A stretch of 64,000 bases of DNA, from positions 248,001 to 312,000 of the forward strand of contig NZ_JAASAH010000003.1 in the NCBI RefSeq assembly GCF_012726235.1, in the 5' to 3' direction. Both the position numbers and the translations under genes were made by a program. The notes below the pieces were generated by a model that saw nothing but the letters and a program-made list of their open reading frames with translations, had not been told where the DNA came from and made no database searches. The stretch is from Streptomyces sp. HNM0574. Its GTDB lineage: Bacteria > Actinomycetota > Actinomycetes > Streptomycetales > Streptomycetaceae. Shown here in pieces: positions 1 to 64,000 of the stretch; the first letter of the stretch is position 1, and each line of letters starts with the position of its first letter.

Positions 1-1840
1 CCTCCTCGGCGTCCTGGTAACGCCCCATCCGGCGGAGCATGTTGGCGTGCTGGAGCTCGCCCTCCAGCAGCCTCGGGTCGGTGGGCTCCAGCCGGCCGCG
101 CAGGTGCTGGACGAACTCGCGGCAGAGCCACCAGCCGGACTTGTACTCGCCGTTGGCGCGGAGGTACTCGATGCAGTTGAGCACGAAGCCGTGCACCACC
201 GGGTCGTCGGAGACGAGCGCGCCCGAGCTCTCCAGGTGCGGGACGAGCTCGTCGTACCGGCTCCAGTTGGCGCGGTCGCCCGGTTCGCGCGGGTCGGCGG
301 CGGCGAGGAGGCGGGAGGCGCTGGCGGCGCCCTGGCTGCGGGACTCCTCGCCCATGTACCGCTTGACCAGGGCCTGGTAGACGCGGTGCATGCGGACGTC
401 GCGCACGGTGAGGTTGTCGCCGTGCTCCAGGTGGTCCTCGTACTCGATGCGGATGGCGGCGGCCTCGCGGAGCTTGCGGAGCGTCGCGTTCCACTCGCTG
501 GGGTCGGCGATCAGGTCGCCCAGCGGCGCGGGCAGATCCTCGGCGCGGGCGGTGCGCAGCAGGCGTACGGGGATGGAGTCGGGGGCGAAGAAGGCGAGCA
601 GGCAGAGGAGTTCGTAGGAGACCGGGTCCTCCTCCTTCAGCCCGTTGAAGGTGACGGCCCACGCCTTGTCGAAGGTGTGCGGGTACCCGGCGTCGGTCTC
701 GACGTTGATGTCGCCCTGGCGGACCAGGCCGAGGTACTCCTGCACCTCCATCGTCGGGTTGCGGGCCAGCCAGGCCGCCGTCTGGTCGAGCAGCAGCGGG
801 AAGTCCTCCATCTCGGAGGCGAGTTCGGCGGCCTGCCGGTCGGTCAGCCGCTTGGAGCGCCGCTTGACGAAGGAGACGCTCTCGGCCCGGTCGAAGTGGG
901 TGACCTCGACCAGCTCGGCGCCGTACTGGCCCCACTCGGTGTTCCGCGTCGTCAGCAGCACGTGGCCGCGGCCCTCGGGGATGACGTCGTCGACGAGCAT
1001 CGCCGGGTCCTCGGCGCCGTCGAGGACGATCAGCCAGCGGCGGTGCGGGGCGCCGGTGCGCAGCGCCTCGTGCACGCCGCGGATCTGCTCGCCGAGCTGG
1101 GCGCCGGCGCGCAGCCCGAGCCGGTCGGCGAGCAGCGCGACCTGCTGCCTGGCCTGGGTGCGGCGCTCGGCGTTGACGTGCCAGACGATGTCGTACTCGT
1201 TGCCGAAGCGGTGCAGGTACTCGTCGGCGATCTGGGACTTGCCGACGCCCTGCACGCCGTGCAGCGCCACGAGGGAGGTGCCGTCCCCGGTGGAGTTCAG
1301 CCGCCGGTAGAGCGTCTCCAGATAGCGCTCGCGGCCGGTGAACCTGCGGTTGCGGCGGGGGGCCTGCCAGACCGCGGGCGGGGCGCTGGGGAAGCGGTGC
1401 GCGGGGGCCGCGCCGCTCTCGGTGAGGGTCTCGATGGCGGTGGTGTCGAGGCCCATGGCGGTGAACATCCGCCGCCGCGCCTCGCGTTCGTCGAGGTTGA
1501 GCAGGCTGACGGGGCGGAGGGCGGCGGCGGTGTGCGGCAGTTCCTGACTGGCGACGTTGATCACGGTGACGCGCTCCAGGTGCGGCACGACCGTGCCGGT
1601 GAGGGCGCGCGTCCACTCCTCCTCGGTGTACTCGCCGGTGCTGAAGTACCAGTCGTCCAGGAGCAGTACGAGGTGTTCGGCGCTGTCCACCAGCGAGCGG
1701 TACGCGGCGTCCAGCGGGAGGCCGCCGGGCGGGTCCCAGCGGTGCAGGCTGAAGGTGTGGTCCTGGAGGGCGAGCTGGTCGCCTATCCAGGCCGCCCAGG
1801 CACGGCCGGCGCCGGCGTAGGAGATGGTGAAGTGCTGCAT
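1..1840 (-). CDS. FxsT-like TIR / NB-ARC / TPR protein (3' end cut by window edge)
   Basis: Only the first 613 codons are present, because the frame is still open at base 1. The N-terminal ~130 residues look like a TIR-type fold (start MQHFTISYAGAGRAWAAWI, with an acidic WYFSTGEYTEEEW segment near residues 64-76). A linker follows, then an NB-ARC/STAND NTPase with the P-loop GVQGVGKS at about 195-202 and a Walker B-like LIVLDGAED near 275. The last visible part (LLEGELQHANMLRRMGRYQDAEE) starts a TPR array. This matches the FxSxx-COOH system TPR protein family, which accompanies radical SAM FxsB. The ATG start follows GAGGT by four bases. It is the last visible gene of the minus-strand block, 96 bases after the radical SAM gene. 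A signalling or effector switch triggered by the peptide or a ligand is inference. Confidence 0.85.
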   Translation of the reverse strand, partial: MQHFTISYAGAGRAWAAWIGDQLALQDHTFSLHRWDPPGGLPLDAAYRSLVDSAEHLVLLLDDWYFSTGEYTEEEWTRALTGTVVPHLERVTVINVASQELPHTAAALRPVSLLNLDEREARRRMFTAMGLDTTAIETLTESGAAPAHRFPSAPPAVWQAPRRNRRFTGRERYLETLYRRLNSTGDGTSLVALHGVQGVGKSQIADEYLHRFGNEYDIVWHVNAERRTQARQQVALLADRLGLRAGAQLGEQIRGVHEALRTGAPHRRWLIVLDGAEDPAMLVDDVIPEGRGHVLLTTRNTEWGQYGAELVEVTHFDRAESVSFVKRRSKRLTDRQAAELASEMEDFPLLLDQTAAWLARNPTMEVQEYLGLVRQGDINVETDAGYPHTFDKAWAVTFNGLKEEDPVSYELLCLLAFFAPDSIPVRLLRTARAEDLPAPLGDLIADPSEWNATLRKLREAAAIRIEYEDHLEHGDNLTVRDVRMHRVYQALVKRYMGEESRSQGAASASRLLAAADPREPGDRANWSRYDELVPHLESSGALVSDDPVVHGFVLNCIEYLRANGEYKSGWWLCREFVQHLRGRLEPTDPRLLEGELQHANMLRRMGRYQDAEE

Positions 1841-1936
1841 GTGGACCTCGAGAACGAGAAAACGCAGGGAATCACAGAGTGTTCATAGACGGTAACGCAT
1901 TCGTCGGACAGTCGGTCGTCTGTGCCCAAGTATGGT

Positions 1937-3196
1937 TCACCACAGGGGTATTGGGTGTCCGCTCACACCGTTTCCGTCTGGTCTGCTTGGTCCGGGTGGT
2001 CCGGCTTCCTCCGGCGCCGCCGCCCTTCCGAGCCGGTCCGCGACGTGCCGGATCAGGCGTTCCAGGTCGGCGCAGTACACCGAGGGGTTGCGGAAGCCGG
2101 TCGCGGGGGCGTACCGGTGCGTGGGGTTGCCGCCGCCGCACACCCGGAAGACGGGGCAGCGGCGGCAGGTGCGCGGCGGGTCGGTTCCGGCGCCGAAGTG
2201 TTCACGTACGGTCGTGAACGCGTCGTGGAAGACGTCGAATCCGGTCGCGGACGCGCCGTGGTAGGCGGAGCGGAGCGAGTCGACGCGCTCGATGCTCCCG
2301 TCCGTCTCGACGAGCACCGCGGCGCCGGGCGAGTGGCCGAGGGACTCGACGGCGCTGGGCGCCCCGAGCAGCAGCGCGAGGATCTCCTCGAACAGCCGCA
2401 CCCGGGTCTCCAGCCGCCCCGCGTCCCACCACCGGTCGAAGACCCGCACCAGCCAGTCGCCGTACGGGGTGGCCCGCGCCGTGCGCCCCGGCTCCCCCGG
2501 CGCGGGCAGCGCGGGCGGCGGGGCGTCCCAATTGGCGTGCGGGAGCAGCAGGTCGAGGGCGGGCGGCCGGAGCGCGAGCAGCGAGGTGTAGGTCTCCAGC
2601 GGGTCCTGGGCCACGTCGACGGTGCACAGGATGCCCGCGTACGCCTCCGGCACCTGCTCGGCGAGCAGCCGGGCCGCGCGGTCGACGGCGGGCCAGGAGG
2701 GGCGGCCCGCGTGGTCGACGCGGCGGTGGTTGAGCGCGGCGGTGCCGCCGTCGGCGCTGATGCCGACGCGGACGCCGGCCGCGGCGAGGCGGCGGAGCGT
2801 GGCCGCGGTGAGCAGCGTGCCGTTGGTCTGCACGAAGAAGCGCAGCGCGCAGCCGGGCGCGGCCCGGCGTACGGCGGCGCGCACGGTCTTCACGTACTCC
2901 AGGGCCGTGCCGGGGCCGCCGAGCAGCGGCTCCCCGCCGTGCAGGTCGACCCGCGCCGAGGGCAGCCGGTGCGCCGCCGCGTGCTCGGCGATCCGCTCCG
3001 CGGCCTGCCGCATGGTGCCGGGCGCGACCCGGGCCGGGCGGTCCCGCCAGGTGGTGTCGGGGCCCCGGTAGAGGTAGCAGTAGGTGCAGGCCAGGTTGCA
3101 GCGGCCGTGCACCTTCAGCACGAACTGCCGGTAGGCGGGCGGCCGTTCCTCCCCCGGTTGACGCGCGTCACGCGCCGTCGCGACGGGCTCCCTCAC
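1937..3196 (-). CDS. FxsB-like radical SAM/SPASM peptide maturase
   Basis: The 419-residue protein has the radical SAM cluster motif CNLACTYC (Cys33, Cys37, Cys40), followed by DLHGGEPLL, which is typical of peptide-modifying radical SAM enzymes. A cysteine-rich C-terminal SPASM-type region (CRRCPVFRVCGGG and a later YC) would bind auxiliary Fe-S clusters. It fits the FxsB family, whose members form three-residue cyclophane crosslinks from an aromatic residue to the residue two positions later. The GTG start at 3196 overlaps the stop codon of the small upstream gene as GTGA, so the two should be translationally coupled and the small protein is the obvious substrate. In-frame codons extend further upstream but would read across the precursor gene. 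I see no beta-hydroxylase extension at the C-terminus. The substrate assignment is inference from position. Confidence 0.88.
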   Translation of the reverse strand: MREPVATARDARQPGEERPPAYRQFVLKVHGRCNLACTYCYLYRGPDTTWRDRPARVAPGTMRQAAERIAEHAAAHRLPSARVDLHGGEPLLGGPGTALEYVKTVRAAVRRAAPGCALRFFVQTNGTLLTAATLRRLAAAGVRVGISADGGTAALNHRRVDHAGRPSWPAVDRAARLLAEQVPEAYAGILCTVDVAQDPLETYTSLLALRPPALDLLLPHANWDAPPPALPAPGEPGRTARATPYGDWLVRVFDRWWDAGRLETRVRLFEEILALLLGAPSAVESLGHSPGAAVLVETDGSIERVDSLRSAYHGASATGFDVFHDAFTTVREHFGAGTDPPRTCRRCPVFRVCGGGNPTHRYAPATGFRNPSVYCADLERLIRHVADRLGRAAAPEEAGPPGPSRPDGNGVSGHPIPLW

Positions 3197-3393
3197 GGGA
3201 CACCGTCGCGGGGCGAGTCCTCGTAGTACGCGACGACCGAACCGGCCGGGGCGGCCGCGCGGGCCCTGATGCCGGGCAATAAGGCGGCGAGCAGCGGGTG
3301 CGTGGCGCTCTCGGTGAGCAGGTCGCCGGGTGCGGGCAGCGGCACCTCGCTCCGCCCGGACCCGCCGTCCCCCGCGGCGGTGCCGGGCCGCAT
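3193..3393 (-). CDS. putative cyclophane RiPP precursor (FxsA-like, non-canonical tail)
   Basis: This 66-residue protein starts at an ATG with GGAGGGGAG about seven bases upstream. Its N-terminal two thirds (PAPGDLLTESATHPLLAAL and onward) resemble the amphipathic leader of FxsA-type precursors, and it lies directly before the radical SAM gene with a GTGA overlap. The last residues are VVAYYEDSPRDGVP. There is no FxSxx-COOH ending; Tyr-Glu-Asp instead offers an aromatic-X-Asp unit of the kind that triceptide maturases can crosslink. Codon 38 is TTA (complement of 3280-3282), a codon that in Streptomyces is read by the developmental tRNA encoded by bldA. Precursor identity rests on size, position and leader character and has not been tested. 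It could instead be a small structural partner of the neighbouring vWA protein. Confidence 0.7.
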   Translation of the reverse strand: MRPGTAAGDGGSGRSEVPLPAPGDLLTESATHPLLAALLPGIRARAAAPAGSVVAYYEDSPRDGVP

Positions 3394-3428
3394 CGGGGAG
3401 CTCCCCTCCGTCGTGCCTCGCCGCTCCG

Positions 3429-6400
3429 TCACGCCTCGCCGCCCCCAAGGACGCGGGCCCGCTCGCGGGCCGCGGTCACGTCCTCGTGCGCGGGCTCGCC
3501 GTTCCGCTCCCACAGTTGCGCTATCTGCTCGTACGCGGAGACCGCGGGGCCGCCGCCGAGCCACGCCTCGATCACCCGCGCCCGCCGCCACCGGTACTGC
3601 GCCGCCTCCGCCAGCAGTCCGGCGTCCTCGGCGGTGTGGGCCGCGTTGTGCAGGAAGCGGGACGCCTGGCTGGCGCGCCGGTAGCGGGAGTCCTCGGTGT
3701 GCTCGTCGAGCCACGATCCGGCGAGCGTCGCCCAGGCGTCGACGACGGTGCGCGGGCGTGCCTCGCGCGTCCGCGTCACACTGCTGAACATCGCCTCCGC
3801 CTCCTCCACGTCGGACCAGCGCCGGTCCGCAGGCCCGGTCAGCCGGTACCGGACGAGCAGGGCCTCGCCCAGTGCCTGCTCCACTTCCGCCATCTCCTCG
3901 GCTTCCCCGGCCTCGGCGCGGCATTCCCGCAGCAGCCGGACGGCTTCGCCGGCGCGGCCCGCGTCCCGTGCCGCGCGGGCGAGGGCCAGTTGCAGCCGGG
4001 CCTCCATGTGCCGGAGCCTGCCGTGCTGTTCGCGGGGGAGGCCGGCGCGGGCCTCGCGCAGCAGCGGCAGGACCTCGCGCAGGCTGGAGTCGTCGTCGCC
4101 GCGCCAGGAGATGCCGCCCTCGGACACCCCGTCCCGCCCGTCGGCCTCCGCCGCCGCGCCCTCCGCCCAGCCCCGGAGCGCGTACCCGCCGAGCGCGCAG
4201 ACGGCCTCGGCCCACAGGGCCGGGTCGTCGGCCTCGCGCGCGAACGCCAGGGCCGTGTCGGCCTCGTGGAGCACGGTGGCGAACACCCGGTCGGCGCGGA
4301 GGCCGCCGGCGGCCCTGGTCCTGGCCTCGGCCCGGTCCAGCCAGTAGCGGGCCGAGTGCACGAAACGGCGGCCGTCCCTGCCCATCCGCTGCCTGGCGTG
4401 CGCGATCTCCAGCCCGGCGAGCGCCTTCTCCGCGTACACGGCGGCGTGTTCGGAGGGCGCGGCACGGGAGAGCGCGAGCGCGACGCCGGCGCTCTGCCGC
4501 AGCTGGTCGGCGTCGGGCAGCGCGACGGCCGCGTCGGCGGCGTCCAGGTGGTGCAGCGCCAGGCCGTGCCGGTCGAGGGAGCCGGGGAGTTCGGGGTGCT
4601 CGGGCGGCTCGGGCATCTCCACCAGCAGCGTCGCCAGCCGCAGGTGCAGGGCCGCGCGTTCGGTGGCCACCGCGCCGGCGGCGCCGCCCGCGGTGTCCCG
4701 GGCGCCGTCCGTGGTGGGCGCGGCGCCGGCCGCGTGGAGCAGCAGCAGGTACTCGGCGTGCAGCCGGTCGGCGGGGGTGTCCTGCCAGGCGCGGCCGGTG
4801 GCGGCGGGCAGGACCCGCAGCGCGGGCCAGTCGGGCGCGGTGCGCACCTCGTCCGCGAGGCCGGTCAGCACCCGGACGAGGTCGGCGCGGACGAAGACGC
4901 CCGGGTCCTCCGGGTAGGCGTCGGTGACCCGGCGCAGCGCCTCGTACGCGTCGAGCAGGTCCTCGCGGTCGCCGGTGACGCGCCAGCGCTCCAGCAGGGC
5001 GCGGGCGAGCGATTCGTCCGTCTCCGGGCCGCCGAGGGCCCGGAAGTGCGCGATGGCGGCCTCCAGTTCCCGTGCGGTGCCGTCGTCGTGGTACCGGTTC
5101 CAGTGGTGCCGGGCGCGCTCCCGCAGGGCCTCGCGCTCGCGCGGGGCGTGGCGCGTCGGGTCGTCGTCCTCGCCCCAGCGCGGCATGAAGCGGCGCAGCA
5201 CCGCCTGGGAGACGCGCGCGAACGGCTGCCGCGCGACGCCCTCGCGCCCGGGGGCCGGGCCGCCGGACGGGGGTGTGACGGTGCCGCCGAGGTAATCGGC
5301 GGCCATCGCGGGGAAGTTGCGGGTGCGGCGTCCGAAGTGCCGCTCCACGTACGTCGAGCACTCCTTGAGGACGAGCGCCGCGTCGCCCTGGCTGAGCCGT
5401 TCCAGCAGCAGTTCGCGTACGCCGTCGTGGAACTCGTAGGCCACGCGCTCGCCCGGCCCTGTGCCGCCCTCGCGCCGCAGGAGGCCGCTGAGCAGCACCT
5501 CGGCGAGTTCCGACGGGCCGGTGTGCGGGAGCATCGCGCGCTGCACCAACTGCATGACGGGCAAGGCGAGTTCGGTGGCCGAGAGATACACGGCCAGCTG
5601 CACCGCGTCCGGTGAGGCGCTGCCCTCGAAGGCGGCGAGGAGCCGCCCGGGCTCGCGTGCGCCGCCCGCGCGGGGCGCGCGGGCGGCCGGGTGCGCGGGG
5701 CGTACCCAGCCGGCGGCGGCGTTCACGGCGACGCCCGTCACGCCCGAGACGAGGCGGGCCCAGTTGCCGAGCGCCGTCTCGGTGGGCGCGAGCACGGGCA
5801 CCGCCCAGGCGCCCGTGTCACGCGCGGCCTCCCGGGGCGCCGGGCGCACCCGGCTCGCGGGACGGAAGGCGAGCTGCCCGCCCATGCCCTGCCTGCGCCG
5901 CAGCACGCCGGGGAGCGCGGGCAGGTGCGTACGCCGCCACATGCGCTGCGGCAGCGGCTGGATGACGGCGACGGGGGACGTCTGCGCCCAGTGGTTCAGC
6001 TGGCGCTGCATCCGGCCGCTGCGCCACATCGGGCCCGCGCAGTCGCTGAGCAGCAGCGTGATCCAGTGCCCGGTGGGGTCGCGCAGCAGGCCGGCGGGCC
6101 GCAACGCCCGTCCCCGCGCGTCCACTTCGGACCCGACGGCCGGTTCCCCGGTCTCCGCGTCCTCGTGCAGGAAGTGCACCTTGACGTCGCGGAACGCGCC
6201 CGCGCCCGCGCACGCCTGGCGCAGCTCGGCGCACATCTCCTCCCACGGGACCATCGACGAGGAGACGTCCATGAGCAGCTGCACCCGTGCCGTGCGCCGC
6301 GCGCCCCGGCGGAGGACGGGCACCACCAGGCCGGTCTCGGCGGCCCGTTCGGCCGTGGCCTGCTCGTCGACGTCCTCGCGCACCGCGTGCACCGGCGGCC

Positions 6401-6851
6401 GGTACCGCTGGAGCGGACGCAGCGCCCGTTGCAGCGGCAGCAGCGAGGGCAGCGCGTTGGCGACGGGCACCCGTACGGGCACTCCCACGGGCCGGCCCGT
6501 GGGCCCGCCGGTCCGGGTGCCCCCGGCCGGGTGCGGGCCCGTGGTGTGCAGCGGGACGGTGTCGTCCCCGGGGCCGCGGCGCCGGCGCGCGGGGGCGCCG
6601 TCCACCGGGTCCTGGGGCGCCGTCCCGTCCCGGCCGGGTTTCGCCGCCGGGGTGCCCGCGCCGGTGCCGTGCGCTCCGGTGGTGTCCGCCGCGGCCGTGC
6701 CGGTGCGGTCCGGTTCCGGAGCGGGCTCGGCCAGCGGCTCGCCCGGGCTGGCCCAGCGGGCCAGCCACAGGGCGTCGGCGAGCTCCCGCGCGGAGGGCTC
6801 GGCGCCCACGTCGCGGAGTCTGCGCACCAGTTCGGGCAGTCCGTCGGACAC
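3429..6851 (-). CDS. SAV_2336-type vWA protein with long helical/TPR-like C-terminus
   Basis: The 1140-residue protein begins with the SAV_2336 N-terminal signature (LADALWLARWA near residues 25-34). A low-complexity Pro/Gly/Thr linker of about 90 residues follows, then a von Willebrand A-like domain with the MIDAS core MDVSSS (Asp195, Ser197, Ser199). The C-terminal half is rich in Ala, Arg, Leu and Glu with repeated two-helix spacing, consistent with TPR-like repeats. vWA proteins next to MoxR ATPases usually act as their partner or substrate adaptor. The ATG start lies three bases after the stop of the AAA+ gene, and the stop is 35 bases before the putative peptide precursor, so all are probably on one transcript. 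I infer that this is the adaptor of an NTP-dependent conflict or assembly module. Confidence 0.82.
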   Translation of the reverse strand: MSDGLPELVRRLRDVGAEPSARELADALWLARWASPGEPLAEPAPEPDRTGTAAADTTGAHGTGAGTPAAKPGRDGTAPQDPVDGAPARRRRGPGDDTVPLHTTGPHPAGGTRTGGPTGRPVGVPVRVPVANALPSLLPLQRALRPLQRYRPPVHAVREDVDEQATAERAAETGLVVPVLRRGARRTARVQLLMDVSSSMVPWEEMCAELRQACAGAGAFRDVKVHFLHEDAETGEPAVGSEVDARGRALRPAGLLRDPTGHWITLLLSDCAGPMWRSGRMQRQLNHWAQTSPVAVIQPLPQRMWRRTHLPALPGVLRRRQGMGGQLAFRPASRVRPAPREAARDTGAWAVPVLAPTETALGNWARLVSGVTGVAVNAAAGWVRPAHPAARAPRAGGAREPGRLLAAFEGSASPDAVQLAVYLSATELALPVMQLVQRAMLPHTGPSELAEVLLSGLLRREGGTGPGERVAYEFHDGVRELLLERLSQGDAALVLKECSTYVERHFGRRTRNFPAMAADYLGGTVTPPSGGPAPGREGVARQPFARVSQAVLRRFMPRWGEDDDPTRHAPREREALRERARHHWNRYHDDGTARELEAAIAHFRALGGPETDESLARALLERWRVTGDREDLLDAYEALRRVTDAYPEDPGVFVRADLVRVLTGLADEVRTAPDWPALRVLPAATGRAWQDTPADRLHAEYLLLLHAAGAAPTTDGARDTAGGAAGAVATERAALHLRLATLLVEMPEPPEHPELPGSLDRHGLALHHLDAADAAVALPDADQLRQSAGVALALSRAAPSEHAAVYAEKALAGLEIAHARQRMGRDGRRFVHSARYWLDRAEARTRAAGGLRADRVFATVLHEADTALAFAREADDPALWAEAVCALGGYALRGWAEGAAAEADGRDGVSEGGISWRGDDDSSLREVLPLLREARAGLPREQHGRLRHMEARLQLALARAARDAGRAGEAVRLLRECRAEAGEAEEMAEVEQALGEALLVRYRLTGPADRRWSDVEEAEAMFSSVTRTREARPRTVVDAWATLAGSWLDEHTEDSRYRRASQASRFLHNAAHTAEDAGLLAEAAQYRWRRARVIEAWLGGGPAVSAYEQIAQLWERNGEPAHEDVTAARERARVLGGGEA

Positions 6852-6854
6852 CGG

Positions 6855-7958
6855 TCACCCCGGCCTGTGGGAGGCGCCGCCCCGGTCCTCGCCACCGGGG
6901 CCGCCGGTGGCGCCGAGCGGCCGCATCATCATCTCGGCCAGGTGGCGCCTGGCGTCCGGCCCCGCGTCCTGCCCGAGCACGCTGTTCTGGGTGAGGTAGA
7001 TGGCGTTGAGCAGCTGGTCGGCGGCGTGCACCTCGCCGGGGGCGCTGGAGAGGAACTGCTCGATCGTCGCGTCGTTGTCCTCGTTCAGCTCCCCGAAGTG
7101 GGCCGTGACCATGGCCGCGAGGCGCTTCTTGTCCGGCGCCTTCAGGTCGAGGTGGATGCAGCGGCGCAGCAGCGGCAGCGGGAAGTCGCGTTCGCCGTTG
7201 CTGGTCATCACGACGACGGGGAAGGCGCGGCAGCGGACGCGGCCGCGGCGGACGTCGACGGAGGTGCCGTCGTCGGTGCGGACGCGCACGGTCTGCCGGC
7301 CGTCGTCGTCGGCGATCCGGCTGAGCTCCGGGATCTCGAACTCGCCTTCCTCCAGCACGTTCAGCAGGTCGTTCGGCAGGTCGATGTCGCTCTTGTCGAG
7401 CTCGTCGACGAGTAGCACCCGCGGCCGTTCGCCGGGCAGCAGCGCCGTCCCGAGCGGCCCGAGCCGCACGTACCGGCCGATGTCGCCCGTCTCCCCCGCT
7501 TCCCCGCCCGGCCGCGCGTTCCGGGCGGACAGCTGGGCGTCCTGGAGCCGGCCGATGGCGTCGTACTGGTACAGCCCGTCGCGGAGGGTCGTGCGGGAGA
7601 GGACGGGCCACTGGAGCACGCGGCCGAGGCCGAGTTCGTACGCGAGGGAGTGCGCGAGGGTGCTCTTGCCCGAGCCGGGGACGCCGGTGACCAGCAGCGG
7701 ACGCCGCAAGTACAGGGCGGCGTTGATGAGTTCGAGCTCGTGCTCGCTCTCGGCCCGCATCCGCTCCCGCGCCGGTCCGAGCCGCCGGACGGTGGCCGGG
7801 TCCAGCTCGGGGACCCGGGGCGCGGGCAGCACGGCGCCGGGGTCGTGCGCGTCCCCGGCGGCGCCGCCGTCGAAGGTGCGCCAGGGTGGCGGGTCCGGCA
7901 GTCGCCGGATGCCGTCGTGCGGCTCCCCCGCCCCTTTGTAGATCAGCCACTCCGTCAC
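6855..7958 (-). CDS. MoxR-like AAA+ ATPase
   Basis: The 367-residue protein has a Walker A GVPGSGKS at about residues 92-99, a Walker B VLLVDELDK at 181-189, and a sensor-like VVVMTSNGERDFPLPLLRR segment. This is the MoxR arrangement, where a ring ATPase remodels a partner together with a vWA protein. I chose the GTG at 7958 because GAGGAG sits about seven bases upstream and the protein then opens with MTEWLIYKGAGEPHDGIRRL. Upstream in-frame codons have no ribosome binding site and Arg-rich, non-native composition. It is followed three bases later by the vWA gene. The 199-base gap before it contains a candidate stress-sigma promoter, suggesting that this gene starts the ATPase-vWA-peptide transcript. 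Confidence 0.88.
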   Translation of the reverse strand: MTEWLIYKGAGEPHDGIRRLPDPPPWRTFDGGAAGDAHDPGAVLPAPRVPELDPATVRRLGPARERMRAESEHELELINAALYLRRPLLVTGVPGSGKSTLAHSLAYELGLGRVLQWPVLSRTTLRDGLYQYDAIGRLQDAQLSARNARPGGEAGETGDIGRYVRLGPLGTALLPGERPRVLLVDELDKSDIDLPNDLLNVLEEGEFEIPELSRIADDDGRQTVRVRTDDGTSVDVRRGRVRCRAFPVVVMTSNGERDFPLPLLRRCIHLDLKAPDKKRLAAMVTAHFGELNEDNDATIEQFLSSAPGEVHAADQLLNAIYLTQNSVLGQDAGPDARRHLAEMMMRPLGATGGPGGEDRGGASHRPG

Positions 7959-8028
7959 GATGGGCTCCTCATTGCGGTTCGTGTCTCCCCGGCCGGCCGG
8001 TGTCGTGCTGCTGGAGCCAACCGAGTAC

Positions 8029-8052
8029 GTACCCGGCCGCGCACCGGAAAAC
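8029..8052 (-). promoter_or_regulatory. candidate SigB/SigH-type promoter before the AAA+/vWA/RiPP block
   Basis: On the minus strand this stretch reads GTTT, 14 bases, GGGTAC. It fits the GNNT-N14-16-GGGTAY consensus described for Streptomyces general-stress sigma factors of the SigB/SigH group. It lies about 70 bases upstream of the AAA+ start codon, in the only sizeable gap of the cluster (7959-8157). A SigH-family sigma factor is encoded at 42688. The match is by eye only. Confidence 0.4.
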
Positions 8053-8157
8053 GACAATCTCCGGAAGGTTGTTCGTGTCGTGCGGCGGTGCGCCTCACGT
8101 GCGGCGCGCACCCGGCGCGCGGACCGGCGCGTGCCGCACCGCGCACCGCGCGGCCGC

Positions 8158-10386
8158 TCATGGCGAGTCCACCGTCCCCTCGGCCGCGGGCAGGGGCCGC
8201 GAGGCGTCATCGTAGAGAATCGACAGCTTCTCGGCCCACTGCACGCTGTAGTCCCGACGGTGGAACCGCGCCCTCAACACGCGCAGATGTTCGGGCAGTT
8301 GGCGCGCGGAGCCGATGCCGCGCACCGTCTTCGCCAGCCGCTCGTGCAGCGCGTCGCAGCCGGTGTCGCAGTGCCCCGAGGCGTGCGGCGAGGACTGCCA
8401 CAGGACGACGCCGTGCCCGTGCCGCAACGCCAGCTCCATGCCCGCGCGCCCCGTCTCGTCCCCGGCCGGGCGGCACAGCGCCGGTACGGTGCCGGGCGCG
8501 GCGGCGGCCAACTGCTCCTCGCGCAGCGGGAGTCCGTGCGGCGGGACGCGCACCGTCTCCAGCCCCGTGACGTCCCCGAGCGCCGCCCAGCGCCCGGCCC
8601 ACACGTCCGCCTCCGGGGACGGGTCCTCGCCCGCGCCCTCCTTGCGGTCCAGCGCCCGGACGACGATCTGGCGCTGCGCGCCGAGCGGCAGGTACGCCGG
8701 GTCGTTCCCGTCGAGCGAGCCGGCGGATTCGTGCAGCATCCAGCGCTGTACCCCGAGGTCGAAGTGCTCCAGCGGCAGGGCGACTTCGAGCGGCGCCTTG
8801 CGCCGCTCGGTGTCCACGGTGGCGAACAGCCGCAGCAGCGGCCGCCGCAGGGACGGCACCAGTTCCTCGTACGGGATGCCGCCGGGCGGCTCGATGTGCT
8901 CGTCGTACCCGCCGGGCTCGTCCCCGACCTGCACCCGCAGCGAGGCGAAGAACGCGGGCCGCTCCGTCCACAGCACGGGCTCGATCTCCAGCACGACGGT
9001 GGGCCCCTCGTCGCCCGGGTGCGTGCCGGAGCAGACCAGCAGCGGGTCCGTCGCCTTCTCCCGCTCGCCGGGCGAGGGCTGCGCCGGAATGTACGGGGTG
9101 CCGGAGGTGTGCGCGGGCGGCGCGTCCGTGAGCTGCGGCGGCAGGGCCAGAGTGAGCACCTGCGCGACCTGGTCGACGGGCATTTCCGCGACCCGCGACG
9201 CCACCCACTCCTCGACGGCCTGGACGGCCCGGACCACGTCCGCGTACCCGAGGCCCCCGGTGTCCCCGGCCTCAGCCGCGTGCGCCGCCGCGAGCGCGGC
9301 GAGCCGCGCGTACCGCAGGAAGGGCAGCGAGGTGTTGGAGAAGTTGTCCCGGTAGAGGCAGCCGTGCCCGTCCCGGAGGGTGCGCAGACGCGGCGGCAGC
9401 GAGCCGAGGCTGCCGTACACCGCCTCGCTCACCAGCTGCTTCACCCGCACCGGGCCGCCCGGCTCGGGCAGCCTGCTGAGCAGCCCGAGCAGCCGCAGCC
9501 GGTCCGTGGGCGACCAGTGCCCGGCCGCCGTCGCCGCCCCGCCGGGCGCGGCGGCCGCGACCGCGTGCTCGGGGGACGCCGCCTGCGTACGGTGCCAGCC
9601 CTCGCCGGGGCCTCCGGCACCGAAGCCGTAGGAACCGGCGGGCGGGACGCCGGGGCGGACCGCCGCCTCGTGCCAGCGGTCGTGCAGCCGCATCAGCTCG
9701 ACGTACGGGTCGGTGCCCAGCACCGCCTCGGGGCAGACGGCTTCGGCCGTCAGATCGCCCAGCAGCGAGGTGCGGACGGCCAGCCCGCCCTCCTTGATGT
9801 CACCGGAGCCGAACGTGCTGTTCCGCTTCACCAGCCCGACGACCACGTTGCTGTGCAGGTCGACGACCGGCCCGCCCGAGACCCCCGGCGGCACCTCGCT
9901 GTCCGGGGCGAAGCGCAGCCCGTACAGCCCGTCCTTGCCGCTGTAGGCGAAGACCGAGTCCCAGCCGTGCGGGGTGCCGTCCTTCTCGTACCAGCCGTAC
10001 GCCTTCAACCGGCCCTTCGGCGTCTCCCGCCGGTCCGACAGCCAGACGCACGGGTGCGCCGGCTCGGGCTCCAGCAGCCGGACGAGGGCGATGTCGCACT
10101 CCTCGGGCACCGCGTCGTACGCGAACACCCCGCGCGGCCAGTACCCGAGCCGGGCCCGCACCGTGCGGGTCTGCCCGTACGCCTCCGGCAGCACCACGTC
10201 GAACGGCTCCGTCAGCCGTTCCGGAGCGCCAAGACCCGCGCGCACCACGTGCGCCGCGGTCAGCGCCCAGCCCGGCGCGACCAGGAAACCCGAGCCCCAG
10301 AACGTGCCGTCGGCGCCGTGCAGGCGGACCGTCGCGGGCTGGACGAGCGTGTCCAGCCGGCCGACGTCCGCCCCCGCGTCAGGCAT
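8158..10386 (-). CDS. trypsin-like serine protease with VMAP-type C-terminal region
   Basis: The N-terminal ~200 residues form a chymotrypsin-fold protease with a complete apparent triad: His46 in TAAHVV, Asp98 in ECDIALV, and Ser170 in PPGVSGGPV. No signal peptide is present, so it should act in the cytoplasm. The remaining ~540 residues contain a middle region and a C-terminal domain ending in a helical segment, as in the trypsin-linked VMAP (vWA-MoxR-associated protein) proteins of NTP-dependent conflict systems. It overlaps the preceding CU044_2847-type gene by eight bases, so these two are co-translated. Downstream, 199 bases separate it from the MoxR gene. A protease released by the ATPase/vWA switch is the model described for such systems. 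Its role here is inferred. Confidence 0.82.
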   Translation of the reverse strand: MPDAGADVGRLDTLVQPATVRLHGADGTFWGSGFLVAPGWALTAAHVVRAGLGAPERLTEPFDVVLPEAYGQTRTVRARLGYWPRGVFAYDAVPEECDIALVRLLEPEPAHPCVWLSDRRETPKGRLKAYGWYEKDGTPHGWDSVFAYSGKDGLYGLRFAPDSEVPPGVSGGPVVDLHSNVVVGLVKRNSTFGSGDIKEGGLAVRTSLLGDLTAEAVCPEAVLGTDPYVELMRLHDRWHEAAVRPGVPPAGSYGFGAGGPGEGWHRTQAASPEHAVAAAAPGGAATAAGHWSPTDRLRLLGLLSRLPEPGGPVRVKQLVSEAVYGSLGSLPPRLRTLRDGHGCLYRDNFSNTSLPFLRYARLAALAAAHAAEAGDTGGLGYADVVRAVQAVEEWVASRVAEMPVDQVAQVLTLALPPQLTDAPPAHTSGTPYIPAQPSPGEREKATDPLLVCSGTHPGDEGPTVVLEIEPVLWTERPAFFASLRVQVGDEPGGYDEHIEPPGGIPYEELVPSLRRPLLRLFATVDTERRKAPLEVALPLEHFDLGVQRWMLHESAGSLDGNDPAYLPLGAQRQIVVRALDRKEGAGEDPSPEADVWAGRWAALGDVTGLETVRVPPHGLPLREEQLAAAAPGTVPALCRPAGDETGRAGMELALRHGHGVVLWQSSPHASGHCDTGCDALHERLAKTVRGIGSARQLPEHLRVLRARFHRRDYSVQWAEKLSILYDDASRPLPAAEGTVDSP

Positions 10387-10828
10387 CAGCCGGGCCTCCG
10401 GGCGCCGGCACCGTGGGCGGGCTCCCGTGGGCGCCGCCCGCGCTGTCCCGGGAGTCCGTGCGCCCGCGCTCCTCCGAACGCCAGGTGAGCGTCACGGACA
10501 GTGCGGCCTTCGCCTCGCCCTCGGCCACGAAGGCGACCGCCTTGCCGGACTTCGCGGCCAGTTCGAGACCGAAGGTGACGGCGACCTCGTCGGGACCGGC
10601 CTCGCGGGCCGCGTCCACCACGTTCCGGGCGACGCGGCGCACGACCTCGCCCACGTCCCCCGCGCGGGAGGCCACCGAGTCCAGCGCGCCGACGTCCTGG
10701 CCCTGGCCGTAGCCCGCGGGGCGCCGCTGGACCGCCAGGTCCTCCGCGTCCAGCGTCTCGACCCTGGCCAGCACCACGTCGCCGTTCCCGAGATCGATCT
10801 CCCGCACCCGGTATGCCACGTCCAGCAC
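10379..10828 (-). CDS. CU044_2847 family protein
   Basis: The 149-residue protein starts at GTG (MLDVAYRVREIDLGNGDVVL). It has a central helical part with an AVTFGLELAAKSGKAVAF segment and a strand-rich end (AALSVTLTW), followed by a disordered Gly/Pro/Ser tail. This is the signature of a small actinobacterial family found beside trypsin-like VMAP proteins, to which it is thought to be functionally linked. The biochemical role is unknown. Its last eight bases overlap the protease start, so it is the first gene of the minus-strand cluster. About 160 bases separate its start from the divergent DUF6104-like gene, enough for a promoter. Confidence 0.72.
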   Translation of the reverse strand: MLDVAYRVREIDLGNGDVVLARVETLDAEDLAVQRRPAGYGQGQDVGALDSVASRAGDVGEVVRRVARNVVDAAREAGPDEVAVTFGLELAAKSGKAVAFVAEGEAKAALSVTLTWRSEERGRTDSRDSAGGAHGSPPTVPAPGGPADA

Positions 10829-10989
10829 CCCCGTCCCCGTCGAACACCCCTGCGGGGCGCGCCACTTGAGAAGATCCAGACTACTGCCGCCACGGCCGCG
10901 CGCGAAGCCCCACCCGGCGGACGCATACCCTGGGACGGAACGGACCCACCGGCCCCTCCCCCGGGCCAGGACACCACTGGAGATGCGCC

Positions 10990-11172
10990 TTGTACTTCAC
11001 CGACCGCGGTATCGAGGAGCTGGAGAAGCGGCGCGGCGAGGAGGAGGTCACCTTCGAGTGGCTGGCCGAGCAGCTGCGCGCCTTCGTCGACCTGAACCCG
11101 GACTTCGAGGTCCCGGTGGAACGCCTCGCCACCTGGCTGGCCCGCCTGGACGACGAGGACGACGAGGAGTGA
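10990..11172 (+). CDS. DUF6104-like small acidic protein
   Basis: This 60-residue protein (MYFTDRGIEELEKRRGEEEV at its start) is strongly acidic, ends in DDEDDEE, and is mostly helical. It resembles the short DUF6104 proteins that are common and conserved in Streptomyces. The function is unknown. The start appears to be TTG, with GGAG eight bases upstream. The nearby ATG at 10983 is in another frame. It is divergent from the conflict-system cluster and lies about 200 bases before the PadR gene. It is too small and charged to be an enzyme. A regulatory or structural role is only a guess. Confidence 0.72.
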   Translation: MYFTDRGIEELEKRRGEEEVTFEWLAEQLRAFVDLNPDFEVPVERLATWLARLDDEDDEE

Positions 11173-11235
11173 CTGCCGGCTGACCGGCGGGTGACGGCGG
11201 GGCGGTCCCGCCTCCCTTGCCCCTCCGCCGATACG

Positions 11236-11269
11236 CGACATAGCGTGTCGGCGGACACGCGTCATGTCG
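11236..11269. promoter_or_regulatory. inverted repeat upstream of padR-like gene
   Basis: The arms CGACATAGCGTGTC (11236-11249) and GACACGCGTCATGTCG (11254-11269) form a near-palindrome with one or two slipped bases. PadR proteins commonly bind ACAT/ATGT-type inverted repeats and repress themselves. The site lies about 107 bases before the padR-like start and is a likely autoregulatory operator. Confidence 0.5.
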
Positions 11270-11375
11270 TCCCGTCCCCGTCGGACCCCGCACGGCCCCC
11301 GCGGCCGCCGGTACGGCGCGCGCACCCGGAGCCCTTCCCCAGCGCCCCGGCACTCCCCCAGCAAGGACGTGTGAC

Positions 11376-11915
11376 ATGCCCCCGGTCTTCGGCCACGGAC
11401 GGCTCCGCCTCTACCTGCTCAAGCTGCTCGACGAGGCGCCCCGGCACGGCTACGAGGTGATCCGGCTGCTGGAGGAGCGCTTCCGCGGCCGGTACGCGCC
11501 CTCCGCCGGAACCGTCTACCCGCGCCTGGCCAAGCTGGAGTCCGAGGACCTCGTCCGGCACACCACCGAGGGCGGCCGCAAGGTCTACGCGATCACCGCG
11601 GCCGGACGCCGCGAACTCGCCGCCCGGCAGGCCGAACTGGCCGAGCTGGAGGCCGAGATCCACCGCTCCCTGGACGCCCTCGCCACCGAGGAGCCCCGCC
11701 CGGGCGACGACCGGCACGGCATGCCCCGGCTCGCCCGCGACACCGCACCTCTCCGCGAACTCGAACGCCTCCTGGACCACTTCCGCGACGAGATCCGCGA
11801 CACCGCCCGCGACCACGGCCTCACCCCCACCCGCCTCACCCGGACCCGCACCCACCTCACCACCACAGCCACCCACCTCACGGCCCTGCTGCGGGGGGAG
11901 GGGGAGGAGGGGTGA
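11376..11915 (+). CDS. PadR family transcriptional regulator
   Basis: The 179-residue protein begins with a winged helix typical of PadR (LLKLLDEAPRHGYEVIRLL, then PSAGTVYPRLAKLESEDLV and the wing GGRKVYAIT). It continues into a long C-terminal helical dimerisation region with an Arg/Thr-rich end. PadR regulators repress genes for detoxification, efflux or metabolism when no ligand is bound. The ATG at 11376 follows the AAGGA ribosome binding site. An inverted repeat with ACAT/ATGT elements lies upstream and may be its own operator. No transporter is adjacent, so the target is unclear. It ends 49 bases before the toxin-antitoxin operon. Confidence 0.88.
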   Translation: MPPVFGHGRLRLYLLKLLDEAPRHGYEVIRLLEERFRGRYAPSAGTVYPRLAKLESEDLVRHTTEGGRKVYAITAAGRRELAARQAELAELEAEIHRSLDALATEEPRPGDDRHGMPRLARDTAPLRELERLLDHFRDEIRDTARDHGLTPTRLTRTRTHLTTTATHLTALLRGEGEEG

Positions 11916-11928
11916 GGGGCGCCCGCCG

Positions 11929-11958
11929 TTGACTTCGGAACACGTTCCGAAGTACCGT
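11929..11958 (+). promoter_or_regulatory. toxin-antitoxin promoter with embedded palindromic operator
   Basis: A -35 TTGACT (11929-11934) and a -10 TACCGT (11953-11958) are 18 bases apart. A perfect palindrome lies between and across them: ACTTCGGAAC (11932-11941), AC, GTTCCGAAGT (11944-11953). Transcription would begin at about the antitoxin ATG (11965), so the mRNA is probably leaderless. This is the expected layout for autorepression by the antitoxin. Confidence 0.65.
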
Positions 11959-11964
11959 CCTGAT

Positions 11965-12426
11965 ATGTCCACACCCACGGTGTCGTTCTCCGAGCTCTCC
12001 AAGAACTCGAAACAGGTCGCCGCGGCGGTCGACCGGGCCCAGCGCGTCCACGTCACACGGCGGGACGGCGAGGACATGTTCCTCACCACCGCGCGGCACG
12101 ACCAGCAGCGCGAGGAGACCGCCGAGGTGACGGCCCGCCTGTTCGCGGCGCTGATCGGCAACGACGAGGGCGCCCGGGCGATACTGCTCGCCCTCCCCGC
12201 CGTCTTCCCGTGGACCCGCCACCTCTCGTCCGAGGAGGTGCGCGAGTTCGTCGTCGAGCTCGTGGACGCCACGCACGACGCGGCGGAGCTCGACGTCCAC
12301 ACCAACCTGCACCGCGTCATCACCGAGTGGCGGGCGACCGCGCGCGTCCTCGCCGACCCGGAACTCACCGCGCAGCTCACCCGCCCGCTCCCCGGCGACG
12401 ACCACGGCGAGGTGCCCGCTCCGTGA
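11965..12426 (+). CDS. Phd/YefM-type antitoxin
   Basis: The 153-residue protein starts MSTPTVSFSELSKNSKQVAA, the Phd/YefM DNA-binding fold, which binds operator DNA as a dimer. A longer helical C-terminus would wrap and neutralise the toxin. At 153 residues it is longer than a classical ~85-residue antitoxin, as is usual for this actinobacterial subgroup. I chose the ATG at 11965: an upstream TTG would be in frame, but it lies inside the -35 element, and the promoter predicts a transcript starting at this ATG. The stop overlaps the toxin GTG start as GTGA. Regulation is probably through the palindrome at 11932-11953. Confidence 0.8.
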   Translation: MSTPTVSFSELSKNSKQVAAAVDRAQRVHVTRRDGEDMFLTTARHDQQREETAEVTARLFAALIGNDEGARAILLALPAVFPWTRHLSSEEVREFVVELVDATHDAAELDVHTNLHRVITEWRATARVLADPELTAQLTRPLPGDDHGEVPAP

Positions 12427-12779
12427 CCCCGAAGCGCGGGGACGACGTACCGCCCCCACCCGTCGGCGCCGAGTGGACACTCCGCTTCGCCACCAACGAA
12501 GCCGCCAAGGGCTGGGGCGAGTTGTGCGCCGAGGCCCCGGGCAACGCCCGCCGGTGCTACGAGGCGCTGCGGACGGCACCTCTCGCCCGGCACGACCCCG
12601 ACCGGCAGCACCGGCTGCGCGGCCGTCTGGCCTCGGGGACGCTCGGCGGCCGCCCGCTTCCGCAGTGGGAGTACGAGGTGACCTCCGGCGGACGGGTCCG
12701 GTACCTCGTCGACGAGGACCGGCACACCGTGCACTTCGTCTACGCCTCTCCGCGCCACCCGCGCGACACCGACGCCTGA
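12423..12779 (+). CDS. RelE/ParE-like toxin
   Basis: The 118-residue protein has the compact alpha/beta pattern of RelE-superfamily toxins. A helix with KGWGELCAEAPGNARRCYEAL is followed by HRLRGRLASG, QWEYEVTSGGRVRYLVDE and HTVHFVYASPRHP, the strand order ending in a tyrosine/arginine-rich edge. RelE toxins cleave mRNA in the ribosome, while ParE toxins poison gyrase. The sequence favours the RelE-like mRNA-interferase type, but catalytic residues are not certain. It starts at GTG overlapping the antitoxin stop, so it is translationally coupled. No other partner is nearby. Confidence 0.72.
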   Translation: MTPKRGDDVPPPPVGAEWTLRFATNEAAKGWGELCAEAPGNARRCYEALRTAPLARHDPDRQHRLRGRLASGTLGGRPLPQWEYEVTSGGRVRYLVDEDRHTVHFVYASPRHPRDTDA

Positions 12780-12801
12780 GCCCGCCCTCGCACCCTTCCC
12801 T

Positions 12802-12815
12802 AACAACCGTTTGGT
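12802..12815. promoter_or_regulatory. KstR2-like operator upstream of the SDR gene
   Basis: AACAACCGTTTGGT matches 8 of the 10 fixed positions of AnCAAGnnCTTGnT, the consensus I recall for mycobacterial KstR2. It lies 55 bases before the SDR start, and the next gene encodes a KstR2-like TetR repressor. A direct operator-repressor pairing is therefore plausible. Confidence 0.45.
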
Positions 12816-12869
12816 AGATACCGTGTGCCCGCCGGGCGGGGGTGGGCTGTGCGGAAGGGGTGGGCGGAG

Positions 12870-13655
12870 ATGGTGGTGGCGCCCGAATACGTGGCGGGGC
12901 ACGGGTTGCTGGGCGGGCGGGTGGCCGTGGTCACCGCCGCGGCGGGGAGCGGGATCGGCGGGGCCACGGCGCGGCGTTTCCTGGAGGAGGGCGCCGAGGG
13001 CGTCGTGCTCGGGGACACGCACGAGCGGCGGCTGGCGGAGACGGAGAAGGAGCTGGCCGGGGAGTTCGGCGCGGACCGCGTCGCCTCGGTGCGCTGCGAC
13101 GTCACCGCCGAGGACGAGGTGCGGGCGCTGCTGCGGCAGTGCGCCGACCGGTACGGGCGGATCGACGTGCTCGTCAACAACGCGGGCCTCGGCGGCACCG
13201 CCGAACTCACCGAGATGACCGACGCGCAGTGGGACGCCGTACTCGACGTCACCCTCGGCGGCACCTTCCGCTGCACCCGGGCCGCGCTCCGACTGATGCG
13301 CGAGCAGGGGCACGGCGTCATCGTCAACAACGCCTCCGTGGTGGGCTGGCGGGCCCAGCGCGGGCAGGCGCACTACGCGTCGGCCAAGGCGGGCGTGATG
13401 GCGCTGACCCGGTGCGCCGCCGTGGAGGCCGCCGCGTACGGGGTGCGGGTCAACGCGGTCTCGCCCAGCCTGGCGATGCACCCGCACCTGGTGAAGGTCA
13501 CCACCCCCGAACTGCTGGAGGAGCTGACCTCGCGGGAGGCGTTCGGGCGGTACGCGGAGCCCTGGGAGATCGCCAACGTCATCGCGTTCCTCGCCAGCGA
13601 CTACTCCTCGTACATGACGGGCGAGTCCGTCTCCGTCAGCAGCCAGCACCCGTGA
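12870..13655 (+). CDS. SDR family oxidoreductase (IpdF-like)
   Basis: The 261-residue enzyme has the classical short-chain dehydrogenase features: a Rossmann glycine motif (VTAAAGSGIGGATARRF), VNNAG near residue 95, the active-site Ser in NNASVVGW, and YASAK near residue 170. It would use NAD(P)(H) to interconvert a hydroxyl and a ketone. Its neighbour, a KstR2-like TetR regulator, and a KstR2-like operator in front suggest a ketoacyl-CoA or steroid-ring-degradation type substrate, as for mycobacterial IpdF. No other catabolic gene of that pathway is present here, so the substrate remains open. The ATG at 12870 was preferred over earlier GTG codons that lie in the promoter region. Confidence 0.82.
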   Translation: MVVAPEYVAGHGLLGGRVAVVTAAAGSGIGGATARRFLEEGAEGVVLGDTHERRLAETEKELAGEFGADRVASVRCDVTAEDEVRALLRQCADRYGRIDVLVNNAGLGGTAELTEMTDAQWDAVLDVTLGGTFRCTRAALRLMREQGHGVIVNNASVVGWRAQRGQAHYASAKAGVMALTRCAAVEAAAYGVRVNAVSPSLAMHPHLVKVTTPELLEELTSREAFGRYAEPWEIANVIAFLASDYSSYMTGESVSVSSQHP

Positions 13656-13726
13656 CGGCCCGCGGCCGCGCGCGGGCGGCCGGGAGCGGGGGCCGGGCCG
13701 GTCCGGGGCCGTCGGACAATGGACGC

Positions 13727-14338
13727 ATGCCACCGAAGAAGACCGCGCCCCCGGCCACGGGCGGTGCCCGGCCCCGGCGTCCCGAACTGCTCGCGACGGC
13801 CGCCGAGGTGTTCGCCGAGCAGGGGTACAACGCCACCACCGTCCGCACCATCGCGGACCGCGCGGGCATGCTCGCCGGGAGCCTCTACTACCACTTCCAC
13901 TCCAAGGAGGCGATGGCGGACGAGATCCTCAGCGCCTTCCTCACCGAGCTGTGGGAGGGCTACGACCGGATCGACGCGGAGGACCGCCCGCCGCGCGCCA
14001 CCTTCGAGGGCCTGGTCGCCGAGTCGTTCCGGCAGATGGAGCGGCACCGGCCCGCCGTCGCGCTGTACCAGAAGGAGGCCAGGACGCTGTCCGCGCTGCC
14101 CCGCTTCGAGTACCTCGGGGAGTCGCAGCGCCGCTTCCAGGAGCTGTGGACGCGTACGCTCCGCCGCGGCGTCGAGGACGGCAGCTTCCGCGCGGGCCTG
14201 GACGTGCCCCTCGCCTACCGCTTCGTCCGGGACACGGTGTGGACCGCGGCCGTCTGGTACCGCCCGGAGGGCCGCAAGAGCGCGGACGAGATCGCCGCCC
14301 ACTACACCTCGATGGTCCTCGACGGCATCGCGGCCTGA
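13727..14338 (+). CDS. TetR family regulator, KstR2-like
   Basis: The 203-residue protein has a TetR N-terminal helix-turn-helix (ATAAEVFAEQGYNATTVRTI, then GMLAGSLYYHFHSKEAM) and a C-terminal ligand-binding domain with FRQMERHRPAVALYQKEAR, characteristic of the KstR2 group. KstR2 responds to CoA thioesters of cholesterol ring fragments. It follows the SDR gene after 71 bases on the same strand and probably forms an operon with it. A matching operator-like 14-mer is in front of the SDR. The first 20 residues are a Lys/Pro-rich tail. Without cholesterol genes nearby, the ligand may be another acyl-CoA. Confidence 0.85.
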   Translation: MPPKKTAPPATGGARPRRPELLATAAEVFAEQGYNATTVRTIADRAGMLAGSLYYHFHSKEAMADEILSAFLTELWEGYDRIDAEDRPPRATFEGLVAESFRQMERHRPAVALYQKEARTLSALPRFEYLGESQRRFQELWTRTLRRGVEDGSFRAGLDVPLAYRFVRDTVWTAAVWYRPEGRKSADEIAAHYTSMVLDGIAA

Positions 14339-14557
14339 TCCGGACCGGGCACGTCCCGGGCGGCACTTCCGCCCCCGGCCCGGCGGGAGGGGCGTCACCC
14401 GTGCCGCTGCATGCTCATGCGCTCGCACCGCGTCCGGTCCGTCGGCCTTCCGGAGGGCGCACAGGGCCGGGAGAGTCCGACGGATCTCGACTCCCGGTGC
14501 GTGGGCGGTGGACGACGCGGGGTCGGGACACCCGTGCCGTCTCAGGCCCGTGCCGTC

Positions 14558-15160
14558 TCAACTCCCCGACGCGGGACGCCACATGGGCCACATCGGTGGG
14601 CCGTCCGGGAGCTGGAGGGGCGGGCCGAGACCGGTGAAGCCGAGGCCGAGGTAGAGCTCGCGGCTGCCGGGGCTGCTGGCCTCCAGGTACGCGGGCAGGC
14701 CGCGCGCGTCGCAGCGCTCCAGCATGGGCGCGAGCAGCGCGCTGCCCAGGCCGCGCCGGCGGCGGCCGGGGGTGACGGCGATGGCCTGGAGGTAGGCGTG
14801 GTCCTCGGCCATGGGGTGCCGCTCGCCGGTCAGCCCGCCCATGGCGGCGAGCCGTTCGTTGCCCGGCGCGGCGGCGGCGATGAGCTTGCCGAGCGGTTCG
14901 CCGCCCGCGAGTTCGCCCCCGGCGACGGCGAACCACAGGGCCGCGCCGGTGACCGGCCCGCCCTCGTCGCCGGTCAGCTCGACGGTGCCGTGCGCGAGGG
15001 CGGTGTCGAGGAAGGCCCGGAAGACCAGCGGGTGCCGGGCCTCCCGCTCCGCCTCCTCGGGGAAGAGCCACCGGCTGACGGGATCGTCCCGGAAGACCTC
15101 GTGCAGTAACCGTGCGACCGGCTCCCGGTCCCGCTCGCCCGCGCCTCGTGTCCGCTCCAC
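14558..15160 (-). CDS. GNAT family N-acetyltransferase with a TTA codon
   Basis: The 200-residue protein has a GNAT fold with the acetyl-CoA-binding motif AVTPGRRRRGLGSALLAPM near residues 130-147 and a C-terminal LYLGLGFTGLG element. The substrate is unknown. Small-molecule acetylation or antibiotic resistance is typical of this subgroup. Codon 18 is TTA (complement of 15107-15109), so translation should depend on the bldA tRNA and be restricted to later growth or development. The gene is alone on its strand, with 219 bases of non-coding DNA on its 3' side, convergent with the TetR gene. The start ATG has no strong ribosome binding site, but CGGTTTCCC-rich DNA precedes it. Confidence 0.82.
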   Translation of the reverse strand: MERTRGAGERDREPVARLLHEVFRDDPVSRWLFPEEAEREARHPLVFRAFLDTALAHGTVELTGDEGGPVTGAALWFAVAGGELAGGEPLGKLIAAAAPGNERLAAMGGLTGERHPMAEDHAYLQAIAVTPGRRRRGLGSALLAPMLERCDARGLPAYLEASSPGSRELYLGLGFTGLGPPLQLPDGPPMWPMWRPASGS

Positions 15161-15223
15161 CGGTTTCCCCTCCGTGAGTTCCGTTGACGGCCGGGCCGCC
15201 CGCTGCTCCCGGGCGGCCGTGTC

Positions 15224-16186
15224 TCAGACCGTGAGGACGACCTTGCCGAACAGGTCGCCCTGCGCCATCCGTTCGAAGCCCTCGCGGGCCCGGTCCAGCG
15301 GCAGCGTCGAGTCGACGACGGGGCGTACGCCCTTGGCCGCGCAGAAGCTGAGCAGCGAGGCCAGTTCGTCCTTGGTGCCCATGGTGGAGCCGACGACGCG
15401 CAGCTCCAGGAAGAAGATGCGGTTCAGTTCGGCGGCCGGCGGGTTGGGTCCGCTGGTGGCGCCGGAGATGACCAGAGTGCCGCCCGGCTTCAGGGACTTG
15501 ACGGAGTGCGACCAGGTCGCCGCGCCGACGGTCTCCAGCACCGCGTCCACCCGCTGCGGCAGCCGCTCCCCGGACGCGAACGCGGCCTCGGCGCCCAGCT
15601 CCAGCGCCCGCTTCCGCTTGGACTCCTCGCGGCTGGTGACGAAGACCCGCAGACCCGCGGCCGCGCCCAGCACCACGGCGGCCGTCGCGACGCCGCCGCC
15701 CGCGCCCTGCACCAGGACGCTGTCACCGGGCCGCACACCGGCGTTGGTGAAGAGCATCCGGTACGCGGTGAGCCAGGCGGTGGGCAGGCAGGCGGCCTCC
15801 TCGAAGGAGAGCTCGCGCGGCTTGGGCAGCACGTTCCAGGCGGGTACGGCGACCCGTTCGGCGAAGGTGCCCTGGTACTTCTCGGTGAGGATGGAGGGGC
15901 GCTCGCGCGGGCCGACGCCGTGCCCGGACTGGCCGACGACCGAGTGCAGCACGACCTCGTTGCCGTCCTCGTCGAGCCCGGCCGCGTCGCAGCCGAGGAT
16001 CATCGGGAGGGCCTCCTCGCCGAGCCCCACACCGCGCAGCGACCACAGGTCGTGGTGGTTCAGGGACGCCGCCTTCACACGTACGGTCGTCCATCCGGCC
16101 GGGACCTCGGGCTCGGGCCGGTCCCCCAACTCCAGCCCGGAAAGCGGCTGGTCCCTGTCGATACGCGCGGCGTAGGCAGCAAACAT
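15224..16186 (-). CDS. zinc-binding-dehydrogenase-family quinone oxidoreductase
   Basis: This 320-residue medium-chain dehydrogenase/reductase has a GroES-like N-terminal domain (VKAASLNHHDLWSLRG, ILGCDAAG) and a Rossmann domain with VQGAGGGVATAAVVLGAA. The pattern of catalytic zinc ligands is not clear, so it is more like a NADPH quinone oxidoreductase or crotonyl-CoA reductase relative than a zinc alcohol dehydrogenase. I chose the ATG at 16186 (MFAAYAARIDRDQPLSGLEL), where the homologous region begins. In-frame codons upstream are Arg-rich. It sits 63 bases after the start of the GNAT gene and 119 bases before the ABC ATPase stop, and no operon partner is evident. Confidence 0.85.
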   Translation of the reverse strand: MFAAYAARIDRDQPLSGLELGDRPEPEVPAGWTTVRVKAASLNHHDLWSLRGVGLGEEALPMILGCDAAGLDEDGNEVVLHSVVGQSGHGVGPRERPSILTEKYQGTFAERVAVPAWNVLPKPRELSFEEAACLPTAWLTAYRMLFTNAGVRPGDSVLVQGAGGGVATAAVVLGAAAGLRVFVTSREESKRKRALELGAEAAFASGERLPQRVDAVLETVGAATWSHSVKSLKPGGTLVISGATSGPNPPAAELNRIFFLELRVVGSTMGTKDELASLLSFCAAKGVRPVVDSTLPLDRAREGFERMAQGDLFGKVVLTV

Positions 16187-16305
16187 GGGCCGCACGCTAC
16201 GCCCGGGTAGCCGGGCGTTCCAGACCCCGCGGCACAGAGGGACGCACGTCACCATCTCGGGTCACGCGCGCCCCTCGGGCCGGGGCGGATCGGGACGGGC
16301 CGCGG

Positions 16306-17070
16306 CTAGAGCACCTTGGAGAGGAAGGACTTGGTGCGCTCGTGCCGCGGGTCGGTGAGCACCTGGCGCGGGTCGCCGGACTCGACGACGACGCCCTGGT
16401 CCATGAAGACCAGCGAGTCGCCGACCTCCCGCGCGAAGCCCATCTCGTGCGTGACGACGATCATCGTCATGCCGTCCTCGGCCAAGCCCCGCATGACGTC
16501 GAGGACTTCGCCGACCAGCTCCGGGTCGAGGGCCGAGGTCGGCTCGTCGAACAGCATCAGCTTCGGCTCCATCGCCAGCGCCCGCGCGATGGCGACGCGC
16601 TGCTGCTGGCCGCCGGAGAGCTGCGAGGGGTAGTTGCCGGTCTTGTCGCCGAGCCCGACCCGCTCCAGCAGCTCCACGGCCCGCTCCCGGGCCTTCGCCC
16701 TGGGCACCTTCTTGACCTGGACCGGCGCCTCCATCACGTTCTCCGCCGCGGTCATGTGCGGGAAGAGGTTGAAGCGCTGGAAGACCATGCCGATGTCCCG
16801 GCGCTGCGCGGCGACTTCACGGTCCCGCAGCTCGTAGAGCTTGCCGCCGCTCTCGCGGTAGCCGACGAGCGTGCCGTCGACGTACAGCCGGCCCGCGTTG
16901 ATCTTCTCCAGGTGGTTGATGCAGCGCAGGAACGTCGACTTGCCGGAGCCCGACGGGCCGACGATGCAGGAGACCTCGCCGGGCGCGACCGTCATGTCGA
17001 CGCCCTTGAGCACCTCCACGTGTCCGAAGGACTTGTGGACGGCCTCCGCCTTCACCATGTCCGAACTCAT
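16306..17070 (-). CDS. polar amino acid ABC transporter ATP-binding protein
   Basis: The 254-residue ATPase has all ABC signatures: Walker [10 protein letters not shown] near residue 38, Q-loop [11 protein letters not shown], signature [19 protein letters not shown], Walker [17 protein letters not shown] and the switch His in VVTHEMGFA. The FNLFPH and DPELV wording is typical of GlnQ/HisP-type importers for polar amino acids. Its ATG overlaps the permease stop by four bases (ATGA), and the solute-binding protein precedes the permease, giving a complete three-gene importer. The overlap implies equal stoichiometry by coupling. Confidence 0.93.
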
Positions 17071-18014
17071 GCGCTCTGTGCCCCCGCTCCGGTGCCGCGG
17101 CTGAATGTCGTGAGGTTCTGCTTGACCTTCTGCCAGGGCGTCGCGGGCAGCTGCCGCGAGGAGCCGCGGGCGAAGCGGCGCTCCAGGTAGAACTGGCCGA
17201 TGCTGAAGACCGTGGTGATCGCCAGGTACCAGATCGTCGCGACGAGCAGCAGCTCGACGACGGCGCTGGAGGTGTTGCCGATGTTCTGCGCCTTGCGGAG
17301 CGTCTCCTCGAACATCACCACGGCGCACAGCGAGGAGGTCTTCAGCAGGTTGATGAACTCGTTGCCGGTCGGCGGCACGATGACGCGCATCGCCTGCGGC
17401 AGCACGATCCGCCGCATGTTCTGGCTGCTCTTCATGCCGAGCGCCTGGGACGCCTCGGTCTGGCCCTCGTCGACGGAGTCGATGCCCGCGCGGCAGATCT
17501 CGGCCATGTACGCGGCCTCGTTGAGCCCGAGCCCGAGCAGCGCCGCCATGAACGGGGTCATGACGTCCGTCATCTCGTCCTTGTAGACCGGACCGAGGTT
17601 GAGGATCGGGAAGACCAGCGCCAGGTTGAACCACAGCAGCAGCTGGACGTAGACGGGCGTCCCGCGGAAGAACCAGATGTAGCCCCAGGCGACGGAGGAC
17701 GTCACCGGGTTCTTCGACATCCGCATCACGGACAGGACGACGCCGAGCACCAGGCCCATCAGCATCGCCAGCACGCTCACGACGATGGTGTTCTTGACGC
17801 CCTCCAGCACCTGGTCGTCGAAGAGGAACTCGCCCACGGCCGACCAGCGCAGGTCCGCGCCGGCGAAGGCGTTGACGAGCAGCGCCAGCAGCGCGAGCAC
17901 GAGCACGGCGGCGACGTACCGGCCGTAGTGGCGTACGGGGATGGCCTTGATGGCTTCGGGCGGGCTGCCGCCCGGTGTCGCCTCGGTGGGGGATGTGGGC
18001 TGGGAGGAACTCAC
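17067..18014 (-). CDS. polar amino acid ABC transporter permease
   Basis: The 315-residue membrane protein has an N-terminal cytoplasmic tail, a first hydrophobic segment ([19 protein letters not shown]), then the HisM/GlnP core with [20 protein letters not shown] and the EAA loop ([20 protein letters not shown], then [20 protein letters not shown]), which docks on the ATPase. Four to five further membrane segments follow. Polar amino acid importers of this type often use one permease as a homodimer. It lies 58 bases after the binding-protein gene and overlaps the ATPase gene by four bases. Confidence 0.92.
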
Positions 18015-18072
18015 CGCGTTACCTTTCCGCGTCCGTGCGTGCAGGGTCCGTGCGTGCCGGGTCCGCGCGCGC

Positions 18073-19014
18073 TCACGAGCCGCCGTTGATCTTCGCCTCG
18101 GAGACGGCGCCGTCCTCGATGCCCCACTTCTTCAGGATCTTCGCGTAGGTGCCGTCCTCGATGATCGCCTGGAGCCCGGCCCGGACGGCGTCCCGCAGTT
18201 CGCTGTTGTCCTTCGCGAACGCCATGCCGTAGGGCGCCGACTCCATCTGCTCACCGACGACTTCGAACTCGTTCCCGCTGGCGGCGGCGTGCGCCGCGAC
18301 GGGGAAGTCGGCCACGTCCGCGACGACGGCGCCGGTCTTCAGACGGATGCGTGCCTGGTCGTCCGTCTCGTACGCCTCGACGGTGACCGGCTTCTTGCCG
18401 TCCTTCTCGCACTGCTTCGTCCGGTCCTTGAGGATGTCGTGCGAGACGGTGCCGCGCTGGGTGGCGACCTTCTTCCCGCACATCTCCTCCACCGAGTCGA
18501 CCTTGTCCGGATTCCCCTTCCTGACGAGGATCGAGGAACCGGAGGAGAGGTAGTCGACGAAGTCGACGCCCTTGCCCGCCTTCTTGCCGTTGTCGTCCAG
18601 ACCCTGCTGGCGCTCCTTGGTGTCCGACATCGACGACATCGCCATGTCGAAGCGCCCGGTCTGCATCGCCGTGATGAGCCCGTCGAAGGTGCCGTTCTGG
18701 AACTGGAACCGCACCCCGAGCTTCTTCCCGACCGCCTGCGCGATCTCCGGGTCGACGCCGACGATGTCGGCCCCGTCCTGGTACTCCATGGGCCGGTAGG
18801 CGGCGTCCGAACCGACCTTGACGACGCCCTGGTCACGGATCTTCTGCGGGAGCTTGTCCGCCAACGGCGGCCCCTCGCCCCGGTCCTGGGCCCGCCGCGC
18901 CTGGGCCGCGTCCGTCTGGTCGCCGCAGCCGGTCAGGGTGACCAGCAGGGCGCCGGTGACGGCGAGCGCCACGGGCGCGACGGCGAGGGGACGGCGGCGG
19001 ATGGGTGCGGTCAT
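18073..19014 (-). CDS. ABC transporter amino acid-binding lipoprotein
   Basis: The 313-residue protein has a lipoprotein signal with the lipobox LVTLTGC near residue 30, so it should be anchored on the outer face of the membrane. The mature part is a type II solute-binding protein (VKVGSDAAYRPMEYQDG, VGVDPEIAQAVGKKLGVRF, MSSMSDTKERQ). It would capture a polar or basic amino acid and pass it to the permease encoded next. It is the first gene of the importer operon. The exact substrate cannot be read from the sequence. Confidence 0.93.
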   Translation of the reverse strand: MTAPIRRRPLAVAPVALAVTGALLVTLTGCGDQTDAAQARRAQDRGEGPPLADKLPQKIRDQGVVKVGSDAAYRPMEYQDGADIVGVDPEIAQAVGKKLGVRFQFQNGTFDGLITAMQTGRFDMAMSSMSDTKERQQGLDDNGKKAGKGVDFVDYLSSGSSILVRKGNPDKVDSVEEMCGKKVATQRGTVSHDILKDRTKQCEKDGKKPVTVEAYETDDQARIRLKTGAVVADVADFPVAAHAAASGNEFEVVGEQMESAPYGMAFAKDNSELRDAVRAGLQAIIEDGTYAKILKKWGIEDGAVSEAKINGGS

Positions 19015-19618
19015 GCGGGGTCCTCCTGCGAAACGAGAACAGCGGCCGGCGCGGGAAACCGCGTACGGCCCCCTGACGTGCGTCTTCTTCCCCTTACGGG
19101 CACAGGGTGCCGAGTGCCGAAGCGGCGTACGAGTGGACGGAATCCTGCCATCAGGACGGCTGATTGCAGAGGCTCAGCAACATCAAAATCGGATAACGGA
19201 ACCAGCCATCCGGATAGTGGACGGACGCCCGCTCGTTGGGGCTCGGTCGGGTATGGGGCGCGGTGACCGGCCGTCGTACGGCGCCTGTGCGTGCTGTGAG
19301 ACGGACATCACGCGCAGTGGGCCGGAACGGCGTGAACTCCCGGCCGAACCAGGGCTTCTGGGCGCGGGCGCGCCCGTGCGTCCCGCCGTGACGGGGCCCT
19401 TCGGGGCCGGAAGCGGCTCGTCCCCGTACGGCCTCGTCGGGTAGAAAGGTCGCTTACACCCCTCACCCGGGGACCAGGGCGCGTGTGCGGCGCGCCCGGC
19501 GTCCGCGCCTCCCCCTGGACGGCGGTTATCCGCCGGACGGGAAGCGGATGTGGTGCCCGCCCGCTCCTCAACCAGGGAGCGGCCACCCTCACACGAAAAC
19601 GACAAAGGGGTCATCAAA
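19015..19618. other. 604-base divergent intergenic region
   Basis: No convincing gene is present. The region separates the importer operon from malic enzyme and should contain both promoters. An AT-richer stretch (19150-19220) is the best promoter candidate for the importer. A short hairpin, CCGCTCC / GGGAGCGG, lies around 19560-19582 in the leader of malic enzyme. I found no clear -35/-10 pair for either gene. Confidence 0.5.
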
Positions 19619-20815
19619 GTGTCAGCGGAGATCGTCAATCCGAAGGACGGGCTGGGCGAGGATCTCATCGATCCGGCCTTCGCCCTGCACCGGAGCGGCA
19701 AGATGGCGGTGCAGGCCACCGTTCCCGTGCGGAACGCGGACGACCTGTCCCTCGCCTACACGCCGGGCGTCGCCAAGGTGTGCAGCGCCATCGCCGAACA
19801 GCCCGAACTCGTCGACGAGTACACCTGGAAGTCCCAGGTCGTCGCCGTCGTGACGGACGGCAGCGCGGTGCTCGGCCTGGGCGACATCGGCCCGCAGGCC
19901 AGCCTTCCGGTGATGGAGGGCAAGGCCATCCTCTTCAAGCAGTTCGGCGGCGTGGACGCGGTCCCGGTGGCGCTCGACTGCCGGGAGACCGACGAGATCG
20001 TGGAGACCGTCGCCCGGCTCGCACCGTCGTTCGGCGGCGTCAACCTGGAGGACATCTCGGCACCCCGGTGCTTCGAGATCGAGGAGAAGCTCAAGCAGCG
20101 CCTCGACGTCCCCGTCTTCCACGACGACCAGCACGGCACGGCCATCGTCACGCTGGCGGCGCTGCGCAACGCGGCCCTGCTCAGCGAGCGGCCGCTGGGC
20201 GACCTGCGCGCCGTCATCTCCGGCGCGGGTGCCGCGGGCGTCGCGATCGCGAAGATCCTGACCGAGGCGGGCATCGGCGACGTCGCCGTGTGCGACCGCA
20301 AGGGCATCGTCTCGCAGGACCGCGAGGACCTGACGGCCGTCAAGCGCGAGCTGGCCGGGTTCACCAACAAGGCCGGGCTGACCGGTTCGCTGGCGGACGC
20401 GATGGCGGGCGCGGACGTCTACATCGGCGTCAGCGGCGGCACCGTCCCCGAGGAGACCGTCGCGACGATGGCCGAGGGCGCGTTCATCTTCGCCATGGCC
20501 AACCCGAACCCGGAGATCCACCCGGACGTCGCGCAGAAGTACGCCTCGGTCGTCGCGACCGGACGCAGCGACTACCCGAACCAGATCAACAACGTGCTCG
20601 CCTTCCCCGGTGTCTTCGCCGGCGCGCTCCAGGTCCGCGCCACGGACATCACCGAGGGCATGAAGCTCGCCGCCGCCGAGGCGCTGGCCGCGGTCGTCGC
20701 GGACGAGCTGAGCGCCGACAAGGTCATCCCGTCGCCGTTCGACGAGCGGGTGGCCCCGGCCGTCACCGCCGCCGTCGCCGCCGCGGCCCGAGCGGAGGGC
20801 ATCGCCCGCCGCTGA
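19619..20815 (+). CDS. NAD(P)-dependent malic enzyme (short form)
   Basis: The 398-residue enzyme converts malate to pyruvate and CO2. It has LAYTPGVAKVC near the N-terminus, the metal/substrate segment DGSAVLGLGDIGP, FHDDQHGTA, and the nucleotide site ISGAGAAGVAIAKIL, followed by NPNPEIHPDVA. It lacks the phosphotransacetylase-like tail of long MaeB enzymes. Start is GTG at 19619 with AAAGGGG ten bases upstream; in-frame codons further upstream are poor. From memory the S. coelicolor counterpart in this neighbourhood is NADP-dependent (SCO5261). The cofactor here is not proven by sequence alone. It is monocistronic and followed by an interspersed repeat block. Confidence 0.92.
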   Translation: MSAEIVNPKDGLGEDLIDPAFALHRSGKMAVQATVPVRNADDLSLAYTPGVAKVCSAIAEQPELVDEYTWKSQVVAVVTDGSAVLGLGDIGPQASLPVMEGKAILFKQFGGVDAVPVALDCRETDEIVETVARLAPSFGGVNLEDISAPRCFEIEEKLKQRLDVPVFHDDQHGTAIVTLAALRNAALLSERPLGDLRAVISGAGAAGVAIAKILTEAGIGDVAVCDRKGIVSQDREDLTAVKRELAGFTNKAGLTGSLADAMAGADVYIGVSGGTVPEETVATMAEGAFIFAMANPNPEIHPDVAQKYASVVATGRSDYPNQINNVLAFPGVFAGALQVRATDITEGMKLAAAEALAAVVADELSADKVIPSPFDERVAPAVTAAVAAAARAEGIARR

Positions 20816-20833
20816 CGCACCACCCCCGCGCCC

Positions 20834-21057
20834 CTCTTGGGGGCGCGGGGAGGAGCGCCCCGTCAGGGGCGCGGGGAACTGCGCCTCTTGGGGGCGCGGG
20901 GAACTGCGCGAACGGCCACGACGTACGGGGTGGTCCGGTGACGGCGATGAGCACCCCGCGCCGGGGTGAGCGCGCTGCGCTTGCCAGCCCTGCGCCTACG
21001 GCGCAGTTCTCCCAAGCGGGGTGAGCCCGCGAAAAAGGGGCGCGGGGAACTGCGCAA
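20834..21057. repeat. interspersed GC-rich repeat block, copy A
   Basis: Tandem units GGGGCGCGGGGAACTGCG separated by CTCTTG-type linkers are followed by a mixed block containing GTGGTCCGGTGACG, GAGCACCCCGCGCCGGGG, GCGCTGCGCTTGCCAGCCCT and CTCCCAAGCGGGGTG, and end with another unit. A near-identical block occurs at 30315-30568. These are non-coding and typical of short intergenic repeats scattered in Streptomyces chromosomes. Confidence 0.75.
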
Positions 21058-21114
21058 AAGCTCAGCCACGAAGCACCCGCACCCCGCGACGCACAGGACG
21101 CGGCACCCCGCCGC

Positions 21115-21906
21115 TCAGCGCAGCCCCAGCACCACCGCGTCCCCCGGCGAACTCCACACCACCCGCGACTCCGCGAACCCCGCCCCGCGCAACATCTCCA
21201 CGTGCCACGCGGGCGACTGGAACTGCCCGTCCGCGTGATCCCCCCGCGCCGGATCGCCGAAGATCCGGTAGCGCTCGGCGACGACGTCCGCCAGCACCGG
21301 GTCGGCGGCCATCTCCTGCCACCACTCCACCCAGCCCTGCCGCCCCGCCGCGGCCTCCCGCTCCCGCCGCGCCTTGTCGAAGGCGTGCGCGGCCTCGTTG
21401 ATCCGGGGCGTGACCGGGTCGGGCATGTGGTCCGCGTTGAGGAACACCCCGCCCTCCCGTACGACGCCGGCCAGCTGCCCGTACAGCCGGCTCAGCGCGT
21501 CCGTCCGCATCCAGTGCAGGGCCGTGGCGGTGAGGACGGCGTCGTAGCGGCGGTGCAGCAGCTTCGCGGGCCAGTCCGGGTCGGTCAGGTCGACGGTGAC
21601 GAAGCGGGCGCGCGGCTCGTCGGCGAAGTGGCCGCGGGCGATGGCGAGCAGCGCGGGGTCGAGGTCGGCCCCGGTGGTGCGGGCGCCGGGCAGCCGGGCG
21701 AGCAGCCGTCCGGAGATGCTGCCGGTGCCGCAGGCGAGGTCGAGGACCTCGGGTTCGGGGCCGGTGAGCGCCTCGGTCATCTCCAGCATGACGCGGAAGC
21801 GTTCCTCACGGTCCGGGAGGTACCACTCCTGCTGCCGGTCCCAACTGTCCTGCCGGGCCTTCCAGTACGCGTGGTCCGCGGTGGCGGCGGTCACCTGAGT
21901 CATCAC
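21115..21906 (-). CDS. class I SAM-dependent methyltransferase
   Basis: The 263-residue protein has the class I motif I VLDLACGTGSISGRLL, then TTGADLDPALLAIARGHF, and LTATALHWM at motif post-II. These define a small-molecule methyltransferase of the UbiE/trans-aconitate type. The substrate is unknown. The start is near MMTQVTAATADHAYWKARQD; the second Met is an equally good start. The gene is convergent with the repeat block and divergent from the CGNR gene, whose start is 77 bases away, so the two share a short promoter region. Confidence 0.85.
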   Translation of the reverse strand: MMTQVTAATADHAYWKARQDSWDRQQEWYLPDREERFRVMLEMTEALTGPEPEVLDLACGTGSISGRLLARLPGARTTGADLDPALLAIARGHFADEPRARFVTVDLTDPDWPAKLLHRRYDAVLTATALHWMRTDALSRLYGQLAGVVREGGVFLNADHMPDPVTPRINEAAHAFDKARREREAAAGRQGWVEWWQEMAADPVLADVVAERYRIFGDPARGDHADGQFQSPAWHVEMLRGAGFAESRVVWSSPGDAVVLGLR

Positions 21907-21983
21907 GATCCCTTCCCTGCGTAATACCCTCTAGGCGAAAACAGGCATTACCCACAGTAGGCCCGGGCCGGTAAGGATCACAA

Positions 21984-22658
21984 GTGGAACTCAGCTATTA
22001 CTCGAACATGGCGGTGCAGCTCGTCAACACCGAGCGGCCCGACCGCGGCGAGGACACGCTGACGTCCGTCGAGGCCGTGCGCGAACTGTGCGGCCCCATG
22101 GTGCAGATGGCGAAACGCGCCGCCGAGGCCGACGTCGGCAGGCTCCGCGCCGTACGCACCCGGCTCCGCGCCGTCTTCGCGGCGGCCGCCGAGGGCGACG
22201 AGGTCCGCGCCGTCGACCTGCTCAACGCCCTGCTCATGGAGTTCCCGACGAGCCCGCAGATCTCCGGCCACGAGTTCCTGGACGACGAGGGCCGCCCGCG
22301 CTGGCACATGCACCTGGCCGACCACCCCGTCACCGCCACCGCCGGCTACGCGGCGACTGCCTGCATGGGCCTCGCCTTCCACCTCACCGAGCTCGGCGTC
22401 GACCGGCTCGGCATCTGCAACGCCGACCCGTGCCGCAACGCCTACCTCGACACCTCGACCAACCGCTCCCGCCGCTACTGCTCCGACCGCTGCGCCACCC
22501 GCGCCAACGTCGCCGCCTACCGCGCGCGCAAGCGCCGCGAGAGCGAGGAGCGCCCGCGCGAGAGCCGCGAACGCAGCGGCAGCGGCAGCCGTACCCGCAC
22601 CAGCGGCCGCACCGCCCCCAGCGCCCAGCCCGCGACGGACGGCACCGAGGACCGCTGA
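21984..22658 (+). CDS. CGNR zinc-finger protein
   Basis: The 224-residue protein has an N-terminal helical domain and the CGNR-type zinc finger at residues ~150-185 (GICNADPCRNAYLDTS, then RYCSDRCATRANVAAYRARK). The four cysteines would bind zinc, and the basic segment suggests DNA binding. The C-terminal 40 residues are Arg/Ser/Glu-rich and probably disordered. Family members are transcription regulators of unknown targets. Start is GTG. Its last 142 bases overlap the C-terminal coding region of sodX on the opposite strand. Confidence 0.85.
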   Translation: MELSYYSNMAVQLVNTERPDRGEDTLTSVEAVRELCGPMVQMAKRAAEADVGRLRAVRTRLRAVFAAAAEGDEVRAVDLLNALLMEFPTSPQISGHEFLDDEGRPRWHMHLADHPVTATAGYAATACMGLAFHLTELGVDRLGICNADPCRNAYLDTSTNRSRRYCSDRCATRANVAAYRARKRRESEERPRESRERSGSGSRTRTSGRTAPSAQPATDGTEDR

Positions 22659-23014
22659 CCCCCGCGCGGGCGCGGCCGCACCCGCAACCAGGCCCGGGCC
22701 ACGAGCAGTTCGTCCGGTACCGCCCCGAACTCCCGGCTGTCGTTGCGTACGCCCGGATTGTCGCCGACCACCCACCAGCCGGCACCGCGCCGTTCGACCG
22801 CGCGCTTCACGATGAGCAGATCGTGCTGGAACGGGTGCTTCATCACGACCACGTCACCCGGCCGCACCGTCCCGCCGTACCGCACCACCAGGTGGTCGCC
22901 GGGGTGCAGCGTCGGCAGCATCGACGGGTTGTAGACCTCGGCGAGTCCGATCCGCTTCAGCAGTCCGCCCCCGTCCGGCTCAGGACGTCCCTGCTCATGT
23001 GCGCTCTCCGGCAT
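22517..23014 (-). CDS. sodX: nickel superoxide dismutase maturation protease SodX
   Basis: The 165-residue S24/S26-type peptidase has the Ser-Lys dyad context YNPSMLPTLHPGDHLVV (Ser) and LLIVKRAVERR (Lys), then GDNPGVRNDSREFG. SodX removes the leader of nickel superoxide dismutase to expose the histidine that binds nickel. It lies divergent to sodN, 151 bases away, as in other Streptomyces. No membrane segment is present, unlike true signal peptidases. The C-terminal ~45 residues (ending SRRLRAR) overlap the CGNR gene. I kept them because the frame is open to 22517. A longer frame begins at 23371 but would cross the sodN promoter and leader, so I took the ATG at 23014. Confidence 0.85.
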   Translation of the reverse strand: MPESAHEQGRPEPDGGGLLKRIGLAEVYNPSMLPTLHPGDHLVVRYGGTVRPGDVVVMKHPFQHDLLIVKRAVERRGAGWWVVGDNPGVRNDSREFGAVPDELLVARAWLRVRPRPRGGQRSSVPSVAGWALGAVRPLVRVRLPLPLRSRLSRGRSSLSRRLRAR

Positions 23015-23165
23015 CTCCCGCTCCGCCTCCGGTCCACCTGCGGCCAGTCCTCGTCCCCGCACACGGGGGGACTTTTGTCGTAAGCCCCAGGGGGCACACG
23101 CCAAAAGCCTTCCCGCACGGAGTAATCTCGCACGTGAGAAGACGATCACGAGGAAGGACAGCTGC

Positions 23166-23561
23166 ATGCTTTCCCGCCTGTTCGCCCCCAAGGTGCAGGT
23201 CAGCGCCCACTGCGACCTCCCCTGCGGCGTGTACGACCCGGCCCAGGCCCGCATCGAGGCCGAGTCCGTCAAGGCCGTCCAGGAGAAGTACCAGGCCAAC
23301 GAGGACCCGGCCTTCCGTACGCGCGCCATCGCCATCAAGGAGGAGCGCGCGGAGCTCGCCAAGCACCACATCTCGGTGCTGTGGAGCGACTACTTCAAGC
23401 CCCCGCACTTCGAGAAGTACCCGGAGCTGCACCAGCTGGTGAACGACGCCCTCAAGGCGCTCAGCGCGGCCAAGGGTTCCACCGACCCGGCCACGGGCCA
23501 GAAGGCTCTGGACTACATCGCCCAGATCGACAAGATCTTCTGGGAGACCAAGAAGGGCTGA
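23166..23561 (+). CDS. sodN: nickel-containing superoxide dismutase SodN
   Basis: The 131-residue precursor has a 14-residue leader (MLSRLFAPKVQVSA), followed by the nickel hook HCDLPCGVYDP. The mature enzyme of 117 residues starts at His15, and Cys16 and Cys20 (mature Cys2 and Cys6) are nickel ligands. The remainder is the four-helix-bundle core with FRTRAIAIKEERAELAKHH. It dismutates superoxide in the cytoplasm. Ribosome binding site AGGAAGGA is nine bases before the ATG. In S. coelicolor, expression is nickel-dependent, and Nur represses the iron enzyme sodF. I see no clear Nur box here. A strong terminator follows. Confidence 0.97.
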   Translation: MLSRLFAPKVQVSAHCDLPCGVYDPAQARIEAESVKAVQEKYQANEDPAFRTRAIAIKEERAELAKHHISVLWSDYFKPPHFEKYPELHQLVNDALKALSAAKGSTDPATGQKALDYIAQIDKIFWETKKG

Positions 23562-23594
23562 CCCACCCTCAGCCCCGGGGCCCAGGCCCCACCC

Positions 23595-23636
23595 ACCGCA
23601 CCCGGCGCTCCATCCGAGCCGCCGGGTGCGGTTTTT
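23595..23636 (+). terminator. Rho-independent terminator after sodN
   Basis: ACCGCACCCGGC (23595-23606) pairs with GCCGGGTGCGGT (23621-23632) over a 14-base loop, followed by a T run. It ends the sodN transcript. In S. coelicolor the sodN 3' UTR is processed into the small RNA s-SodF, which silences sodF mRNA. Whether this 3' UTR does so is not visible. Confidence 0.85.
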
Positions 23637-23733
23637 GGTGGGCGGGGCGGCGGGACGCGGCCGCCGCACGTACGGTCGTCGGGCGCCCCGCGCGCCAGTT
23701 GGCCGTTGCCGTCCGCCTCGTCGAGGAGCCCCC

Positions 23734-24144
23734 ATGCCCCCACCCCGCCTCACCGGCCGCGTCGCCCCCGTCCTCCCCAGTCGCGATCTGGACGGGACGG
23801 TGCAGTTCTACGCCCGGCTCGGGTTCGGGGTGGTGGGGAGGTATCCGGAGGAGGGGTATCTGATTCTTGAACGGGACGATGTGGAGCTGCACTTCTTCCT
23901 GGCGCCGGGGACGGATCCGGGGTGTGACGCGCAGTCCGCCTACGTCCGGCTGGAGGGGGACGCGGGGAACGTGTTCCGGGCCTGGGCGGGGCTCGGGATC
24001 AGTGGGGCGGGGGATGCGGTGCCGCGGCTGGTGGCGCCGGTGGACACCCCGTACGGGATGCGGGAGTTCGCGCTCGTGGACGGGGACGGGAATCTGCTGC
24101 GGATCGGGTCGGAGCTCACCGGCCCTGCGTCTACAGACGTGTAG
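23734..24144 (+). CDS. VOC family (glyoxalase/bleomycin resistance-like) protein
   Basis: The 136-residue protein has the two-module beta-alpha-beta-beta-beta VOC layout: LPSRDLDGTVQFYARLGFGV begins the first half and REFALVDGDGNLLRIG ends the second. VOC proteins bind a metal or ligand in a shared cleft; many act as bleomycin-type sequestration proteins, others as lyases or dioxygenases. The substrate here is unknown. The start is ATG at 23734, with GGAG nine bases upstream. The gene follows the sodN terminator and is probably transcribed from its own promoter. Confidence 0.82.
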   Translation: MPPPRLTGRVAPVLPSRDLDGTVQFYARLGFGVVGRYPEEGYLILERDDVELHFFLAPGTDPGCDAQSAYVRLEGDAGNVFRAWAGLGISGAGDAVPRLVAPVDTPYGMREFALVDGDGNLLRIGSELTGPASTDV

Positions 24145-24339
24145 AAACAAGCCAATTCCCCGAGGCCGGAGCGGGTGCGCGAAGGCCTCTCCCCCGGGCC
24201 CGCCAAGGGAGTTGGGGCCCGTACCGGCTGTCCGAAACCGCCTGCTTGTCGTCCGGTGGGGCGTAGCGGCCTCAGGAGAATGGCGTCGCCGGGTGACCGG
24301 CGTCCCAGAAGACGAGAACCCGAAGGAGCGTGCACCGCG

Positions 24340-25338
24340 ATGGTGTTCGGCAAGCTGTTCCAGGCCCTCGGCAGGGGCGGGCCCTCGGTGGACACCGTGC
24401 TCCAGGACACCGCGGCGACGCCGGGCGGCACCCTGGAGGGACAGGTCCACCTGGAGGGCGGCTCGGCCGAGGCGGACGTCCGGCAGATCACGCTGGAGCT
24501 CGTCGCCCGCGTCGAGGCCGAGGGGCACGACGGCGAGGAGCGCGGGGACGTCGTCTTCGAACGCTTCACCGTGGGCGGCGGTTTCCGCCTCGCGGAGGGC
24601 GAGCGCCGCAGCCTCCCGTTCGGCGTCGTCCTGCCGTGGGAGACGCCGGTGACACAGCTGCACGGGCAGCCGCTCGGCATCGTGCTCGGCGTCCGTACCG
24701 AGGTGGAGCTCGACGGCGCGAAGGACAAGGGCGACCTGGACGCGCTGGCGGTCGGCCCGCTGCCGGTCCAGGAGGCGGTGCTGGAGGCGCTCGGCCAGCT
24801 GGGCTTCGGCTTCGCCTCGGCCGACCTGGAGCTGGGCACCATCCACGGCACCGGCCAGCGGCTGCCCTTCTACCAGGAGATCGAGCTCACGCCCCCGCCG
24901 CGGTACGCGCAGCAGCTGAACGAGGTGGAGCTGACGTTCCTGGCCCACCCCGGCGGCACGGAGGTGGTGCTGGAGGCGGACAAGCGCGGCGGCCTGTTCT
25001 CCGGCGGGCACGACACCGTGCACAGCTTCACCGTCCGGCACGAGGACGCCGAGGGCACGGACTGGAACGGTACGGTCGACGGCTGGCTGCTCAGCCTCCT
25101 CGAACAGCGCGCCCCGTCCGCCGCCGGCTACGCCGGGCACCACGCGCACGGAAGCTTCGACCCGCACCACGGCCACGGCGCGCACCAGGAGCGTTCGGGT
25201 CCGGGCGTGGGCACCGCCGTCGCGGCCGGGGCCGCCGGGCTCGCGGTCGGTGTCGCGGGCGGGCTGGTGGCCGCCGAGGTGGTCGACGAGATCGGCGACG
25301 CCTTCGAGGACGACGAGGAGGACGAGGACGAGGAGTGA
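24340..25338 (+). CDS. Spo0M-like sporulation-control protein
   Basis: The 332-residue protein begins MVFGKLFQALGRGGPSVDTV and contains an arrestin-like beta-sandwich repeat (GGTLEGQVHLEGG, LELVARVEAEG, RRSLPFGVVLPWETPVTQL), as in Bacillus Spo0M. In that family the protein modulates development through an unknown partner. The middle part (ELTFLAHPGG) continues the fold. A glycine- and histidine-rich linker follows, then a hydrophobic Ala/Gly segment (GVGTAVAAGAAGLAVGVAGG) and a very acidic tail. GAAGGAG lies eight bases before the ATG. The hydrophobic stretch could be a membrane anchor, but it is short and glycine-rich. Confidence 0.85.
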   Translation: MVFGKLFQALGRGGPSVDTVLQDTAATPGGTLEGQVHLEGGSAEADVRQITLELVARVEAEGHDGEERGDVVFERFTVGGGFRLAEGERRSLPFGVVLPWETPVTQLHGQPLGIVLGVRTEVELDGAKDKGDLDALAVGPLPVQEAVLEALGQLGFGFASADLELGTIHGTGQRLPFYQEIELTPPPRYAQQLNEVELTFLAHPGGTEVVLEADKRGGLFSGGHDTVHSFTVRHEDAEGTDWNGTVDGWLLSLLEQRAPSAAGYAGHHAHGSFDPHHGHGAHQERSGPGVGTAVAAGAAGLAVGVAGGLVAAEVVDEIGDAFEDDEEDEDEE

Positions 25339-25352
25339 GCACGGGCGGAACG

Positions 25353-25380
25353 GGCCCGTGACACCCCTGCGTCACGGGCC
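25353..25380 (+). terminator. hairpin after spo0M-like gene
   Basis: GGCCCGTGAC (25353-25362) and GTCACGGGCC (25371-25380) pair over eight bases. There is no U tract, so it may act as an I-shaped terminator or merely stabilise the 3' end. Confidence 0.5.
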
Positions 25381-25496
25381 GGCCGCCGGGGCGTGACGGG
25401 TGTGACGAAGCCCGCGCCGGGGCGCCGTCAAGGCCCCGTATGGGGCCCGTCAACACCGCGTCAAAGGTCTTCGGCGGGCTCCTAGAGTTCCCTTTC

Positions 25497-27587
25497 GTGC
25501 CCAAACCCTCCGACATACCCAAGCGTCTCCTGCTGGGTCGTGCGCTGCGCAGTGACAAGCTCGGCGAAACACTGCTGCCCAAGCGGATCGCGCTTCCGGT
25601 CTTCGCCTCCGACCCGCTGTCCTCCGTGGCGTACGCGCCGACGGAGGTGCTGCTGGTCCTCTCCGTCGCGGGGGTCTCCGCCTACGCCTTCAGCCCGTGG
25701 ATCGCCGTCGCGGTCGTGGTGCTGATGTTCACCGTCGTCGCCTCGTACCGGCAGAACGTGCACGCGTACCCGAGCGGCGGCGGCGACTACGAGGTCGCCA
25801 CCACCAACCTGGGGCCGAAGGCGGGGCTGACGGTCGCGAGCGCGCTGCTCGTCGACTACGTGCTCACGGTGGCGGTGTCGATCTCCTCCGGCGTGGAGAA
25901 CCTCGGCTCCGCGATCCCCTTCGTCATCGAGCACAAGACGCTCTGCGCGGTCGTGATGATCGTGCTGCTGACGGTGATGAACCTGCGGGGCGTGAAGGAG
26001 TCGGGGAAGCTCTTCGCGATCCCGACGTACGTGTTCGTCGGCGGCGTCTTCACCATGCTCGCCTGGGGTGCCTTCCGCGGGCTCGTGCTCGGCGAGGAGA
26101 TGCGGGCGCCCACGGCCGGCTTCGAGGTGCGGCCCGAGCACGGTGAACTGGCCGGTTTCGCCATGGTGTTCCTGCTGCTGCGGGCCTTCTCCTCCGGCTG
26201 CGCGGCGCTCACCGGCGTCGAGGCGATCAGCAACGGCGTGCCCGCGTTCCGCAAGCCCAAGTCGAAGAACGCGGCGACGACGCTGGCCCTGATGGGCGGG
26301 CTCGCCGTCACCATGTTCTGCGGCATCGTCGCGCTGGCCCTGGCGACCGGCGTGAAGATCGCCGAGCATCCGGCCACGCACCTGACGCACAACGGCGAGC
26401 CGGTGGGCGCCGGTTACACCCAGAACCCGGTGATCTCGCAGGTCTCGGCCGCGGTCTTCGGCGAGGGCTCGTTCTTCTTCGTGCTGCTCGCCGCGGCCAC
26501 CGCGCTGGTGCTCTTCCTCGCCGCGAACACCGCGTACAACGGCTTCCCGCTGCTCGGCTCGATCCTGGCGCAGGACCGCTACCTGCCCCGCCAGCTGCAC
26601 ACCCGCGGCGACCGGCTCGCCTTCTCCAACGGCATCGTGCTGCTCGCGGGCGCGGCGGCGGTGCTCGTCGTGCTGTACGACGCGGACTCCACCAAGCTGA
26701 TCCAGCTCTACATCGTGGGCGTCTTCGTCTCGTTCACGCTCAGCCAGACCGGCATGATCCGGCACTGGAACCGGCATCTGAAGCGGGAGGGGCGCCCGGC
26801 GGAGCGGCGGCGGATGCTGCGCTCGCGGGCGATCAACACCTTCGGCGCGTTCTTCACGGGGCTGGTGCTGGTCGTCGTGCTGATCACCAAGTTCACGCAC
26901 GGCGCCTGGGTGGCCCTGGTCGGCATGGCGCTGTTCTACGTGACGATGCTCGCCATCCGCCGCCACTACGACCACGTGCAGAGCGAACTGGCCGTGGACG
27001 ACGGGCAGGAGGACTCCGTCGCCGCGCCGTCCCGGGTGCGCTCCCTGGTCCTCGTCTCGACGCTGCACAAGCCCGCGCTCCGCGCCCTGGCCTACGCCCG
27101 GCTGATGCGCTCGCACACCCTGGAGGCGGTCAGCGTCGGCGTGGACCCGGCGGAGACGGAGGCGCTGTGGCGCGAGTGGCAGCGCCAGGGCATCGAGGTG
27201 CCGCTGACGATCCTGGACTCCCCGTACCGCGAGATCACCCGCCCGGTCGTCGACCACGTCAAGGCGATGCGCCGGGAGAGCCCGGGGGACGTGGTCTCGG
27301 TGTACATCCCGGAGTACGTCGTAGGCCACTGGTACGAGCAACTGCTGCACAACCAGAGCGCGTTGCGGCTCAAGGGGCGGCTGCTGTTCACGCCCGGCGT
27401 GATGGTCACCTCCGTCCCGTGGCAGCTGGACTCCTCGGAGGCCGCCAGGAAGCGGGCCCGCAGGGGCGCGGAGTGGCACCAGCCGGGCGCGGTCCGGCGG
27501 GGGTCGGCGGGTGAGGGGGCGGCGGAGGTCCCCGCGCAGGGCGGCCCGGCATCCGTGGAGGAGCGGGCCGCCGCGGAGGAGAGCTGA
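25497..27587 (+). CDS. APC family permease, KimA-like potassium importer
   Basis: The 696-residue membrane protein has an APC fold of about twelve hydrophobic segments. Conserved phrases (FASDPLSSVAYAPTEVLLVL, SYRQNVHAYPSGGGDYEVA, LLVDYVLTVAVSISSG, NLRGVKESGK) resemble Bacillus KimA, a proton-coupled potassium importer controlled by c-di-AMP. A cytoplasmic C-terminal domain follows the last membrane segment near residue ~500. The GTG start at 25497 is preceded by CTAGAGT at the correct distance for a leaderless transcript and no ribosome binding site is seen. Upstream in-frame codons exist but cross this element. A perfect terminator follows. Amino acid transport is the alternative. Confidence 0.8.
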   Translation: MPKPSDIPKRLLLGRALRSDKLGETLLPKRIALPVFASDPLSSVAYAPTEVLLVLSVAGVSAYAFSPWIAVAVVVLMFTVVASYRQNVHAYPSGGGDYEVATTNLGPKAGLTVASALLVDYVLTVAVSISSGVENLGSAIPFVIEHKTLCAVVMIVLLTVMNLRGVKESGKLFAIPTYVFVGGVFTMLAWGAFRGLVLGEEMRAPTAGFEVRPEHGELAGFAMVFLLLRAFSSGCAALTGVEAISNGVPAFRKPKSKNAATTLALMGGLAVTMFCGIVALALATGVKIAEHPATHLTHNGEPVGAGYTQNPVISQVSAAVFGEGSFFFVLLAAATALVLFLAANTAYNGFPLLGSILAQDRYLPRQLHTRGDRLAFSNGIVLLAGAAAVLVVLYDADSTKLIQLYIVGVFVSFTLSQTGMIRHWNRHLKREGRPAERRRMLRSRAINTFGAFFTGLVLVVVLITKFTHGAWVALVGMALFYVTMLAIRRHYDHVQSELAVDDGQEDSVAAPSRVRSLVLVSTLHKPALRALAYARLMRSHTLEAVSVGVDPAETEALWREWQRQGIEVPLTILDSPYREITRPVVDHVKAMRRESPGDVVSVYIPEYVVGHWYEQLLHNQSALRLKGRLLFTPGVMVTSVPWQLDSSEAARKRARRGAEWHQPGAVRRGSAGEGAAEVPAQGGPASVEERAAAEES

Positions 27588-27602
27588 CGGTTCCGGCCGT
27601 CG

Positions 27603-27639
27603 GGAACCCGGGTGCCGGCACCCGGGTTCCGCTGTTTTT
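27603..27639 (+). terminator. Rho-independent terminator after the KimA-like gene
   Basis: A perfect 28-base palindrome (arms GGAACCCGGGTGCC and GGCACCCGGGTTCC) is followed by GCTGTTTTT. Confidence 0.85.
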
Positions 27640-27793
27640 CGGGCCGGGTTCCGGTGTTTCCGGGCTCGGGTTACGCCACTGCCGCGGCCCGACTCGTGGG
27701 CGTGACCTGGGAGTTCGAGGGGCGCCCCGAGGGTTCCGCCACTGTGGGCGCCGGAGGCCGGGGCGGGCGCCCTCCTACCGCATCCCGGAAGGC

Positions 27794-27822
27794 TTGTTCC
27801 GGGTCGCGGGTGGCTCTAGGGT
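27794..27822 (+). promoter_or_regulatory. candidate promoter of the amidohydrolase gene
   Basis: TTGTTC (27794-27799) and TAGGGT (27817-27822) are separated by 17 bases, a good vegetative promoter spacing. Transcription would begin near 27829. The rest of the 27588-28009 gap holds the preceding terminator and no other gene that I recognise. Confidence 0.5.
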
Positions 27823-28009
27823 GCCGCCGTCCCCGGAACGCGCGGTACCGCTCCCGGGGCACGGGTCGGCACGGACCGGCAGCGGGCCGGACGAACAGCG
27901 GAAGCAGGCGGGCGGGTTGGCGCACGAGCAGGAGCACCAGGGTCACCGGGGACAGCAGGGGCAGAACGTCCCGGAAGCGGAACCGTCCCCGGAGCGGAAC
28001 GAGGACGGC

Positions 28010-29476
28010 ATGGGACGGCGCGGCTTCCTCCGCGACGTCGGACTGACCGGCGCGGGCGTCCTGGGCGCCTCGGTGGCGGGCGGCGGCAGCGCGGCAGCGG
28101 CGCCGGCGGAGCCCGCACCGACCGGGCACGCGCGCGGCGCGGGCGGTGAACGGCGGCTCGGTCCCGGCGACTTCGGCGGCGAGCGGCAGCTGCTCCTCCC
28201 CGAGGTCGTCCTGCTGCCGGACGGGCCGCGGCGCGGGCAGGGCGTCCTCGTCGAGAAGGGCAGGTTCCGCGAGGTCGGCGACGCGGACCGGCTCACCGCA
28301 CGGCACCCGAACCTCCGTCCCGTACGGATGGACGGCAAGCTGCTGATGCCGGGGTTCGTCGACGCGCACCACCATCTGACGCAGAGCTTCGGCAAGGCCC
28401 AGGCGTTCGGGCAGCCCTCGGAGATCTTCAAGTCCGTCTGGGAGCCGCTGGAGCACGCGCTGGACGAGAAGAGCGCGTACCTGTCCGCGAAGCTCGCCTC
28501 GCTGGAGGCGCTGCGCGGCGGCTTCACCACCGTCGCGGACGCGGGCACCCGCGCTCCCGTGGACGTCGAGGTGGTGGCGCGCGGCGCGGAGGAGGCGGGC
28601 ATCCGCTGTGTGCTGGCGCGCGTGGTCTCCGACGGCAAGGGCGGCGAGGAGCACCTCGGCCGCTGGGACGGGAACCCGCTGATCCATCCCTCGCTGGCGA
28701 TACCCGTCCCCGAGGACGCCACGGCCGCCGTCCACCGGAAGACGGCGAAGCTGTGCGCCGAGGCGGACGCGGTGCTCCAGGTGCACGTGAACGAGCATCT
28801 GGCCTCCGTGGAACGCTCGTTGAAGAGCACCGGACGCCGTCCCCTGGAGTACCTGCACCACATCGGCGCGCTCGGCCCGCACACCCTCGGCGCGCACGGC
28901 ACGCTGCTGACGCCCGCCGAGATGCGGATGCTCGCCGACAGCGGCGCGGCCCTCAGCTACAACCCGGTGGCCAGCTCCTGGAAGGGCAACGCCGTCACGC
29001 ACGCGACGATGCTGGACGCCATGGGCGTACGGTTCGGCACCGGCACGGACGGCACCCGCGGCGACGGCTTCCGGCTCGTCGACGCGGCCGAGACGGCACA
29101 GCGCCTGGCGTACGGGATCGCCTCGGGCGACTCGGTGTGCGGCGCGGGACGCATGTGGCTGCGGCACGCGACCTCGCTCAGCGCGGACGCGCTCGGGCTG
29201 GGGAAGGTCACCGGCGAGATCGCCGAGGGGCGGGCCGCGGACTACCTCGTCGTCGACCTCCGGGTCCCCGAACTGACGCCCAGCACCGACCTGGAGTGGG
29301 AGCTGGTCCGCTTCGGCAACCGGGATCTGATCACCGCGGTGGTCGTCGCGGGACGCCTCCGCCTGTGGGAGGGCAACCCGCGCGACTGGGACGCCTCGGC
29401 CCTCGTCGACGAGGTCGCCTCCCTCGCCCCCGAGGTCGTCCGGCGCGCGGACATCGACCGGGTGGAGCCCCGCTGA
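28010..29476 (+). CDS. amidohydrolase family protein with Tat-type signal
   Basis: The 488-residue protein starts MGRRGFLRDVGLTGAGVLG, a twin-arginine-type signal with a hydrophobic core and Ala cleavage region, so it is probably exported folded. The mature domain is a TIM-barrel amidohydrolase: the metal motif FVDAHHHLTQ, later His in VNEH and AHGTLL, and the catalytic Asp in GTGTDGTRGDG. It resembles atrazine/guanine-deaminase-type (TrzN/SsnA) hydrolases. The substrate is unknown. GAGGA lies five bases before the chosen ATG. An in-frame GTG at 27821 would give a 63-residue longer N-terminus. The aminotransferase gene follows after 31 bases and may be coupled. Confidence 0.82.
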   Translation: MGRRGFLRDVGLTGAGVLGASVAGGGSAAAAPAEPAPTGHARGAGGERRLGPGDFGGERQLLLPEVVLLPDGPRRGQGVLVEKGRFREVGDADRLTARHPNLRPVRMDGKLLMPGFVDAHHHLTQSFGKAQAFGQPSEIFKSVWEPLEHALDEKSAYLSAKLASLEALRGGFTTVADAGTRAPVDVEVVARGAEEAGIRCVLARVVSDGKGGEEHLGRWDGNPLIHPSLAIPVPEDATAAVHRKTAKLCAEADAVLQVHVNEHLASVERSLKSTGRRPLEYLHHIGALGPHTLGAHGTLLTPAEMRMLADSGAALSYNPVASSWKGNAVTHATMLDAMGVRFGTGTDGTRGDGFRLVDAAETAQRLAYGIASGDSVCGAGRMWLRHATSLSADALGLGKVTGEIAEGRAADYLVVDLRVPELTPSTDLEWELVRFGNRDLITAVVVAGRLRLWEGNPRDWDASALVDEVASLAPEVVRRADIDRVEPR

Positions 29477-29507
29477 ACCCGTCCGCCCGCCCTGCCATGC
29501 TGGCCCG

Positions 29508-30308
29508 GTGACGGACGCGAGGAACGCAGCGGGAACAGTGGCGGAGATCGACGGGCGGGAGGCCGGCGCGGACGAGCTGAGGGCCCTCGCGCTCACCAAC
29601 TACGGGCACTTCACGACCCTCCGCGTGGAGGACGGCGCCGCGCGCGGACTGGCCCTCCATCTGGAACGCCTGCGCCGCGACTGCTTCGCGCTGTTCGGTG
29701 CGGAGCTCGACACCGGACGGGTACGCGAGTGGGTACGCCGGACGCTGCCGGCCCGGGGCGCGACGACTGTCCGGGTGACCGTCTTCGACCCCGGGCTCGG
29801 CCTCGCCCGGCCCGAACAGGCCGCCGCGCCGCGCGTGCTGGTGACGCGGCGGGAGGCGGCCGGGGAGGCGCTGCCGCCGCTGCGCGTACGGTCCGTCACC
29901 TACGAGCGGGACGCGCCGGAGGTGAAGAGCGTCGCGCTCTTCGGCTCCCTGCGGCAGCGGCGCGCGGCCCGGCTCGCGGGGTACGACGACGCGCTGTTCA
30001 CGGACCGGCGCGGGCGGGTGTCCGAGGGCGGCACGTGGAACATCGGCTTCGTCGACGCCGGGGGCCGGGTGGTGTGGCCGGAGGCGGAGTGCCTGGAGGG
30101 CGTCACCATGCGGCTGCTGCGCGGGGCGGGCGCGTGCGCGCCCGTCCCGCTGTCCGAGGCGGTCCGGATGGAGGCCGCCTTCGCCACCAACGCGGCGTTC
30201 GGCGTCCGCCCCCTCGCCTCCCTGGACGACCGCGAATTCCCACCCACCCACCCGGTGCTGCACGACCTCACCACGAGGTACGCGGCCATCCGGCCGGAGC
30301 CGGTCTGA
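29508..30308 (+). CDS. class IV aminotransferase family protein
   Basis: The 266-residue PLP enzyme belongs to fold type IV. It has EVKSVALFGSLRQRRAAR, whose Lys is the expected PLP-binding residue, then the GRVSEGGTWNIGFVDAGG loop and CLEGVTMRLLR. Relatives are branched-chain or D-amino acid aminotransferases and aminodeoxychorismate lyase. The substrate is not clear. The GTG start follows the amidohydrolase gene by 31 bases and no terminator separates them, so they probably form one transcript. The downstream gap holds repeat copy B. Confidence 0.82.
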   Translation: MTDARNAAGTVAEIDGREAGADELRALALTNYGHFTTLRVEDGAARGLALHLERLRRDCFALFGAELDTGRVREWVRRTLPARGATTVRVTVFDPGLGLARPEQAAAPRVLVTRREAAGEALPPLRVRSVTYERDAPEVKSVALFGSLRQRRAARLAGYDDALFTDRRGRVSEGGTWNIGFVDAGGRVVWPEAECLEGVTMRLLRGAGACAPVPLSEAVRMEAAFATNAAFGVRPLASLDDREFPPTHPVLHDLTTRYAAIRPEPV

Positions 30309-30314
30309 GGCCCG

Positions 30315-30568
30315 TGCAGGGGCGCGGGGAACTGCGCCTCTTGGGGGCGCGGGGAACTGCGCGATCTTGGGGGCGCGGGGAACGGCGCCCTCTTGGGGGC
30401 GCGGGGAACGGCGCGAACGGCCACGGCGGACGGGTGGTCCGGTGACGACATGGAGCACCCCGCGCCGGGGCTGAGGCGCTGCGCTTGCCAGCCCTGCGCC
30501 TCTGGCGCAGACCTCCCAAGCGGGGTGGGCCCGCGAAGGGGCGCGGGGAACTGCGCGAACGGCCACGG
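30315..30568. repeat. interspersed GC-rich repeat block, copy B
   Basis: Four tandem units of the GGGGCGCGGGGAACTGCG type, two of them with GAACGG instead of GAACTG, are followed by the same mixed block as in copy A (20834-21057), including GAGCACCCCGCGCCGGGG, GCGCTGCGCTTGCCAGCCCT and CTCCCAAGCGGGGTG. It is non-coding and fills nearly all of the 30309-30616 gap. Confidence 0.75.
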
Positions 30569-30616
30569 CGCCCCCGCACCCGCCCACACCGCCCCGCACC
30601 CCGCGAAGGAACCGCG

Positions 30617-32374
30617 CTACGCGCGCCCCAGCACCCCCCGCACCGCCGCGCCCAGCAGCGACGTCGCCGAGCCGCCCGGCTCCCCGTGCCGGAAGGCGAC
30701 GTACTGGTCGGGCCGCACCAGCACGCACCCGCCGTCGGCGACCTCACGCACCGCGTCCCAGTCCCCGTAGGGGTCCTCGTACTCCTGCCCGGGCCCGATG
30801 ACGAACGCGCCGATCTCGCAGCCCAGTTCACGCGAGACGTCCGCCGCCGCGCGGACCCAGCACTCGCCGCCGATCCCGGTGAGCAGCGCGAACCGGCCGC
30901 CGCCCGCGAGGTCCAGGGTGGAGAGCCGGTGCCCGTCCGCTCCGGTGATCCAGGCGTGCGGGAGCCGGGCGCCGGGGCGGCTGCTGGGCTGGTGGTGCAG
31001 TTCCGGGTCGCGGGGGAAGCCGGGGTCGGGGGTGCCGTCGGGGACGACCGCGTCCGAGGTGTAGCGCTGGTTCATCTCGACGCCGTGCGCGTTGAGTTCG
31101 TACACCTTCGCGTCGAGCGCCTCGCGCAGCATCCGCCGCCGCTTCTCGGCCTCGGGGGTGGCGTCCTTGCGCGCCTCCACCCGGCGCCACATCTCCTCCG
31201 GTTCGCCGGTGGAGAGCAGGTCGAGGGACTCGAAGACGGGCTGGGTCTCGCCGATGCTCTTGTTCGCGCGCTCCACGATCTGCGCGCCGACGGGCGCCCG
31301 CTCCGCGTCGTAGGTGCCGAGCAGCGCGGGGGACGCCGTGCCGTCGAGGACGAGCTTGAGCTTCCAGGCGAGGTTGTAGGCGTCCTGGACGGAGGTGTTG
31401 GAGCCGAGCCCGTTGGACGGCGGGTGCCGGTGCACGGCGTCCCCGGCGCACAGCACGCGCCGGTCGGTGTAGCGCTCGGCGTACTGGTGGTTGACCGTCC
31501 AGGCGGAGGTGGAGGTGATCTTCACCGGTACCGGGTCGTCGGCGTCGCCGAGCAGGCGGTGGACGACGGAGAGCGCGTACTCCTCGGTGAGGTCGGGCTC
31601 CCCTTCCTCCAGGTCGTAGCCCCAGATGGCCATCCACTCGTTCCAGGGGCGCACGCAGCGCACCACTCCGGCGCCGATCCCGCCCACCGTGGCGCCCGGG
31701 GAGAGCATCCAGTAGAGGGTGCTGGGGCGGTGCGCGGTGAAGCGGCTGAGGTCGGCCTCGAAGACGATGTTGATGCTGCCGGCGACGCCCATCCGGCCGC
31801 GCATCGGCAGCCCGGCGTTCTCCGCGACGCGGCTGCGCCCGCCGTCGGCGCCGATCAGATAGCGCGCGCGTATCTCGTAACTGTCGCCGCGCAGCCGGTC
31901 CTTGACGAGCGCGGTGACTCCGTCCTCGTCCTGCTCGTGGGAGAGGTACTCGGTGGCGAAGCGGAGTGCCGCGCCGCGGGAGACGGCCGCGTCGACGAGG
32001 ACGGGCTCCAGCAGGTGCTGCGGCATGTCGCACATGCGGCTGGGGCTGGCGAGTTCGTGCGCGGCCTGCACGTGCGGGTCGTTGCCCCAGGAGCGCACCC
32101 GGCCCAGCTCCTGCCCGGCGAGACTGGTGCAGAAGACGGTCTGGCCCATGAAGTGCTGCGGGGTGGCCTGCGCGGCCACCCGGTCCTCGACACCGAGGTC
32201 CCGGAAGACCTCCATGGTGCGCTGGTTGGTGATGTGCGCGCGAGGGGTGTCCGCCAGCCTGCTGTGACGGGTGACGACCATGGTGCGCACTCCGTACGTG
32301 CTGAGCGCGAGCGCGGCCGTGGCCCCTGCCGGGCCGCTGCCCACGATCAGTACGTCGGTTTCGATTCTCTGCAC
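30617..32374 (-). CDS. FAD-dependent aromatic monooxygenase (TfdB-like)
   Basis: The 585-residue flavoprotein has the N-terminal dinucleotide fold VLIVGSGPAGATAALAL, the DG motif RYLIGADGGRSRVAE near residue 180, and GDAVHRHPPSNGLGSNTSVQ, the GD motif that binds FAD ribityl. A C-terminal thioredoxin-like domain follows. This is the phenol hydroxylase/TfdB group of class A monooxygenases, which hydroxylate phenols or polyketides using NAD(P)H. The substrate is open. A secondary-metabolite or aromatic-catabolic role is possible, but no cluster surrounds it. It ends 105 bases from the start of the methyltransferase gene, on the same strand. Confidence 0.87.
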   Translation of the reverse strand: MQRIETDVLIVGSGPAGATAALALSTYGVRTMVVTRHSRLADTPRAHITNQRTMEVFRDLGVEDRVAAQATPQHFMGQTVFCTSLAGQELGRVRSWGNDPHVQAAHELASPSRMCDMPQHLLEPVLVDAAVSRGAALRFATEYLSHEQDEDGVTALVKDRLRGDSYEIRARYLIGADGGRSRVAENAGLPMRGRMGVAGSINIVFEADLSRFTAHRPSTLYWMLSPGATVGGIGAGVVRCVRPWNEWMAIWGYDLEEGEPDLTEEYALSVVHRLLGDADDPVPVKITSTSAWTVNHQYAERYTDRRVLCAGDAVHRHPPSNGLGSNTSVQDAYNLAWKLKLVLDGTASPALLGTYDAERAPVGAQIVERANKSIGETQPVFESLDLLSTGEPEEMWRRVEARKDATPEAEKRRRMLREALDAKVYELNAHGVEMNQRYTSDAVVPDGTPDPGFPRDPELHHQPSSRPGARLPHAWITGADGHRLSTLDLAGGGRFALLTGIGGECWVRAAADVSRELGCEIGAFVIGPGQEYEDPYGDWDAVREVADGGCVLVRPDQYVAFRHGEPGGSATSLLGAAVRGVLGRA

Positions 32375-32479
32375 GACGGTGCTGCTCCTGTTCCCGGGTC
32401 ACGGTGACAGGAAGATCGTAACGGTGTTGGTTTCTCCTTCAACTTCCCGTCGGCGCAGGGCGGTTGAGCACCCGGCAGG

Positions 32480-33649
32480 TCAGTCCCCGGCGGCCCGCCG
32501 CAGCCGCCAGAGCGAGGTGGTCTCGGCGGCGCGGGCCGCGTGCAGCGGGTCACCGGCGTCGGCGGCGCGGGGATGGCGCGGCCGGATGTCCTCGCGTCCC
32601 GCGACCTCCAGGCCCGCCGCGCCGATCCAGCCGAGCAGTTCCTCGCGGGTGCGCAGGCCCAGGTGCTCGGCGAGGTCGGAGAGGATCAGCCAGCCCTCGC
32701 CGTCCTCCGTCAGCCGCTCCGCGAGCCCGCCCAGGAAGCCGCGCAGCATCCCGCTGCCCGGGTCGTACACCGCGTGCTCCAGCGGCGAGGTCGGCTTGGC
32801 CGGCACCCACGGCGGGTTGCAGACGACCAGCCCGGCCCGGCCCTCGGCCGCGTCCGGGAAGAGGTCGGCCGGTACGACGTCCACCGTGCCGCGCACGCCC
32901 AGCCGTTCGAGGTTCGCGCGGGCGCAGTCGAGCGCGCGCGGGTCCTGGTCGGTGGCGACGACCCGGCGCACCCCACGGCGCGCGAGCACCGCGGCGAGCA
33001 CCCCGGTGCCCGTGCCGATGTCGAAGGCCGTGCCCACGCCGGGCGGCAGCGGCGCCCCGGCGACCAGGTCGACGTACTCGCCCCGCACCGGCGAGAAGAC
33101 CCCGTACGCGGGGTGCACGCGCTCGCCGTCCAGCGCCGGGACCGGCACCCCCTTGCGCTGCCACTCGAACGCGCCCACCAGCCCGAGCAGTTCCCGCAGC
33201 GCGAGCACGGAAGGACCCGCGTCCGGCGGCCCGTACGCCGCCTCGCACGCGCCGTGCACCTCGGGGGCGCGGCGCAGCGGAACGGTGTACGCGCCGTCGC
33301 CGCTCTCCAGCGGGACGAGCAGCATGCCCAGGACGCGGGCGCGGCGGGAGAGGGCCTGCCGGTGCAGATGGAAGGACTCGGCCGGGGTGGCGCCCGGCTT
33401 CGCGGGCTTGCGGTCCACCCGGCGGGCCAGCGCGGACAGCAGCTGCCGCGCGCCGTGGAAGTCACCGCGCCACAGCAGCGCCGTCCCCTCGCAGGCCAGC
33501 TTGTACGCGGCGTCCGCCGTCATCCGGTCGTCCGCCGTCCGCACCCGCTTGGGCGGCCGGGCGCCGCTCTCGGAGCGCCACCGCGCGGTGCGCGTCGTGC
33601 CGTCCTCGTCCCATGCGACGGTCTGCTGCTCAGCCTGCTGCTCGTTCAC
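32480..33649 (-). CDS. SAM-dependent methyltransferase, HemK/RlmG-type fold
   Basis: The 389-residue protein has an N-terminal helical domain and a C-terminal Rossmann methyltransferase with AFDIGTGTGVLAAVLA, VVATDQDPRALDCARANL and VVCNPPW. The NPPW motif marks amino-group methyltransferases that modify glutamine or nucleotide bases. It is therefore likely an RNA or protein methyltransferase. It begins 30 bases after the EamA transporter stop and probably shares its transcript. The ATG start has no obvious ribosome binding site. Confidence 0.8.
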   Translation of the reverse strand: MNEQQAEQQTVAWDEDGTTRTARWRSESGARPPKRVRTADDRMTADAAYKLACEGTALLWRGDFHGARQLLSALARRVDRKPAKPGATPAESFHLHRQALSRRARVLGMLLVPLESGDGAYTVPLRRAPEVHGACEAAYGPPDAGPSVLALRELLGLVGAFEWQRKGVPVPALDGERVHPAYGVFSPVRGEYVDLVAGAPLPPGVGTAFDIGTGTGVLAAVLARRGVRRVVATDQDPRALDCARANLERLGVRGTVDVVPADLFPDAAEGRAGLVVCNPPWVPAKPTSPLEHAVYDPGSGMLRGFLGGLAERLTEDGEGWLILSDLAEHLGLRTREELLGWIGAAGLEVAGREDIRPRHPRAADAGDPLHAARAAETTSLWRLRRAAGD

Positions 33650-33679
33650 CGGCCCAGCCTATGGCGTCGGCGGGCCCGG

Positions 33680-34648
33680 TCAGCGCGCGGAGCCCGTCCG
33701 GACGGCGCCCATGCTCGCGGCGACGACCAGCGCGATCGCGACCAGCTCCACCGGACCGAAGCTCTGGTCCAGCACCAGGAACCCGGCCGTGGTCGCCGCG
33801 ACCGGCATCAGGCTCATCAGCACCGCGAAGGTCGCGGCCGGCAGCCTGCGCAGCGCGAACAGCTCCAGGGTGTACGGCAGCCCGGAGGAGAGCACCGCGA
33901 CGGCGGCGCCCAGCCCCAGCGTGACCGGGTCGAGCAGCGCAGCCCCCGCGTCGGCCACCCCCAGCGGCGCGCTGACCAGCGCGGCCACGCCCATCGCCAG
34001 CGCCAGCCCGTCCACCCCGGGGAAGCGCGCCCCGGTCCTGGCGTTGAAGACGATGTACGCGCTCCACATGGCCCCGGCGGCGAGCGCGAAGGCGACGCCC
34101 GCGACGTCGAGCTTGTCGAAGCCGCTGCTGCCCAGCAGGTACACCCCGGCCAGCGCCAGCCCGGCCCACAGCCAGCTGAGCGCGCGGCGGGACGCGACGA
34201 CGGACAGGGTGAGCGGGCCGAGCAGCTCCAGGGTGACCGCGGCGCCGAGCGGAATCCGGTCGATGGCCTGGTAGAAGAGCGAGTTCATGGTGCCGAGCGC
34301 GACGCCGAGGCCGATGACGACGCCCCAGTCGGCGCGCGAGTGGCCCCGTACCTTCGGCCGGCACACCGCGAGCATGATCAGCGCGGAGAAGATCAGCCGC
34401 AGCGCGACGACGCCGAGCGCGCCCGCGCGCGGGAACAGCGTCGCGGCCACCGCGGACCCGAACTGGAGCGACATCGCGCTGCAGATCACCAGGCCCACGG
34501 CACCCAGCCGCGCCCGGCTCACGCCCGCCTGCCCGCCGTCGGGCCCCGTACCGCGCGTGGCGGAGACGGCGGCGGCCGCCTCGGGGGCCGCGGACTCGGG
34601 GAGGGCTGCGGTGGCGTCGGCCCCTGCCGGGCGGTCGGCATGCGTCAT
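33680..34648 (-). CDS. EamA/DMT family transporter
   Basis: The 322-residue protein has about ten hydrophobic segments in two EamA halves (LGAVGLVICSAMSLQFGSAV starts the first, AATFAVLMSLMPVAATTAGF lies in the second). Such transporters export amino acids or metabolites; this one resembles the RhtA/threonine-exporter group. The N-terminus is hydrophilic. A LysR gene is divergent, 69 bases away, and an inverted repeat lies between them, so LysR control is likely. The methyltransferase follows 30 bases downstream. Confidence 0.87.
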   Translation of the reverse strand: MTHADRPAGADATAALPESAAPEAAAAVSATRGTGPDGGQAGVSRARLGAVGLVICSAMSLQFGSAVAATLFPRAGALGVVALRLIFSALIMLAVCRPKVRGHSRADWGVVIGLGVALGTMNSLFYQAIDRIPLGAAVTLELLGPLTLSVVASRRALSWLWAGLALAGVYLLGSSGFDKLDVAGVAFALAAGAMWSAYIVFNARTGARFPGVDGLALAMGVAALVSAPLGVADAGAALLDPVTLGLGAAVAVLSSGLPYTLELFALRRLPAATFAVLMSLMPVAATTAGFLVLDQSFGPVELVAIALVVAASMGAVRTGSAR

Positions 34649-34651
34649 ACC

Positions 34652-34675
34652 GGAACGCTAGGACCTGCCCGTTCC
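34652..34675. promoter_or_regulatory. inverted repeat between eamA-like and lysR-like genes
   Basis: GGAACG (34652-34657) and CGTTCC (34670-34675) are 12 bases apart in the 69-base divergent gap. This is a possible LysR-type binding site acting on both genes, though it is not a strict T-N11-A match. Confidence 0.4.
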
Positions 34676-34717
34676 AGCTGTGAAATGCCACGGCACCGGT
34701 GGTTATGCTCCGTGGAC

Positions 34718-35641
34718 ATGACCAACGTCGAGCTGCGGCACCTCCGCGCCTTCCTCGCCATTGCCGAGGAGGGCAGCATCACCGCGGCCGCCGCGCGGCT
34801 GCGCGTCGGCCAGCCCGCGCTCTCCCGCACCCTGCGCGCGCTGGAGGACCGGATCGGCGCCCGGCTCGTCGACCGCTCCACCCACCACCTGGAGCTCACC
34901 CCCGAGGGACGCGCCTTCCACGGCCGCGCCGCCTCGGCCGTCACCGCCTTCGACCACGCGCTCGACCCCACCCGGCCCGCGCACCGGCCGCTCCGCCTCG
35001 GCCACGCCTGGTCCGCGCTGGGCCGCTGGACGACACCGCTGCTCCGCCGCTGGCGCGCCGAGCACCCCGGGACACCGCTGGAGCTGCTCCGCCTCGACGA
35101 CCGCACGGCCGGACTCCTCGGCGGCCGCGCCGACGCGGCCCTCCTGCGCGGCGAACACCCGGGCCCCGGGGCGGAGTTCACCGTCGAGGGCTTCCGGCCC
35201 GGCGAGCTGGTGAGCACCTGGCTGCTGGACGAGCCCCGCGTCGCCGCCGTCCCCGCGGACAGCGAACTCGCCCGCGCCGCCGGCCCGTTGACGCTGGCGG
35301 ACCTGGCCGGGATGCCGATCGCCCTCAACACCGTCTCCGGGCACACCACCCTGGACCTGTGGCCCGCCGGCGTCCGCCCCGACGCCTCCCGCACCGTCGA
35401 GGTCGCCAACACCGACGACTGGCTGGGCGCGATCGCCGCGGGCGGCGCCGTCGGCGTCTCCACCGAGGCGACGGCCCAGCTGCACGTCCACCCGGACGTC
35501 CGCTACCGCCCGCTCGCCGGGGTCTCCCCCGTGTCGCTGCTGCTGGTCCACCGCGCCGCCCCGGTGCACCCGGCCGTGCCCGCGCTGGTGCGGCTGGCCC
35601 GCGAGGTGCTCGGCGGCCCGCCCCCGGCCGGCCCGCATTGA
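34718..35641 (+). CDS. LysR family transcriptional regulator
   Basis: The 307-residue protein has the LysR helix-turn-helix at residues 1-60 (LRHLRAFLAIAEEGSITAAA, then GQPALSRTLRALEDRIGARL) and a two-lobed substrate-binding effector domain (PLRLGHAWSALGRWTTPLL onward). It is divergent from an EamA transporter and should control it and itself, as is usual for LysR pairs. The start ATG gives the family-standard N-terminus. The downstream gene is on the same strand but 140 bases away. Confidence 0.9.
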   Translation: MTNVELRHLRAFLAIAEEGSITAAAARLRVGQPALSRTLRALEDRIGARLVDRSTHHLELTPEGRAFHGRAASAVTAFDHALDPTRPAHRPLRLGHAWSALGRWTTPLLRRWRAEHPGTPLELLRLDDRTAGLLGGRADAALLRGEHPGPGAEFTVEGFRPGELVSTWLLDEPRVAAVPADSELARAAGPLTLADLAGMPIALNTVSGHTTLDLWPAGVRPDASRTVEVANTDDWLGAIAAGGAVGVSTEATAQLHVHPDVRYRPLAGVSPVSLLLVHRAAPVHPAVPALVRLAREVLGGPPPAGPH

Positions 35642-35781
35642 GCCTTCCGTCCGTCACCCGTGCGAGGGGAACCCGTCGGCCGGGGCACGCGTTCTTCCGA
35701 GAAGAGCGGAGACGGGGCACACCGCTCCTCCGCGGAATTCCGTGCCACCCGTTCCGTACCGCACCAGCAGGAGGCAGGACC

Positions 35782-36015
35782 ATGGCGGGTTTCCTCGACA
35801 GGGCCAAGGAACAGGCCCAGTCAGCGCTCAACCAGGGCAAGCAGAAGGTGGACGAGGTCCAGGCACAGCGCGCGGGCCAGGACCTGCTGCGCAAGCTGGG
35901 CGCCGCCTACTACGCCGAGCAGCGCGGCAACGGCTCGGCCGACGACGTGCAGCGGGCCCTCACGGAGCTGGAGCAGCACATCGCCACCCACGGCGACGGC
36001 TTCCTGCACCACTGA
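35782..36015 (+). CDS. small conserved hydrophilic protein
   Basis: The 77-residue protein (MAGFLDRAKEQAQSALNQGK) is helical and charged with no membrane segment. A single long amphipathic helix is followed by HIATHGDGFLHH. AGGAGG lies seven bases before the ATG, which is a strong start signal. I recognise the pattern of conserved Streptomyces small proteins but no function. It ends just before a hairpin and is convergent with the Nudix gene. Confidence 0.72.
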   Translation: MAGFLDRAKEQAQSALNQGKQKVDEVQAQRAGQDLLRKLGAAYYAEQRGNGSADDVQRALTELEQHIATHGDGFLHH

Positions 36016-36031
36016 GGAAGCACGCGCGCAC

Positions 36032-36060
36032 GGCCCCGCGGGCAGGTCGTCCGCGGGGCC
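36032..36060. terminator. bidirectional hairpin between convergent genes
   Basis: GGCCCCGCGG (36032-36041) pairs with CCGCGGGGCC (36051-36060). It lies between the convergent stops at 36015 and 36082 and could end both transcripts. No U tract is present. Confidence 0.55.
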
Positions 36061-36081
36061 GCGCCGTGCCCGGGCCGCGCC

Positions 36082-36612
36082 TCAGCCGAAGCGCAGGCGG
36101 TGCAGCATCAGCAGCGCCGCCGCCGTGTTCGCGGCCGGCACCTCGCCGCGGGCGACGAGTTCGGGCGCCTCCTTGAGCGGCACCCACTCGCGCTTGTCGG
36201 ACTCGAAGTCGTCCTCGGGGTGCCCGGCGAACTCGGCCGTCTCCGACCAGTAGATGTGGTGCCGGGCGTCGGTCAGGCCGTTGGACGGCTCGACGGTCAT
36301 CAGCGGCTCCAGCGGTCCCGGACGCCAGCCGGTCTCCTCCAGCATCTCGCGCGCGGCCGCCGCGGCGATCTCCTCCCCGTCGTCGACGACACCGGCGGCC
36401 AGCTCCCAGCCCCAGCTGTCGGTGATGAACCGGTGCCGCCACAGCAGCAGCACCTCGTTCCTCTCGTTGACGGTGGTCGCCATCGCCACCGGCCGCAGCC
36501 GGATCAGATAGTGGTCGAGATGGCGGCCGTCCGGGAGAAGCACGTCCGCGAGGTTGACCCGTAGCCACTGGTTCTCGTACACAGTGTGTTCACCCAGGTT
36601 GTTCCATTGCAC
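36082..36612 (-). CDS. Nudix hydrolase
   Basis: The 176-residue enzyme has a full Nudix box, GVVDDGEEIAAAAAREMLEE followed by TGW, matching G-x5-E-x7-REUxEExGU. It hydrolyses nucleoside diphosphates linked to another group; the wording around it (YLIRLRPVAM, WELAAGVVDDG) resembles ADP-ribose or nucleoside-diphosphate-sugar pyrophosphatases. I chose the GTG at 36612 because AGGAAGGGGG lies about eight bases upstream. A GTG at 36645 would add 11 residues and lacks such a site. The neighbouring regulator ends 53 bases before it. Confidence 0.83.
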   Translation of the reverse strand: MQWNNLGEHTVYENQWLRVNLADVLLPDGRHLDHYLIRLRPVAMATTVNERNEVLLLWRHRFITDSWGWELAAGVVDDGEEIAAAAAREMLEETGWRPGPLEPLMTVEPSNGLTDARHHIYWSETAEFAGHPEDDFESDKREWVPLKEAPELVARGEVPAANTAAALLMLHRLRFG

Positions 36613-36697
36613 GTATGTGCCCCCTTCCTGGCGGAAATTGGGCACATCCCAGCACGCCGCGACGCCCGCACGACAGGAGGCGCACAGCCACGGCCCC

Positions 36698-38065
36698 TCA
36701 CCGCAGGGGCACCCGCAGCGCCTCCTCGATCAGCCGCGCCGCCTCGGCCGCCGGCGTCCCCGGCGACCGCACCAGGTGGTCGCGCACCTGCCGCATCCGG
36801 CCCCGCAGCCGCTGCGACTCGATGCCCTGCGCGTGGCCCACCATCTCGGCCGCGATGCGCGCCGCCCGCTCCGCCTCGCCGCTGCGCAGCGCGACGTCGG
36901 TGAGCGTCGCCAGCCGGTTCACCCGCCCGCGCACATGCGCGGGGGCGCGGGCGGCCTCCTCGGCGTACCGGCCGGCCGCGTCCAGCTCGCCCAGCGCCAA
37001 CAGCGTCTCGGCCAGCCGGACTTCGAGCAGCCCCGGCTGGACGTAGCCGGTCTCCTCCGGCTCGTTCTCCGGCCTGATGCGCTGCGCGTAGGACTCGGCC
37101 GCGCGCATGCGGCTGTGCGCCGTAGCCGCGTCCCCCAGCCGTGCGTAGGCCGTGGCCTGCATCGCGTACAGGTCGGTGGCGAGCGCGGGGGACGCCTGCG
37201 CGCCCGGCGTGCGCAGCACGGCCTCGGCGCAGGCGATGGCGCGGCGGTTGTCCCCGAGGAACAGCGCCTGGTTGACCAGGAGGGCCACCACGTAGCCGCC
37301 GAACATCCGGTCCCCGCTGGCCTTTCCGAGCCGCAGCGCCTGGTGGAAGTACCGCTGCGCCAGCCCCTGCGCGTCCGCGTCGTACGCGCAGATCCCGCCG
37401 ACGGCGGCCAGCGAGCCCGCGGCGCGGCACAGACTCCGGCCCGTGCGGTCCCCGTACCCGCCGCGCAGCAGGGGCGCGACCTCGCCGGTGAGGAAGCCGA
37501 CGACGCGGGGGCGGGTCGCGACGCCGCCCGCGTTCCGGTACAGGTGCTCGTAGTGGCCCCGCGCCGCGTGCAGCACGGCCACGTCGACCTCGGTGACGGG
37601 CAGTTCGCCGCGGTGCGAGACGTCCGCGTCCTCCGGCGGGTTCTCCCACTCCCACACCGGCGCGACGGCGGCCGCGCCGGTCAGCAGCGGCGGCCCGGGC
37701 GCCCCGGCCCGCACCTGGTCCGACCGCAGGTCGGAGCGCCAGGAACCGACGGCGCGCTCGACGAACCGGCCGAGTCCGCCGTCGTCGCCCGCGTCCCGCG
37801 GGGCGGGGGGAACGGCGGCGGGCGCGGCCATGCCGATGTCGGCGAGGGTGAGTGTGCGGCCGAGCCGCCGGCCGAGCACCTCGCACACGAACTCGGGGAC
37901 CCGGCCGCGCGGGCGCTGGCCCTTCAACCACCGCGCGACGGCGGTGTGGTCGTAACGCAGGGTGCTTCCGGCTTCCGCGCCGAGCCGGTTGACGCGCGCC
38001 GCGAGACCGGACCGGGAGATCCCCGACTGGTCCAGCAGCGCGTCCAGTTGACTGTTGGGCTCCAT
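36698..38065 (-). CDS. XRE-type regulator with C-terminal TPR-like region
   Basis: The 455-residue protein starts MEPNSQLDALLDQSGISRSG, after a strong GGAGGGCGGG site. The N-terminus is a helix-turn-helix (LAARVNRLGAEAGSTLRYDH, then TAVARWLKGQRPRG). The remaining ~330 residues form helix pairs of TPR type (YFHQALRLGKASGDRMFGGY, ATAYARLGDAATAHSRMRAA). This is the layout of Streptomyces DNA-binding/TPR regulators of development and antibiotic production. It is divergent from a paralogue beginning at 38356. A palindrome is present in the shared gap. Confidence 0.82.
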   Translation of the reverse strand: MEPNSQLDALLDQSGISRSGLAARVNRLGAEAGSTLRYDHTAVARWLKGQRPRGRVPEFVCEVLGRRLGRTLTLADIGMAAPAAVPPAPRDAGDDGGLGRFVERAVGSWRSDLRSDQVRAGAPGPPLLTGAAAVAPVWEWENPPEDADVSHRGELPVTEVDVAVLHAARGHYEHLYRNAGGVATRPRVVGFLTGEVAPLLRGGYGDRTGRSLCRAAGSLAAVGGICAYDADAQGLAQRYFHQALRLGKASGDRMFGGYVVALLVNQALFLGDNRRAIACAEAVLRTPGAQASPALATDLYAMQATAYARLGDAATAHSRMRAAESYAQRIRPENEPEETGYVQPGLLEVRLAETLLALGELDAAGRYAEEAARAPAHVRGRVNRLATLTDVALRSGEAERAARIAAEMVGHAQGIESQRLRGRMRQVRDHLVRSPGTPAAEAARLIEEALRVPLR

Positions 38066-38113
38066 CCCGCCCTCCGTCGTCCAACTCCTGCTTCGCAGAG
38101 TAACGGACGTGCG

Positions 38114-38130
38114 TTCACACAGGGTGTGAA
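38114..38130. promoter_or_regulatory. 17-base palindrome in divergent XRE/TPR promoter region
   Basis: TTCACAC-AGG-GTGTGAA is a perfect 7+3+7 inverted repeat, 49 bases upstream of the minus-strand regulator and 226 bases upstream of the plus-strand one. It lies near a TACTCT element that could be the -10 of the minus-strand gene. A shared operator is likely. The rest of the 290-base gap shows no gene. Confidence 0.5.
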
Positions 38131-38355
38131 AAAGCCACTCGCACACACCCTCCGTACACACTCCCGCGCGGGCGCCGCATCCGCTTCTCTGGACAGTGCC
38201 CCGGCAGACCCGGGCGGACGGGGCCTCCGGCCGCCCCGGCCGGTGCACACGCACCGTGCACACCGGCCGCCCACGCAGAGCAACTGCCCACGCACAGCGA
38301 CCAGAAGGAGCGCCACACGTGAACGACCCGATACTCGTCCGGCAGGTGACCAGCC

Positions 38356-39915
38356 GTGCGGTCCGCTGAACACCCACGCCGGTCCCCCGCCCCCAACCTC
38401 GCGCTCCGTTCCCTCCTCCAGGAGACGGGATGGACCCAGGAAACCCTCGCGCGAGCGGTCACCCGCACCGGCACGGAGGTGGGACTGCGGCTGCACTACG
38501 ACCGCACCTCCGTCGCCCACTGGCTGCGCGGCAGCCGCCCCGAGCCGCAGGTGCAGCGGCTGATGGCCGAGGCGCTGTCACGGCGCCTCGGCCGCCCCGT
38601 CACCGTGACCGAGCTGGGCATGGGCGACGGCCGCAGCGGCGGCCCCGGACGCCGCCCCGCCCGGGAAGCCGACGACGCGGGCCACGGCAGGGCGGCCGAC
38701 GCCGACGCCACGGGCCTCGCCGCCGCGCACCCCGTGGACCGGCTCGCCGCCCTCACCGCCCCCGTCGTCGGCCCGCCCCGCGCGGCGCCCCCGTCCCCGG
38801 CCCCGTACCGCCTCACCCTGGTCACGGACCCGCCGCCCGCCCAAACCCCGTCCCCCGGGCGCCCGTTGCTGCCGCCGGCCACGGGCGCGTACCCCCACCT
38901 GCTCCGCCCGCCCCGGAAAGCCCTCCCCGCCATCCCCCGGGGCGGGCGGTCGGCCCGCCGTACCGATCCCGGCGAGGTGGCCTCCGTGCACGAGCACACC
39001 CGGTTCTTCGCCCAGCAGGCCGACCGGTACGGCGGCGGCCACATCCGCACCTCGCTCGCCGCGTACCTCTCCGGCCTGGTCCGGCAGCTGCGCGCCGGCG
39101 GCGAAGGGCCGCACCACGCGGCCCTGTTGGCCGGCACGGCCCGCCTCGGCTTCCTGCTGGCCAGGGTGTACGCGGACGAGCAGCGGCACGGGCTCGCCCA
39201 GCGCGCCTTCCTCACCGCGGCCGAACTCGCCCGCGAGGGCGAGGACCCGGAGGGCGTGGCCCTCGCGTACCGCGCGCTGAGCACCCAGGCCCACGAGCTG
39301 GGCCACCGCGCGCAGAGCCTCGCCCTCGCCGAGGCGGCCTGCCGCGCGGCACCGCCGGACGCCCCGCCGTCGGCCCGCTCCTTCCTGTACGCGGGCCTCG
39401 CCGTCGCGCACGCGGCGGACGGCGGGAGCGCCCGCGCGACCGAGGCGCTGGACCGCGCGGAACGCGAACTGGCCCGCACCCCGGCCGACTTGACGACCGG
39501 CCCGGACAGCCCGCTCGGCGAGGGCGCCGGCGCGTACCAGCAGGCGGCGCTGCTCTACCAGTCCAGCCGGGTGCGCGCCCGGCTCGGCGACCCCGACGGC
39601 GCGGTCCGTGACCTGCGCGCCTCCCTCGACGTACGGCCCCGCGGCGAGCGCCGGGCGCGCGCCGTGAGTCACGCGGAACTCGCCGAACTCCTGCTGGCGT
39701 ACGGCCGTTTGGAGGAAGCGTGCGCGGCCTGGCAGATCTTCCTGGAGGACTGTGCCATGGTCCGCTCTGGACGTGCCCGCCGCGCCCGCGACCGCATGCC
39801 CCGCCTGCTGCGGCCGTACGCGCGAGAGCAGTGTGTGCGGGCGCTGTTCACCCGCGCCGGAGCCGGTCACGGGCCGGACGGGGCGCCGCGGGAACACCCC
39901 GCGAACGCCCGGTGA
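38356..39915 (+). CDS. XRE-type regulator with C-terminal TPR-like region (paralogue)
   Basis: The 519-residue protein repeats the architecture of its divergent neighbour. It has an N-terminal HTH (LRSLLQETGWTQETLARAVT, then RTSVAHWLRGSRPEPQVQRL), a Pro/Ala-rich linker of ~120 residues, and a TPR-like C-terminus (RLGFLLARVYADEQRHGLAQ, ELLLAYGRLEEACAAWQIFL). The phrase LRRLGRPVTVTELGMG/LGRRLGRTLTLADIGMA is shared with the neighbour, so they are probably an old duplication. Start GTG is at 38356. In-frame alternatives are not better. No ligand or target is known. Cross-regulation through the intervening palindrome is plausible. Confidence 0.82.
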   Translation: MRSAEHPRRSPAPNLALRSLLQETGWTQETLARAVTRTGTEVGLRLHYDRTSVAHWLRGSRPEPQVQRLMAEALSRRLGRPVTVTELGMGDGRSGGPGRRPAREADDAGHGRAADADATGLAAAHPVDRLAALTAPVVGPPRAAPPSPAPYRLTLVTDPPPAQTPSPGRPLLPPATGAYPHLLRPPRKALPAIPRGGRSARRTDPGEVASVHEHTRFFAQQADRYGGGHIRTSLAAYLSGLVRQLRAGGEGPHHAALLAGTARLGFLLARVYADEQRHGLAQRAFLTAAELAREGEDPEGVALAYRALSTQAHELGHRAQSLALAEAACRAAPPDAPPSARSFLYAGLAVAHAADGGSARATEALDRAERELARTPADLTTGPDSPLGEGAGAYQQAALLYQSSRVRARLGDPDGAVRDLRASLDVRPRGERRARAVSHAELAELLLAYGRLEEACAAWQIFLEDCAMVRSGRARRARDRMPRLLRPYAREQCVRALFTRAGAGHGPDGAPREHPANAR

Positions 39916-40018
39916 ACGCGCCGGGAGGCAGCCGCCACGCTGCCGACGGGTAACGGCGGCGACGGCAGGGAATCACACCGAACACCCGGACGAGACACGG
40001 AAGATGCGGGGGCGAGAG

Positions 40019-40609
40019 ATGGCCACACCCATCACGGCGGACGCCTTGGTCGCGGCACTGAAGAAGGAAGGCGCGAAGGTCGAGGAGGTCCGCGACTGGC
40101 GCGAGCACAACCGCGACCACAAGGGCCCGTGGGGCCCGGTGCACGGCGTCATGATCCACCACACCGCGACGAGAGGCGCGAAGGAGACGGTGGACCTGAT
40201 CTACGACGGCCACGCCGACCTGCCGGGACCGCTGTCCCACGGCTGCATCACCAAGGACGGCACCATCCACCTCGTCGGGAACGGCCGCTGCAACCACGCG
40301 GGGCTCGGGGACGACGACGTGCTCCGCGCGGTCGTCGCCGAGAAGCGCACCCCCACCCCGAACCAGGTCAACACCGACGGCAACCGGCACTTCTACGGCT
40401 TCGAGTGCGAGAACCTCGGCAACGGCGAGGACCCCTGGCCCGCCGAGCAGCTGGAGGCCATCGAGAAGGCCGCGGCGGCCCTGTGCCGGCACCACGGCTG
40501 GAACGAGATGTCGGTCATCGGCCATCTTCAGTGGACGGAACAGAAGTCCGACCCCAGGGGCTTCACCATGGACGCGCTCCGCGAGCGCATCGCCGCCCGG
40601 CTGAAGTAG
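40019..40609 (+). CDS. PGRP-type N-acetylmuramoyl-L-alanine amidase without signal peptide
   Basis: The 196-residue protein is an Amidase_2/PGRP domain. Putative zinc ligands are His in VMIHHTAT, His in IGHLQWTEQKSDP and the following Asp, in the T7-lysozyme-like order. The segment HGCITKDGTIHLVGNG is typical of the family. It cleaves the bond between MurNAc and L-alanine in peptidoglycan. No signal peptide or transmembrane segment is visible, so release would need lysis, a phage-type holin or a specialised exporter. No other phage genes are present. ATG at 40019 follows GGGGGCGAGAG; an in-frame ATG at 40004 (MRGREMATP) would add five residues. Confidence 0.85.
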   Translation: MATPITADALVAALKKEGAKVEEVRDWREHNRDHKGPWGPVHGVMIHHTATRGAKETVDLIYDGHADLPGPLSHGCITKDGTIHLVGNGRCNHAGLGDDDVLRAVVAEKRTPTPNQVNTDGNRHFYGFECENLGNGEDPWPAEQLEAIEKAAAALCRHHGWNEMSVIGHLQWTEQKSDPRGFTMDALRERIAARLK

Positions 40610-40630
40610 CCCCGCGGCCACGGTGCCCGC

Positions 40631-40670
40631 GTGCGGTTCCCGGGGAGCCCCCAGCCCCCGGGAACCGCAC
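40631..40670 (+). terminator. strong hairpin after the amidase gene
   Basis: GTGCGGTTCCCGGGG (40631-40645) pairs with CCCCGGGAACCGCAC (40656-40670) over a 10-base loop. It should end the amidase transcript. No U tract is present. Confidence 0.6.
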
Positions 40671-40721
40671 GCCGCCGCCCCTCCCCCGGCACCGTCCGGG
40701 CGCCCGCGCGAGAATGCGGGC

Positions 40722-41618
40722 ATGAGCAGCGACGTCCTCGGCCAGGCGCTCGGCCCCCGGCTCCCCTCCCCGCTCCGGGAGGTGGACGAGCCCGCGTTCA
40801 CCGAGCGGGGCGTACGGCTGCTGCTCAAGCGGGACGACCTCATCCACCCCGCGCTCCCCGGCAACAAATGGCGCAAACTCGCCCCTAATCTGCGGTCCGC
40901 GACCGCCTCGGGGCACCGCGCACTGCTCACTTTCGGCGGCGCCTACTCCAACCATCTGCGCGCCACCGCCGCCGCCGGACGCCTCCTCGGCCTCGCCACC
41001 GTCGGCGTCGTACGCGGCGACGAGCTGGCCCGCAAACCGCTGAACCCCTCGCTCGCGCGCTGCGCCGCCGACGGCATGCGGCTGCACTTCGTCCCCCGCT
41101 CCGAGTACCGCCGCCGCGCCGACCCCGGCTACCTGGACGAGCTGCGCGCCCGCTTCGGCGGCCCGTACCTCGTCCCCGAGGGCGGCAGCAACGCGCTCGC
41201 CGTCGAGGGCTGCACCGCGCTCGGCGAGGAACTGCGCGGCGTCACCGACGTGGCCGCCGTCGCCTGCGGCACGGGCGGCACCCTCGCCGGGCTCGCCGCC
41301 GGACTCGCGCCCGGCCAGCGGGCCCTGGGCGTCCCGGTGCTGCGGGGCGGCTTCCTCGGTGACGAGGTGACCCGCCTCCAGCACGCGGCCTTCGGCGCGG
41401 TACGCGGCGACTGGACGCTGGACGACCGCTTCCACGGCGGCGGTTACGCCCGCACCACCCCGGAACTGGAGGAGTTCGCCGCCGCCTTCGCCGCCCGCCA
41501 CGCCCTCCCGCAGCTGGACCGCGTGTACGTGGCCAAGCTGCTGCACGCGCTCACCACACTCGCCGCGGAGGGCGCCTTCCCGGAGGGCAGCACCGTCACC
41601 GCCGTGGTGACCGGCTAG
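40722..41618 (+). CDS. ACC deaminase-like PLP enzyme (D-cysteine desulfhydrase family)
   Basis: The 298-residue fold type II PLP enzyme has the Lys of LPGNKWRKLAP (Lys49) as the PLP-binding residue, FGGAYSNHLRATAAAG and VPEGGSNALAVEG, with an ACGTGGTLAGLAAGL phosphate loop. This family includes 1-aminocyclopropane-1-carboxylate deaminase and D-cysteine desulfhydrase. The residues deciding between these are not certain, so substrate is open. ATG follows a purine-rich stretch. It is preceded by a strong hairpin and is probably monocistronic. A decayed GNAT gene follows. Confidence 0.83.
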   Translation: MSSDVLGQALGPRLPSPLREVDEPAFTERGVRLLLKRDDLIHPALPGNKWRKLAPNLRSATASGHRALLTFGGAYSNHLRATAAAGRLLGLATVGVVRGDELARKPLNPSLARCAADGMRLHFVPRSEYRRRADPGYLDELRARFGGPYLVPEGGSNALAVEGCTALGEELRGVTDVAAVACGTGGTLAGLAAGLAPGQRALGVPVLRGGFLGDEVTRLQHAAFGAVRGDWTLDDRFHGGGYARTTPELEEFAAAFAARHALPQLDRVYVAKLLHALTTLAAEGAFPEGSTVTAVVTG

Positions 41619-41691
41619 CCCGCGCGCCCGCACACGGAATCGACGGGGGAACGGACAGCACCACCACCATCACCCAGAGTGAAACAGTTGG

Positions 41692-41910
41692 TTGCGCTCC
41701 GGGTGGTTCCGGAACCTCTCCACCCGGACCGGCACTCACGGTGCGTATCCGGAACTCCCGTACGTCCGGCCCGCCGCACGCGGCGCGGGGCCCGGCGGGG
41801 CACTGCTTTCGGCCCTTGCCCGAATCTGTGCCGAGCGGGGCTATGAACGCCTTGAGTGGTGGGTATTGGACTGGAACAAGCCGTCCGTCGACCGCAACCG
41901 GTCGCCGGGG
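41692..41910 (+). pseudogene. decayed GNAT acetyltransferase fragment
   Basis: Translation of this frame gives NLSTRTGTHGAYPELPYVRP followed by ARGAGPGGALLSALARIC and ERGYERLEWWVLDWNKPSVD, a clear match in order and wording to the C-terminal half of diamine/SSAT-type GNAT enzymes. The N-terminal half is absent, and after residue ~67 the usual FYRSLGA ending is replaced by RNRSPGTDPHRE. I see no plausible start for a full enzyme. It lies in a 650-base gap before the anti-sigma gene. The rest of that gap (41911-42268) holds no recognised gene but should contain the sigH promoters. Confidence 0.7.
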
Positions 41911-42268
41911 ACGGACCCTCACCGGGAAGCACCGGCGGGCGGACGGCGTTCCGGATACCGGGGGAACCGTGGAACACGCTCACCCACGCCAACGCAGCGT
42001 AATCGCAAGAGAATTGATCCACCCGACCCCTAGCCAACCGACAGTGCCCGCGGATTTACTATCAGTGACACTTTCGGGATGAGGGTCGCGGAGATCCAAG
42101 CGGGCGACATGACGACTTGGATCGCGATAGCGTCGCAAGCGAACCATCTACCGCGCAGGTTCGTCGGTGTCGGTGCGGGAATGCGGAATCCCCGCCGGAG
42201 CACTGCCGAACCAGCGCACTCAGAACAGCGAACGAGCCGAAGAGGCTTGTGCCACCTTGGAGGTGAGG

Positions 42269-42691
42269 GTGTCCCAGATCGCAGGTGAGCCCGCGGAGCA
42301 GGACAGCCAGGACTTCGTGGAGGTCCGGCTGCCCGCAGCGGGCGCCTATCTGTCGGTGCTGCGTACCGCCACAGCCGGTCTCGCGGCCCGCTTGGACTTC
42401 ACCCTCGACGAGATCGAGGATCTGCGGATCGCCGTGGACGAGGCCTGCGCGATCCTGCTGCAGCAGGCCGTGCCCGGCTCCGTCCTCAGCTGTGTCTTCA
42501 AGCTCGTGGGCGATTCGCTGCGCGTCACCGTGTCGGCACCGACGACCGACGGACGGGCCCCCGAGCGCGACACCTTCGCCTGGACGGTGCTCTCCGCACT
42601 GGCCGGCGAGGTCGATTCCACCGTGTCTGACGACCGTACGGTCAGCATCAGCCTGCACAAGAAGCGCGGTGCCGGCCCTGGAGCGTCGTGA
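42269..42691 (+). CDS. anti-sigma factor of the RsbW type (UshX/PrsH-like)
   Basis: The 140-residue protein is a GHKL/HATPase anti-sigma factor: AGAYLSVLRTATAGLAARL then DLRIAVDEACAILLQQAVPG, an N-box region, and a C-terminal SISLHKKRG. It would bind and hold the sigma factor encoded next, and release it in response to stress. The GTG at 42269 is preceded by GGAGGTGAG. An upstream GTG gives a longer N-terminus that looks untranslated. The stop overlaps the sigma factor start as GTGA. This matches the S. coelicolor ushX/prsH-sigH order from memory. Confidence 0.88.
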   Translation: MSQIAGEPAEQDSQDFVEVRLPAAGAYLSVLRTATAGLAARLDFTLDEIEDLRIAVDEACAILLQQAVPGSVLSCVFKLVGDSLRVTVSAPTTDGRAPERDTFAWTVLSALAGEVDSTVSDDRTVSISLHKKRGAGPGAS

Positions 42692-43638
42692 CTGAGCGCG
42701 AGGCGAGGGAGATGACGGGCGGCCGCCACGGCACGGCGGCCGGCCCGGACATCCCTGAGCAGGCGCGGCCGCATCCCGACGGCCCCCCACGGCAGCGACC
42801 TGAGCAGGCGGAGCGGGCGGACGCGATGGACCAGCAGCACGAGACGCAGGGGAACGGCGACCGCGCGCCCAGGCACCTCGACCCGCACGACCGCAGCGGA
42901 GCCCGTGACCTGTTCACGGAGCTGCGGAAACTGCCCGTCGACTCGCCCCGGCGCGCGGAGCTGCGCAACCATCTGGTGCGGATGCATCTGCCGCTGGTGG
43001 AGCACCTCGCCCGGCGCTTCCGGAACCGCGGCGAACCGCTCGACGACCTCACCCAGGTCGCGACGATCGGTCTGATCAAGTCCGTCGACCGCTTCGACCC
43101 GGAACGCGGCGTGGAGTTCTCCACGTACGCGACACCCACCGTCGTCGGGGAGATCAAGCGGCACTTCCGGGACAAGGGCTGGGCGGTCCGCGTGCCGCGC
43201 AGGCTCCAGGAGCTGCGCCTGTCGCTGACGTCGGCGACGGCCGAGCTGTCCCAGCTGCACGGCCGCGCGCCGACCGTGCACGAGCTGGCCCAGCGGCTGT
43301 CGATCTCGGAGGAGGAGGTCCTGGAGGGCCTCGAGTCCGCGAACGCCTACAGCACCCTGTCGCTGGACGTCCCCGACACCGACGACGAGTCCCCCGCGGT
43401 GGCCGACACCCTCGGCGCCGAGGACGACGCGCTGGAGGGCGTGGAGTACCGCGAGTCCCTCAAGCCGCTGCTGGAGGAACTCCCGCCGCGCGAGAAGAAG
43501 ATCCTGCTGCTGCGCTTCTTCGGCAACATGACGCAGTCGCAGATCGCCGAGGAGGTCGGCATCTCGCAGATGCACGTCTCCCGGCTGCTGGCCCGCACCC
43601 TGGCCCAGCTCCGCTCCCGGCTCCTGGTCGAGGAGTAA
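42688..43638 (+). CDS. sigH: RNA polymerase sigma factor, SigB/SigF/SigH type
   Basis: The 316-residue sigma factor has a disordered N-terminus of ~70 residues, then sigma regions 2 (LARRFRNRGEPLDDLTQVAT, then GLIKSVDRFDPERGVEFSTY), 3 (AVRVPRRLQELRLSLTSATA) and 4 (LPPREKKILLLRFFGNMTQS, then QIAEEVGISQMHVSRLLART). These are the general-stress group-3 sigma factors; from memory the S. coelicolor gene at this locus is sigH, controlling osmotic stress response and septation. It overlaps the anti-sigma gene by four bases. Alternative shorter starts (e.g. the Met in ERADAMDQQHETQG) are plausible because SigH is known to occur in several sizes. Confidence 0.9.
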   Translation: MTEREAREMTGGRHGTAAGPDIPEQARPHPDGPPRQRPEQAERADAMDQQHETQGNGDRAPRHLDPHDRSGARDLFTELRKLPVDSPRRAELRNHLVRMHLPLVEHLARRFRNRGEPLDDLTQVATIGLIKSVDRFDPERGVEFSTYATPTVVGEIKRHFRDKGWAVRVPRRLQELRLSLTSATAELSQLHGRAPTVHELAQRLSISEEEVLEGLESANAYSTLSLDVPDTDDESPAVADTLGAEDDALEGVEYRESLKPLLEELPPREKKILLLRFFGNMTQSQIAEEVGISQMHVSRLLARTLAQLRSRLLVEE

Positions 43639-43699
43639 CCGGGCCTCGGGCTCCGTGCGCGCATCCGCCGCCGCTCCCCGCGGCGGCGGTCACGCGCGC

Positions 43700-44197
43700 T
43701 CACGCGTCCTTCGTGGCCCCGCCGTCGCGCGGGCCGACCCCGAGGGCCAGCGTGGCCGTCGGGTTCACCAGGCAGCACAGCACCGCGACGCCGGCGAGCG
43801 CGATGGCGGCCCCGGCCGCCGTCCACACCCCGCCGTTCTGCGCCATCTGCCAGCCGATCGGCAGCGCCATCAGCTGCACGATCATCGAGGGCCCGCGCCC
43901 CCACCGCTGCTGCCGCCACAGCCCGCGCGCCGCGGCCAGCGGCAGCACGGCGAGCGCCAGCACGGTCAGCGCCATGGTGAGCGCCTGGGTCATGTCGTCC
44001 GGCGTGCTCGTCACCAGCATCACCAGCGAGACGACGCCGAAGGCGGCGACGACGACGCCCTCGATGCCCGTCAGCACGGCAGCGGCGGCGAGCCGGCGCG
44101 GGCGCCCCTCGGCCTCCGGGCCCTCGGCCTCCGGCGCGGTCTCCGGCTGGGTCTCCGGCTCGGGATTCGACTCGGCGTTCGCACTCTTCGATGACAC
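43700..44197 (-). CDS. membrane protein with four predicted segments
   Basis: The 165-residue protein has an acidic N-terminal tail (Glu/Pro-rich) and then four hydrophobic segments: AAAVLTGIEGVVVAAFGVVS, LTMALTVLALAVLPLAAARG, PSMIVQLMALPIGWQMA and AIALAGVAVLCCLVNPTATL. I recognise a small Streptomyces integral membrane family, not its function. The GTG start is preceded by TACCCT at the distance of a -10 element, so the transcript may be leaderless. It lies convergent with sigH and divergent from the diacylglycerol kinase gene. Confidence 0.78.
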   Translation of the reverse strand: MSSKSANAESNPEPETQPETAPEAEGPEAEGRPRRLAAAAVLTGIEGVVVAAFGVVSLVMLVTSTPDDMTQALTMALTVLALAVLPLAAARGLWRQQRWGRGPSMIVQLMALPIGWQMAQNGGVWTAAGAAIALAGVAVLCCLVNPTATLALGVGPRDGGATKDA

Positions 44198-44309
44198 AGC
44201 AGCAAGGGTAGCCCCGCGCCCGGAACCGCCCACCGGCCTCCTCCCGCCCCGGGGTCCGCATCGCGGGCGGGGGTGAGGCCGCCGTCCGGCGGTGGGTACG
44301 CTGCTCAGC

Positions 44310-45278
44310 ATGCGCGCGCTCCTCGTGGTCAACCCGGCAGCCACCACCACCAGTGCCCGCACCCGTGACGTCCTGGCCCACGCGCTCGCCAGCGACCTCA
44401 AGCTGGAGGTGGCCACGACGCAGTACCGCGGCCACGCCCGCGACCTGGCACGGGAGGCCGCCGAGGGCGGCGAGACGGAGCTCGTCATCGCGCTCGGCGG
44501 CGACGGCACCGTCAACGAGATCGTGAACGGCCTGCTGCACGAAGGCCCCGACCCCGACCGCCTGCCGCGTATCGCCGTCGTCCCCGGCGGCTCGACGAAC
44601 GTCTTCGCGCGCGCCCTGGGGATGCCGAACGACGTCGTGGAGGCCACCGGCGCGCTGCTGGACGCGCTCCAGGAGCGCAGCGAACGCGTCGTCGGCCTCG
44701 GCCGCGCGAGCGGCGTTCCGGGAACGGACGACGCGGAGGTGCCGCCGCGCTGGTTCACCTTCACCGCGGGACTGGGGTTCGACGCGGGAGTCGTCGGCCG
44801 GGTCGAACAGCAGCGGGAACGCGGCAAACGTTCGACCCACGCGCTGTACGTACGCCAGGTCGTCCGGCAGCTGCTGAAGGAACAGCACCGGAGCCGGGGA
44901 ACGATCACGCTGGAGCGCCCGGGCGAGGACCCCGTCGAGGACCTGGTGCTGTCGATAGTCTGCAACACCTCTCCGTGGACCTACCTGGGCAATCGCCCCG
45001 TCTACGCGACCCCGGGCGCCTCCTTCGACACCGCGCTCGACGTGCTCGGACTGTCCCGTCTGACCTCCGGTGCGCTGAGCCGTTACGCGACCCAGCTGCT
45101 GACCTCCTCGCCCGAACGCGGGCCGCACGGCAAGCACGCCGTCAACCTGCACGACGTCACGGACTTCACCTTGCATTCGCAGGTTCCGCTGCCCTTTCAG
45201 ATGGACGGTGACCACCTGGGAGTCCGTACGGACGTGAATTTCACAGGCGTACGCCGTGCACTGCGTGTGATTGTGTAA
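44310..45278 (+). CDS. diacylglycerol kinase family protein
   Basis: The 322-residue protein has the DAGK catalytic core: VVNPAATTTSARTRDVL at the N-terminus, LVIALGGDGTVNEIVNGLLH and VVPGGSTNVFARALGMP. It would phosphorylate a diacylglycerol or related lipid in phospholipid turnover. No membrane segments are present, as in soluble DgkB. A TACGCT element sits seven bases before the ATG, suggesting a leaderless mRNA. The next gene, wblE, follows after 314 bases. Confidence 0.9.
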   Translation: MRALLVVNPAATTTSARTRDVLAHALASDLKLEVATTQYRGHARDLAREAAEGGETELVIALGGDGTVNEIVNGLLHEGPDPDRLPRIAVVPGGSTNVFARALGMPNDVVEATGALLDALQERSERVVGLGRASGVPGTDDAEVPPRWFTFTAGLGFDAGVVGRVEQQRERGKRSTHALYVRQVVRQLLKEQHRSRGTITLERPGEDPVEDLVLSIVCNTSPWTYLGNRPVYATPGASFDTALDVLGLSRLTSGALSRYATQLLTSSPERGPHGKHAVNLHDVTDFTLHSQVPLPFQMDGDHLGVRTDVNFTGVRRALRVIV

Positions 45279-45391
45279 GTCGAAGGGCCGAAAGTCCTTC
45301 CACTCGAACGTTTAGGCCAGGATCCACCCCCTGGAAGTACGGCTGTGAGCTAGGCGACACCGTGGATTCCAAAAAAACTTCGCGGAAGGGG

Positions 45392-45420
45392 TTGTATCCG
45401 CCGCCGAGGTTTGCGAGTCT
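45392..45420 (+). promoter_or_regulatory. candidate wblE promoter
   Basis: TTGTAT (45392-45397) and GAGTCT (45415-45420) are 17 bases apart. Transcription would start near 45427, giving a ~165-base leader. The gap from 45279 to 45592 contains this promoter and a palindrome at 45540. I see no other gene in it. Confidence 0.45.
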
Positions 45421-45539
45421 CTTCATGGCGATCGGGACGGCCCCTCAGGCGGCCCCCTTGAGAGCCCGAAACCCCCTCCTCAACTCCAGTGGGACCCGCA
45501 TCACATCCGAGCGGCCCCCCTTCCCTTGCGGAGGGATTC

Positions 45540-45553
45540 GTGAAAGCGTTCAC
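45540..45553. promoter_or_regulatory. palindrome in wblE leader
   Basis: GTGAAAGCGTTCAC is an inverted repeat with five-base arms, 40 bases before the wblE start and inside the predicted leader. It could be an operator or mRNA element. Confidence 0.35.
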
Positions 45554-45592
45554 ATTCACAAGCAGAGCTCAAGCACGAGAGAGGTAGCAGCC

Positions 45593-45856
45593 ATGGACTG
45601 GCGTCACCACGCCGTTTGCCGCGAGGAAGACCCCGAGCTGTTCTTCCCCATCGGCAACACCGGTCCTGCGCTGCTGCAGATCGAGGAAGCCAAGGCTGTC
45701 TGCCGCCGCTGCCCCGTCATGGAGCAGTGCCTGCAGTGGGCCCTGGAGTCCGGTCAGGACTCCGGTGTGTGGGGTGGCCTCAGTGAGGACGAGCGCCGCG
45801 CGATGAAGCGCCGTGCCGCGCGTAACCGGGCGCGGAACAACGCCGCGTCCGCCTGA
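45593..45856 (+). CDS. wblE: WhiB-family protein WblE
   Basis: The 87-residue protein has the four conserved cysteines: Cys9 in HAVCREED, and the cluster AVCRRCPVMEQC, then the SGVWGGLSEDERR turn and a basic C-terminal tail (KRRAARNRARNNA). These bind a [4Fe-4S] cluster and define WhiB-like proteins, which sense redox or NO and bind RNA polymerase sigma region 4. WblE is the abundant and widely conserved paralogue. Ribosome binding site AGAGAGGTAGC precedes the ATG. A strong terminator follows. Confidence 0.96.
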   Translation: MDWRHHAVCREEDPELFFPIGNTGPALLQIEEAKAVCRRCPVMEQCLQWALESGQDSGVWGGLSEDERRAMKRRAARNRARNNAASA

Positions 45857-45940
45857 CGACTGACACCCACGCCCTGCCACCAGCTGCACCCCGAGCCGCA
45901 GCGCGCAGTGCCCTGATACGCACAGCACATTCATAGCGCC

Positions 45941-45980
45941 GCTGAGCCCCGGTCCGCATCGAAGCGGACCGGGGCTCAGC
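45941..45980 (+). terminator. terminator after wblE
   Basis: GCTGAGCCCCGGTCCGC (45941-45957) pairs with GCGGACCGGGGCTCAGC (45964-45980) over six bases. It lies between wblE and the convergent histidine kinase gene and probably ends both transcripts. Confidence 0.75.
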
Positions 45981-46009
45981 GCTGTGCGCGGCCGGGTGCG
46001 CCCCCGGCG

Positions 46010-47521
46010 TCAGCTCTTGTCCCGCTTCTCCGCCGCGACGGGCAGGTCGAACAGGACCCGGGTGCCGCGTTCGGGTGCGGGGACCATGTCGAAGGTGCCG
46101 CCCAACTCGCCCTCCACCAGGGTGCGGACGATCTGGAGACCGAGGTTGCCGGCGCTCTTGGAGTCGAACCCCTCGGGCAGGCCCCGCCCGTCGTCCTGGA
46201 CGGTCACCAACAGCCGCTGCTCGGCGCGGCGTTCGCCGAGGTCCTGCCCGTACACCGTGCTGCGTACGGCGCGGACCTCGACGGTGCCCTGTTCGCCGGG
46301 GCCGAAGCCGTGCTCCAGGGCGTTCTGCAGGACCTCGGTGAGGACCATCGACAGGGGTGTGGCGACCTCGGCGCCGAGGACGCCGAAGTGGCCCGTGCGG
46401 CGGCCGGTCACGCGGCCGGGGGAGATCTCGGCGACCATCGACAGCACCCGGTCGGCGATCTCGTCGAACTCGACCCGCTCGTCGAGGGTCTGCGAGAGCG
46501 TCTCGTGCACGATGGCGATCGAACCGACCCTGCGCACCGCCTCGTTGAGCGCCTCGCGGCCGCGGTCGGAGTCCATCCTGCGGGCCTGGAGGCGGAGCAG
46601 GGCCGCGACGGTCTGAAGGTTGTTCTTCACCCGGTGGTGGATTTCCCGGATGGTGGCGTCCTTCGTCATCAGCTCGCGCTCGCGCCGCCGGACCTCGGTG
46701 ATGTCGCGCAGCAGGATCAGCGAACCGATGCGGGTGCCCTTGGGGTTGAGCGGGATCGTGCGCAGCTGGACGACGCAGTCGTTGGCCTCGATCTCGGCGC
46801 CGCGCGGCGCCCAGCCGCTCGCCAGCTTCACCATCGCCTCGTCCACGGGGGCGCGGGACGGGGCGAGTTCGGTGGTCGCCTGGCCGAGGTGGACGCCGAC
46901 GAGGTCGGTGGCGAGCCCGAGGTGGTGGTACGCGGAGAGCGCGTTGGGGCTGGCGTACTGGACGATGCCGTCGGCGTCGAGGCGGATCAGGCCGTCGCCG
47001 GCGCGCGGTATGTGGTCGATGTCGAGCTGCTGGCCGGGGAAGGGGAAGGACCCGGCGGCGATCATCTGCGCGAGGTCCGACGCGCTCTGGAGGTAGGTGA
47101 GTTCGAGGCGGCTGGGGGTGCGCACCGTCAGCAGGTTGGTGTTGCGGGCGATGACGCCCAGCACCCGGCCCTCCCGGCGGACCGGGATCGACTCGACGCG
47201 GACCGGCACCTCCTCGCGCCACTCCGGGTCGCCCTCGCGCACGATCCGGCCCTCGTCCAGCGCGGCGTCCAGCAGCGGGCGGCGGCCGCGGGGCACGAGG
47301 TGGCCGACCATGTCGTCCTGGTACGAGGTGGGCCCGGTGTTGGGCCGCATCTGCGCCACGGAGACGTACCGCGTGCCGTCCCGGGTGGGGACCCACAGCA
47401 CGAGGTCGGCGAAGGAGAGGTCCGAGAGCAGCTGCCACTCGGAGATCAGCAGGTGCAGCCACTCCAGCTCGGCGTCCGAGAGAGCGGTGTGCTGCCGTAC
47501 GAGGTCGTTCATGGAGGGCAC
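46010..47521 (-). CDS. sensor histidine kinase, PdtaS-like
   Basis: The 503-residue protein has an N-terminal GAF-like domain (LSFADLVLWVPTRDGTRYVS), a PAS domain (GLIRLDADGIVQYASPNALS), a HisKA_2 dimerisation helix with the phospho-acceptor in EIHHRVKNNLQTVAALLRLQ, and a GHKL ATPase (LTEVLQNALEHGFG, VQDDGRGLP). This is the cytosolic PdtaS type, which in mycobacteria pairs with the antiterminator PdtaR. No response regulator is adjacent. The start may be GTG at 47521 or ATG at 47512. A DasR-type box lies 137-152 bases upstream. Confidence 0.9.
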   Translation of the reverse strand: MPSMNDLVRQHTALSDAELEWLHLLISEWQLLSDLSFADLVLWVPTRDGTRYVSVAQMRPNTGPTSYQDDMVGHLVPRGRRPLLDAALDEGRIVREGDPEWREEVPVRVESIPVRREGRVLGVIARNTNLLTVRTPSRLELTYLQSASDLAQMIAAGSFPFPGQQLDIDHIPRAGDGLIRLDADGIVQYASPNALSAYHHLGLATDLVGVHLGQATTELAPSRAPVDEAMVKLASGWAPRGAEIEANDCVVQLRTIPLNPKGTRIGSLILLRDITEVRRRERELMTKDATIREIHHRVKNNLQTVAALLRLQARRMDSDRGREALNEAVRRVGSIAIVHETLSQTLDERVEFDEIADRVLSMVAEISPGRVTGRRTGHFGVLGAEVATPLSMVLTEVLQNALEHGFGPGEQGTVEVRAVRSTVYGQDLGERRAEQRLLVTVQDDGRGLPEGFDSKSAGNLGLQIVRTLVEGELGGTFDMVPAPERGTRVLFDLPVAAEKRDKS

Positions 47522-47657
47522 ATGTGCGAGCCTACCGGCGGTTGTGGGATGGTCGTCCGGCAGCGTGCGTACGGGCGGTGTTCCCCGGGATTCCGGGGCT
47601 CGGCGGCCCCGCGCGCACTCGCCCGACGAAATCCGTCCCAGGCATGGACAGCCCCGA

Positions 47658-47673
47658 GTGGTCTAGTCCAGAA
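47658..47673. promoter_or_regulatory. dre-like DasR box
   Basis: AGTGGTCTAGTCCAGA matches the dre consensus ACTGGTCTAGACCAGT at most positions. It lies 137 bases upstream of the histidine kinase start and 259 bases past the nagB2 stop. The gap from 47522 to 47931 otherwise contains the nagB2 terminator and no clear gene. Confidence 0.6.
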
Positions 47674-47869
47674 TGCTGGTGTAAAGAACTCCACACACTT
47701 CTGTTCTCCCCGCACAGGAGAGCAGATTGAGGCTCGCGGCGCCCTCTGCCCTGACCGCGCCCGGGCCTTAGAGCTCCGGGCTGCGGTGCCGGGCGGGCTG
47801 AGGGTCCCGCTCGCGCGCCGCGGCCCGAAGTGCTTTCCGGGCCCGGTCGCCCGTACCCCCTTGTACGCA

Positions 47870-47914
47870 CGTGGGCCCCGCGGCCGGCTGCGGGAGCCGG
47901 GCGCGGGGCCCACG
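47870..47914 (-). terminator. hairpin after nagB2
   Basis: CGTGGGCCCCGCG (47870-47882) pairs with CGCGGGGCCCACG (47902-47914). It follows the nagB2 stop on the minus strand by 17 bases and likely ends the das operon transcript. No U tract is present. Confidence 0.55.
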
Positions 47915-47931
47915 GGTGGTGCGGGGCGCCG

Positions 47932-49023
47932 TCAGCGGGTCTGGGTGACCTTCGCGAGGGCGCGCGGGGAGTCCGGGTCCTGGCCGCGGGCGATGGTGAC
48001 CTCGTAGGCCAGCATCTGCAACGGGATGATCTCCAGGACGGGCTGGAGCTCCTCCGCCAGGCCCTCGGTGGGCAGCGCGAAACCGGCCGTCGCGTCGGCC
48101 ACGGCCGCCTCGTTGCCGATGACGACGAGGTCGGCGCCCCGGTCCTTGAGCCGGTCCAGGACGGGCTGGAGCGCCTCGCCGCCCTTGCCGTCGGTGACGA
48201 CCGCGATGACCGGCGAGATGTTGTCGACCATGGCGAGCGGGCCGTGCAGCAGGTCGGCGCCCGAGTAGGACAGCGCCGGGATGTAGCTGGTCTCCATCAG
48301 CTTCAGCGCGGCTTCCTTCGCCGTCGGGTAGCCGTAGCCCCGCGAGGTGAGGACCATCCGCTCGGCGAAGCGGTAGCGCGCGGCGAGGGCCTTGACCTCG
48401 TCCTGGCGGGCGAGGACGGCCTCGGCCAGCTCGGGCAGGGCCTTGGCGCTGGAGGCGCCGTCGCCGCCGCGCATGCCGTCCACGAAGAGGTACAGCGCGA
48501 GCAGTTCGGCGGTGTACGTCTTCGTGGCGGGGAGAGCCTTCTCCTCGCCGGCGAGGACGTCGATGTGGAACTCGCTGACCTCGGCGAGCGGCGAGCCCGC
48601 GTTGTTCGTCACCGCGAGGGTGACGGCGCCGGCCTCGCGCGCGGCCTTGGTGGAGGCGACGAGGTCGGGCGAACCGCCGGACTGGCTGACGGTGATCACC
48701 AGGCAGTCGGTGAGGTCGGGCTGCGCCCCGTACGCGGTGGTCGTCGACATGGAGGTCAGGCCGACCGGCTTGCCCAGCTGGATCTCCAGCAGGTACTTCG
48801 CGTAGAGCGCCGCGTTGTCCGAGGTGCCGCGGGCGGTCAGCAGGACGAAGCGCGGGTTGCGTTCGGCGATCTTCTCGGCGACCTCGCGGATCGCGGGCGC
48901 ACCCTGTTCGAGGATGCGGCGCAGCACCGCGGGCTGCTCCGCCATCTCGCCGGACATGATCCGGCCCGGCACGTCGGGGAGCGCCCCCGCAGCGGTGGAG
49001 TTCGGAGCTGACGGGGCGGACAT
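47932..49023 (-). CDS. nagB2: SIS-domain sugar isomerase NagB2-like
   Basis: The 363-residue protein has two SIS domains (FVLLTARGTSDNAALYAKYL, SQSGGSPDLVASTKAAREAG, LTSRGYGYPTAKEAALKLME) like the isomerase half of GlmS, and converts glucosamine-6-phosphate to fructose-6-phosphate with release of ammonia, or a related reaction. It is the last gene of the das operon, 23 bases after dasD, so it should be co-controlled by DasR. ATG at 49023 follows TTGGAGG. There is no glutaminase domain, so it does not synthesise glucosamine-6-phosphate from glutamine. Confidence 0.88.
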   Translation of the reverse strand: MSAPSAPNSTAAGALPDVPGRIMSGEMAEQPAVLRRILEQGAPAIREVAEKIAERNPRFVLLTARGTSDNAALYAKYLLEIQLGKPVGLTSMSTTTAYGAQPDLTDCLVITVSQSGGSPDLVASTKAAREAGAVTLAVTNNAGSPLAEVSEFHIDVLAGEEKALPATKTYTAELLALYLFVDGMRGGDGASSAKALPELAEAVLARQDEVKALAARYRFAERMVLTSRGYGYPTAKEAALKLMETSYIPALSYSGADLLHGPLAMVDNISPVIAVVTDGKGGEALQPVLDRLKDRGADLVVIGNEAAVADATAGFALPTEGLAEELQPVLEIIPLQMLAYEVTIARGQDPDSPRALAKVTQTR

Positions 49024-49046
49024 GCTGAGTGCCTCCAAGTGGCTTT

Positions 49047-50672
49047 TCACGTGCGTGGACTGCGGGGCCCCGGCGAGGACGCCTCCCCGAGGGCGTCCGG
49101 GAGGTTCCCGACGATGGCTTCCGCAGCGGCCCGGCCGCAGACGCGGGCGGCGCCGTGGGTCGCGATGTGCAGCGCTCCGGAGGGCGTGGCCCGGGGCACT
49201 CCCATCTCGACGACGACCGTGTCGGGCCGTGCGGCGAGCAGGGTGTCCAGGACGTCCGCCATCCAGTAGTGCCGGTGCACGTCGCGCACCACTGCGACGA
49301 TCCTACGGTCACCGGCCTGCCCGAGCACACTCGCGACCAGCGCCTCGGTGCCCTCCTCGGCGGCGTCCTGACCGGCGTACGAGGCGGTCTCGGTGCCGGG
49401 CAGCAGCCGGGACAGCTCGGCGGCCACGCCCCAGGGCGTCTCGTCGCCGACCGCGATGTTCGCCAGCGGCGTGAGCGCCGCGACGAACGCGGGCCCGGCG
49501 GGCGGCTCGTACGGTCCGGACGGGGTGACGCACAGGGCGCGGCGGGCGGCGGCGAGGCCGACGTCGGGGCGCCCGTCCCCGGTGGGGGCCGTGGGGGCCG
49601 CACCGCCGGCGGCCGCGGTGCTGCCGGCGGCGGTGCGGCGGGCCTCGCGCGTCCATTCCGCGAGGCCCCTTACCCGTGCCGCGGCCTCGGCGAGCCGCTC
49701 CTCCGTCAGCTCGCCCTCGCGAACGGCCCTCACCAGCGCGTCGCGCAGCCGCAGCACGGTGTCCTCGTCGGCCAGTCCGCCGCCGACGCAGATGGCGTCG
49801 GCCCCGGCGGCCAGGGCGAGGACGCTGCCTCGCTCCAGTCCGTAGGTGGCGGAGATGGCCTGCATCTCCATTCCGTCGGTGACGATCAGTCCCTGGTGCC
49901 CCAGGCCGCCCTCGCTCTCCGGTGCGCGCAGCAGGCCGGTGAGGGCGGCCGGGCTGAGGGTGCCGGGGCGTTCGCCGTCGAGTGCGGGCAGCACGATGTG
50001 CGCGCTCATCACGCACTTGCTGCCCGCGGCGACGGCGGCGCGGAAGGGCACCAGTTCGCGTGCGTGGAGGGTGGCCAGGTCCGCGTCGATGCGGGGCAGC
50101 GAGTGGTGCGAGTCGACGGCGGTGTCGCCGTGGCCGGGGAAGTGCTTGACGCAGGCGGCGACCCCGGCGGCCTGGAGCCCGTCGATGTAGGCGACGGTGT
50201 GCCGGGCCACCAGCTCCGGGTCCTCGCCGAAGGAGCGGACGCCGATGACGGGGTTGTCCGGGTTGGAGTTGACGTCGGCCGAGGGCGCCCAGTTGAGGTT
50301 GACGCCGCACTCGGCGAGGCGGCGGCCGAGGGCGTGCGCGACGGCGCGGGTCAGCTCCGGGTCGTCGACGTGGCCGAGGGCGAGGTTGCCGGGGAAGGAC
50401 GAGCCGGTGCGCGCCTCCAGCCGGGTCACGTCGCCGCCCTCCTCGTCGATGGCGACCAGGACGTCGGGACTGATCTCCCGCAGCCGGGCGGTGAGGGCCG
50501 CGAGCTGGTCACGGGAGGCGATGTTGCGGCCGAACAGGCCGACGGAGGCGAGTCCTTCGTCGAGCCGGCGCAGCAGCCAGTCGGGGGCCGTGGTGCCGGT
50601 GAAGCCCGGCTGGAGGACCGTGAGGGCGTCCCGGGTGAGGGTGCCGGTCGCGCGTACGGAGGTGCTGGTCAT
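49047..50672 (-). CDS. dasD: GH3 beta-N-acetylglucosaminidase DasD
   Basis: The 541-residue glycoside hydrolase family 3 enzyme has the NagZ-type signature KHFPGHGDTAVDSHHSLP near residue 175, in which His and Asp form the acid/base dyad, and the nucleophile Asp in LIVTDGMEMQAI. A C-terminal domain of ~190 residues follows (VVEMGVPRATPSG). No signal peptide is seen, so it acts inside the cell on imported chitobiose or cell-wall muropeptide fragments. It lies eight bases after dasC in the das operon. Confidence 0.92.
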   Translation of the reverse strand: MTSTSVRATGTLTRDALTVLQPGFTGTTAPDWLLRRLDEGLASVGLFGRNIASRDQLAALTARLREISPDVLVAIDEEGGDVTRLEARTGSSFPGNLALGHVDDPELTRAVAHALGRRLAECGVNLNWAPSADVNSNPDNPVIGVRSFGEDPELVARHTVAYIDGLQAAGVAACVKHFPGHGDTAVDSHHSLPRIDADLATLHARELVPFRAAVAAGSKCVMSAHIVLPALDGERPGTLSPAALTGLLRAPESEGGLGHQGLIVTDGMEMQAISATYGLERGSVLALAAGADAICVGGGLADEDTVLRLRDALVRAVREGELTEERLAEAAARVRGLAEWTREARRTAAGSTAAAGGAAPTAPTGDGRPDVGLAAARRALCVTPSGPYEPPAGPAFVAALTPLANIAVGDETPWGVAAELSRLLPGTETASYAGQDAAEEGTEALVASVLGQAGDRRIVAVVRDVHRHYWMADVLDTLLAARPDTVVVEMGVPRATPSGALHIATHGAARVCGRAAAEAIVGNLPDALGEASSPGPRSPRT

Positions 50673-50680
50673 GTCGAGCC

Positions 50681-51520
50681 CTATCCCTTCACTGCGCCGG
50701 AGGTCAGGCCGGCGGCCATCTTCTTCTGGACGAGCAGGAAGAAGACGACCACGGGCACGGCGACGATCACGGAGCCGGCCATCAGGCCGCCGTAGTCGGT
50801 GCCGCGGTCGGTGGTGAAGTTCATCAGCCACACGTTGAGCGTGTACTTGTCGTTGTCCTGCATCAGGACGTAGGCGAAGAGGTACTCGTTCCACGCCGTG
50901 ATGAGCGCGAACACCGAGGACGCCGCCAGTCCGGGCGCGAGCAGCGGGAGGACGACCCGGCGGAAGGCGCCCAGCCGGGTGCAGCCGTCGACCATCGCCG
51001 ACTCCTCCAGCTCCACGGGCACGTTGACGACGAAACCGCGCACCATCCACGTCACGAACGGGAGCACGGTCACCAGGTAGACGACGATGACGCCCCAGTA
51101 CTCGTTGAGTGCGCCCAGCGCGTTCAGCTGCACGTAGATGGGGATCAGCATCGCCGTCGGCGGCAGCAGCTGGACGAGGACGAGGACCGTCATGAACGCC
51201 TTGCGCCCGGTGAAGCGGAAGCGGCCGATGGCGAACGCGGCGACGGTGCCGAGCAGCAGCGCCCCGAGCACCGAGGTGACGCAGATGACGAGGCTGGACT
51301 GGATGGCCGTCCAGAAGAACCGGGTCTCCGTGGCGCGGACGAAGTTGTCCAGGGTGAGCGAGGTGGGCCACAGCGACTGGTCGTAGGAGCGGATCTCGCG
51401 GTTCGGGCGGAAGGCGCTGACCAGCAGCCAGTAGACCGGGAAGGCCATGACGAGGAAGGCGAGCAGCCCGAGCAGGTCGTAGACCGTGCGGCGGGCGCGG
51501 GTGGGGGTGTGCGTGCTCAT
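50681..51520 (-). CDS. dasC: DasC, chitobiose ABC transporter permease
   Basis: The 279-residue permease has six hydrophobic segments (YDLLGLLAFLVMAFPVYWLL to GSVIVAVPVVVFFLLV) and the MalG-type EAA loop ELEESAMVDGCTRLGAFRRV. It pairs with DasB to form the channel for N,N'-diacetylchitobiose/GlcNAc oligomers. No ATPase gene is in the operon; the shared MsiK ATPase energises it in Streptomyces. It overlaps dasB by four bases and is followed by dasD after eight bases. Confidence 0.94.
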   Translation of the reverse strand: MSTHTPTRARRTVYDLLGLLAFLVMAFPVYWLLVSAFRPNREIRSYDQSLWPTSLTLDNFVRATETRFFWTAIQSSLVICVTSVLGALLLGTVAAFAIGRFRFTGRKAFMTVLVLVQLLPPTAMLIPIYVQLNALGALNEYWGVIVVYLVTVLPFVTWMVRGFVVNVPVELEESAMVDGCTRLGAFRRVVLPLLAPGLAASSVFALITAWNEYLFAYVLMQDNDKYTLNVWLMNFTTDRGTDYGGLMAGSVIVAVPVVVFFLLVQKKMAAGLTSGAVKG

Positions 51521-52545
51521 TCGACCTCTCCCGCCTTGAGCAGCTGGCGGAGGTAGTACACGGCGACGCCGGACAGCAGCAGCACGGTGATCAGGGCGAT
51601 CGCGGTGCCCTGGCTGAAGGAGGAGCTGGCGAACGCCTTCTGGAAGGAGTAGATGCCGAGCAGTTCGTACTCCGGCTCCGGCTTGTTGCTCCGCATCAGG
51701 AAGACCTGGCCGAAGACGTTGAAGTCCCAGATCACCGAGAGCGTCGCCACCATCTGGAACACCGGCTTGATGACGGGGAAGACGACCGCGCGGAAGACGC
51801 CGAGCGGCCCGGCCCCGTCCAGCTGCGCCGCCTCCTCCAGCTCCCGGGGGACCTGGGTGAGCGCCGCGTACAGCGTGACGGCGACGAAGGGCACCGCGCC
51901 CCAGACGACGACGGCGCCGATGACGGTGAAGCCCTGCCACGGGTTCACGAACCAGTTGTGGCCCTGGAGGTCGATCCCGGGCAGCTTGCTGAGCAGGCTG
52001 TTGACGACGCCGTAGTCGGTGTCGGCGAACCAGCGGAAGACGGACGTGGCGACCAGCAGCGGCATCGACCAGGCCGCGACGAGCGCGCCCGTCAGCAGCA
52101 GCCGCACCCAGGTGGACAGGCGCTGCATCAGCAGCGCGAGCAGCAGCCCGAAGCCCATGGTGGCCGTGACGCAGACGGCCATGAACAGCACGGTGCGCCC
52201 GGTGACGAGCCAGAACTGCGGGTCCGAGAACACGGCGGTGAACTGGTCGAGGCCGACCCAGGGCGCGGAGTCGCCGCTCCACAGCTCGCGCCGTCCCAGG
52301 TCCTGGAAGGACATGGTGACCGTCTGCACGAGCGGCCAGCCGAAGACGGCGGCGATCGCGACGATCGCCGGGGCGATCAGCAGGTACGGCAGCGGGACGC
52401 GGCGGCCGGGGAGGCGGCGCCCGGGGGCGCGGCCGCCGGAGCGCGGCGCGCGCGGGCCCTCGCGTGGCGGGCTGCCCCGCTCCCCCGGTGCTTCGGGGTG
52501 CGGGGCGTCGGCCACACCGGTGCTTGCTGTGTCAGCGGCACTCAC
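51517..52545 (-). CDS. dasB: DasB, chitobiose ABC transporter permease
   Basis: The 342-residue permease has a disordered, Arg/Pro-rich N-terminus and then six membrane segments beginning at LPYLLIAPAIVAIAAVFGWP. The MalF-type EAA loop is QVPRELEEAAQLDGAGPLGV. It forms the import channel with DasC. The GTG at 52545 was chosen because GGAAGG is nine bases upstream. An earlier in-frame start would add a low-complexity stretch. dasA precedes it by 95 bases, and a four-base overlap joins it to dasC. Confidence 0.93.
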   Translation of the reverse strand: MSAADTASTGVADAPHPEAPGERGSPPREGPRAPRSGGRAPGRRLPGRRVPLPYLLIAPAIVAIAAVFGWPLVQTVTMSFQDLGRRELWSGDSAPWVGLDQFTAVFSDPQFWLVTGRTVLFMAVCVTATMGFGLLLALLMQRLSTWVRLLLTGALVAAWSMPLLVATSVFRWFADTDYGVVNSLLSKLPGIDLQGHNWFVNPWQGFTVIGAVVVWGAVPFVAVTLYAALTQVPRELEEAAQLDGAGPLGVFRAVVFPVIKPVFQMVATLSVIWDFNVFGQVFLMRSNKPEPEYELLGIYSFQKAFASSSFSQGTAIALITVLLLSGVAVYYLRQLLKAGEVE

Positions 52546-52640
52546 TGTGCAGACCTTCCGGTGGGGAGATGCGTGTCCCGGGCGCGCGCCCGGGACAGGG
52601 GCCCGCCGGACAGGGGGCAGGTTCCTGTCCGGCGGGCAGC

Positions 52641-53948
52641 TCACGCCTCGTTGTTGATGAGGGAGTCGATCTTCTTGTCGGCCTTCGCGGTGGCCGCGGC
52701 GACGGATTCGCCCTTGATGATGTCGACGAGCATGGTGGTGATGACCCCCTGCTTCTCGACCGCGGCCCAGCCCGGTGCGATGGGCGTGAACCAGGCGTCC
52801 GGCACGGCCTTGGCGGCCGCCGCCGTCTCCGGGTTCTTCTTCAGGGGCTCCAGCTGCTTCGTGTTGTTCGGGAGGATGTTCTTCTCCGCGAGCACCTGCT
52901 GGGACTTCTCACTCGTGAACATCGCGATCCAGTCCTCGGCCAGGTCCTTGGCCTCGGACTTCTCGATCACGCCCAGGTCGGAGCCGCCGACGAGGGACGG
53001 CAGCGGCTTGCCACCGGGGCCCGGCATGACGGCGGTGCCGACGTCGCCCTTGAGCTCCGGGTTGCCCTGCTCGCCGCCGATGACCCGGTCGACCTCGAAG
53101 GTGTTGCCGTAGAGCATGGCGGCCTTCTTGTTCGCCATGACGTTGGCGTGGTCGAGCTCGTCCTTGGTCTTGTCCGCGTTGTTCCACGTGGTGACCAGGT
53201 CGGTGAAGTGCTTGACGCCCTTGCGTGCTTCGGGCGAACTCAGCGACGCCTTCCACTTCTTGGCGCCCTCGTCGTACGTGGCGATCTCGCCGCCGTAGGC
53301 CGTGACGTAGGACATCGCGGCGTACCAGTACTTGCCGGGCAGGTAGAGCGGGGAGAACGCCTTGTCGGAGCCGTACTCCTGCTCCAGCTTCTTCAGCGCG
53401 TCCCGGAGCCCGGCCTCGGTGGCGGGGACCTTCCCGCTGCCCGTGGCCTTCTCGAACATCGCGTTGTTCGCGATCGCGACGCGTGCGGCCGCGTAGTACG
53501 GGACGCAGTAGAGCTTGCCCTCGAAGGTGCAGGTGTCCTCCAGGCCCTTGATCCAGCTGTCGCTGTTGTCGTAGTCCTTGGCGTCCACCTCGGCGAGCGC
53601 GCCGTTGAGGATGTACGTCTGGGTCTCGGTGTTGCCGAGCTCGACGACGTCGGGGAACTTGTCGCCGCCCAGGGCCGCGTCCAGCTTCTTGGTCTTGTCG
53701 CCCCACTGCTGGAACTGGACGTTGACCTTGACCTTCGGGTACTTCTTCTTGAACTGCGCGTTGACGTCCTCGACCAGTTCGGGCCAGGTGCTCTCCGCGT
53801 CGTTCATCAGCCACACGGTGAGCGTCTCGGTGCGGTCCTTCGGCGCCTTGTCCGAGTTGTCGCCCCCGCCCGACCCGCACGCCGACAATCCCGAGACCAT
53901 CGCCATCGTGATCGCCGCACCAACTGCCGCTGTGAGCCTGCGCTTCAC
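52641..53948 (-). CDS. dasA: DasA, chitobiose-binding lipoprotein
   Basis: The 435-residue protein starts [20 protein letters not shown] and has the lipobox LSAC, so it is a lipoprotein outside the membrane. The mature part is a large type I ABC solute-binding protein ([39 protein letters not shown]). DasA binds chitooligosaccharides and delivers them to DasBC. Start is GTG at 53948, with GGGAGGGT eight bases upstream. It is the first gene of the das operon, and two dre sites lie 103-142 bases upstream. Confidence 0.95.
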
Positions 53949-54050
53949 GCCACCCTCCCTGTCGTGCCATGCGCGGTGTGCCGCCGTCCGGCCCGGGCCG
54001 ACGGCGTACGCGGCGGCCCGGCACACGACCGCGCAGATCCGCGGTGCGCT

Positions 54051-54066
54051 ATTGGTTTAGACCAGT
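54051..54066. promoter_or_regulatory. dre site 1 (DasR operator)
   Basis: ATTGGTTTAGACCAGT differs from the dre consensus at two positions. It lies in the 542-base divergent dasA-dasR region, 103 bases upstream of dasA. Confidence 0.85.
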
Positions 54067-54074
54067 GCGGGCAG

Positions 54075-54090
54075 CTTGGCCTAGACCTAT
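54075..54090. promoter_or_regulatory. dre site 2 (DasR operator)
   Basis: CTTGGCCTAGACCTAT is a weaker dre copy, 24 bases from site 1 (start to start), or about 2.3 helical turns. Two adjacent sites suggest cooperative repression of dasA. Confidence 0.75.
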
Positions 54091-54293
54091 AGGGGTGTCA
54101 ATGGGTCCGACAGGGGCTCCCCCTTCCGTTACCGGACCGACATCCGCGGCCCGATCCACCACAGTCCGGGGCGAGTTGGGCCCTGGCCGCGCCCCCTGCC
54201 GGAAGCACCGGAACCCTCCCGTACCGCGCGGGGGCACCCGGAAGCCGGACCATCCCGTGGACACGGGGAGACGCCGGGGGCCCGATGCCGTTT

Positions 54294-54309
54294 ACTGGTA
54301 CAGACCACC
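54294..54309. promoter_or_regulatory. dre site 3 near dasR
   Basis: ACTGGTACAGACCACC matches dre in most positions and lies 182 bases before the dasR start. It probably gives autoregulation of dasR. No further gene is seen in the 53949-54490 gap. Confidence 0.7.
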
Positions 54310-54490
54310 AACCGGGTTCCCGTGCGGCCCCCCGTACGGAATGCTCGCCGTCGTGGCCCCGTGCCACGATGTGGACCGCGTCGCGCGGCTGTCCCGGTCA
54401 TGGGCACGGGGCCGGGCTCCGCGAGGGGCCGGCCGACGCGGACGGAGGAAGCCGGTGACGGCAGCAGGACACGACTCGGGAAGGCGCGTC

Positions 54491-55300
54491 ATGGGTACGG
54501 ACGGGGGCGCGGGCACGGCCGCCGGCGCCGCAGAGGCTGACTCCGCGAACGGCAGCGGGGCGCGCACGGCGCGCGTGCCCAAGTACTACCGGCTGAAGCG
54601 TCACTTGCTGGAGATGACCGAGACGCTGCCGCCCGGCACGCCCGTCCCGCCCGAGCGGACCCTCGCCGGCGAGTTCGACACCTCCCGTACGACCGTCCGG
54701 CAGGCGCTCCAGGAGCTGGTCGTGGAGGGGCGGCTGGAGCGCATCCAGGGCAAGGGCACCTTCGTCGCCAAGCCCAAGGTCTCCCAGGCGCTCCAACTCA
54801 CCTCCTACACCGAGGACATGCGGGCCCAGGGCCTGGAGCCCGCCTCGCAGCTGCTGGACATCGGCTACGTCACCGCCGACGACCGGCTCGCCGGGCTGCT
54901 CGACATCCGGCCCGGCGGACGCGTCCTGCGGATCGAACGGCTCCGGCTGGCCAGCGGCGAGCCGATGGCCATAGAGACCACGCACCTCTCCCAGAAGCGC
55001 TTCCCCGCGCTGCGCAAGAGCCTGGTGAAGTACACCTCGCTCTACACGGCGCTCGCCGAGGTGTACGGCGTCCACCTGGCGGAGGCCGAGGAGACGATCG
55101 AGACCTCCCTCGCCACCCCGCGCGAGGCCGGCCTGCTGGGGACGGACGTGGGCCTGCCGATGCTGATGCTCTCCCGGCACTCGCGCGACACCGCGGGCGA
55201 GCCCGTGGAGTGGGTGCGCTCGGTCTACCGCGGCGACCGGTACAAGTTCGTCGCCAGCCTCCGGCGGCCGCACCCCGGGGCGCCGGACGAGGCCCGGTAG
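54491..55300 (+). CDS. dasR: DasR, GntR/HutC-family global regulator
   Basis: The 269-residue protein has a GntR HTH ([20 protein letters not shown], then [20 protein letters not shown]) and a UTRA effector domain ([20 protein letters not shown] onward). DasR binds glucosamine-6-phosphate, which releases it from dre sites and so links amino-sugar supply to chitinolysis, development and antibiotics. The wording matches S. coelicolor DasR closely. The N-terminal ~30 residues are disordered. ATG at 54491 is the first plausible start after dre site 3. Upstream in-frame codons run through the dre sites and are not credible. Confidence 0.97.
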
Positions 55301-55408
55301 CGGGGGAGTTCGCCGGGGGCCGTCCGTGCCGACGGTGTAGCGCGGATCACGTTCGTGCTCTACGGTCCGAGTCGTCGTGAGGGATCACGCCGACTGAAGG
55401 GGCGAGCG

Positions 55409-57580
55409 GTGCGCAGCGTCAGACCTCGAACCATCGTCATCTGGACCGCCGTCGCGCTCATCGGCGCCGCGGCCTGGTCCGTGCTCGCGCTCTCCCGGGG
55501 CGAGGAGGTGTCGGCCGCCTGGATGGTGGCCGCGGCGCTCGGCAGCTACGCCATCGCGTACCGCTTCTACGCGCGGTTCATCGCGCGCCGGGTGCTCAAG
55601 GTCGACCGGACGCGGGCCACGCCCGCCGAACGGCTCGACAACGGCATCGACTTCCAGCCCACCGACCGGCGCGTGCTGCTCGGCCACCACTTCGCCGCCA
55701 TCGCCGGCGCGGGGCCGCTCGTCGGGCCCGTACTCGCCGCGCAGATGGGGTACTTGCCGGGCACCATCTGGATCATCGCGGGCGTGATCTTCGCGGGCGC
55801 GGTGCAGGACATGGTGGTGCTGTTCTTCTCCATGCGGCGGGACGGCAAGTCGCTGGGGCAGATGGCACGGGAGGAGATCGGCCCCGTCGGCGGCGCGGCC
55901 GCGCTGCTCGCCGTGTTCGCCATCATGATCATCCTGCTCGCGGTGCTGGCCCTGGTCGTCGTGAACGCGCTGGCCGAGTCGCCCTGGGGCACCTTCTCCA
56001 TCGCGATGACGATCCCCATCGCGCTGTTCATGGGCCTCTATCTGCGCGTGCTGCGGCCGGGACGGGTCAGCGAGGTCTCGCTGATCGGGGTGGTGCTCCT
56101 GCTGCTGGCCATCGTCTCGGGCAGCTGGGTCGCCGAGTCCTCCTGGGCGGAGACCTTCACGCTGGAACCGGCCACCCTCGTGGTGTGGATGGTGGCCTAC
56201 GGGTTCATCGCGTCCGTCCTGCCGGTGTGGATGCTCCTCGCGCCGCGCGACTACCTGTCCACGTTCATGAAGGTGGGCACCATCGGGCTGCTCGCGGTCG
56301 GTGTGGTGGTGGCCCTGCCGACGATGAAGATGGACGCCGTCACGGACTTCGCGACGCGCGGCGACGGGCCGGTGTTCGCCGGATCGCTCTTCCCGTTCGT
56401 CTTCATCACCATCGCCTGCGGCGCGCTCTCCGGCTTCCACGCGCTGATCTCCTCGGGCACCACCCCGAAGATGATCCAGAAGGAGACGCAGATCCGGATG
56501 ATCGGCTACGGCTCCATGCTGATGGAGTCCTTCGTCGCCGTGATGGCGATGGTCGCCGCCGGAATCATCGACCCGGGGCTCTACTTCGCGATGAACGCGC
56601 CGGCCGGCGTCATCGGGGACAACGTCCAGGCGGCCTCCGAGGCCGTCGCCAACCTCGGCTACACGATCTCGCCCGAGCAACTGGCCGCCGCGGCCAAGGG
56701 AGTCGAGGAGAGCAGCCTGCTCTCGCGTACGGGCGGGGCGCCGACGCTCGCGGTCGGCGTCTCGGAGATCTTCTCCCAAGTCCTGGGCGGCGCCGGGATG
56801 AAGGCGTTCTGGTACCACTTCGCCATCATGTTCGAGGCGCTGTTCATCCTGACCGCGCTCGACGCCGGCACCCGCGTGGGCCGCTTCATGCTCCAGGACA
56901 CCCTCGGCAACGTCTACAAGCCGTTCCGCAACGTCAGCTGGCTGCCCGGGCTGTGGTTCAGCAGCGCCGTCGTGGTCGCCCTGTGGGGCTACTTCCTGTG
57001 GGTCGGCGTGCACGACCCGCTGGGCGGCATCAACCAGCTGTTCCCCCTGTTCGGCATCGCGAACCAGCTGCTGGCCGCCGTCGCGCTGGCCGTCGCGACC
57101 ACGCTGCTGATCAAGTCCGGCAGGCTCAAGTGGGCCTGGGTGACGGGCGTTCCGCTCGTCTGGGACGCGGTGGTCACCCTCACCGCGAGCTGGCAGAAGG
57201 TCTTCTCCACCGACCCGGCCGTCGGCTTCTTCGAGCAGCGCGCCGTGTACCGGGAGGCGATCGAACGGGGCGAGGTGCGGCCCCCGGCGAAGACCATGGA
57301 CGACATGCACACCGTCGTGACGAACGCCACGGTGGACGGCGTCCTCTCCATCCTCTTCGCCCTGCTGGTGGTCCTCGTCCTCGCCGACGCGGCCCGGGTC
57401 TGCGTCCGGGCCGTGCGCGATCCGGAATCCGCGCGGCTGCGCGAGGTGCCGCACACCGCCTCACAACTGACCGCCCCGGCCGGGCTGTTCGCCACCAAGG
57501 AGGAGAAGGCCGAACTCGCGCTCGCGGCCGCAGGACCGGAGGACGGGAAGCCGCGCGCGGACGGCGAAGCGGAACGGTAG
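55409..57580 (+). CDS. cstA: carbon starvation protein CstA-like pyruvate transporter
   Basis: The 723-residue membrane protein has the CstA core: GHHFAAIAGAGPLVGPVLAA, GYLPGTIWIIAGVIFAGAVQ and many further hydrophobic segments, then a C-terminal hydrophilic tail rich in Glu and Ala. CstA/BtsT proteins import pyruvate or peptides during carbon limitation. GTG at 55409 follows GAAGGGGCG. It is 108 bases after dasR on the same strand but has its own apparent promoter region. A strong hairpin follows. Confidence 0.9.
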   Translation: MRSVRPRTIVIWTAVALIGAAAWSVLALSRGEEVSAAWMVAAALGSYAIAYRFYARFIARRVLKVDRTRATPAERLDNGIDFQPTDRRVLLGHHFAAIAGAGPLVGPVLAAQMGYLPGTIWIIAGVIFAGAVQDMVVLFFSMRRDGKSLGQMAREEIGPVGGAAALLAVFAIMIILLAVLALVVVNALAESPWGTFSIAMTIPIALFMGLYLRVLRPGRVSEVSLIGVVLLLLAIVSGSWVAESSWAETFTLEPATLVVWMVAYGFIASVLPVWMLLAPRDYLSTFMKVGTIGLLAVGVVVALPTMKMDAVTDFATRGDGPVFAGSLFPFVFITIACGALSGFHALISSGTTPKMIQKETQIRMIGYGSMLMESFVAVMAMVAAGIIDPGLYFAMNAPAGVIGDNVQAASEAVANLGYTISPEQLAAAAKGVEESSLLSRTGGAPTLAVGVSEIFSQVLGGAGMKAFWYHFAIMFEALFILTALDAGTRVGRFMLQDTLGNVYKPFRNVSWLPGLWFSSAVVVALWGYFLWVGVHDPLGGINQLFPLFGIANQLLAAVALAVATTLLIKSGRLKWAWVTGVPLVWDAVVTLTASWQKVFSTDPAVGFFEQRAVYREAIERGEVRPPAKTMDDMHTVVTNATVDGVLSILFALLVVLVLADAARVCVRAVRDPESARLREVPHTASQLTAPAGLFATKEEKAELALAAAGPEDGKPRADGEAER

Positions 57581-57605
57581 GACCGGGCCGCTCGCCCTCG
57601 CGTCC

Positions 57606-57643
57606 CCGCACGCCGCCGCCCCGCACGGGGCGGCGGCGTGCGG
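57606..57643 (+). terminator. terminator-like hairpin after cstA
   Basis: CCGCACGCCGCCGCCCCG (57606-57623) and CGGGGCGGCGGCGTGCGG (57626-57643) form an 18-pair stem with a two-base gap. It separates cstA from the nrd regulatory region. Confidence 0.65.
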
Positions 57644-57683
57644 CGTTTCCGGCCGTCCGCCGCACCGGCCCCGCAGCACGGCG

Positions 57684-57699
57684 ACACAAGATATGGGGC
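57684..57699 (+). promoter_or_regulatory. NrdR box 1
   Basis: ACACAAGATATGGGGC fits the NrdR consensus acaCwAtATaTwGtgt at most positions. It begins exactly 31 bases before a second box, the helix-phased spacing typical of NrdR boxes. Confidence 0.65.
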
Positions 57700-57714
57700 T
57701 GACACGGAGACTCA

Positions 57715-57730
57715 GCACAAGATGTATGCT
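57715..57730 (+). promoter_or_regulatory. NrdR box 2 overlapping the -10
   Basis: GCACAAGATGTATGCT is the downstream box. It overlaps TATGCT (57725-57730), the likely -10, with CTGACA (57699-57704) as a -35 at a rather long spacing. NrdR bound here would block transcription of nrdAB. Confidence 0.6.
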
Positions 57731-57736
57731 CGTGCT

Positions 57737-57890
57737 CCGCAACCGCAGCAGGGGAATCCGGTGCAAGTCCGGAACTGTCCCGCAACGGTGTGCGAGAGCA
57801 GGTCATCTCCGTGATCCCACGGTGCCGCCGCCCTCGCGAGTCCGAGTACCTGCCGGTTGTCCGTACTGATCGTCCGGGCCCCGTGGGATG
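57737..57890 (+). ncRNA. cobalamin riboswitch of the nrdAB operon
   Basis: The conserved core GGGGAATCCGGTGCAAGTCC (57751-57770) and the following GGAACTGTCCCGCAACGGT are hallmarks of the B12 aptamer, and AGTCCGAGTACCTGCC (57839-57854) is the B12 box. The segment CCGTGGGAT (57881-57889) can pair with ATCCCACGG (57814-57822) around the box. In S. coelicolor the class Ia nrdABS operon is switched off by coenzyme B12 through such a riboswitch, because class II reductase needs B12. A second stem at 57961 contains the ribosome binding site. Confidence 0.93.
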
Positions 57891-57960
57891 GGCCGACGGA
57901 CGTCGCGCAGCGCGTGCCGCCCAGATCCGGCGCGACTGCGGGCGCCCCGTCGTGCCACGC

Positions 57961-57987
57961 CCCTCGCAGGCCCCAGCCGAGCGAGGG
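57961..57987 (+). promoter_or_regulatory. hairpin that can mask the nrdA ribosome binding site
   Basis: CCCTCGC (57961-57967) pairs with GCGAGGG (57981-57987), which contains the purine-rich ribosome binding site of nrdA, 12 bases before the GTG. The same CCCTCGC also occurs at 57831-57837 inside the riboswitch, so either can pair with GCGAGGG. That would allow switching of translation. Confidence 0.5.
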
Positions 57988-57999
57988 AGAGCGCGCCCA

Positions 58000-60420
58000 G
58001 TGACCATCGCACCAGCCGAATCCGGCACCGTTTCCGCGGCAGCCGGTGAGCCCGACCCCCTGGCGGCCGCGCTGCGGCGCACGCTGACCGAGCTGACCGC
58101 CGGACTGCCCGCCACCGACGCCGAACGCGTCGCGCGGGCCGCGCTCCGCGGCCGCCACCCGGGCTCCGACGAGGCCGAGTTGCGGGACCTGGCGGCCGAG
58201 TCGGCGGCCGGGCTGATCGGCGAGGAGCCCGCGTACTCGCGGCTCGCCGCCCGGCTGCTGACACTCGCCGTCCGGGACGAGGCGGCGGGCCAGGGCGCGA
58301 CCTCGTTCTCCGCCTCGGTGGCGACCGGGCACCGCGAGGGCCTGATCGAGGACCGCACGGCCGCGTTCGTCGCCCGGCACGCGCGGCGGCTCGACGCCCT
58401 CGCCGAAAATGCCGTCGCCGACGGCGCCGACGACCGCTTCGGCTACTTCGGGCTGCGCACCGTCCACTCCCGCTACCTGTTGCGGCACCCGCACACCCGC
58501 CGGGTGATCGAGACCCCGCAGCACTTCCTGCTGCGGGTGGCCTGCGGCCTCGCCGAGGACGACTCGGAGCGGGCCGTCGAGCAGGTGGCCGAGCTGTACC
58601 GGCTGACCAGCACGCTGTCCTACCTGCCCTCCTCCCCCACGCTGTTCAACTCCGGTACGCGGCACCCCCAGATGTCGTCCTGCTACCTGCTGGACTCCCC
58701 GCTGGACCAGCTGGACTCGATCTACGGCCGGTACCACGAGGTCGCCCGGCTCTCGAAGCACGCGGGCGGCATCGGGCTCTCGTACTCCCGCATCCGCGCC
58801 CGCGGTTCGCTGATCCGGGGCACGAACGGGCACTCCAACGGCATCGTCCCGTTCCTGCGCACCCTCGACTCCTCGGTGGCCGCGGTGAACCAGGGCGGCC
58901 GCCGCAAGGGCGCCGCCTGCGTCTACCTGGAGTCGTGGCACGCGGACCTGGAGGAGTTCCTGGAGCTGCGGGACAACACCGGTGAGGACGCGCGGCGCAC
59001 GCACAACCTGAACATCGCGCACTGGATCCCGGACGAGTTCATGCGCCGCGTCGAGGCCGACGCCGACTGGTCGCTGTTCTCCCCCGTCGACGTGCCCGAA
59101 CTCGTCGACCTGTGGGGCGAGGAGTTCGACGCCGCCTACCGCAGGGCCGAGGCCGAGGGCCGGTACGTCAAGCAGGTGCCCGCGCGGCAGCTGTACTCGC
59201 GGATGATGCGCACCCTCGCGCAGACCGGCAACGGCTGGATGACCTTCAAGGACGCGGCCAACCGCACCGCCAACCAGACCGCCGAACCGGGCCGCGTCGT
59301 CCACTCCTCCAACCTGTGCACGGAGATCCTGGAGGTCACCGACGACGGCGAGACCGCCGTCTGCAACCTCGGCTCCGTCAACCTCGCCGCGCACCTCGGC
59401 GGGGACGGCCGGATGGACTGGGAGGAACTCGACCGCACCGTCCGTACGGCGGTGACCTTCCTCGACCGCGTCGTGGACATCAACTTCTACCCGACCGAGC
59501 AGGCCGCCGCCTCCAACTCCCGCTGGCGCCCGGTCGGTCTGGGCCTGATGGGCCTCCAGGACGTGTTCTTCCGGCTCGGGCTGCCCTTCGACTCCGACGA
59601 GGCGCGCGCGCTGTCGACCCGCATCTCCGAACGCATCATGCTCGCCGCGTACGAGGCGTCCGCCGCGCTCGCCGAGCAGCACGGTCCGCTGCCCGCCTGG
59701 TCCGGCACCCGCACGGCTCGCGGCGTGCTGCACCCCGACCACTACCCGGAGACCGCCGGCGACCGCGCCTGGCCCGAGCGCTGGGAGCGGCTGCGGGAGC
59801 GGATCGCGCGGACCGGCATGCGCAACTCGCTGCTGCTCGCCATCGCGCCGACGGCCACCATCGCGGCCATCGCCGGGGTGTACGAGTGCATCGAGCCGCA
59901 GGTGTCGAACCTGTTCAAACGCGAGACGCTGAGCGGCGAGTTCCTCCAGGTCAACGCGTACCTGGTCGAGGAGCTCAAGGCGCGCGGGCTGTGGGACGAC
60001 CGGGCCCGCGAGGCGCTGCGCGAGACCAACGGCTCGGTGCAGGACCTCGACTGGGTCCCCGCCGACGTCCAGCGGCTGTACCGCACCGCCTGGGAGATCC
60101 CGCAGCGCGCGCTGATCGACATGGCCGCGGCGCGTACTCCGTACCTCGACCAGAGCCAGTCGCTGAACCTGTTCATGGCCTCGCCGACGATCGGCAAGCT
60201 CAGCTCGATGTACGCGTACGCCTGGAAGCGCGGCATCAAGACCACCTACTACCTCAGGTCGCGCCCCGCGACCCGGATCGCGCGCGCCGCCGGTTCCGGT
60301 TCCGCCCTGCCCGCACAGCAGACGGGCACCACCGACGCGACGGACACCTCCCCGGCCCCGGCCGAGGACGCCGTCGCCTGCTCCCTGGAAAACCCCGAGT
60401 CCTGCGAGGCCTGCCAGTAA
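58000..60420 (+). CDS. nrdA: class Ia ribonucleotide reductase alpha subunit NrdA
   Basis: The 806-residue large subunit reduces ribonucleoside diphosphates. Catalytic residues are visible: SSCYLLDSPL (Cys of the redox pair), SSNLCTEILE (radical Cys with Asn/Glu), AVCNLGSVNL (second redox Cys), and the C-terminal CEACQ pair that accepts electrons from thioredoxin. The region GLMGLQDVFFRLGLPFDSDE is typical. I see no clear ATP-cone signature in the N-terminal 60 residues, so dATP inhibition may differ from E. coli. Start is GTG at 58000. The B12 riboswitch and NrdR boxes precede it. nrdB follows with an overlapping TAATG. Confidence 0.96.
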   Translation: MTIAPAESGTVSAAAGEPDPLAAALRRTLTELTAGLPATDAERVARAALRGRHPGSDEAELRDLAAESAAGLIGEEPAYSRLAARLLTLAVRDEAAGQGATSFSASVATGHREGLIEDRTAAFVARHARRLDALAENAVADGADDRFGYFGLRTVHSRYLLRHPHTRRVIETPQHFLLRVACGLAEDDSERAVEQVAELYRLTSTLSYLPSSPTLFNSGTRHPQMSSCYLLDSPLDQLDSIYGRYHEVARLSKHAGGIGLSYSRIRARGSLIRGTNGHSNGIVPFLRTLDSSVAAVNQGGRRKGAACVYLESWHADLEEFLELRDNTGEDARRTHNLNIAHWIPDEFMRRVEADADWSLFSPVDVPELVDLWGEEFDAAYRRAEAEGRYVKQVPARQLYSRMMRTLAQTGNGWMTFKDAANRTANQTAEPGRVVHSSNLCTEILEVTDDGETAVCNLGSVNLAAHLGGDGRMDWEELDRTVRTAVTFLDRVVDINFYPTEQAAASNSRWRPVGLGLMGLQDVFFRLGLPFDSDEARALSTRISERIMLAAYEASAALAEQHGPLPAWSGTRTARGVLHPDHYPETAGDRAWPERWERLRERIARTGMRNSLLLAIAPTATIAAIAGVYECIEPQVSNLFKRETLSGEFLQVNAYLVEELKARGLWDDRAREALRETNGSVQDLDWVPADVQRLYRTAWEIPQRALIDMAAARTPYLDQSQSLNLFMASPTIGKLSSMYAYAWKRGIKTTYYLRSRPATRIARAAGSGSALPAQQTGTTDATDTSPAPAEDAVACSLENPESCEACQ

Positions 60421-61469
60421 TGACCACGGCAACCCAGCACACCACGACCGCCGGCCACGACGGCGCCGCGAAGAACCTGCTCGACCCCGGCTTCGAGCTG
60501 ACCCTGCGGCCCATGCGCTACCCGCACTTCTACGAGCGGTACCGCGACGCCATCAAGAACACATGGACGGTCGAGGAGGTCGACCTGCACTCGGACGTGG
60601 CGGACCTCGCCAAACTGTCCGAGGGCGAACAGCACATGATCAGCCGCCTGGTGGCCTTCTTCGCCACCGGTGACTCGATCGTCGCGAACAACCTGGTGCT
60701 GACCCTCTACAAGCACATCAACTCGCCCGAGGCGCGCCTCTATCTGTCCCGCCAGCTGTTCGAGGAGGCCGTGCACGTCCAGTTCTATCTGACGCTGCTC
60801 GACACCTATCTCCCGGACATGGACGAGCGTGTGGAGGCGTTCGCCGCGGTGGAGAACATCCCCTCCATCCGCGAGAAGGCCCAGTTCTGCTTCCGGTGGA
60901 TGGACCACGTGGAGGAGATGGACCAGCTGGAGAGCAAGGCCGACCGCCGCCGCTTCCTGCTGAACCTGATCTGCTTCGCGGCCTGCATCGAGGGCCTGTT
61001 CTTCTACGGCGCCTTCGCCTACGTCTACTGGTTCCGCTCCCGCGGCCTGCTGCACGGCCTGGCCACCGGCACCAACTGGGTGTTCCGCGACGAGTCGATG
61101 CACATGTCCTTCGCCTTCGACGTGGTCGACACCGTCCGCCAGGAGGAACCCGACCTGTTCGACGACGAGTTGGAGAAGCAGGTGACGGCCATGCTGGAGG
61201 AGGCCGTCGAGGCCGAGCTCCAGTTCGCCCGCGACCTGTGCGGCGAGGGCCTGCCCGGCATGAACACCGACTCCATGCGCGAGTACCTCCAGGCCGTGGC
61301 CGACCAGCGGCTGGCCCGCCTCGGCTTCCCGCAGCGGTACGGCTCGGCCAACCCGTTCTCCTTCATGGAGCTCCAGAACGTCCAGGAGCTCACCAACTTC
61401 TTCGAACGGCGCGCCTCCGCCTACCAGGTCGCCGTCGAGGGCTCCGTCTCCTTCGACGACGAGTTCTGA
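60420..61469 (+). CDS. nrdB: class Ia ribonucleotide reductase beta subunit NrdB
   Basis: The 349-residue small subunit holds a diiron centre and a stable tyrosyl radical. Visible ligands are Glu116 and His119 in FEEAVHVQFY, Tyr123 at the radical position, and the later ESMHMSF pair (Glu, His) with CIEGLFFYGAFAYVYW. Start ATG shares a base with the nrdA stop (TAATG), so translation is coupled. The tail SVSFDDEF is the conserved acidic end that binds NrdA. A shared terminator follows. The AraC-like nrdS gene found after nrdB in S. coelicolor is not present here. Confidence 0.96.
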   Translation: MTTATQHTTTAGHDGAAKNLLDPGFELTLRPMRYPHFYERYRDAIKNTWTVEEVDLHSDVADLAKLSEGEQHMISRLVAFFATGDSIVANNLVLTLYKHINSPEARLYLSRQLFEEAVHVQFYLTLLDTYLPDMDERVEAFAAVENIPSIREKAQFCFRWMDHVEEMDQLESKADRRRFLLNLICFAACIEGLFFYGAFAYVYWFRSRGLLHGLATGTNWVFRDESMHMSFAFDVVDTVRQEEPDLFDDELEKQVTAMLEEAVEAELQFARDLCGEGLPGMNTDSMREYLQAVADQRLARLGFPQRYGSANPFSFMELQNVQELTNFFERRASAYQVAVEGSVSFDDEF

Positions 61470-61476
61470 CACCGCG

Positions 61477-61520
61477 ACGACGGCGGGCGGCCCGCGAAAA
61501 CGCGAGCCGCCCGCCGTCGT
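61477..61520. terminator. terminator between nrdB and deformylase gene
   Basis: ACGACGGCGGGCGGC (61477-61491) pairs with GCCGCCCGCCGTCGT (61506-61520). It lies between convergent nrdB and the deformylase gene and probably serves both. Confidence 0.75.
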
Positions 61521-61538
61521 GTGTTCCGTCCCCGCGGA

Positions 61539-62153
61539 TCAGTCGTTCGGCACGACCTCGTAGCGCGGGGTGCTCTCGCCCATCTGCCGCATGACGTCCT
61601 TGCGTTCACGCTTCGCCAGGCGGTCGATGTAGAGGTAGCCGTACAGGTGGTCCGTCTCGTGCTGGAGGCAGCGCGCGAAGTAGCCGGTGCCCCGGACGGC
61701 GATCGGCTCGCCCTTCGCGTCCGTGCCGCGCACCACCGCGTAGTCGGGGCGCGCGAGCGGGGCGTACGCGCCGGGCACGGAGAGGCAGCCCTCGTTGGAG
61801 TCGTCCAGCACCCGCTCGCCCGCCGGGAGTTCGTCCAGCACGGGGTTGCAGACGGCGCCGACGTGCCGCACGCCCTCGTCGTCCATGCAGTCGTAGACGA
61901 AGACCTTCAGGTCGACACCGATCTGGTTCGCGGCGAGGCCGACGCCCTCCGCCGCGCGCTGGCTGGCGAACATGTCGTCGATCAGCGCGGCGAGCTCGTC
62001 CCCGTACTCGGTGACGTCCTTGCACTCGCTGTGCAGCACCGGATTGCCGACGACGGTGACCGGACGGGCCGTGCCGCGCTCCCGGTGCGCGGTCTCGCGG
62101 GCCTCGCAGTCCTGCGTGTCGTCGATGAACTCACTGGTCCGCTGCTCCGCCAT
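61539..62153 (-). CDS. def: peptide deformylase
   Basis: The 204-residue metalloenzyme removes the formyl group from new proteins. The three motifs are present: [18 protein letters not shown] (metal Cys) and QHETDHLYG (the two metal His plus catalytic Glu). This is a type with a ~30-residue N-terminal extension. The ATG at 62153 is preceded by AGGAAGG. An in-frame GTG at 62174 would add seven residues. Its location next to nrdB is not the def-fmt operon of many bacteria, so this may be one of several deformylases in the genome. Confidence 0.93.
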
Positions 62154-62248
62154 GCCGCCGTACGCCTTCCTCACCGCCGAAGGGCCGCCGCCGAGGGGCC
62201 GGCCCGAAAAACAATCGCCCTACAGGGTACGGGGCGCGCGGGAATGCC

Positions 62249-63250
62249 TCAGCAGACCTCCTCAAGATCCCGCCATTCCCGGGTGTCCGGGCTGTCCGCG
62301 ACCCATCCGTCGAGCAGCCCGCGCACCAGCTGCGCCGGGGCCGCCAGCCCGCACTCGCGCTCCGGCACCCACAGCTCACCGGGACCGCCCGAGGGCAGGT
62401 AGCCCAGCGGACCGGGATGCCCGGGGGAGCTGTGGTCGTGCGGGTCCAGGTGCACCGAGCCGTCGCCCTCGTCCGTGGGCATGCTGCTCTCCGAGCAGGA
62501 GCGGCACAGCAGCCGCACCGAGGACGACCAGTCCTCGGCGGCGAAACCGGCGTCGGCCGCGAGCCGCTCCAGCGCGTCCCGGTCGGCCTCGGTGGCCGCC
62601 TCCAGCAGCACCACCCAGGTCGGAACCGGCGAGGGCGCCCACAGCTCGATCTCGTCGAAGACCGGGTACGAGGGCCCGGCCGACGTCGTCCGCTCGCCGT
62701 GCGGGACACCGTCGTGCAGCACCACCTCGCCCCAGCGGCGGCCCGAGGACGGCAGCGGAATGCTGTGCACCTCCAGCCGGGCCGGGTCGATCCGGCGGCC
62801 CCACACCACCTCGGCCTCGCCCTCCGGCGACAGCCGCACGGCCGCGCTGCCCAGCTGCATGCCCGTCGGCTCGTCCCCCGCGACGGCCGGCTGCGTCTGC
62901 CCGGGGACGCGCAGCCCGTACGCCTGCCACGCGCGCCGCGCCAGCGGCCAGTCCTGCAGGGCCGTCGCGGCGATGCCGACGTTCCACCAGTCCGGGGCGC
63001 CGGACTCGCGCTCCAGCAGCGCGACGGCGCGCAGCCCCGCGGCCCGCGCCTGCTCCCAGTCGTGCCGGAACTTGTGCAGCAGCGCGAGGTTGAACCACGA
63101 CTCGGACAGCCACGGCTCCAGATCAGCGGCACGGGTGAGCAGGGCGCCCGCGTCCTCGTAGCGCCCGTCTCCGATGAGGGTGAACGCGCGGTCGGTCGCC
63201 TTCCTCCAGGACGTGGAGGGCCGATGCCGCGCCTTGCCGAAGATCCTCAC
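62249..63250 (-). CDS. tetratricopeptide repeat protein
   Basis: The 333-residue protein starts MRIFGKARHRPSTSWRKATD, with TPR-like helices AFTLIGDGRYEDAGALLTRA and ESWFNLALLHKFRHDWEQAR in the first 110 residues. The second half has several hydrophobic beta strands and a Cys pair in RLLCRSCSES, so a metal site is possible. I recognise a Streptomyces family, not a function. A GTG start is used; the ribosome binding site is weak. It is on the minus strand, upstream of the deformylase by 95 bases. Confidence 0.72.
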   Translation of the reverse strand: MRIFGKARHRPSTSWRKATDRAFTLIGDGRYEDAGALLTRAADLEPWLSESWFNLALLHKFRHDWEQARAAGLRAVALLERESGAPDWWNVGIAATALQDWPLARRAWQAYGLRVPGQTQPAVAGDEPTGMQLGSAAVRLSPEGEAEVVWGRRIDPARLEVHSIPLPSSGRRWGEVVLHDGVPHGERTTSAGPSYPVFDEIELWAPSPVPTWVVLLEAATEADRDALERLAADAGFAAEDWSSSVRLLCRSCSESSMPTDEGDGSVHLDPHDHSSPGHPGPLGYLPSGGPGELWVPERECGLAAPAQLVRGLLDGWVADSPDTREWRDLEEVC

Positions 63251-63454
63251 GATGTTCCCGCCTGATTCCCGCCTGTTGCTGGATTCCCGGCCGCCTCCCG
63301 GCCGGTCCTCACCCCGTACGGCCACGCCTCCCGCGCACCGTCTCGTCGGCCGTACCGGCCGTATGCGCCGTCTGAACCCGTGTGTGCCTTTTCCGCGGTT
63401 GCCCCTCTTCGCATCCAACCATGCCCACCCGGGTGCGCGCTCACTACCCGGGAG

Positions 63455-64000
63455 TCACGCAGCAGGCCCCCGGGAGACGACCCGCGCCAGCGCCTCCACG
63501 ACCCGTGGTTCGTAGTCGTACGCGCTGCCGAGCCGCAGGCGTTCCAGGGCCCGGAGGGAGCCGTCGACGGTCCCGTTCCCCCGCTCGACGGCCTCCTTCC
63601 CCACTGCCCGCGACACCATGTCCGCATAGGCGTTGGACGTGCGAACGATACGTGCGGTGAAGGGCTGTTCACGGTAGGGGTCCGCCTGCCGCTCGACGGC
63701 GGAGGCGACCGCCGCCGGCACCCCCGTCTCCCGCGCGACGGCGCCGCCCAGCGCGGCGATCCGGCGGGCCAGGGCCGGGGGTTCGGCGGCGCCGCCCGGC
63801 ACCGGGTCGGGCAGCGACAGCCGTCCGACGTCGTGCAGCAGCGCCGCGTACTCCAGCACGGTGAGTTCCGGCTCCCGCAGCCCCAGCTCGCGGCCCACGG
63901 CCCGGCTCAGCGCGGCGACCCGGCGCGCGTGCCCGCGCGGGGCGCAGCCCGCGACCTCGGCGGCGCGGGCCAGCGCCGCGACGGTCTGCCGGCGGGTGGT
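63455..64000 (-). CDS. HD/HD-GYP-like domain protein (5' end cut by window edge)
   Basis: Only the C-terminal 181 codons are visible and the frame is open to base 64000. The fragment has YAALLHDVGRLSLPDPVPG, in which HD is the metal-binding pair, preceded by GHARRVAALSRAVGRELGLR, and later SNAYADMVSRAVGKEAVERG. This is a metal-dependent phosphohydrolase, close to HD-GYP domains that break down cyclic di-GMP. The second GYP signature is not obvious. The N-terminal part, possibly a sensor domain, lies beyond the edge. Confidence 0.78.
   Translation of the reverse strand, partial: TTRRQTVAALARAAEVAGCAPRGHARRVAALSRAVGRELGLREPELTVLEYAALLHDVGRLSLPDPVPGGAAEPPALARRIAALGGAVARETGVPAAVASAVERQADPYREQPFTARIVRTSNAYADMVSRAVGKEAVERGNGTVDGSLRALERLRLGSAYDYEPRVVEALARVVSRGPAA

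What the first reader, a model, noticed from the sequence alone, without database searches (positions are those of the whole stretch)
1..10828. VMAP-type conflict module joined to a cyclophane RiPP cassette and a TIR/NB-ARC/TPR protein
Seven minus-strand genes stand in order: CU044_2847-type, trypsin-like VMAP protease, MoxR ATPase, vWA/SAV_2336 protein, a 66-residue peptide, FxsB-like radical SAM, and FxsT-like TIR/NB-ARC/TPR. Most junctions overlap or lie within 35 bases. The first five fit published NTP-dependent conflict systems (vWA-MoxR-associated proteins). The peptide and radical SAM pair belongs to RiPP biology. A modified peptide that signals to, or is released by, the protease/ATPase switch, with the TIR protein as effector, would be a new mode of immunity or cell-death control. 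The idea is inference; the gene order is seen.
Basis: partly seen in the sequence, partly recalled or inferred. Interest (0 to 1): 0.85.

Follow-up and report, generated by a model that had tools for sequence, protein, structure and literature searches.

The report
Swappable peptide-and-receptor defence locus
In Streptomyces-type bacteria a seven-gene set, holding a small peptide, an enzyme predicted to tie a ring into its tail and an immune-type receptor, sits beside the same housekeeping gene in many species and comes there in a few very different versions that were likely swapped between species as a whole, so it is likely a defence or self-recognition system whose signal would be the modified peptide.

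Summary
The gene order is real; FxsT runs 1,121 bases past the window edge. The association is not new: Kaur et al. 2020 described VMAP/MoxR/vWA systems with a peptide, radical SAM and a separate TIR/AP-ATPase/TPR gene, and proposed the peptide as toxin or signal.

What I add: (1) this copy is a Y-x-D-tail variant without the HExxH gene that Kaur et al. call core. Among loci with VMAP core, peptide and FxsT, HExxH is present in 39 of 39 with F-x-S/N tails and 0 of 39 with Y/F-x-D tails. (2) The module occupies one chromosomal site, between kgd (2-oxoglutarate dehydrogenase) and PadR/DUF4097 genes; of 60 same-genus genomes 32 carry a module there and 18 have the site empty. (3) Three divergent haplotypes (radical SAM only; radical SAM + HExxH; HExxH only) share that site. 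The haplotype changes 23 times on the kgd tree of 77 loci and 10 times on rpoB of 30 genomes, but only twice, the minimum, on trypsin, VMAP-C, MoxR, vWA and FxsT trees. VMAP and RiPP blocks are thus one hereditary unit, likely exchanged as a block. The mechanism (peptide as intracellular ligand of the TIR/NB-ARC receptor) remains inference.

The parts
10379..10828 (-). Trypco1 / CU044_2847 family protein (149 aa)
   Evidence: NF041216 70.5 bits (cut-off 23), PF19493 64.3 bits
8158..10386 (-). VMAP: trypsin-like protease + VMAP-C (742 aa); catalytic His/Asp/Ser present
   Evidence: PF13365 44.5 bits, PF20028 107 bits; triad columns conserved across loci
6855..7958 (-). MoxR-type AAA+ ATPase (367 aa) with the N-terminal WxhapG and PsWRxa motifs
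   Evidence: AAA_5 PF07728 29.9 bits; sequence; Walker A/B, sensor 1 and Arg conserved
3429..6851 (-). vWA / SAV_2336 protein (1140 aa), MIDAS DVSSS, long C-terminal region without a Pfam match
   Evidence: NF041121 428.4 bits (cut-off 200)
3193..3432 (-). precursor peptide; leader ...HPLL..., tail ...VVAYYEDSPRDGVP (Y-x-D)
   Evidence: NF041709 38.3 bits, below its cut-off of 55; related peptides at the same place in other loci
1937..3196 (-). FxsB-family radical SAM/SPASM enzyme (419 aa)
   Evidence: TIGR04269 377.3 bits (cut-off 370); nearest solved sequence ChlB 9gm3, E 2.2e-65; the 7 cysteines checked are conserved in 79 of 79 rows
1..1840 (-). FxsT: TIR / NB-ARC / TPR receptor-like protein, cut by the window edge (986 aa in all)
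11376..11915 (+). PadR regulator: flank of the site on the Trypco1 side (not part of the module)
   Evidence: PF03551 73.1 bits; same family flanks the site in other loci

Best explanation
The seven genes are inherited as one unit at a fixed chromosomal site and were likely exchanged between species as a block; FxsB is predicted to cross-link Tyr and Asp in the tail of the small peptide, and this modified tail would likely act inside the cell as the ligand that couples a MoxR/vWA/VMAP-protease switch to the TIR/NB-ARC/TPR receptor FxsT, which would then stop growth or kill the cell on infection. Shown here: gene content, co-inheritance, fixed site, haplotypes, conserved active sites. Predicted from family knowledge: the Tyr-Asp cyclophane (YxdB-type chemistry). 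Inferred: block exchange by recombination in the flanks (old shared polymorphism with losses is the alternative), an intracellular ligand (none of the seven genes is an exporter), gating by MoxR/vWA and the protease, FxsT as receptor, an anti-invader output. This copy has no HExxH enzyme, so if the tail is cut off, the VMAP protease or a host protease would do it.
For: Core, peptide, FxsB and FxsT together in 39 Y/F-x-D-tail and 39 F-x-S/N-tail loci (L174 dropped, L123 and L184 added to Y-x-D by eye). kgd is convergent with FxsT in 66 of 66 of these stretches that reach it, 64-4,106 bp away. Haplotype label changes in 77 loci: kgd 23; trypsin, VMAP-C, MoxR, vWA and FxsT 2 each (minimum 2 for three states); FxsB 1 in 66 loci. 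Well-supported kgd branches alone force 11 (Y-x-D), 11 (F-x-S) and 7 (HExxH-only) changes, each group counted alone. rpoB control: 10 changes in 30 genomes, IQ-TREE; sisters G019 (Y-x-D) and G057 (F-x-S) at 100/100. DNA of that pair: 91% on the kgd side, 79-87% on the other side, inside the module only patches at 65-74%. Within one haplotype, distances of VMAP-C, MoxR, vWA, FxsB and FxsT correlate after removing kgd distance (partial r 0.83-0.95 in 35 Y-x-D, 0.66-0.89 in 29 F-x-S loci; 0 of 499 permutations as high for each pair). Protease, ATPase, rSAM and NB-ARC active-site residues near-invariant. Y-x-D cross-linking shown for YxdB (review PMC11002830, passages).
Against: No experiment. PADLOC matches are weak or partial (best is a viperin model to the radical SAM core, 38 bits), so no catalogued defence system. 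16 of 42 non-fused FxsB loci of the genome panel have no VMAP core nearby, and a Y-x-D peptide/FxsB pair occurs without core or FxsT (L091); one kgd site (L234, G017) has a core without FxsT or peptide. The TIR Glu is lost in many Y-x-D relatives. The 199-bp VMAP/MoxR gap leaves room for two transcripts. The peptide scores below the NF041709 cut-off. The label is still clustered on kgd and rpoB (below shuffled means of 32.4 and 13.9), so inheritance is partly vertical. The cyclophane in this very peptide is unproven.
Confidence: 0.42

Rival explanations
1. The modified peptide is itself the toxin or antibiotic-like effector, and FxsT and the VMAP core only control its release.
For: Kaur et al. 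propose 'peptide toxin or signal'; other rSAM-cross-linked peptides such as darobactin and dynobactin are antibiotics (abstract, passage).
Against: None of the seven genes is an exporter; leader and tail motif are largely conserved within each haplotype rather than hypervariable; FxsT is present in every FxsB locus that has at least three core profiles and full flanks.
Confidence: 0.15
2. An allorecognition or kin-discrimination locus: the haplotype-specific peptide marks self, and a mismatch after hyphal contact, conjugation or fusion triggers FxsT.
For: Three divergent haplotypes plus empty sites at one place, scattered over the species tree; tight linkage of signal, modifying enzymes and receptor.
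Against: Phage-driven turnover would give the same pattern; within-haplotype tails are largely conserved, so there would be few specificities; no secretion part among the seven genes.
Confidence: 0.15
3. A developmental or physiological signalling module of Streptomyces (for example sensing damage during sporulation), not a conflict system.
For: Fixed site beside a housekeeping gene; FxsB relatives on plasmids rare (5 of 72,556 records at E 1e-40, all under 50% identity) and no phage match at E 1e-30.
Against: Site empty in 18 of 60 same-genus genomes; fast-diverging alternative haplotypes, unusual for a developmental gene.
Confidence: 0.2
4. Two independent systems that merely sit side by side.
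For: FxsB/peptide pairs without the VMAP core exist (L091; 16 of 42 non-fused FxsB loci lack the core).
Against: No recombinant between core and RiPP haplotype in 77 loci; high partial correlations; 4-bp overlap of peptide and FxsB genes, and of vWA and peptide if the GTG start is used.
Confidence: 0.03

Closest known systems
VMAP-ternary system with FxSxx-type peptide-processing module (Kaur et al. 2020, PMC7159879)
   Same: Trypsin-VMAP with Trypco neighbour, MoxR, vWA, small peptide, radical SAM/SPASM and a separate downstream TIR/AP-ATPase/TPR gene
   Different: Tail is Y-x-D, not FxSxx; no HExxH gene, which that paper calls part of the core of the peptide-processing system; its main text holds neither 'oxoglutarate' nor 'synten' and the parts I read report no fixed site or alternative haplotypes
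YxD triceptide family (YxdB; NCBIfam NF041709)
   Same: Tail with Tyr-x-Asp and a FxsB-like radical SAM enzyme next to the peptide; a Y-x-D relative of this locus exceeds the NF041709 cut-off (L093, 63.5 bits)
   Different: Own peptide is below the cut-off (38.3 versus 55 bits); here the pair sits inside a VMAP/TIR module
ChlB-type fused radical SAM + alphaKG-HExxH systems
   Same: FxsB is related (ChlB 9gm3, E 2.2e-65); fused FxsB-HExxH loci in relatives also carry an FxsT gene within 8 kb (18 of 19 loci)
   Different: HExxH domain is absent here; a VMAP core was found within about 10 kb of only 1 of 19 fused loci examined (L116)
Bacterial and plant TIR-NB-ARC (NLR-like) receptors
   Different: Linked to a modified-peptide cassette and a MoxR/vWA machine; TIR Glu often lost in the Y-x-D group

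Membership tests
VMAP-ternary conflict system | Gene order VMAP - MoxR - vWA | tested here: met
VMAP-ternary conflict system | VMAP-C domain | tested here: met
   PF20028 107 bits, cut-off 27
VMAP-ternary conflict system | MoxR N-terminal motifs WxhapG and PsWRxa (defined in PMC7159879 section 9) | tested here: met
   WLIYKG and PPWRTF in the sequence, by eye
VMAP-ternary conflict system | Trypco1 or Trypco2 beside a trypsin-type VMAP | tested here: met
   PF19493 and PF13365
VMAP-ternary conflict system | vWA C-terminal region made of TPRs in the FxSxx type | tested here: inconclusive
   no Pfam match in the tail; the structure job failed and new jobs were closed
VMAP FxSxx-type peptide-processing subtype | FxSxx C-terminal motif | tested here: not met
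   tail AYYEDSPRDGVP; of NCBIfam only NF041709 matched
VMAP FxSxx-type peptide-processing subtype | HExxH (zincin-like) gene as core | tested here: not met
   96 bp between FxsB and FxsT, no HExxH profile hit; next gene after FxsT is kgd
VMAP FxSxx-type peptide-processing subtype | Separate downstream TIR/AP-ATPase/TPR gene | tested here: met
   NF040586 732.9 bits, TIR_2 and NB-ARC
FxsB family (TIGR04269) | score over the curated cut-off of 370 | tested here: met
   377.3 bits
YxD-tail cyclophane RiPP (NF041709) | score over the curated cut-off of 55 | tested here: not met
   38.3 bits; tail motif present
YxD-tail cyclophane RiPP | C3(Tyr)-Cbeta(Asp) cross-link | not testable with these tools
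   needs mass spectrometry and NMR
NADase TIR | catalytic Glu | tested here: inconclusive
   candidate Glu in EEEW present here; placement rests on motif recall; Glu in 15 of 40 Y-x-D rows
Anti-phage defence system | protection against phage | not testable with these tools
   only weak or partial PADLOC matches

The most novel reading that the evidence does not exclude
One chromosomal site (kgd-PadR) in Streptomyces is a bacterial counterpart of a polymorphic incompatibility or immune locus: a whole signal-enzyme-receptor haplotype, defined by which chemistry is put on the tail of a shared-leader peptide (cyclophane only, cyclophane + hydroxylation, or HExxH modification only), is kept as a few ancient alleles and swapped as a block by recombination in the flanks, with a TIR/NB-ARC receptor matched to its own modified peptide.
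Probability: 0.25. Interest if true: 0.85.

Novelty: new variant of a known kind. Interest (0 to 1): 0.62.

Why it matters
The VMAP/peptide systems were predicted in 2020, and I found no experimental test of them in the library searched. A fixed site with empty, Y-x-D, F-x-S and HExxH-only alleles in related species gives natural comparisons: alleles can be deleted or exchanged at one address, and each gene tested for its dependence on the peptide chemistry. The Y-x-D haplotype also shows that the HExxH enzyme is dispensable to the architecture, which argues against the published role of that gene as the general peptide-releasing protease and points to the VMAP protease or a host protease.

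Tried and rejected
Close relatives of the own peptide: the genome-contig scan found none, and the 5.8-billion-protein search found 2 proteins, one of them the window's own, so I went through FxsB instead. Phages: no FxsB match at E 1e-30. Plasmids: 5 of 72,556 records, under 50% identity. Trypsin-like cleavage of the peptide: the position 6 before the catalytic Ser (taken as the S1 pocket by recall) is not conserved, so I make no specificity claim. A functional link of the HExxH enzyme (alphaKG-dependent) to the neighbouring 2-oxoglutarate dehydrogenase gene was considered and rejected, because the HExxH-less haplotype has the same neighbour. The first rpoB tree used wrong (antisense) frames in some rows; replaced, same count of 10. 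L174 was misassigned as Y-x-D (its core belongs to another module and it is the one such locus with an HExxH hit): not in the 77-locus trees and dropped from the 39, but inside the 40. One search counted L123 and L184 with the F-x-S loci (regular expression too narrow), so I give the kgd counts instead. L071 (tail EYTQS, with HExxH) and L116 were left out of the labels; L070, L073 and L087 (relatives outside the genus) have no HExxH and no peptide-profile hit. Two F-tail loci without HExxH (L163, L166) end at a contig edge before that place and were not counted. Of 90 labelled loci, 13 (5 Y-x-D with L174, 8 F-x-S) were left out of the trees because the fetched stretch held too little kgd. Trees are FastTree with long-branch warnings; on FxsT and trypsin trees F-x-S falls in two pieces with respect to the HExxH-only group, still 2 changes in all, and VMAP-C support for Y-x-D is only 70. 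Tail classes were assigned by regular expressions written after seeing the tails. Literature searched; no listed paper appeared to report the kgd site or alternative haplotypes, but only three papers were opened, the library lacks most subscription papers, and Kaur's source data were not read.

Full report
WHAT IS THERE. The window's first 10.8 kb hold seven minus-strand genes: Trypco1/CU044_2847, a trypsin + VMAP-C protein, a MoxR ATPase, a vWA/SAV_2336 protein, a small peptide, a FxsB-family radical SAM/SPASM enzyme and a TIR/NB-ARC/TPR protein (FxsT). FxsT is cut by the window; on the contig it is 986 aa long and scores 732.9 bits to NF040586. The next gene, 228 bp on and convergent, is the 1,295-aa 2-oxoglutarate dehydrogenase kgd (NF008907, 2,101.9 bits). 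On the other side stands a PadR regulator (11376-11915 +). The peptide ends ...VVAYYEDSPRDGVP: Y-x-D, not FxSxx. It scores 38.3 bits to the NCBIfam model of YxD-tail cyclophane peptides, below the cut-off of 55.

WHAT IS ALREADY KNOWN. Kaur et al. 2020 (PMC7159879; I read the abstract, section 24, the first parts of sections 9 and 35, and passages; [quoted passage not shown] Its core is given as a zincin-like HExxH gene plus a small peptide of FxSxx, RxD, acidic or FtsH-associated type. The FxSxx type has a radical SAM/SPASM gene and a separate downstream TIR/AP-ATPase/TPR gene, and the peptide is proposed as toxin or signal. Some HExxH proteins are now known as alphaKG-dependent hydroxylases rather than peptidases, although one such enzyme also cleaves the backbone (abstract and passages of PMC12636437); NCBIfam TIGR04267 carries the hydroxylase name. 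YxdB makes a C3(Tyr)-Cbeta(Asp) bond (review PMC11002830, passages). I did not see the primary papers behind the review statements.

HOW COMMON, AND THE Y-x-D VARIANT. FxsB was sought in 100 related genomes. I fetched 41 loci of the non-fused kind and 19 of the kind fused to HExxH, besides the window's own; both are parts of longer lists. Profiles built from the window's proteins were run on these and on 80 further loci, 78 of them titled Streptomyces, found with a Y-x-D FxsB alignment and capped at the best 80. Of the 42 non-fused panel loci, own included, 23 have at least three of the five core profiles (counting trypsin and VMAP-C apart) upstream, one more has MoxR and vWA, two are cut by contig ends and 16 lack the core. 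Of 19 fused loci, one has a core nearby (L116). Among loci with core, peptide and FxsT, an HExxH domain lies between FxsB and FxsT (separate gene, fused in L151) in 39 of 39 with F-x-S/N-type tails (LWGFNNAF and the like) and in 0 of 39 with Y/F-x-D-type tails (VAHYEDAP, VAYYEDSP and the like; own included; two of these have a short flank) (L174 dropped, L123 and L184 added by eye). In those 39 the distance from the FxsB stop to the FxsT match is 67-246 bp, so no gene fits there. Both types share a leader with an HPVL-like motif in most members.

ONE SITE, SEVERAL ALLELES. kgd is read beside FxsT in 35 of the 40 loci labelled Y-x-D and 31 of 39 labelled F-x-S (the rest end too early), always convergent, 64-4,106 bp from the FxsT stop. 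I located kgd in the panel and examined its 3' side in the 60 same-genus genomes that have one (G001 has none). State of the site: Y-x-D 7; both enzymes 14 (G059 with an odd tail; in G010 and G014 part of the core is masked or cut); HExxH-only 11; FxsT fragment at a contig end 2; core without peptide or FxsT 1; empty 18 (the DUF4097 family 0.4-2.9 kb from kgd); other or unclear 7. In 19 of the 21 radical-SAM modules FxsT ends within 4.2 kb of kgd; in G014 and G034 about 8 and 12 kb away (positions). In 10 of 11 HExxH-only loci the DUF4097 flank lies 12-14 kb from kgd, i.e. the module fills the gap (17.9 kb in the eleventh); in a genome of another family it is 0.3 kb from kgd. HExxH-only peptides have the same kind of leader and W-containing tails.

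INHERITED AND PROBABLY EXCHANGED AS A BLOCK. I labelled loci by enzyme content: radical SAM only, both, or HExxH only. For the 77 loci (of 90 labelled) with enough kgd sequence, the label needs 23 changes on the kgd tree (shuffled mean 32.4; well-supported branches alone force 11, 11 and 7 for the three groups counted singly). It needs only 2, the minimum for three states, on the trypsin, VMAP-C, MoxR, vWA and FxsT trees, and 1 on the FxsB tree of 66. An independent species marker, rpoB, needs 10 in 30 genomes (shuffled mean 13.9; IQ-TREE); G019 (Y-x-D) and G057 (F-x-S) are sisters there at 100/100. In that pair the kgd-side flank is 91% identical over 4.9 kb and the other flank 79-87%, while inside the module only patches of 65-74% DNA identity align; kgd is 93% but FxsT 39% identical as protein. 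kgd averages 88-89% identity whether loci share a haplotype or not, whereas module proteins average 29-65% between and 43-82% within haplotypes. Within each radical-SAM haplotype the distances among the five proteins stay correlated after regression on kgd distance (0 of 499 permutations as high for every pair). So the two 'blocks' of the finding are one hereditary unit, and no recombinant between them was seen. Exchange by recombination in the flanks is the simplest reading; an old polymorphism kept through speciation, with losses, is not excluded.

LIMITS. FastTree trees with long branches; tail classes set after seeing the data; start codons uncertain; the window's species is inferred (Streptomyces-like) from its relatives and not named by any search; the 80 named loci were drawn by FxsB similarity, so only the kgd-site survey is unbiased with respect to the module; nothing outside the actinomycete relatives was surveyed.

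Noticed in passing
FxsT TIR domain, Y-x-D loci such as L136, L140, L177, L195: A sub-branch of the Y-x-D group (VTVVFAGQSE...) has lost the candidate catalytic Glu (Ala in 21 of 40 Y-x-D rows); these TIR domains may be scaffolds, not enzymes.
   Followed up: partly
L224, L232, L233, L236, L237, L239, L245, L247, L248, L249, L253: HExxH-only haplotype at the same kgd site: shared-leader peptide with a W-containing tail, no radical SAM; the vWA MIDAS DxSxS is changed in most of the 11 rows (8 Gly at the first, 8 Ala at the second Ser position).
   Followed up: partly
L091:9386-10860: A Y-x-D peptide/FxsB pair without VMAP core or FxsT within about 9 kb, next to a penicillin-acyltransferase-like (PF03417) gene: the pair also lives in another setting.
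   Followed up: partly
L139: Precursor with two tandem tail motifs (GAYFSDAP...GAYFADAP).
   Followed up: no
L070, L073, L087: Relatives outside the genus carry the core + FxsB + FxsT without HExxH; candidate peptides end VVGWSSCLLPPPPD.. or LAYHDLTSAG: probably further tail types.
   Followed up: partly
L151: A F-x-S-type module in which FxsB and HExxH lie in one 914-aa frame.
   Followed up: no
L231, L250 (kgd site of G012, G046): An HExxH gene beside kgd without a VMAP core; content of the 13-18 kb between the flanks not resolved.
   Followed up: no
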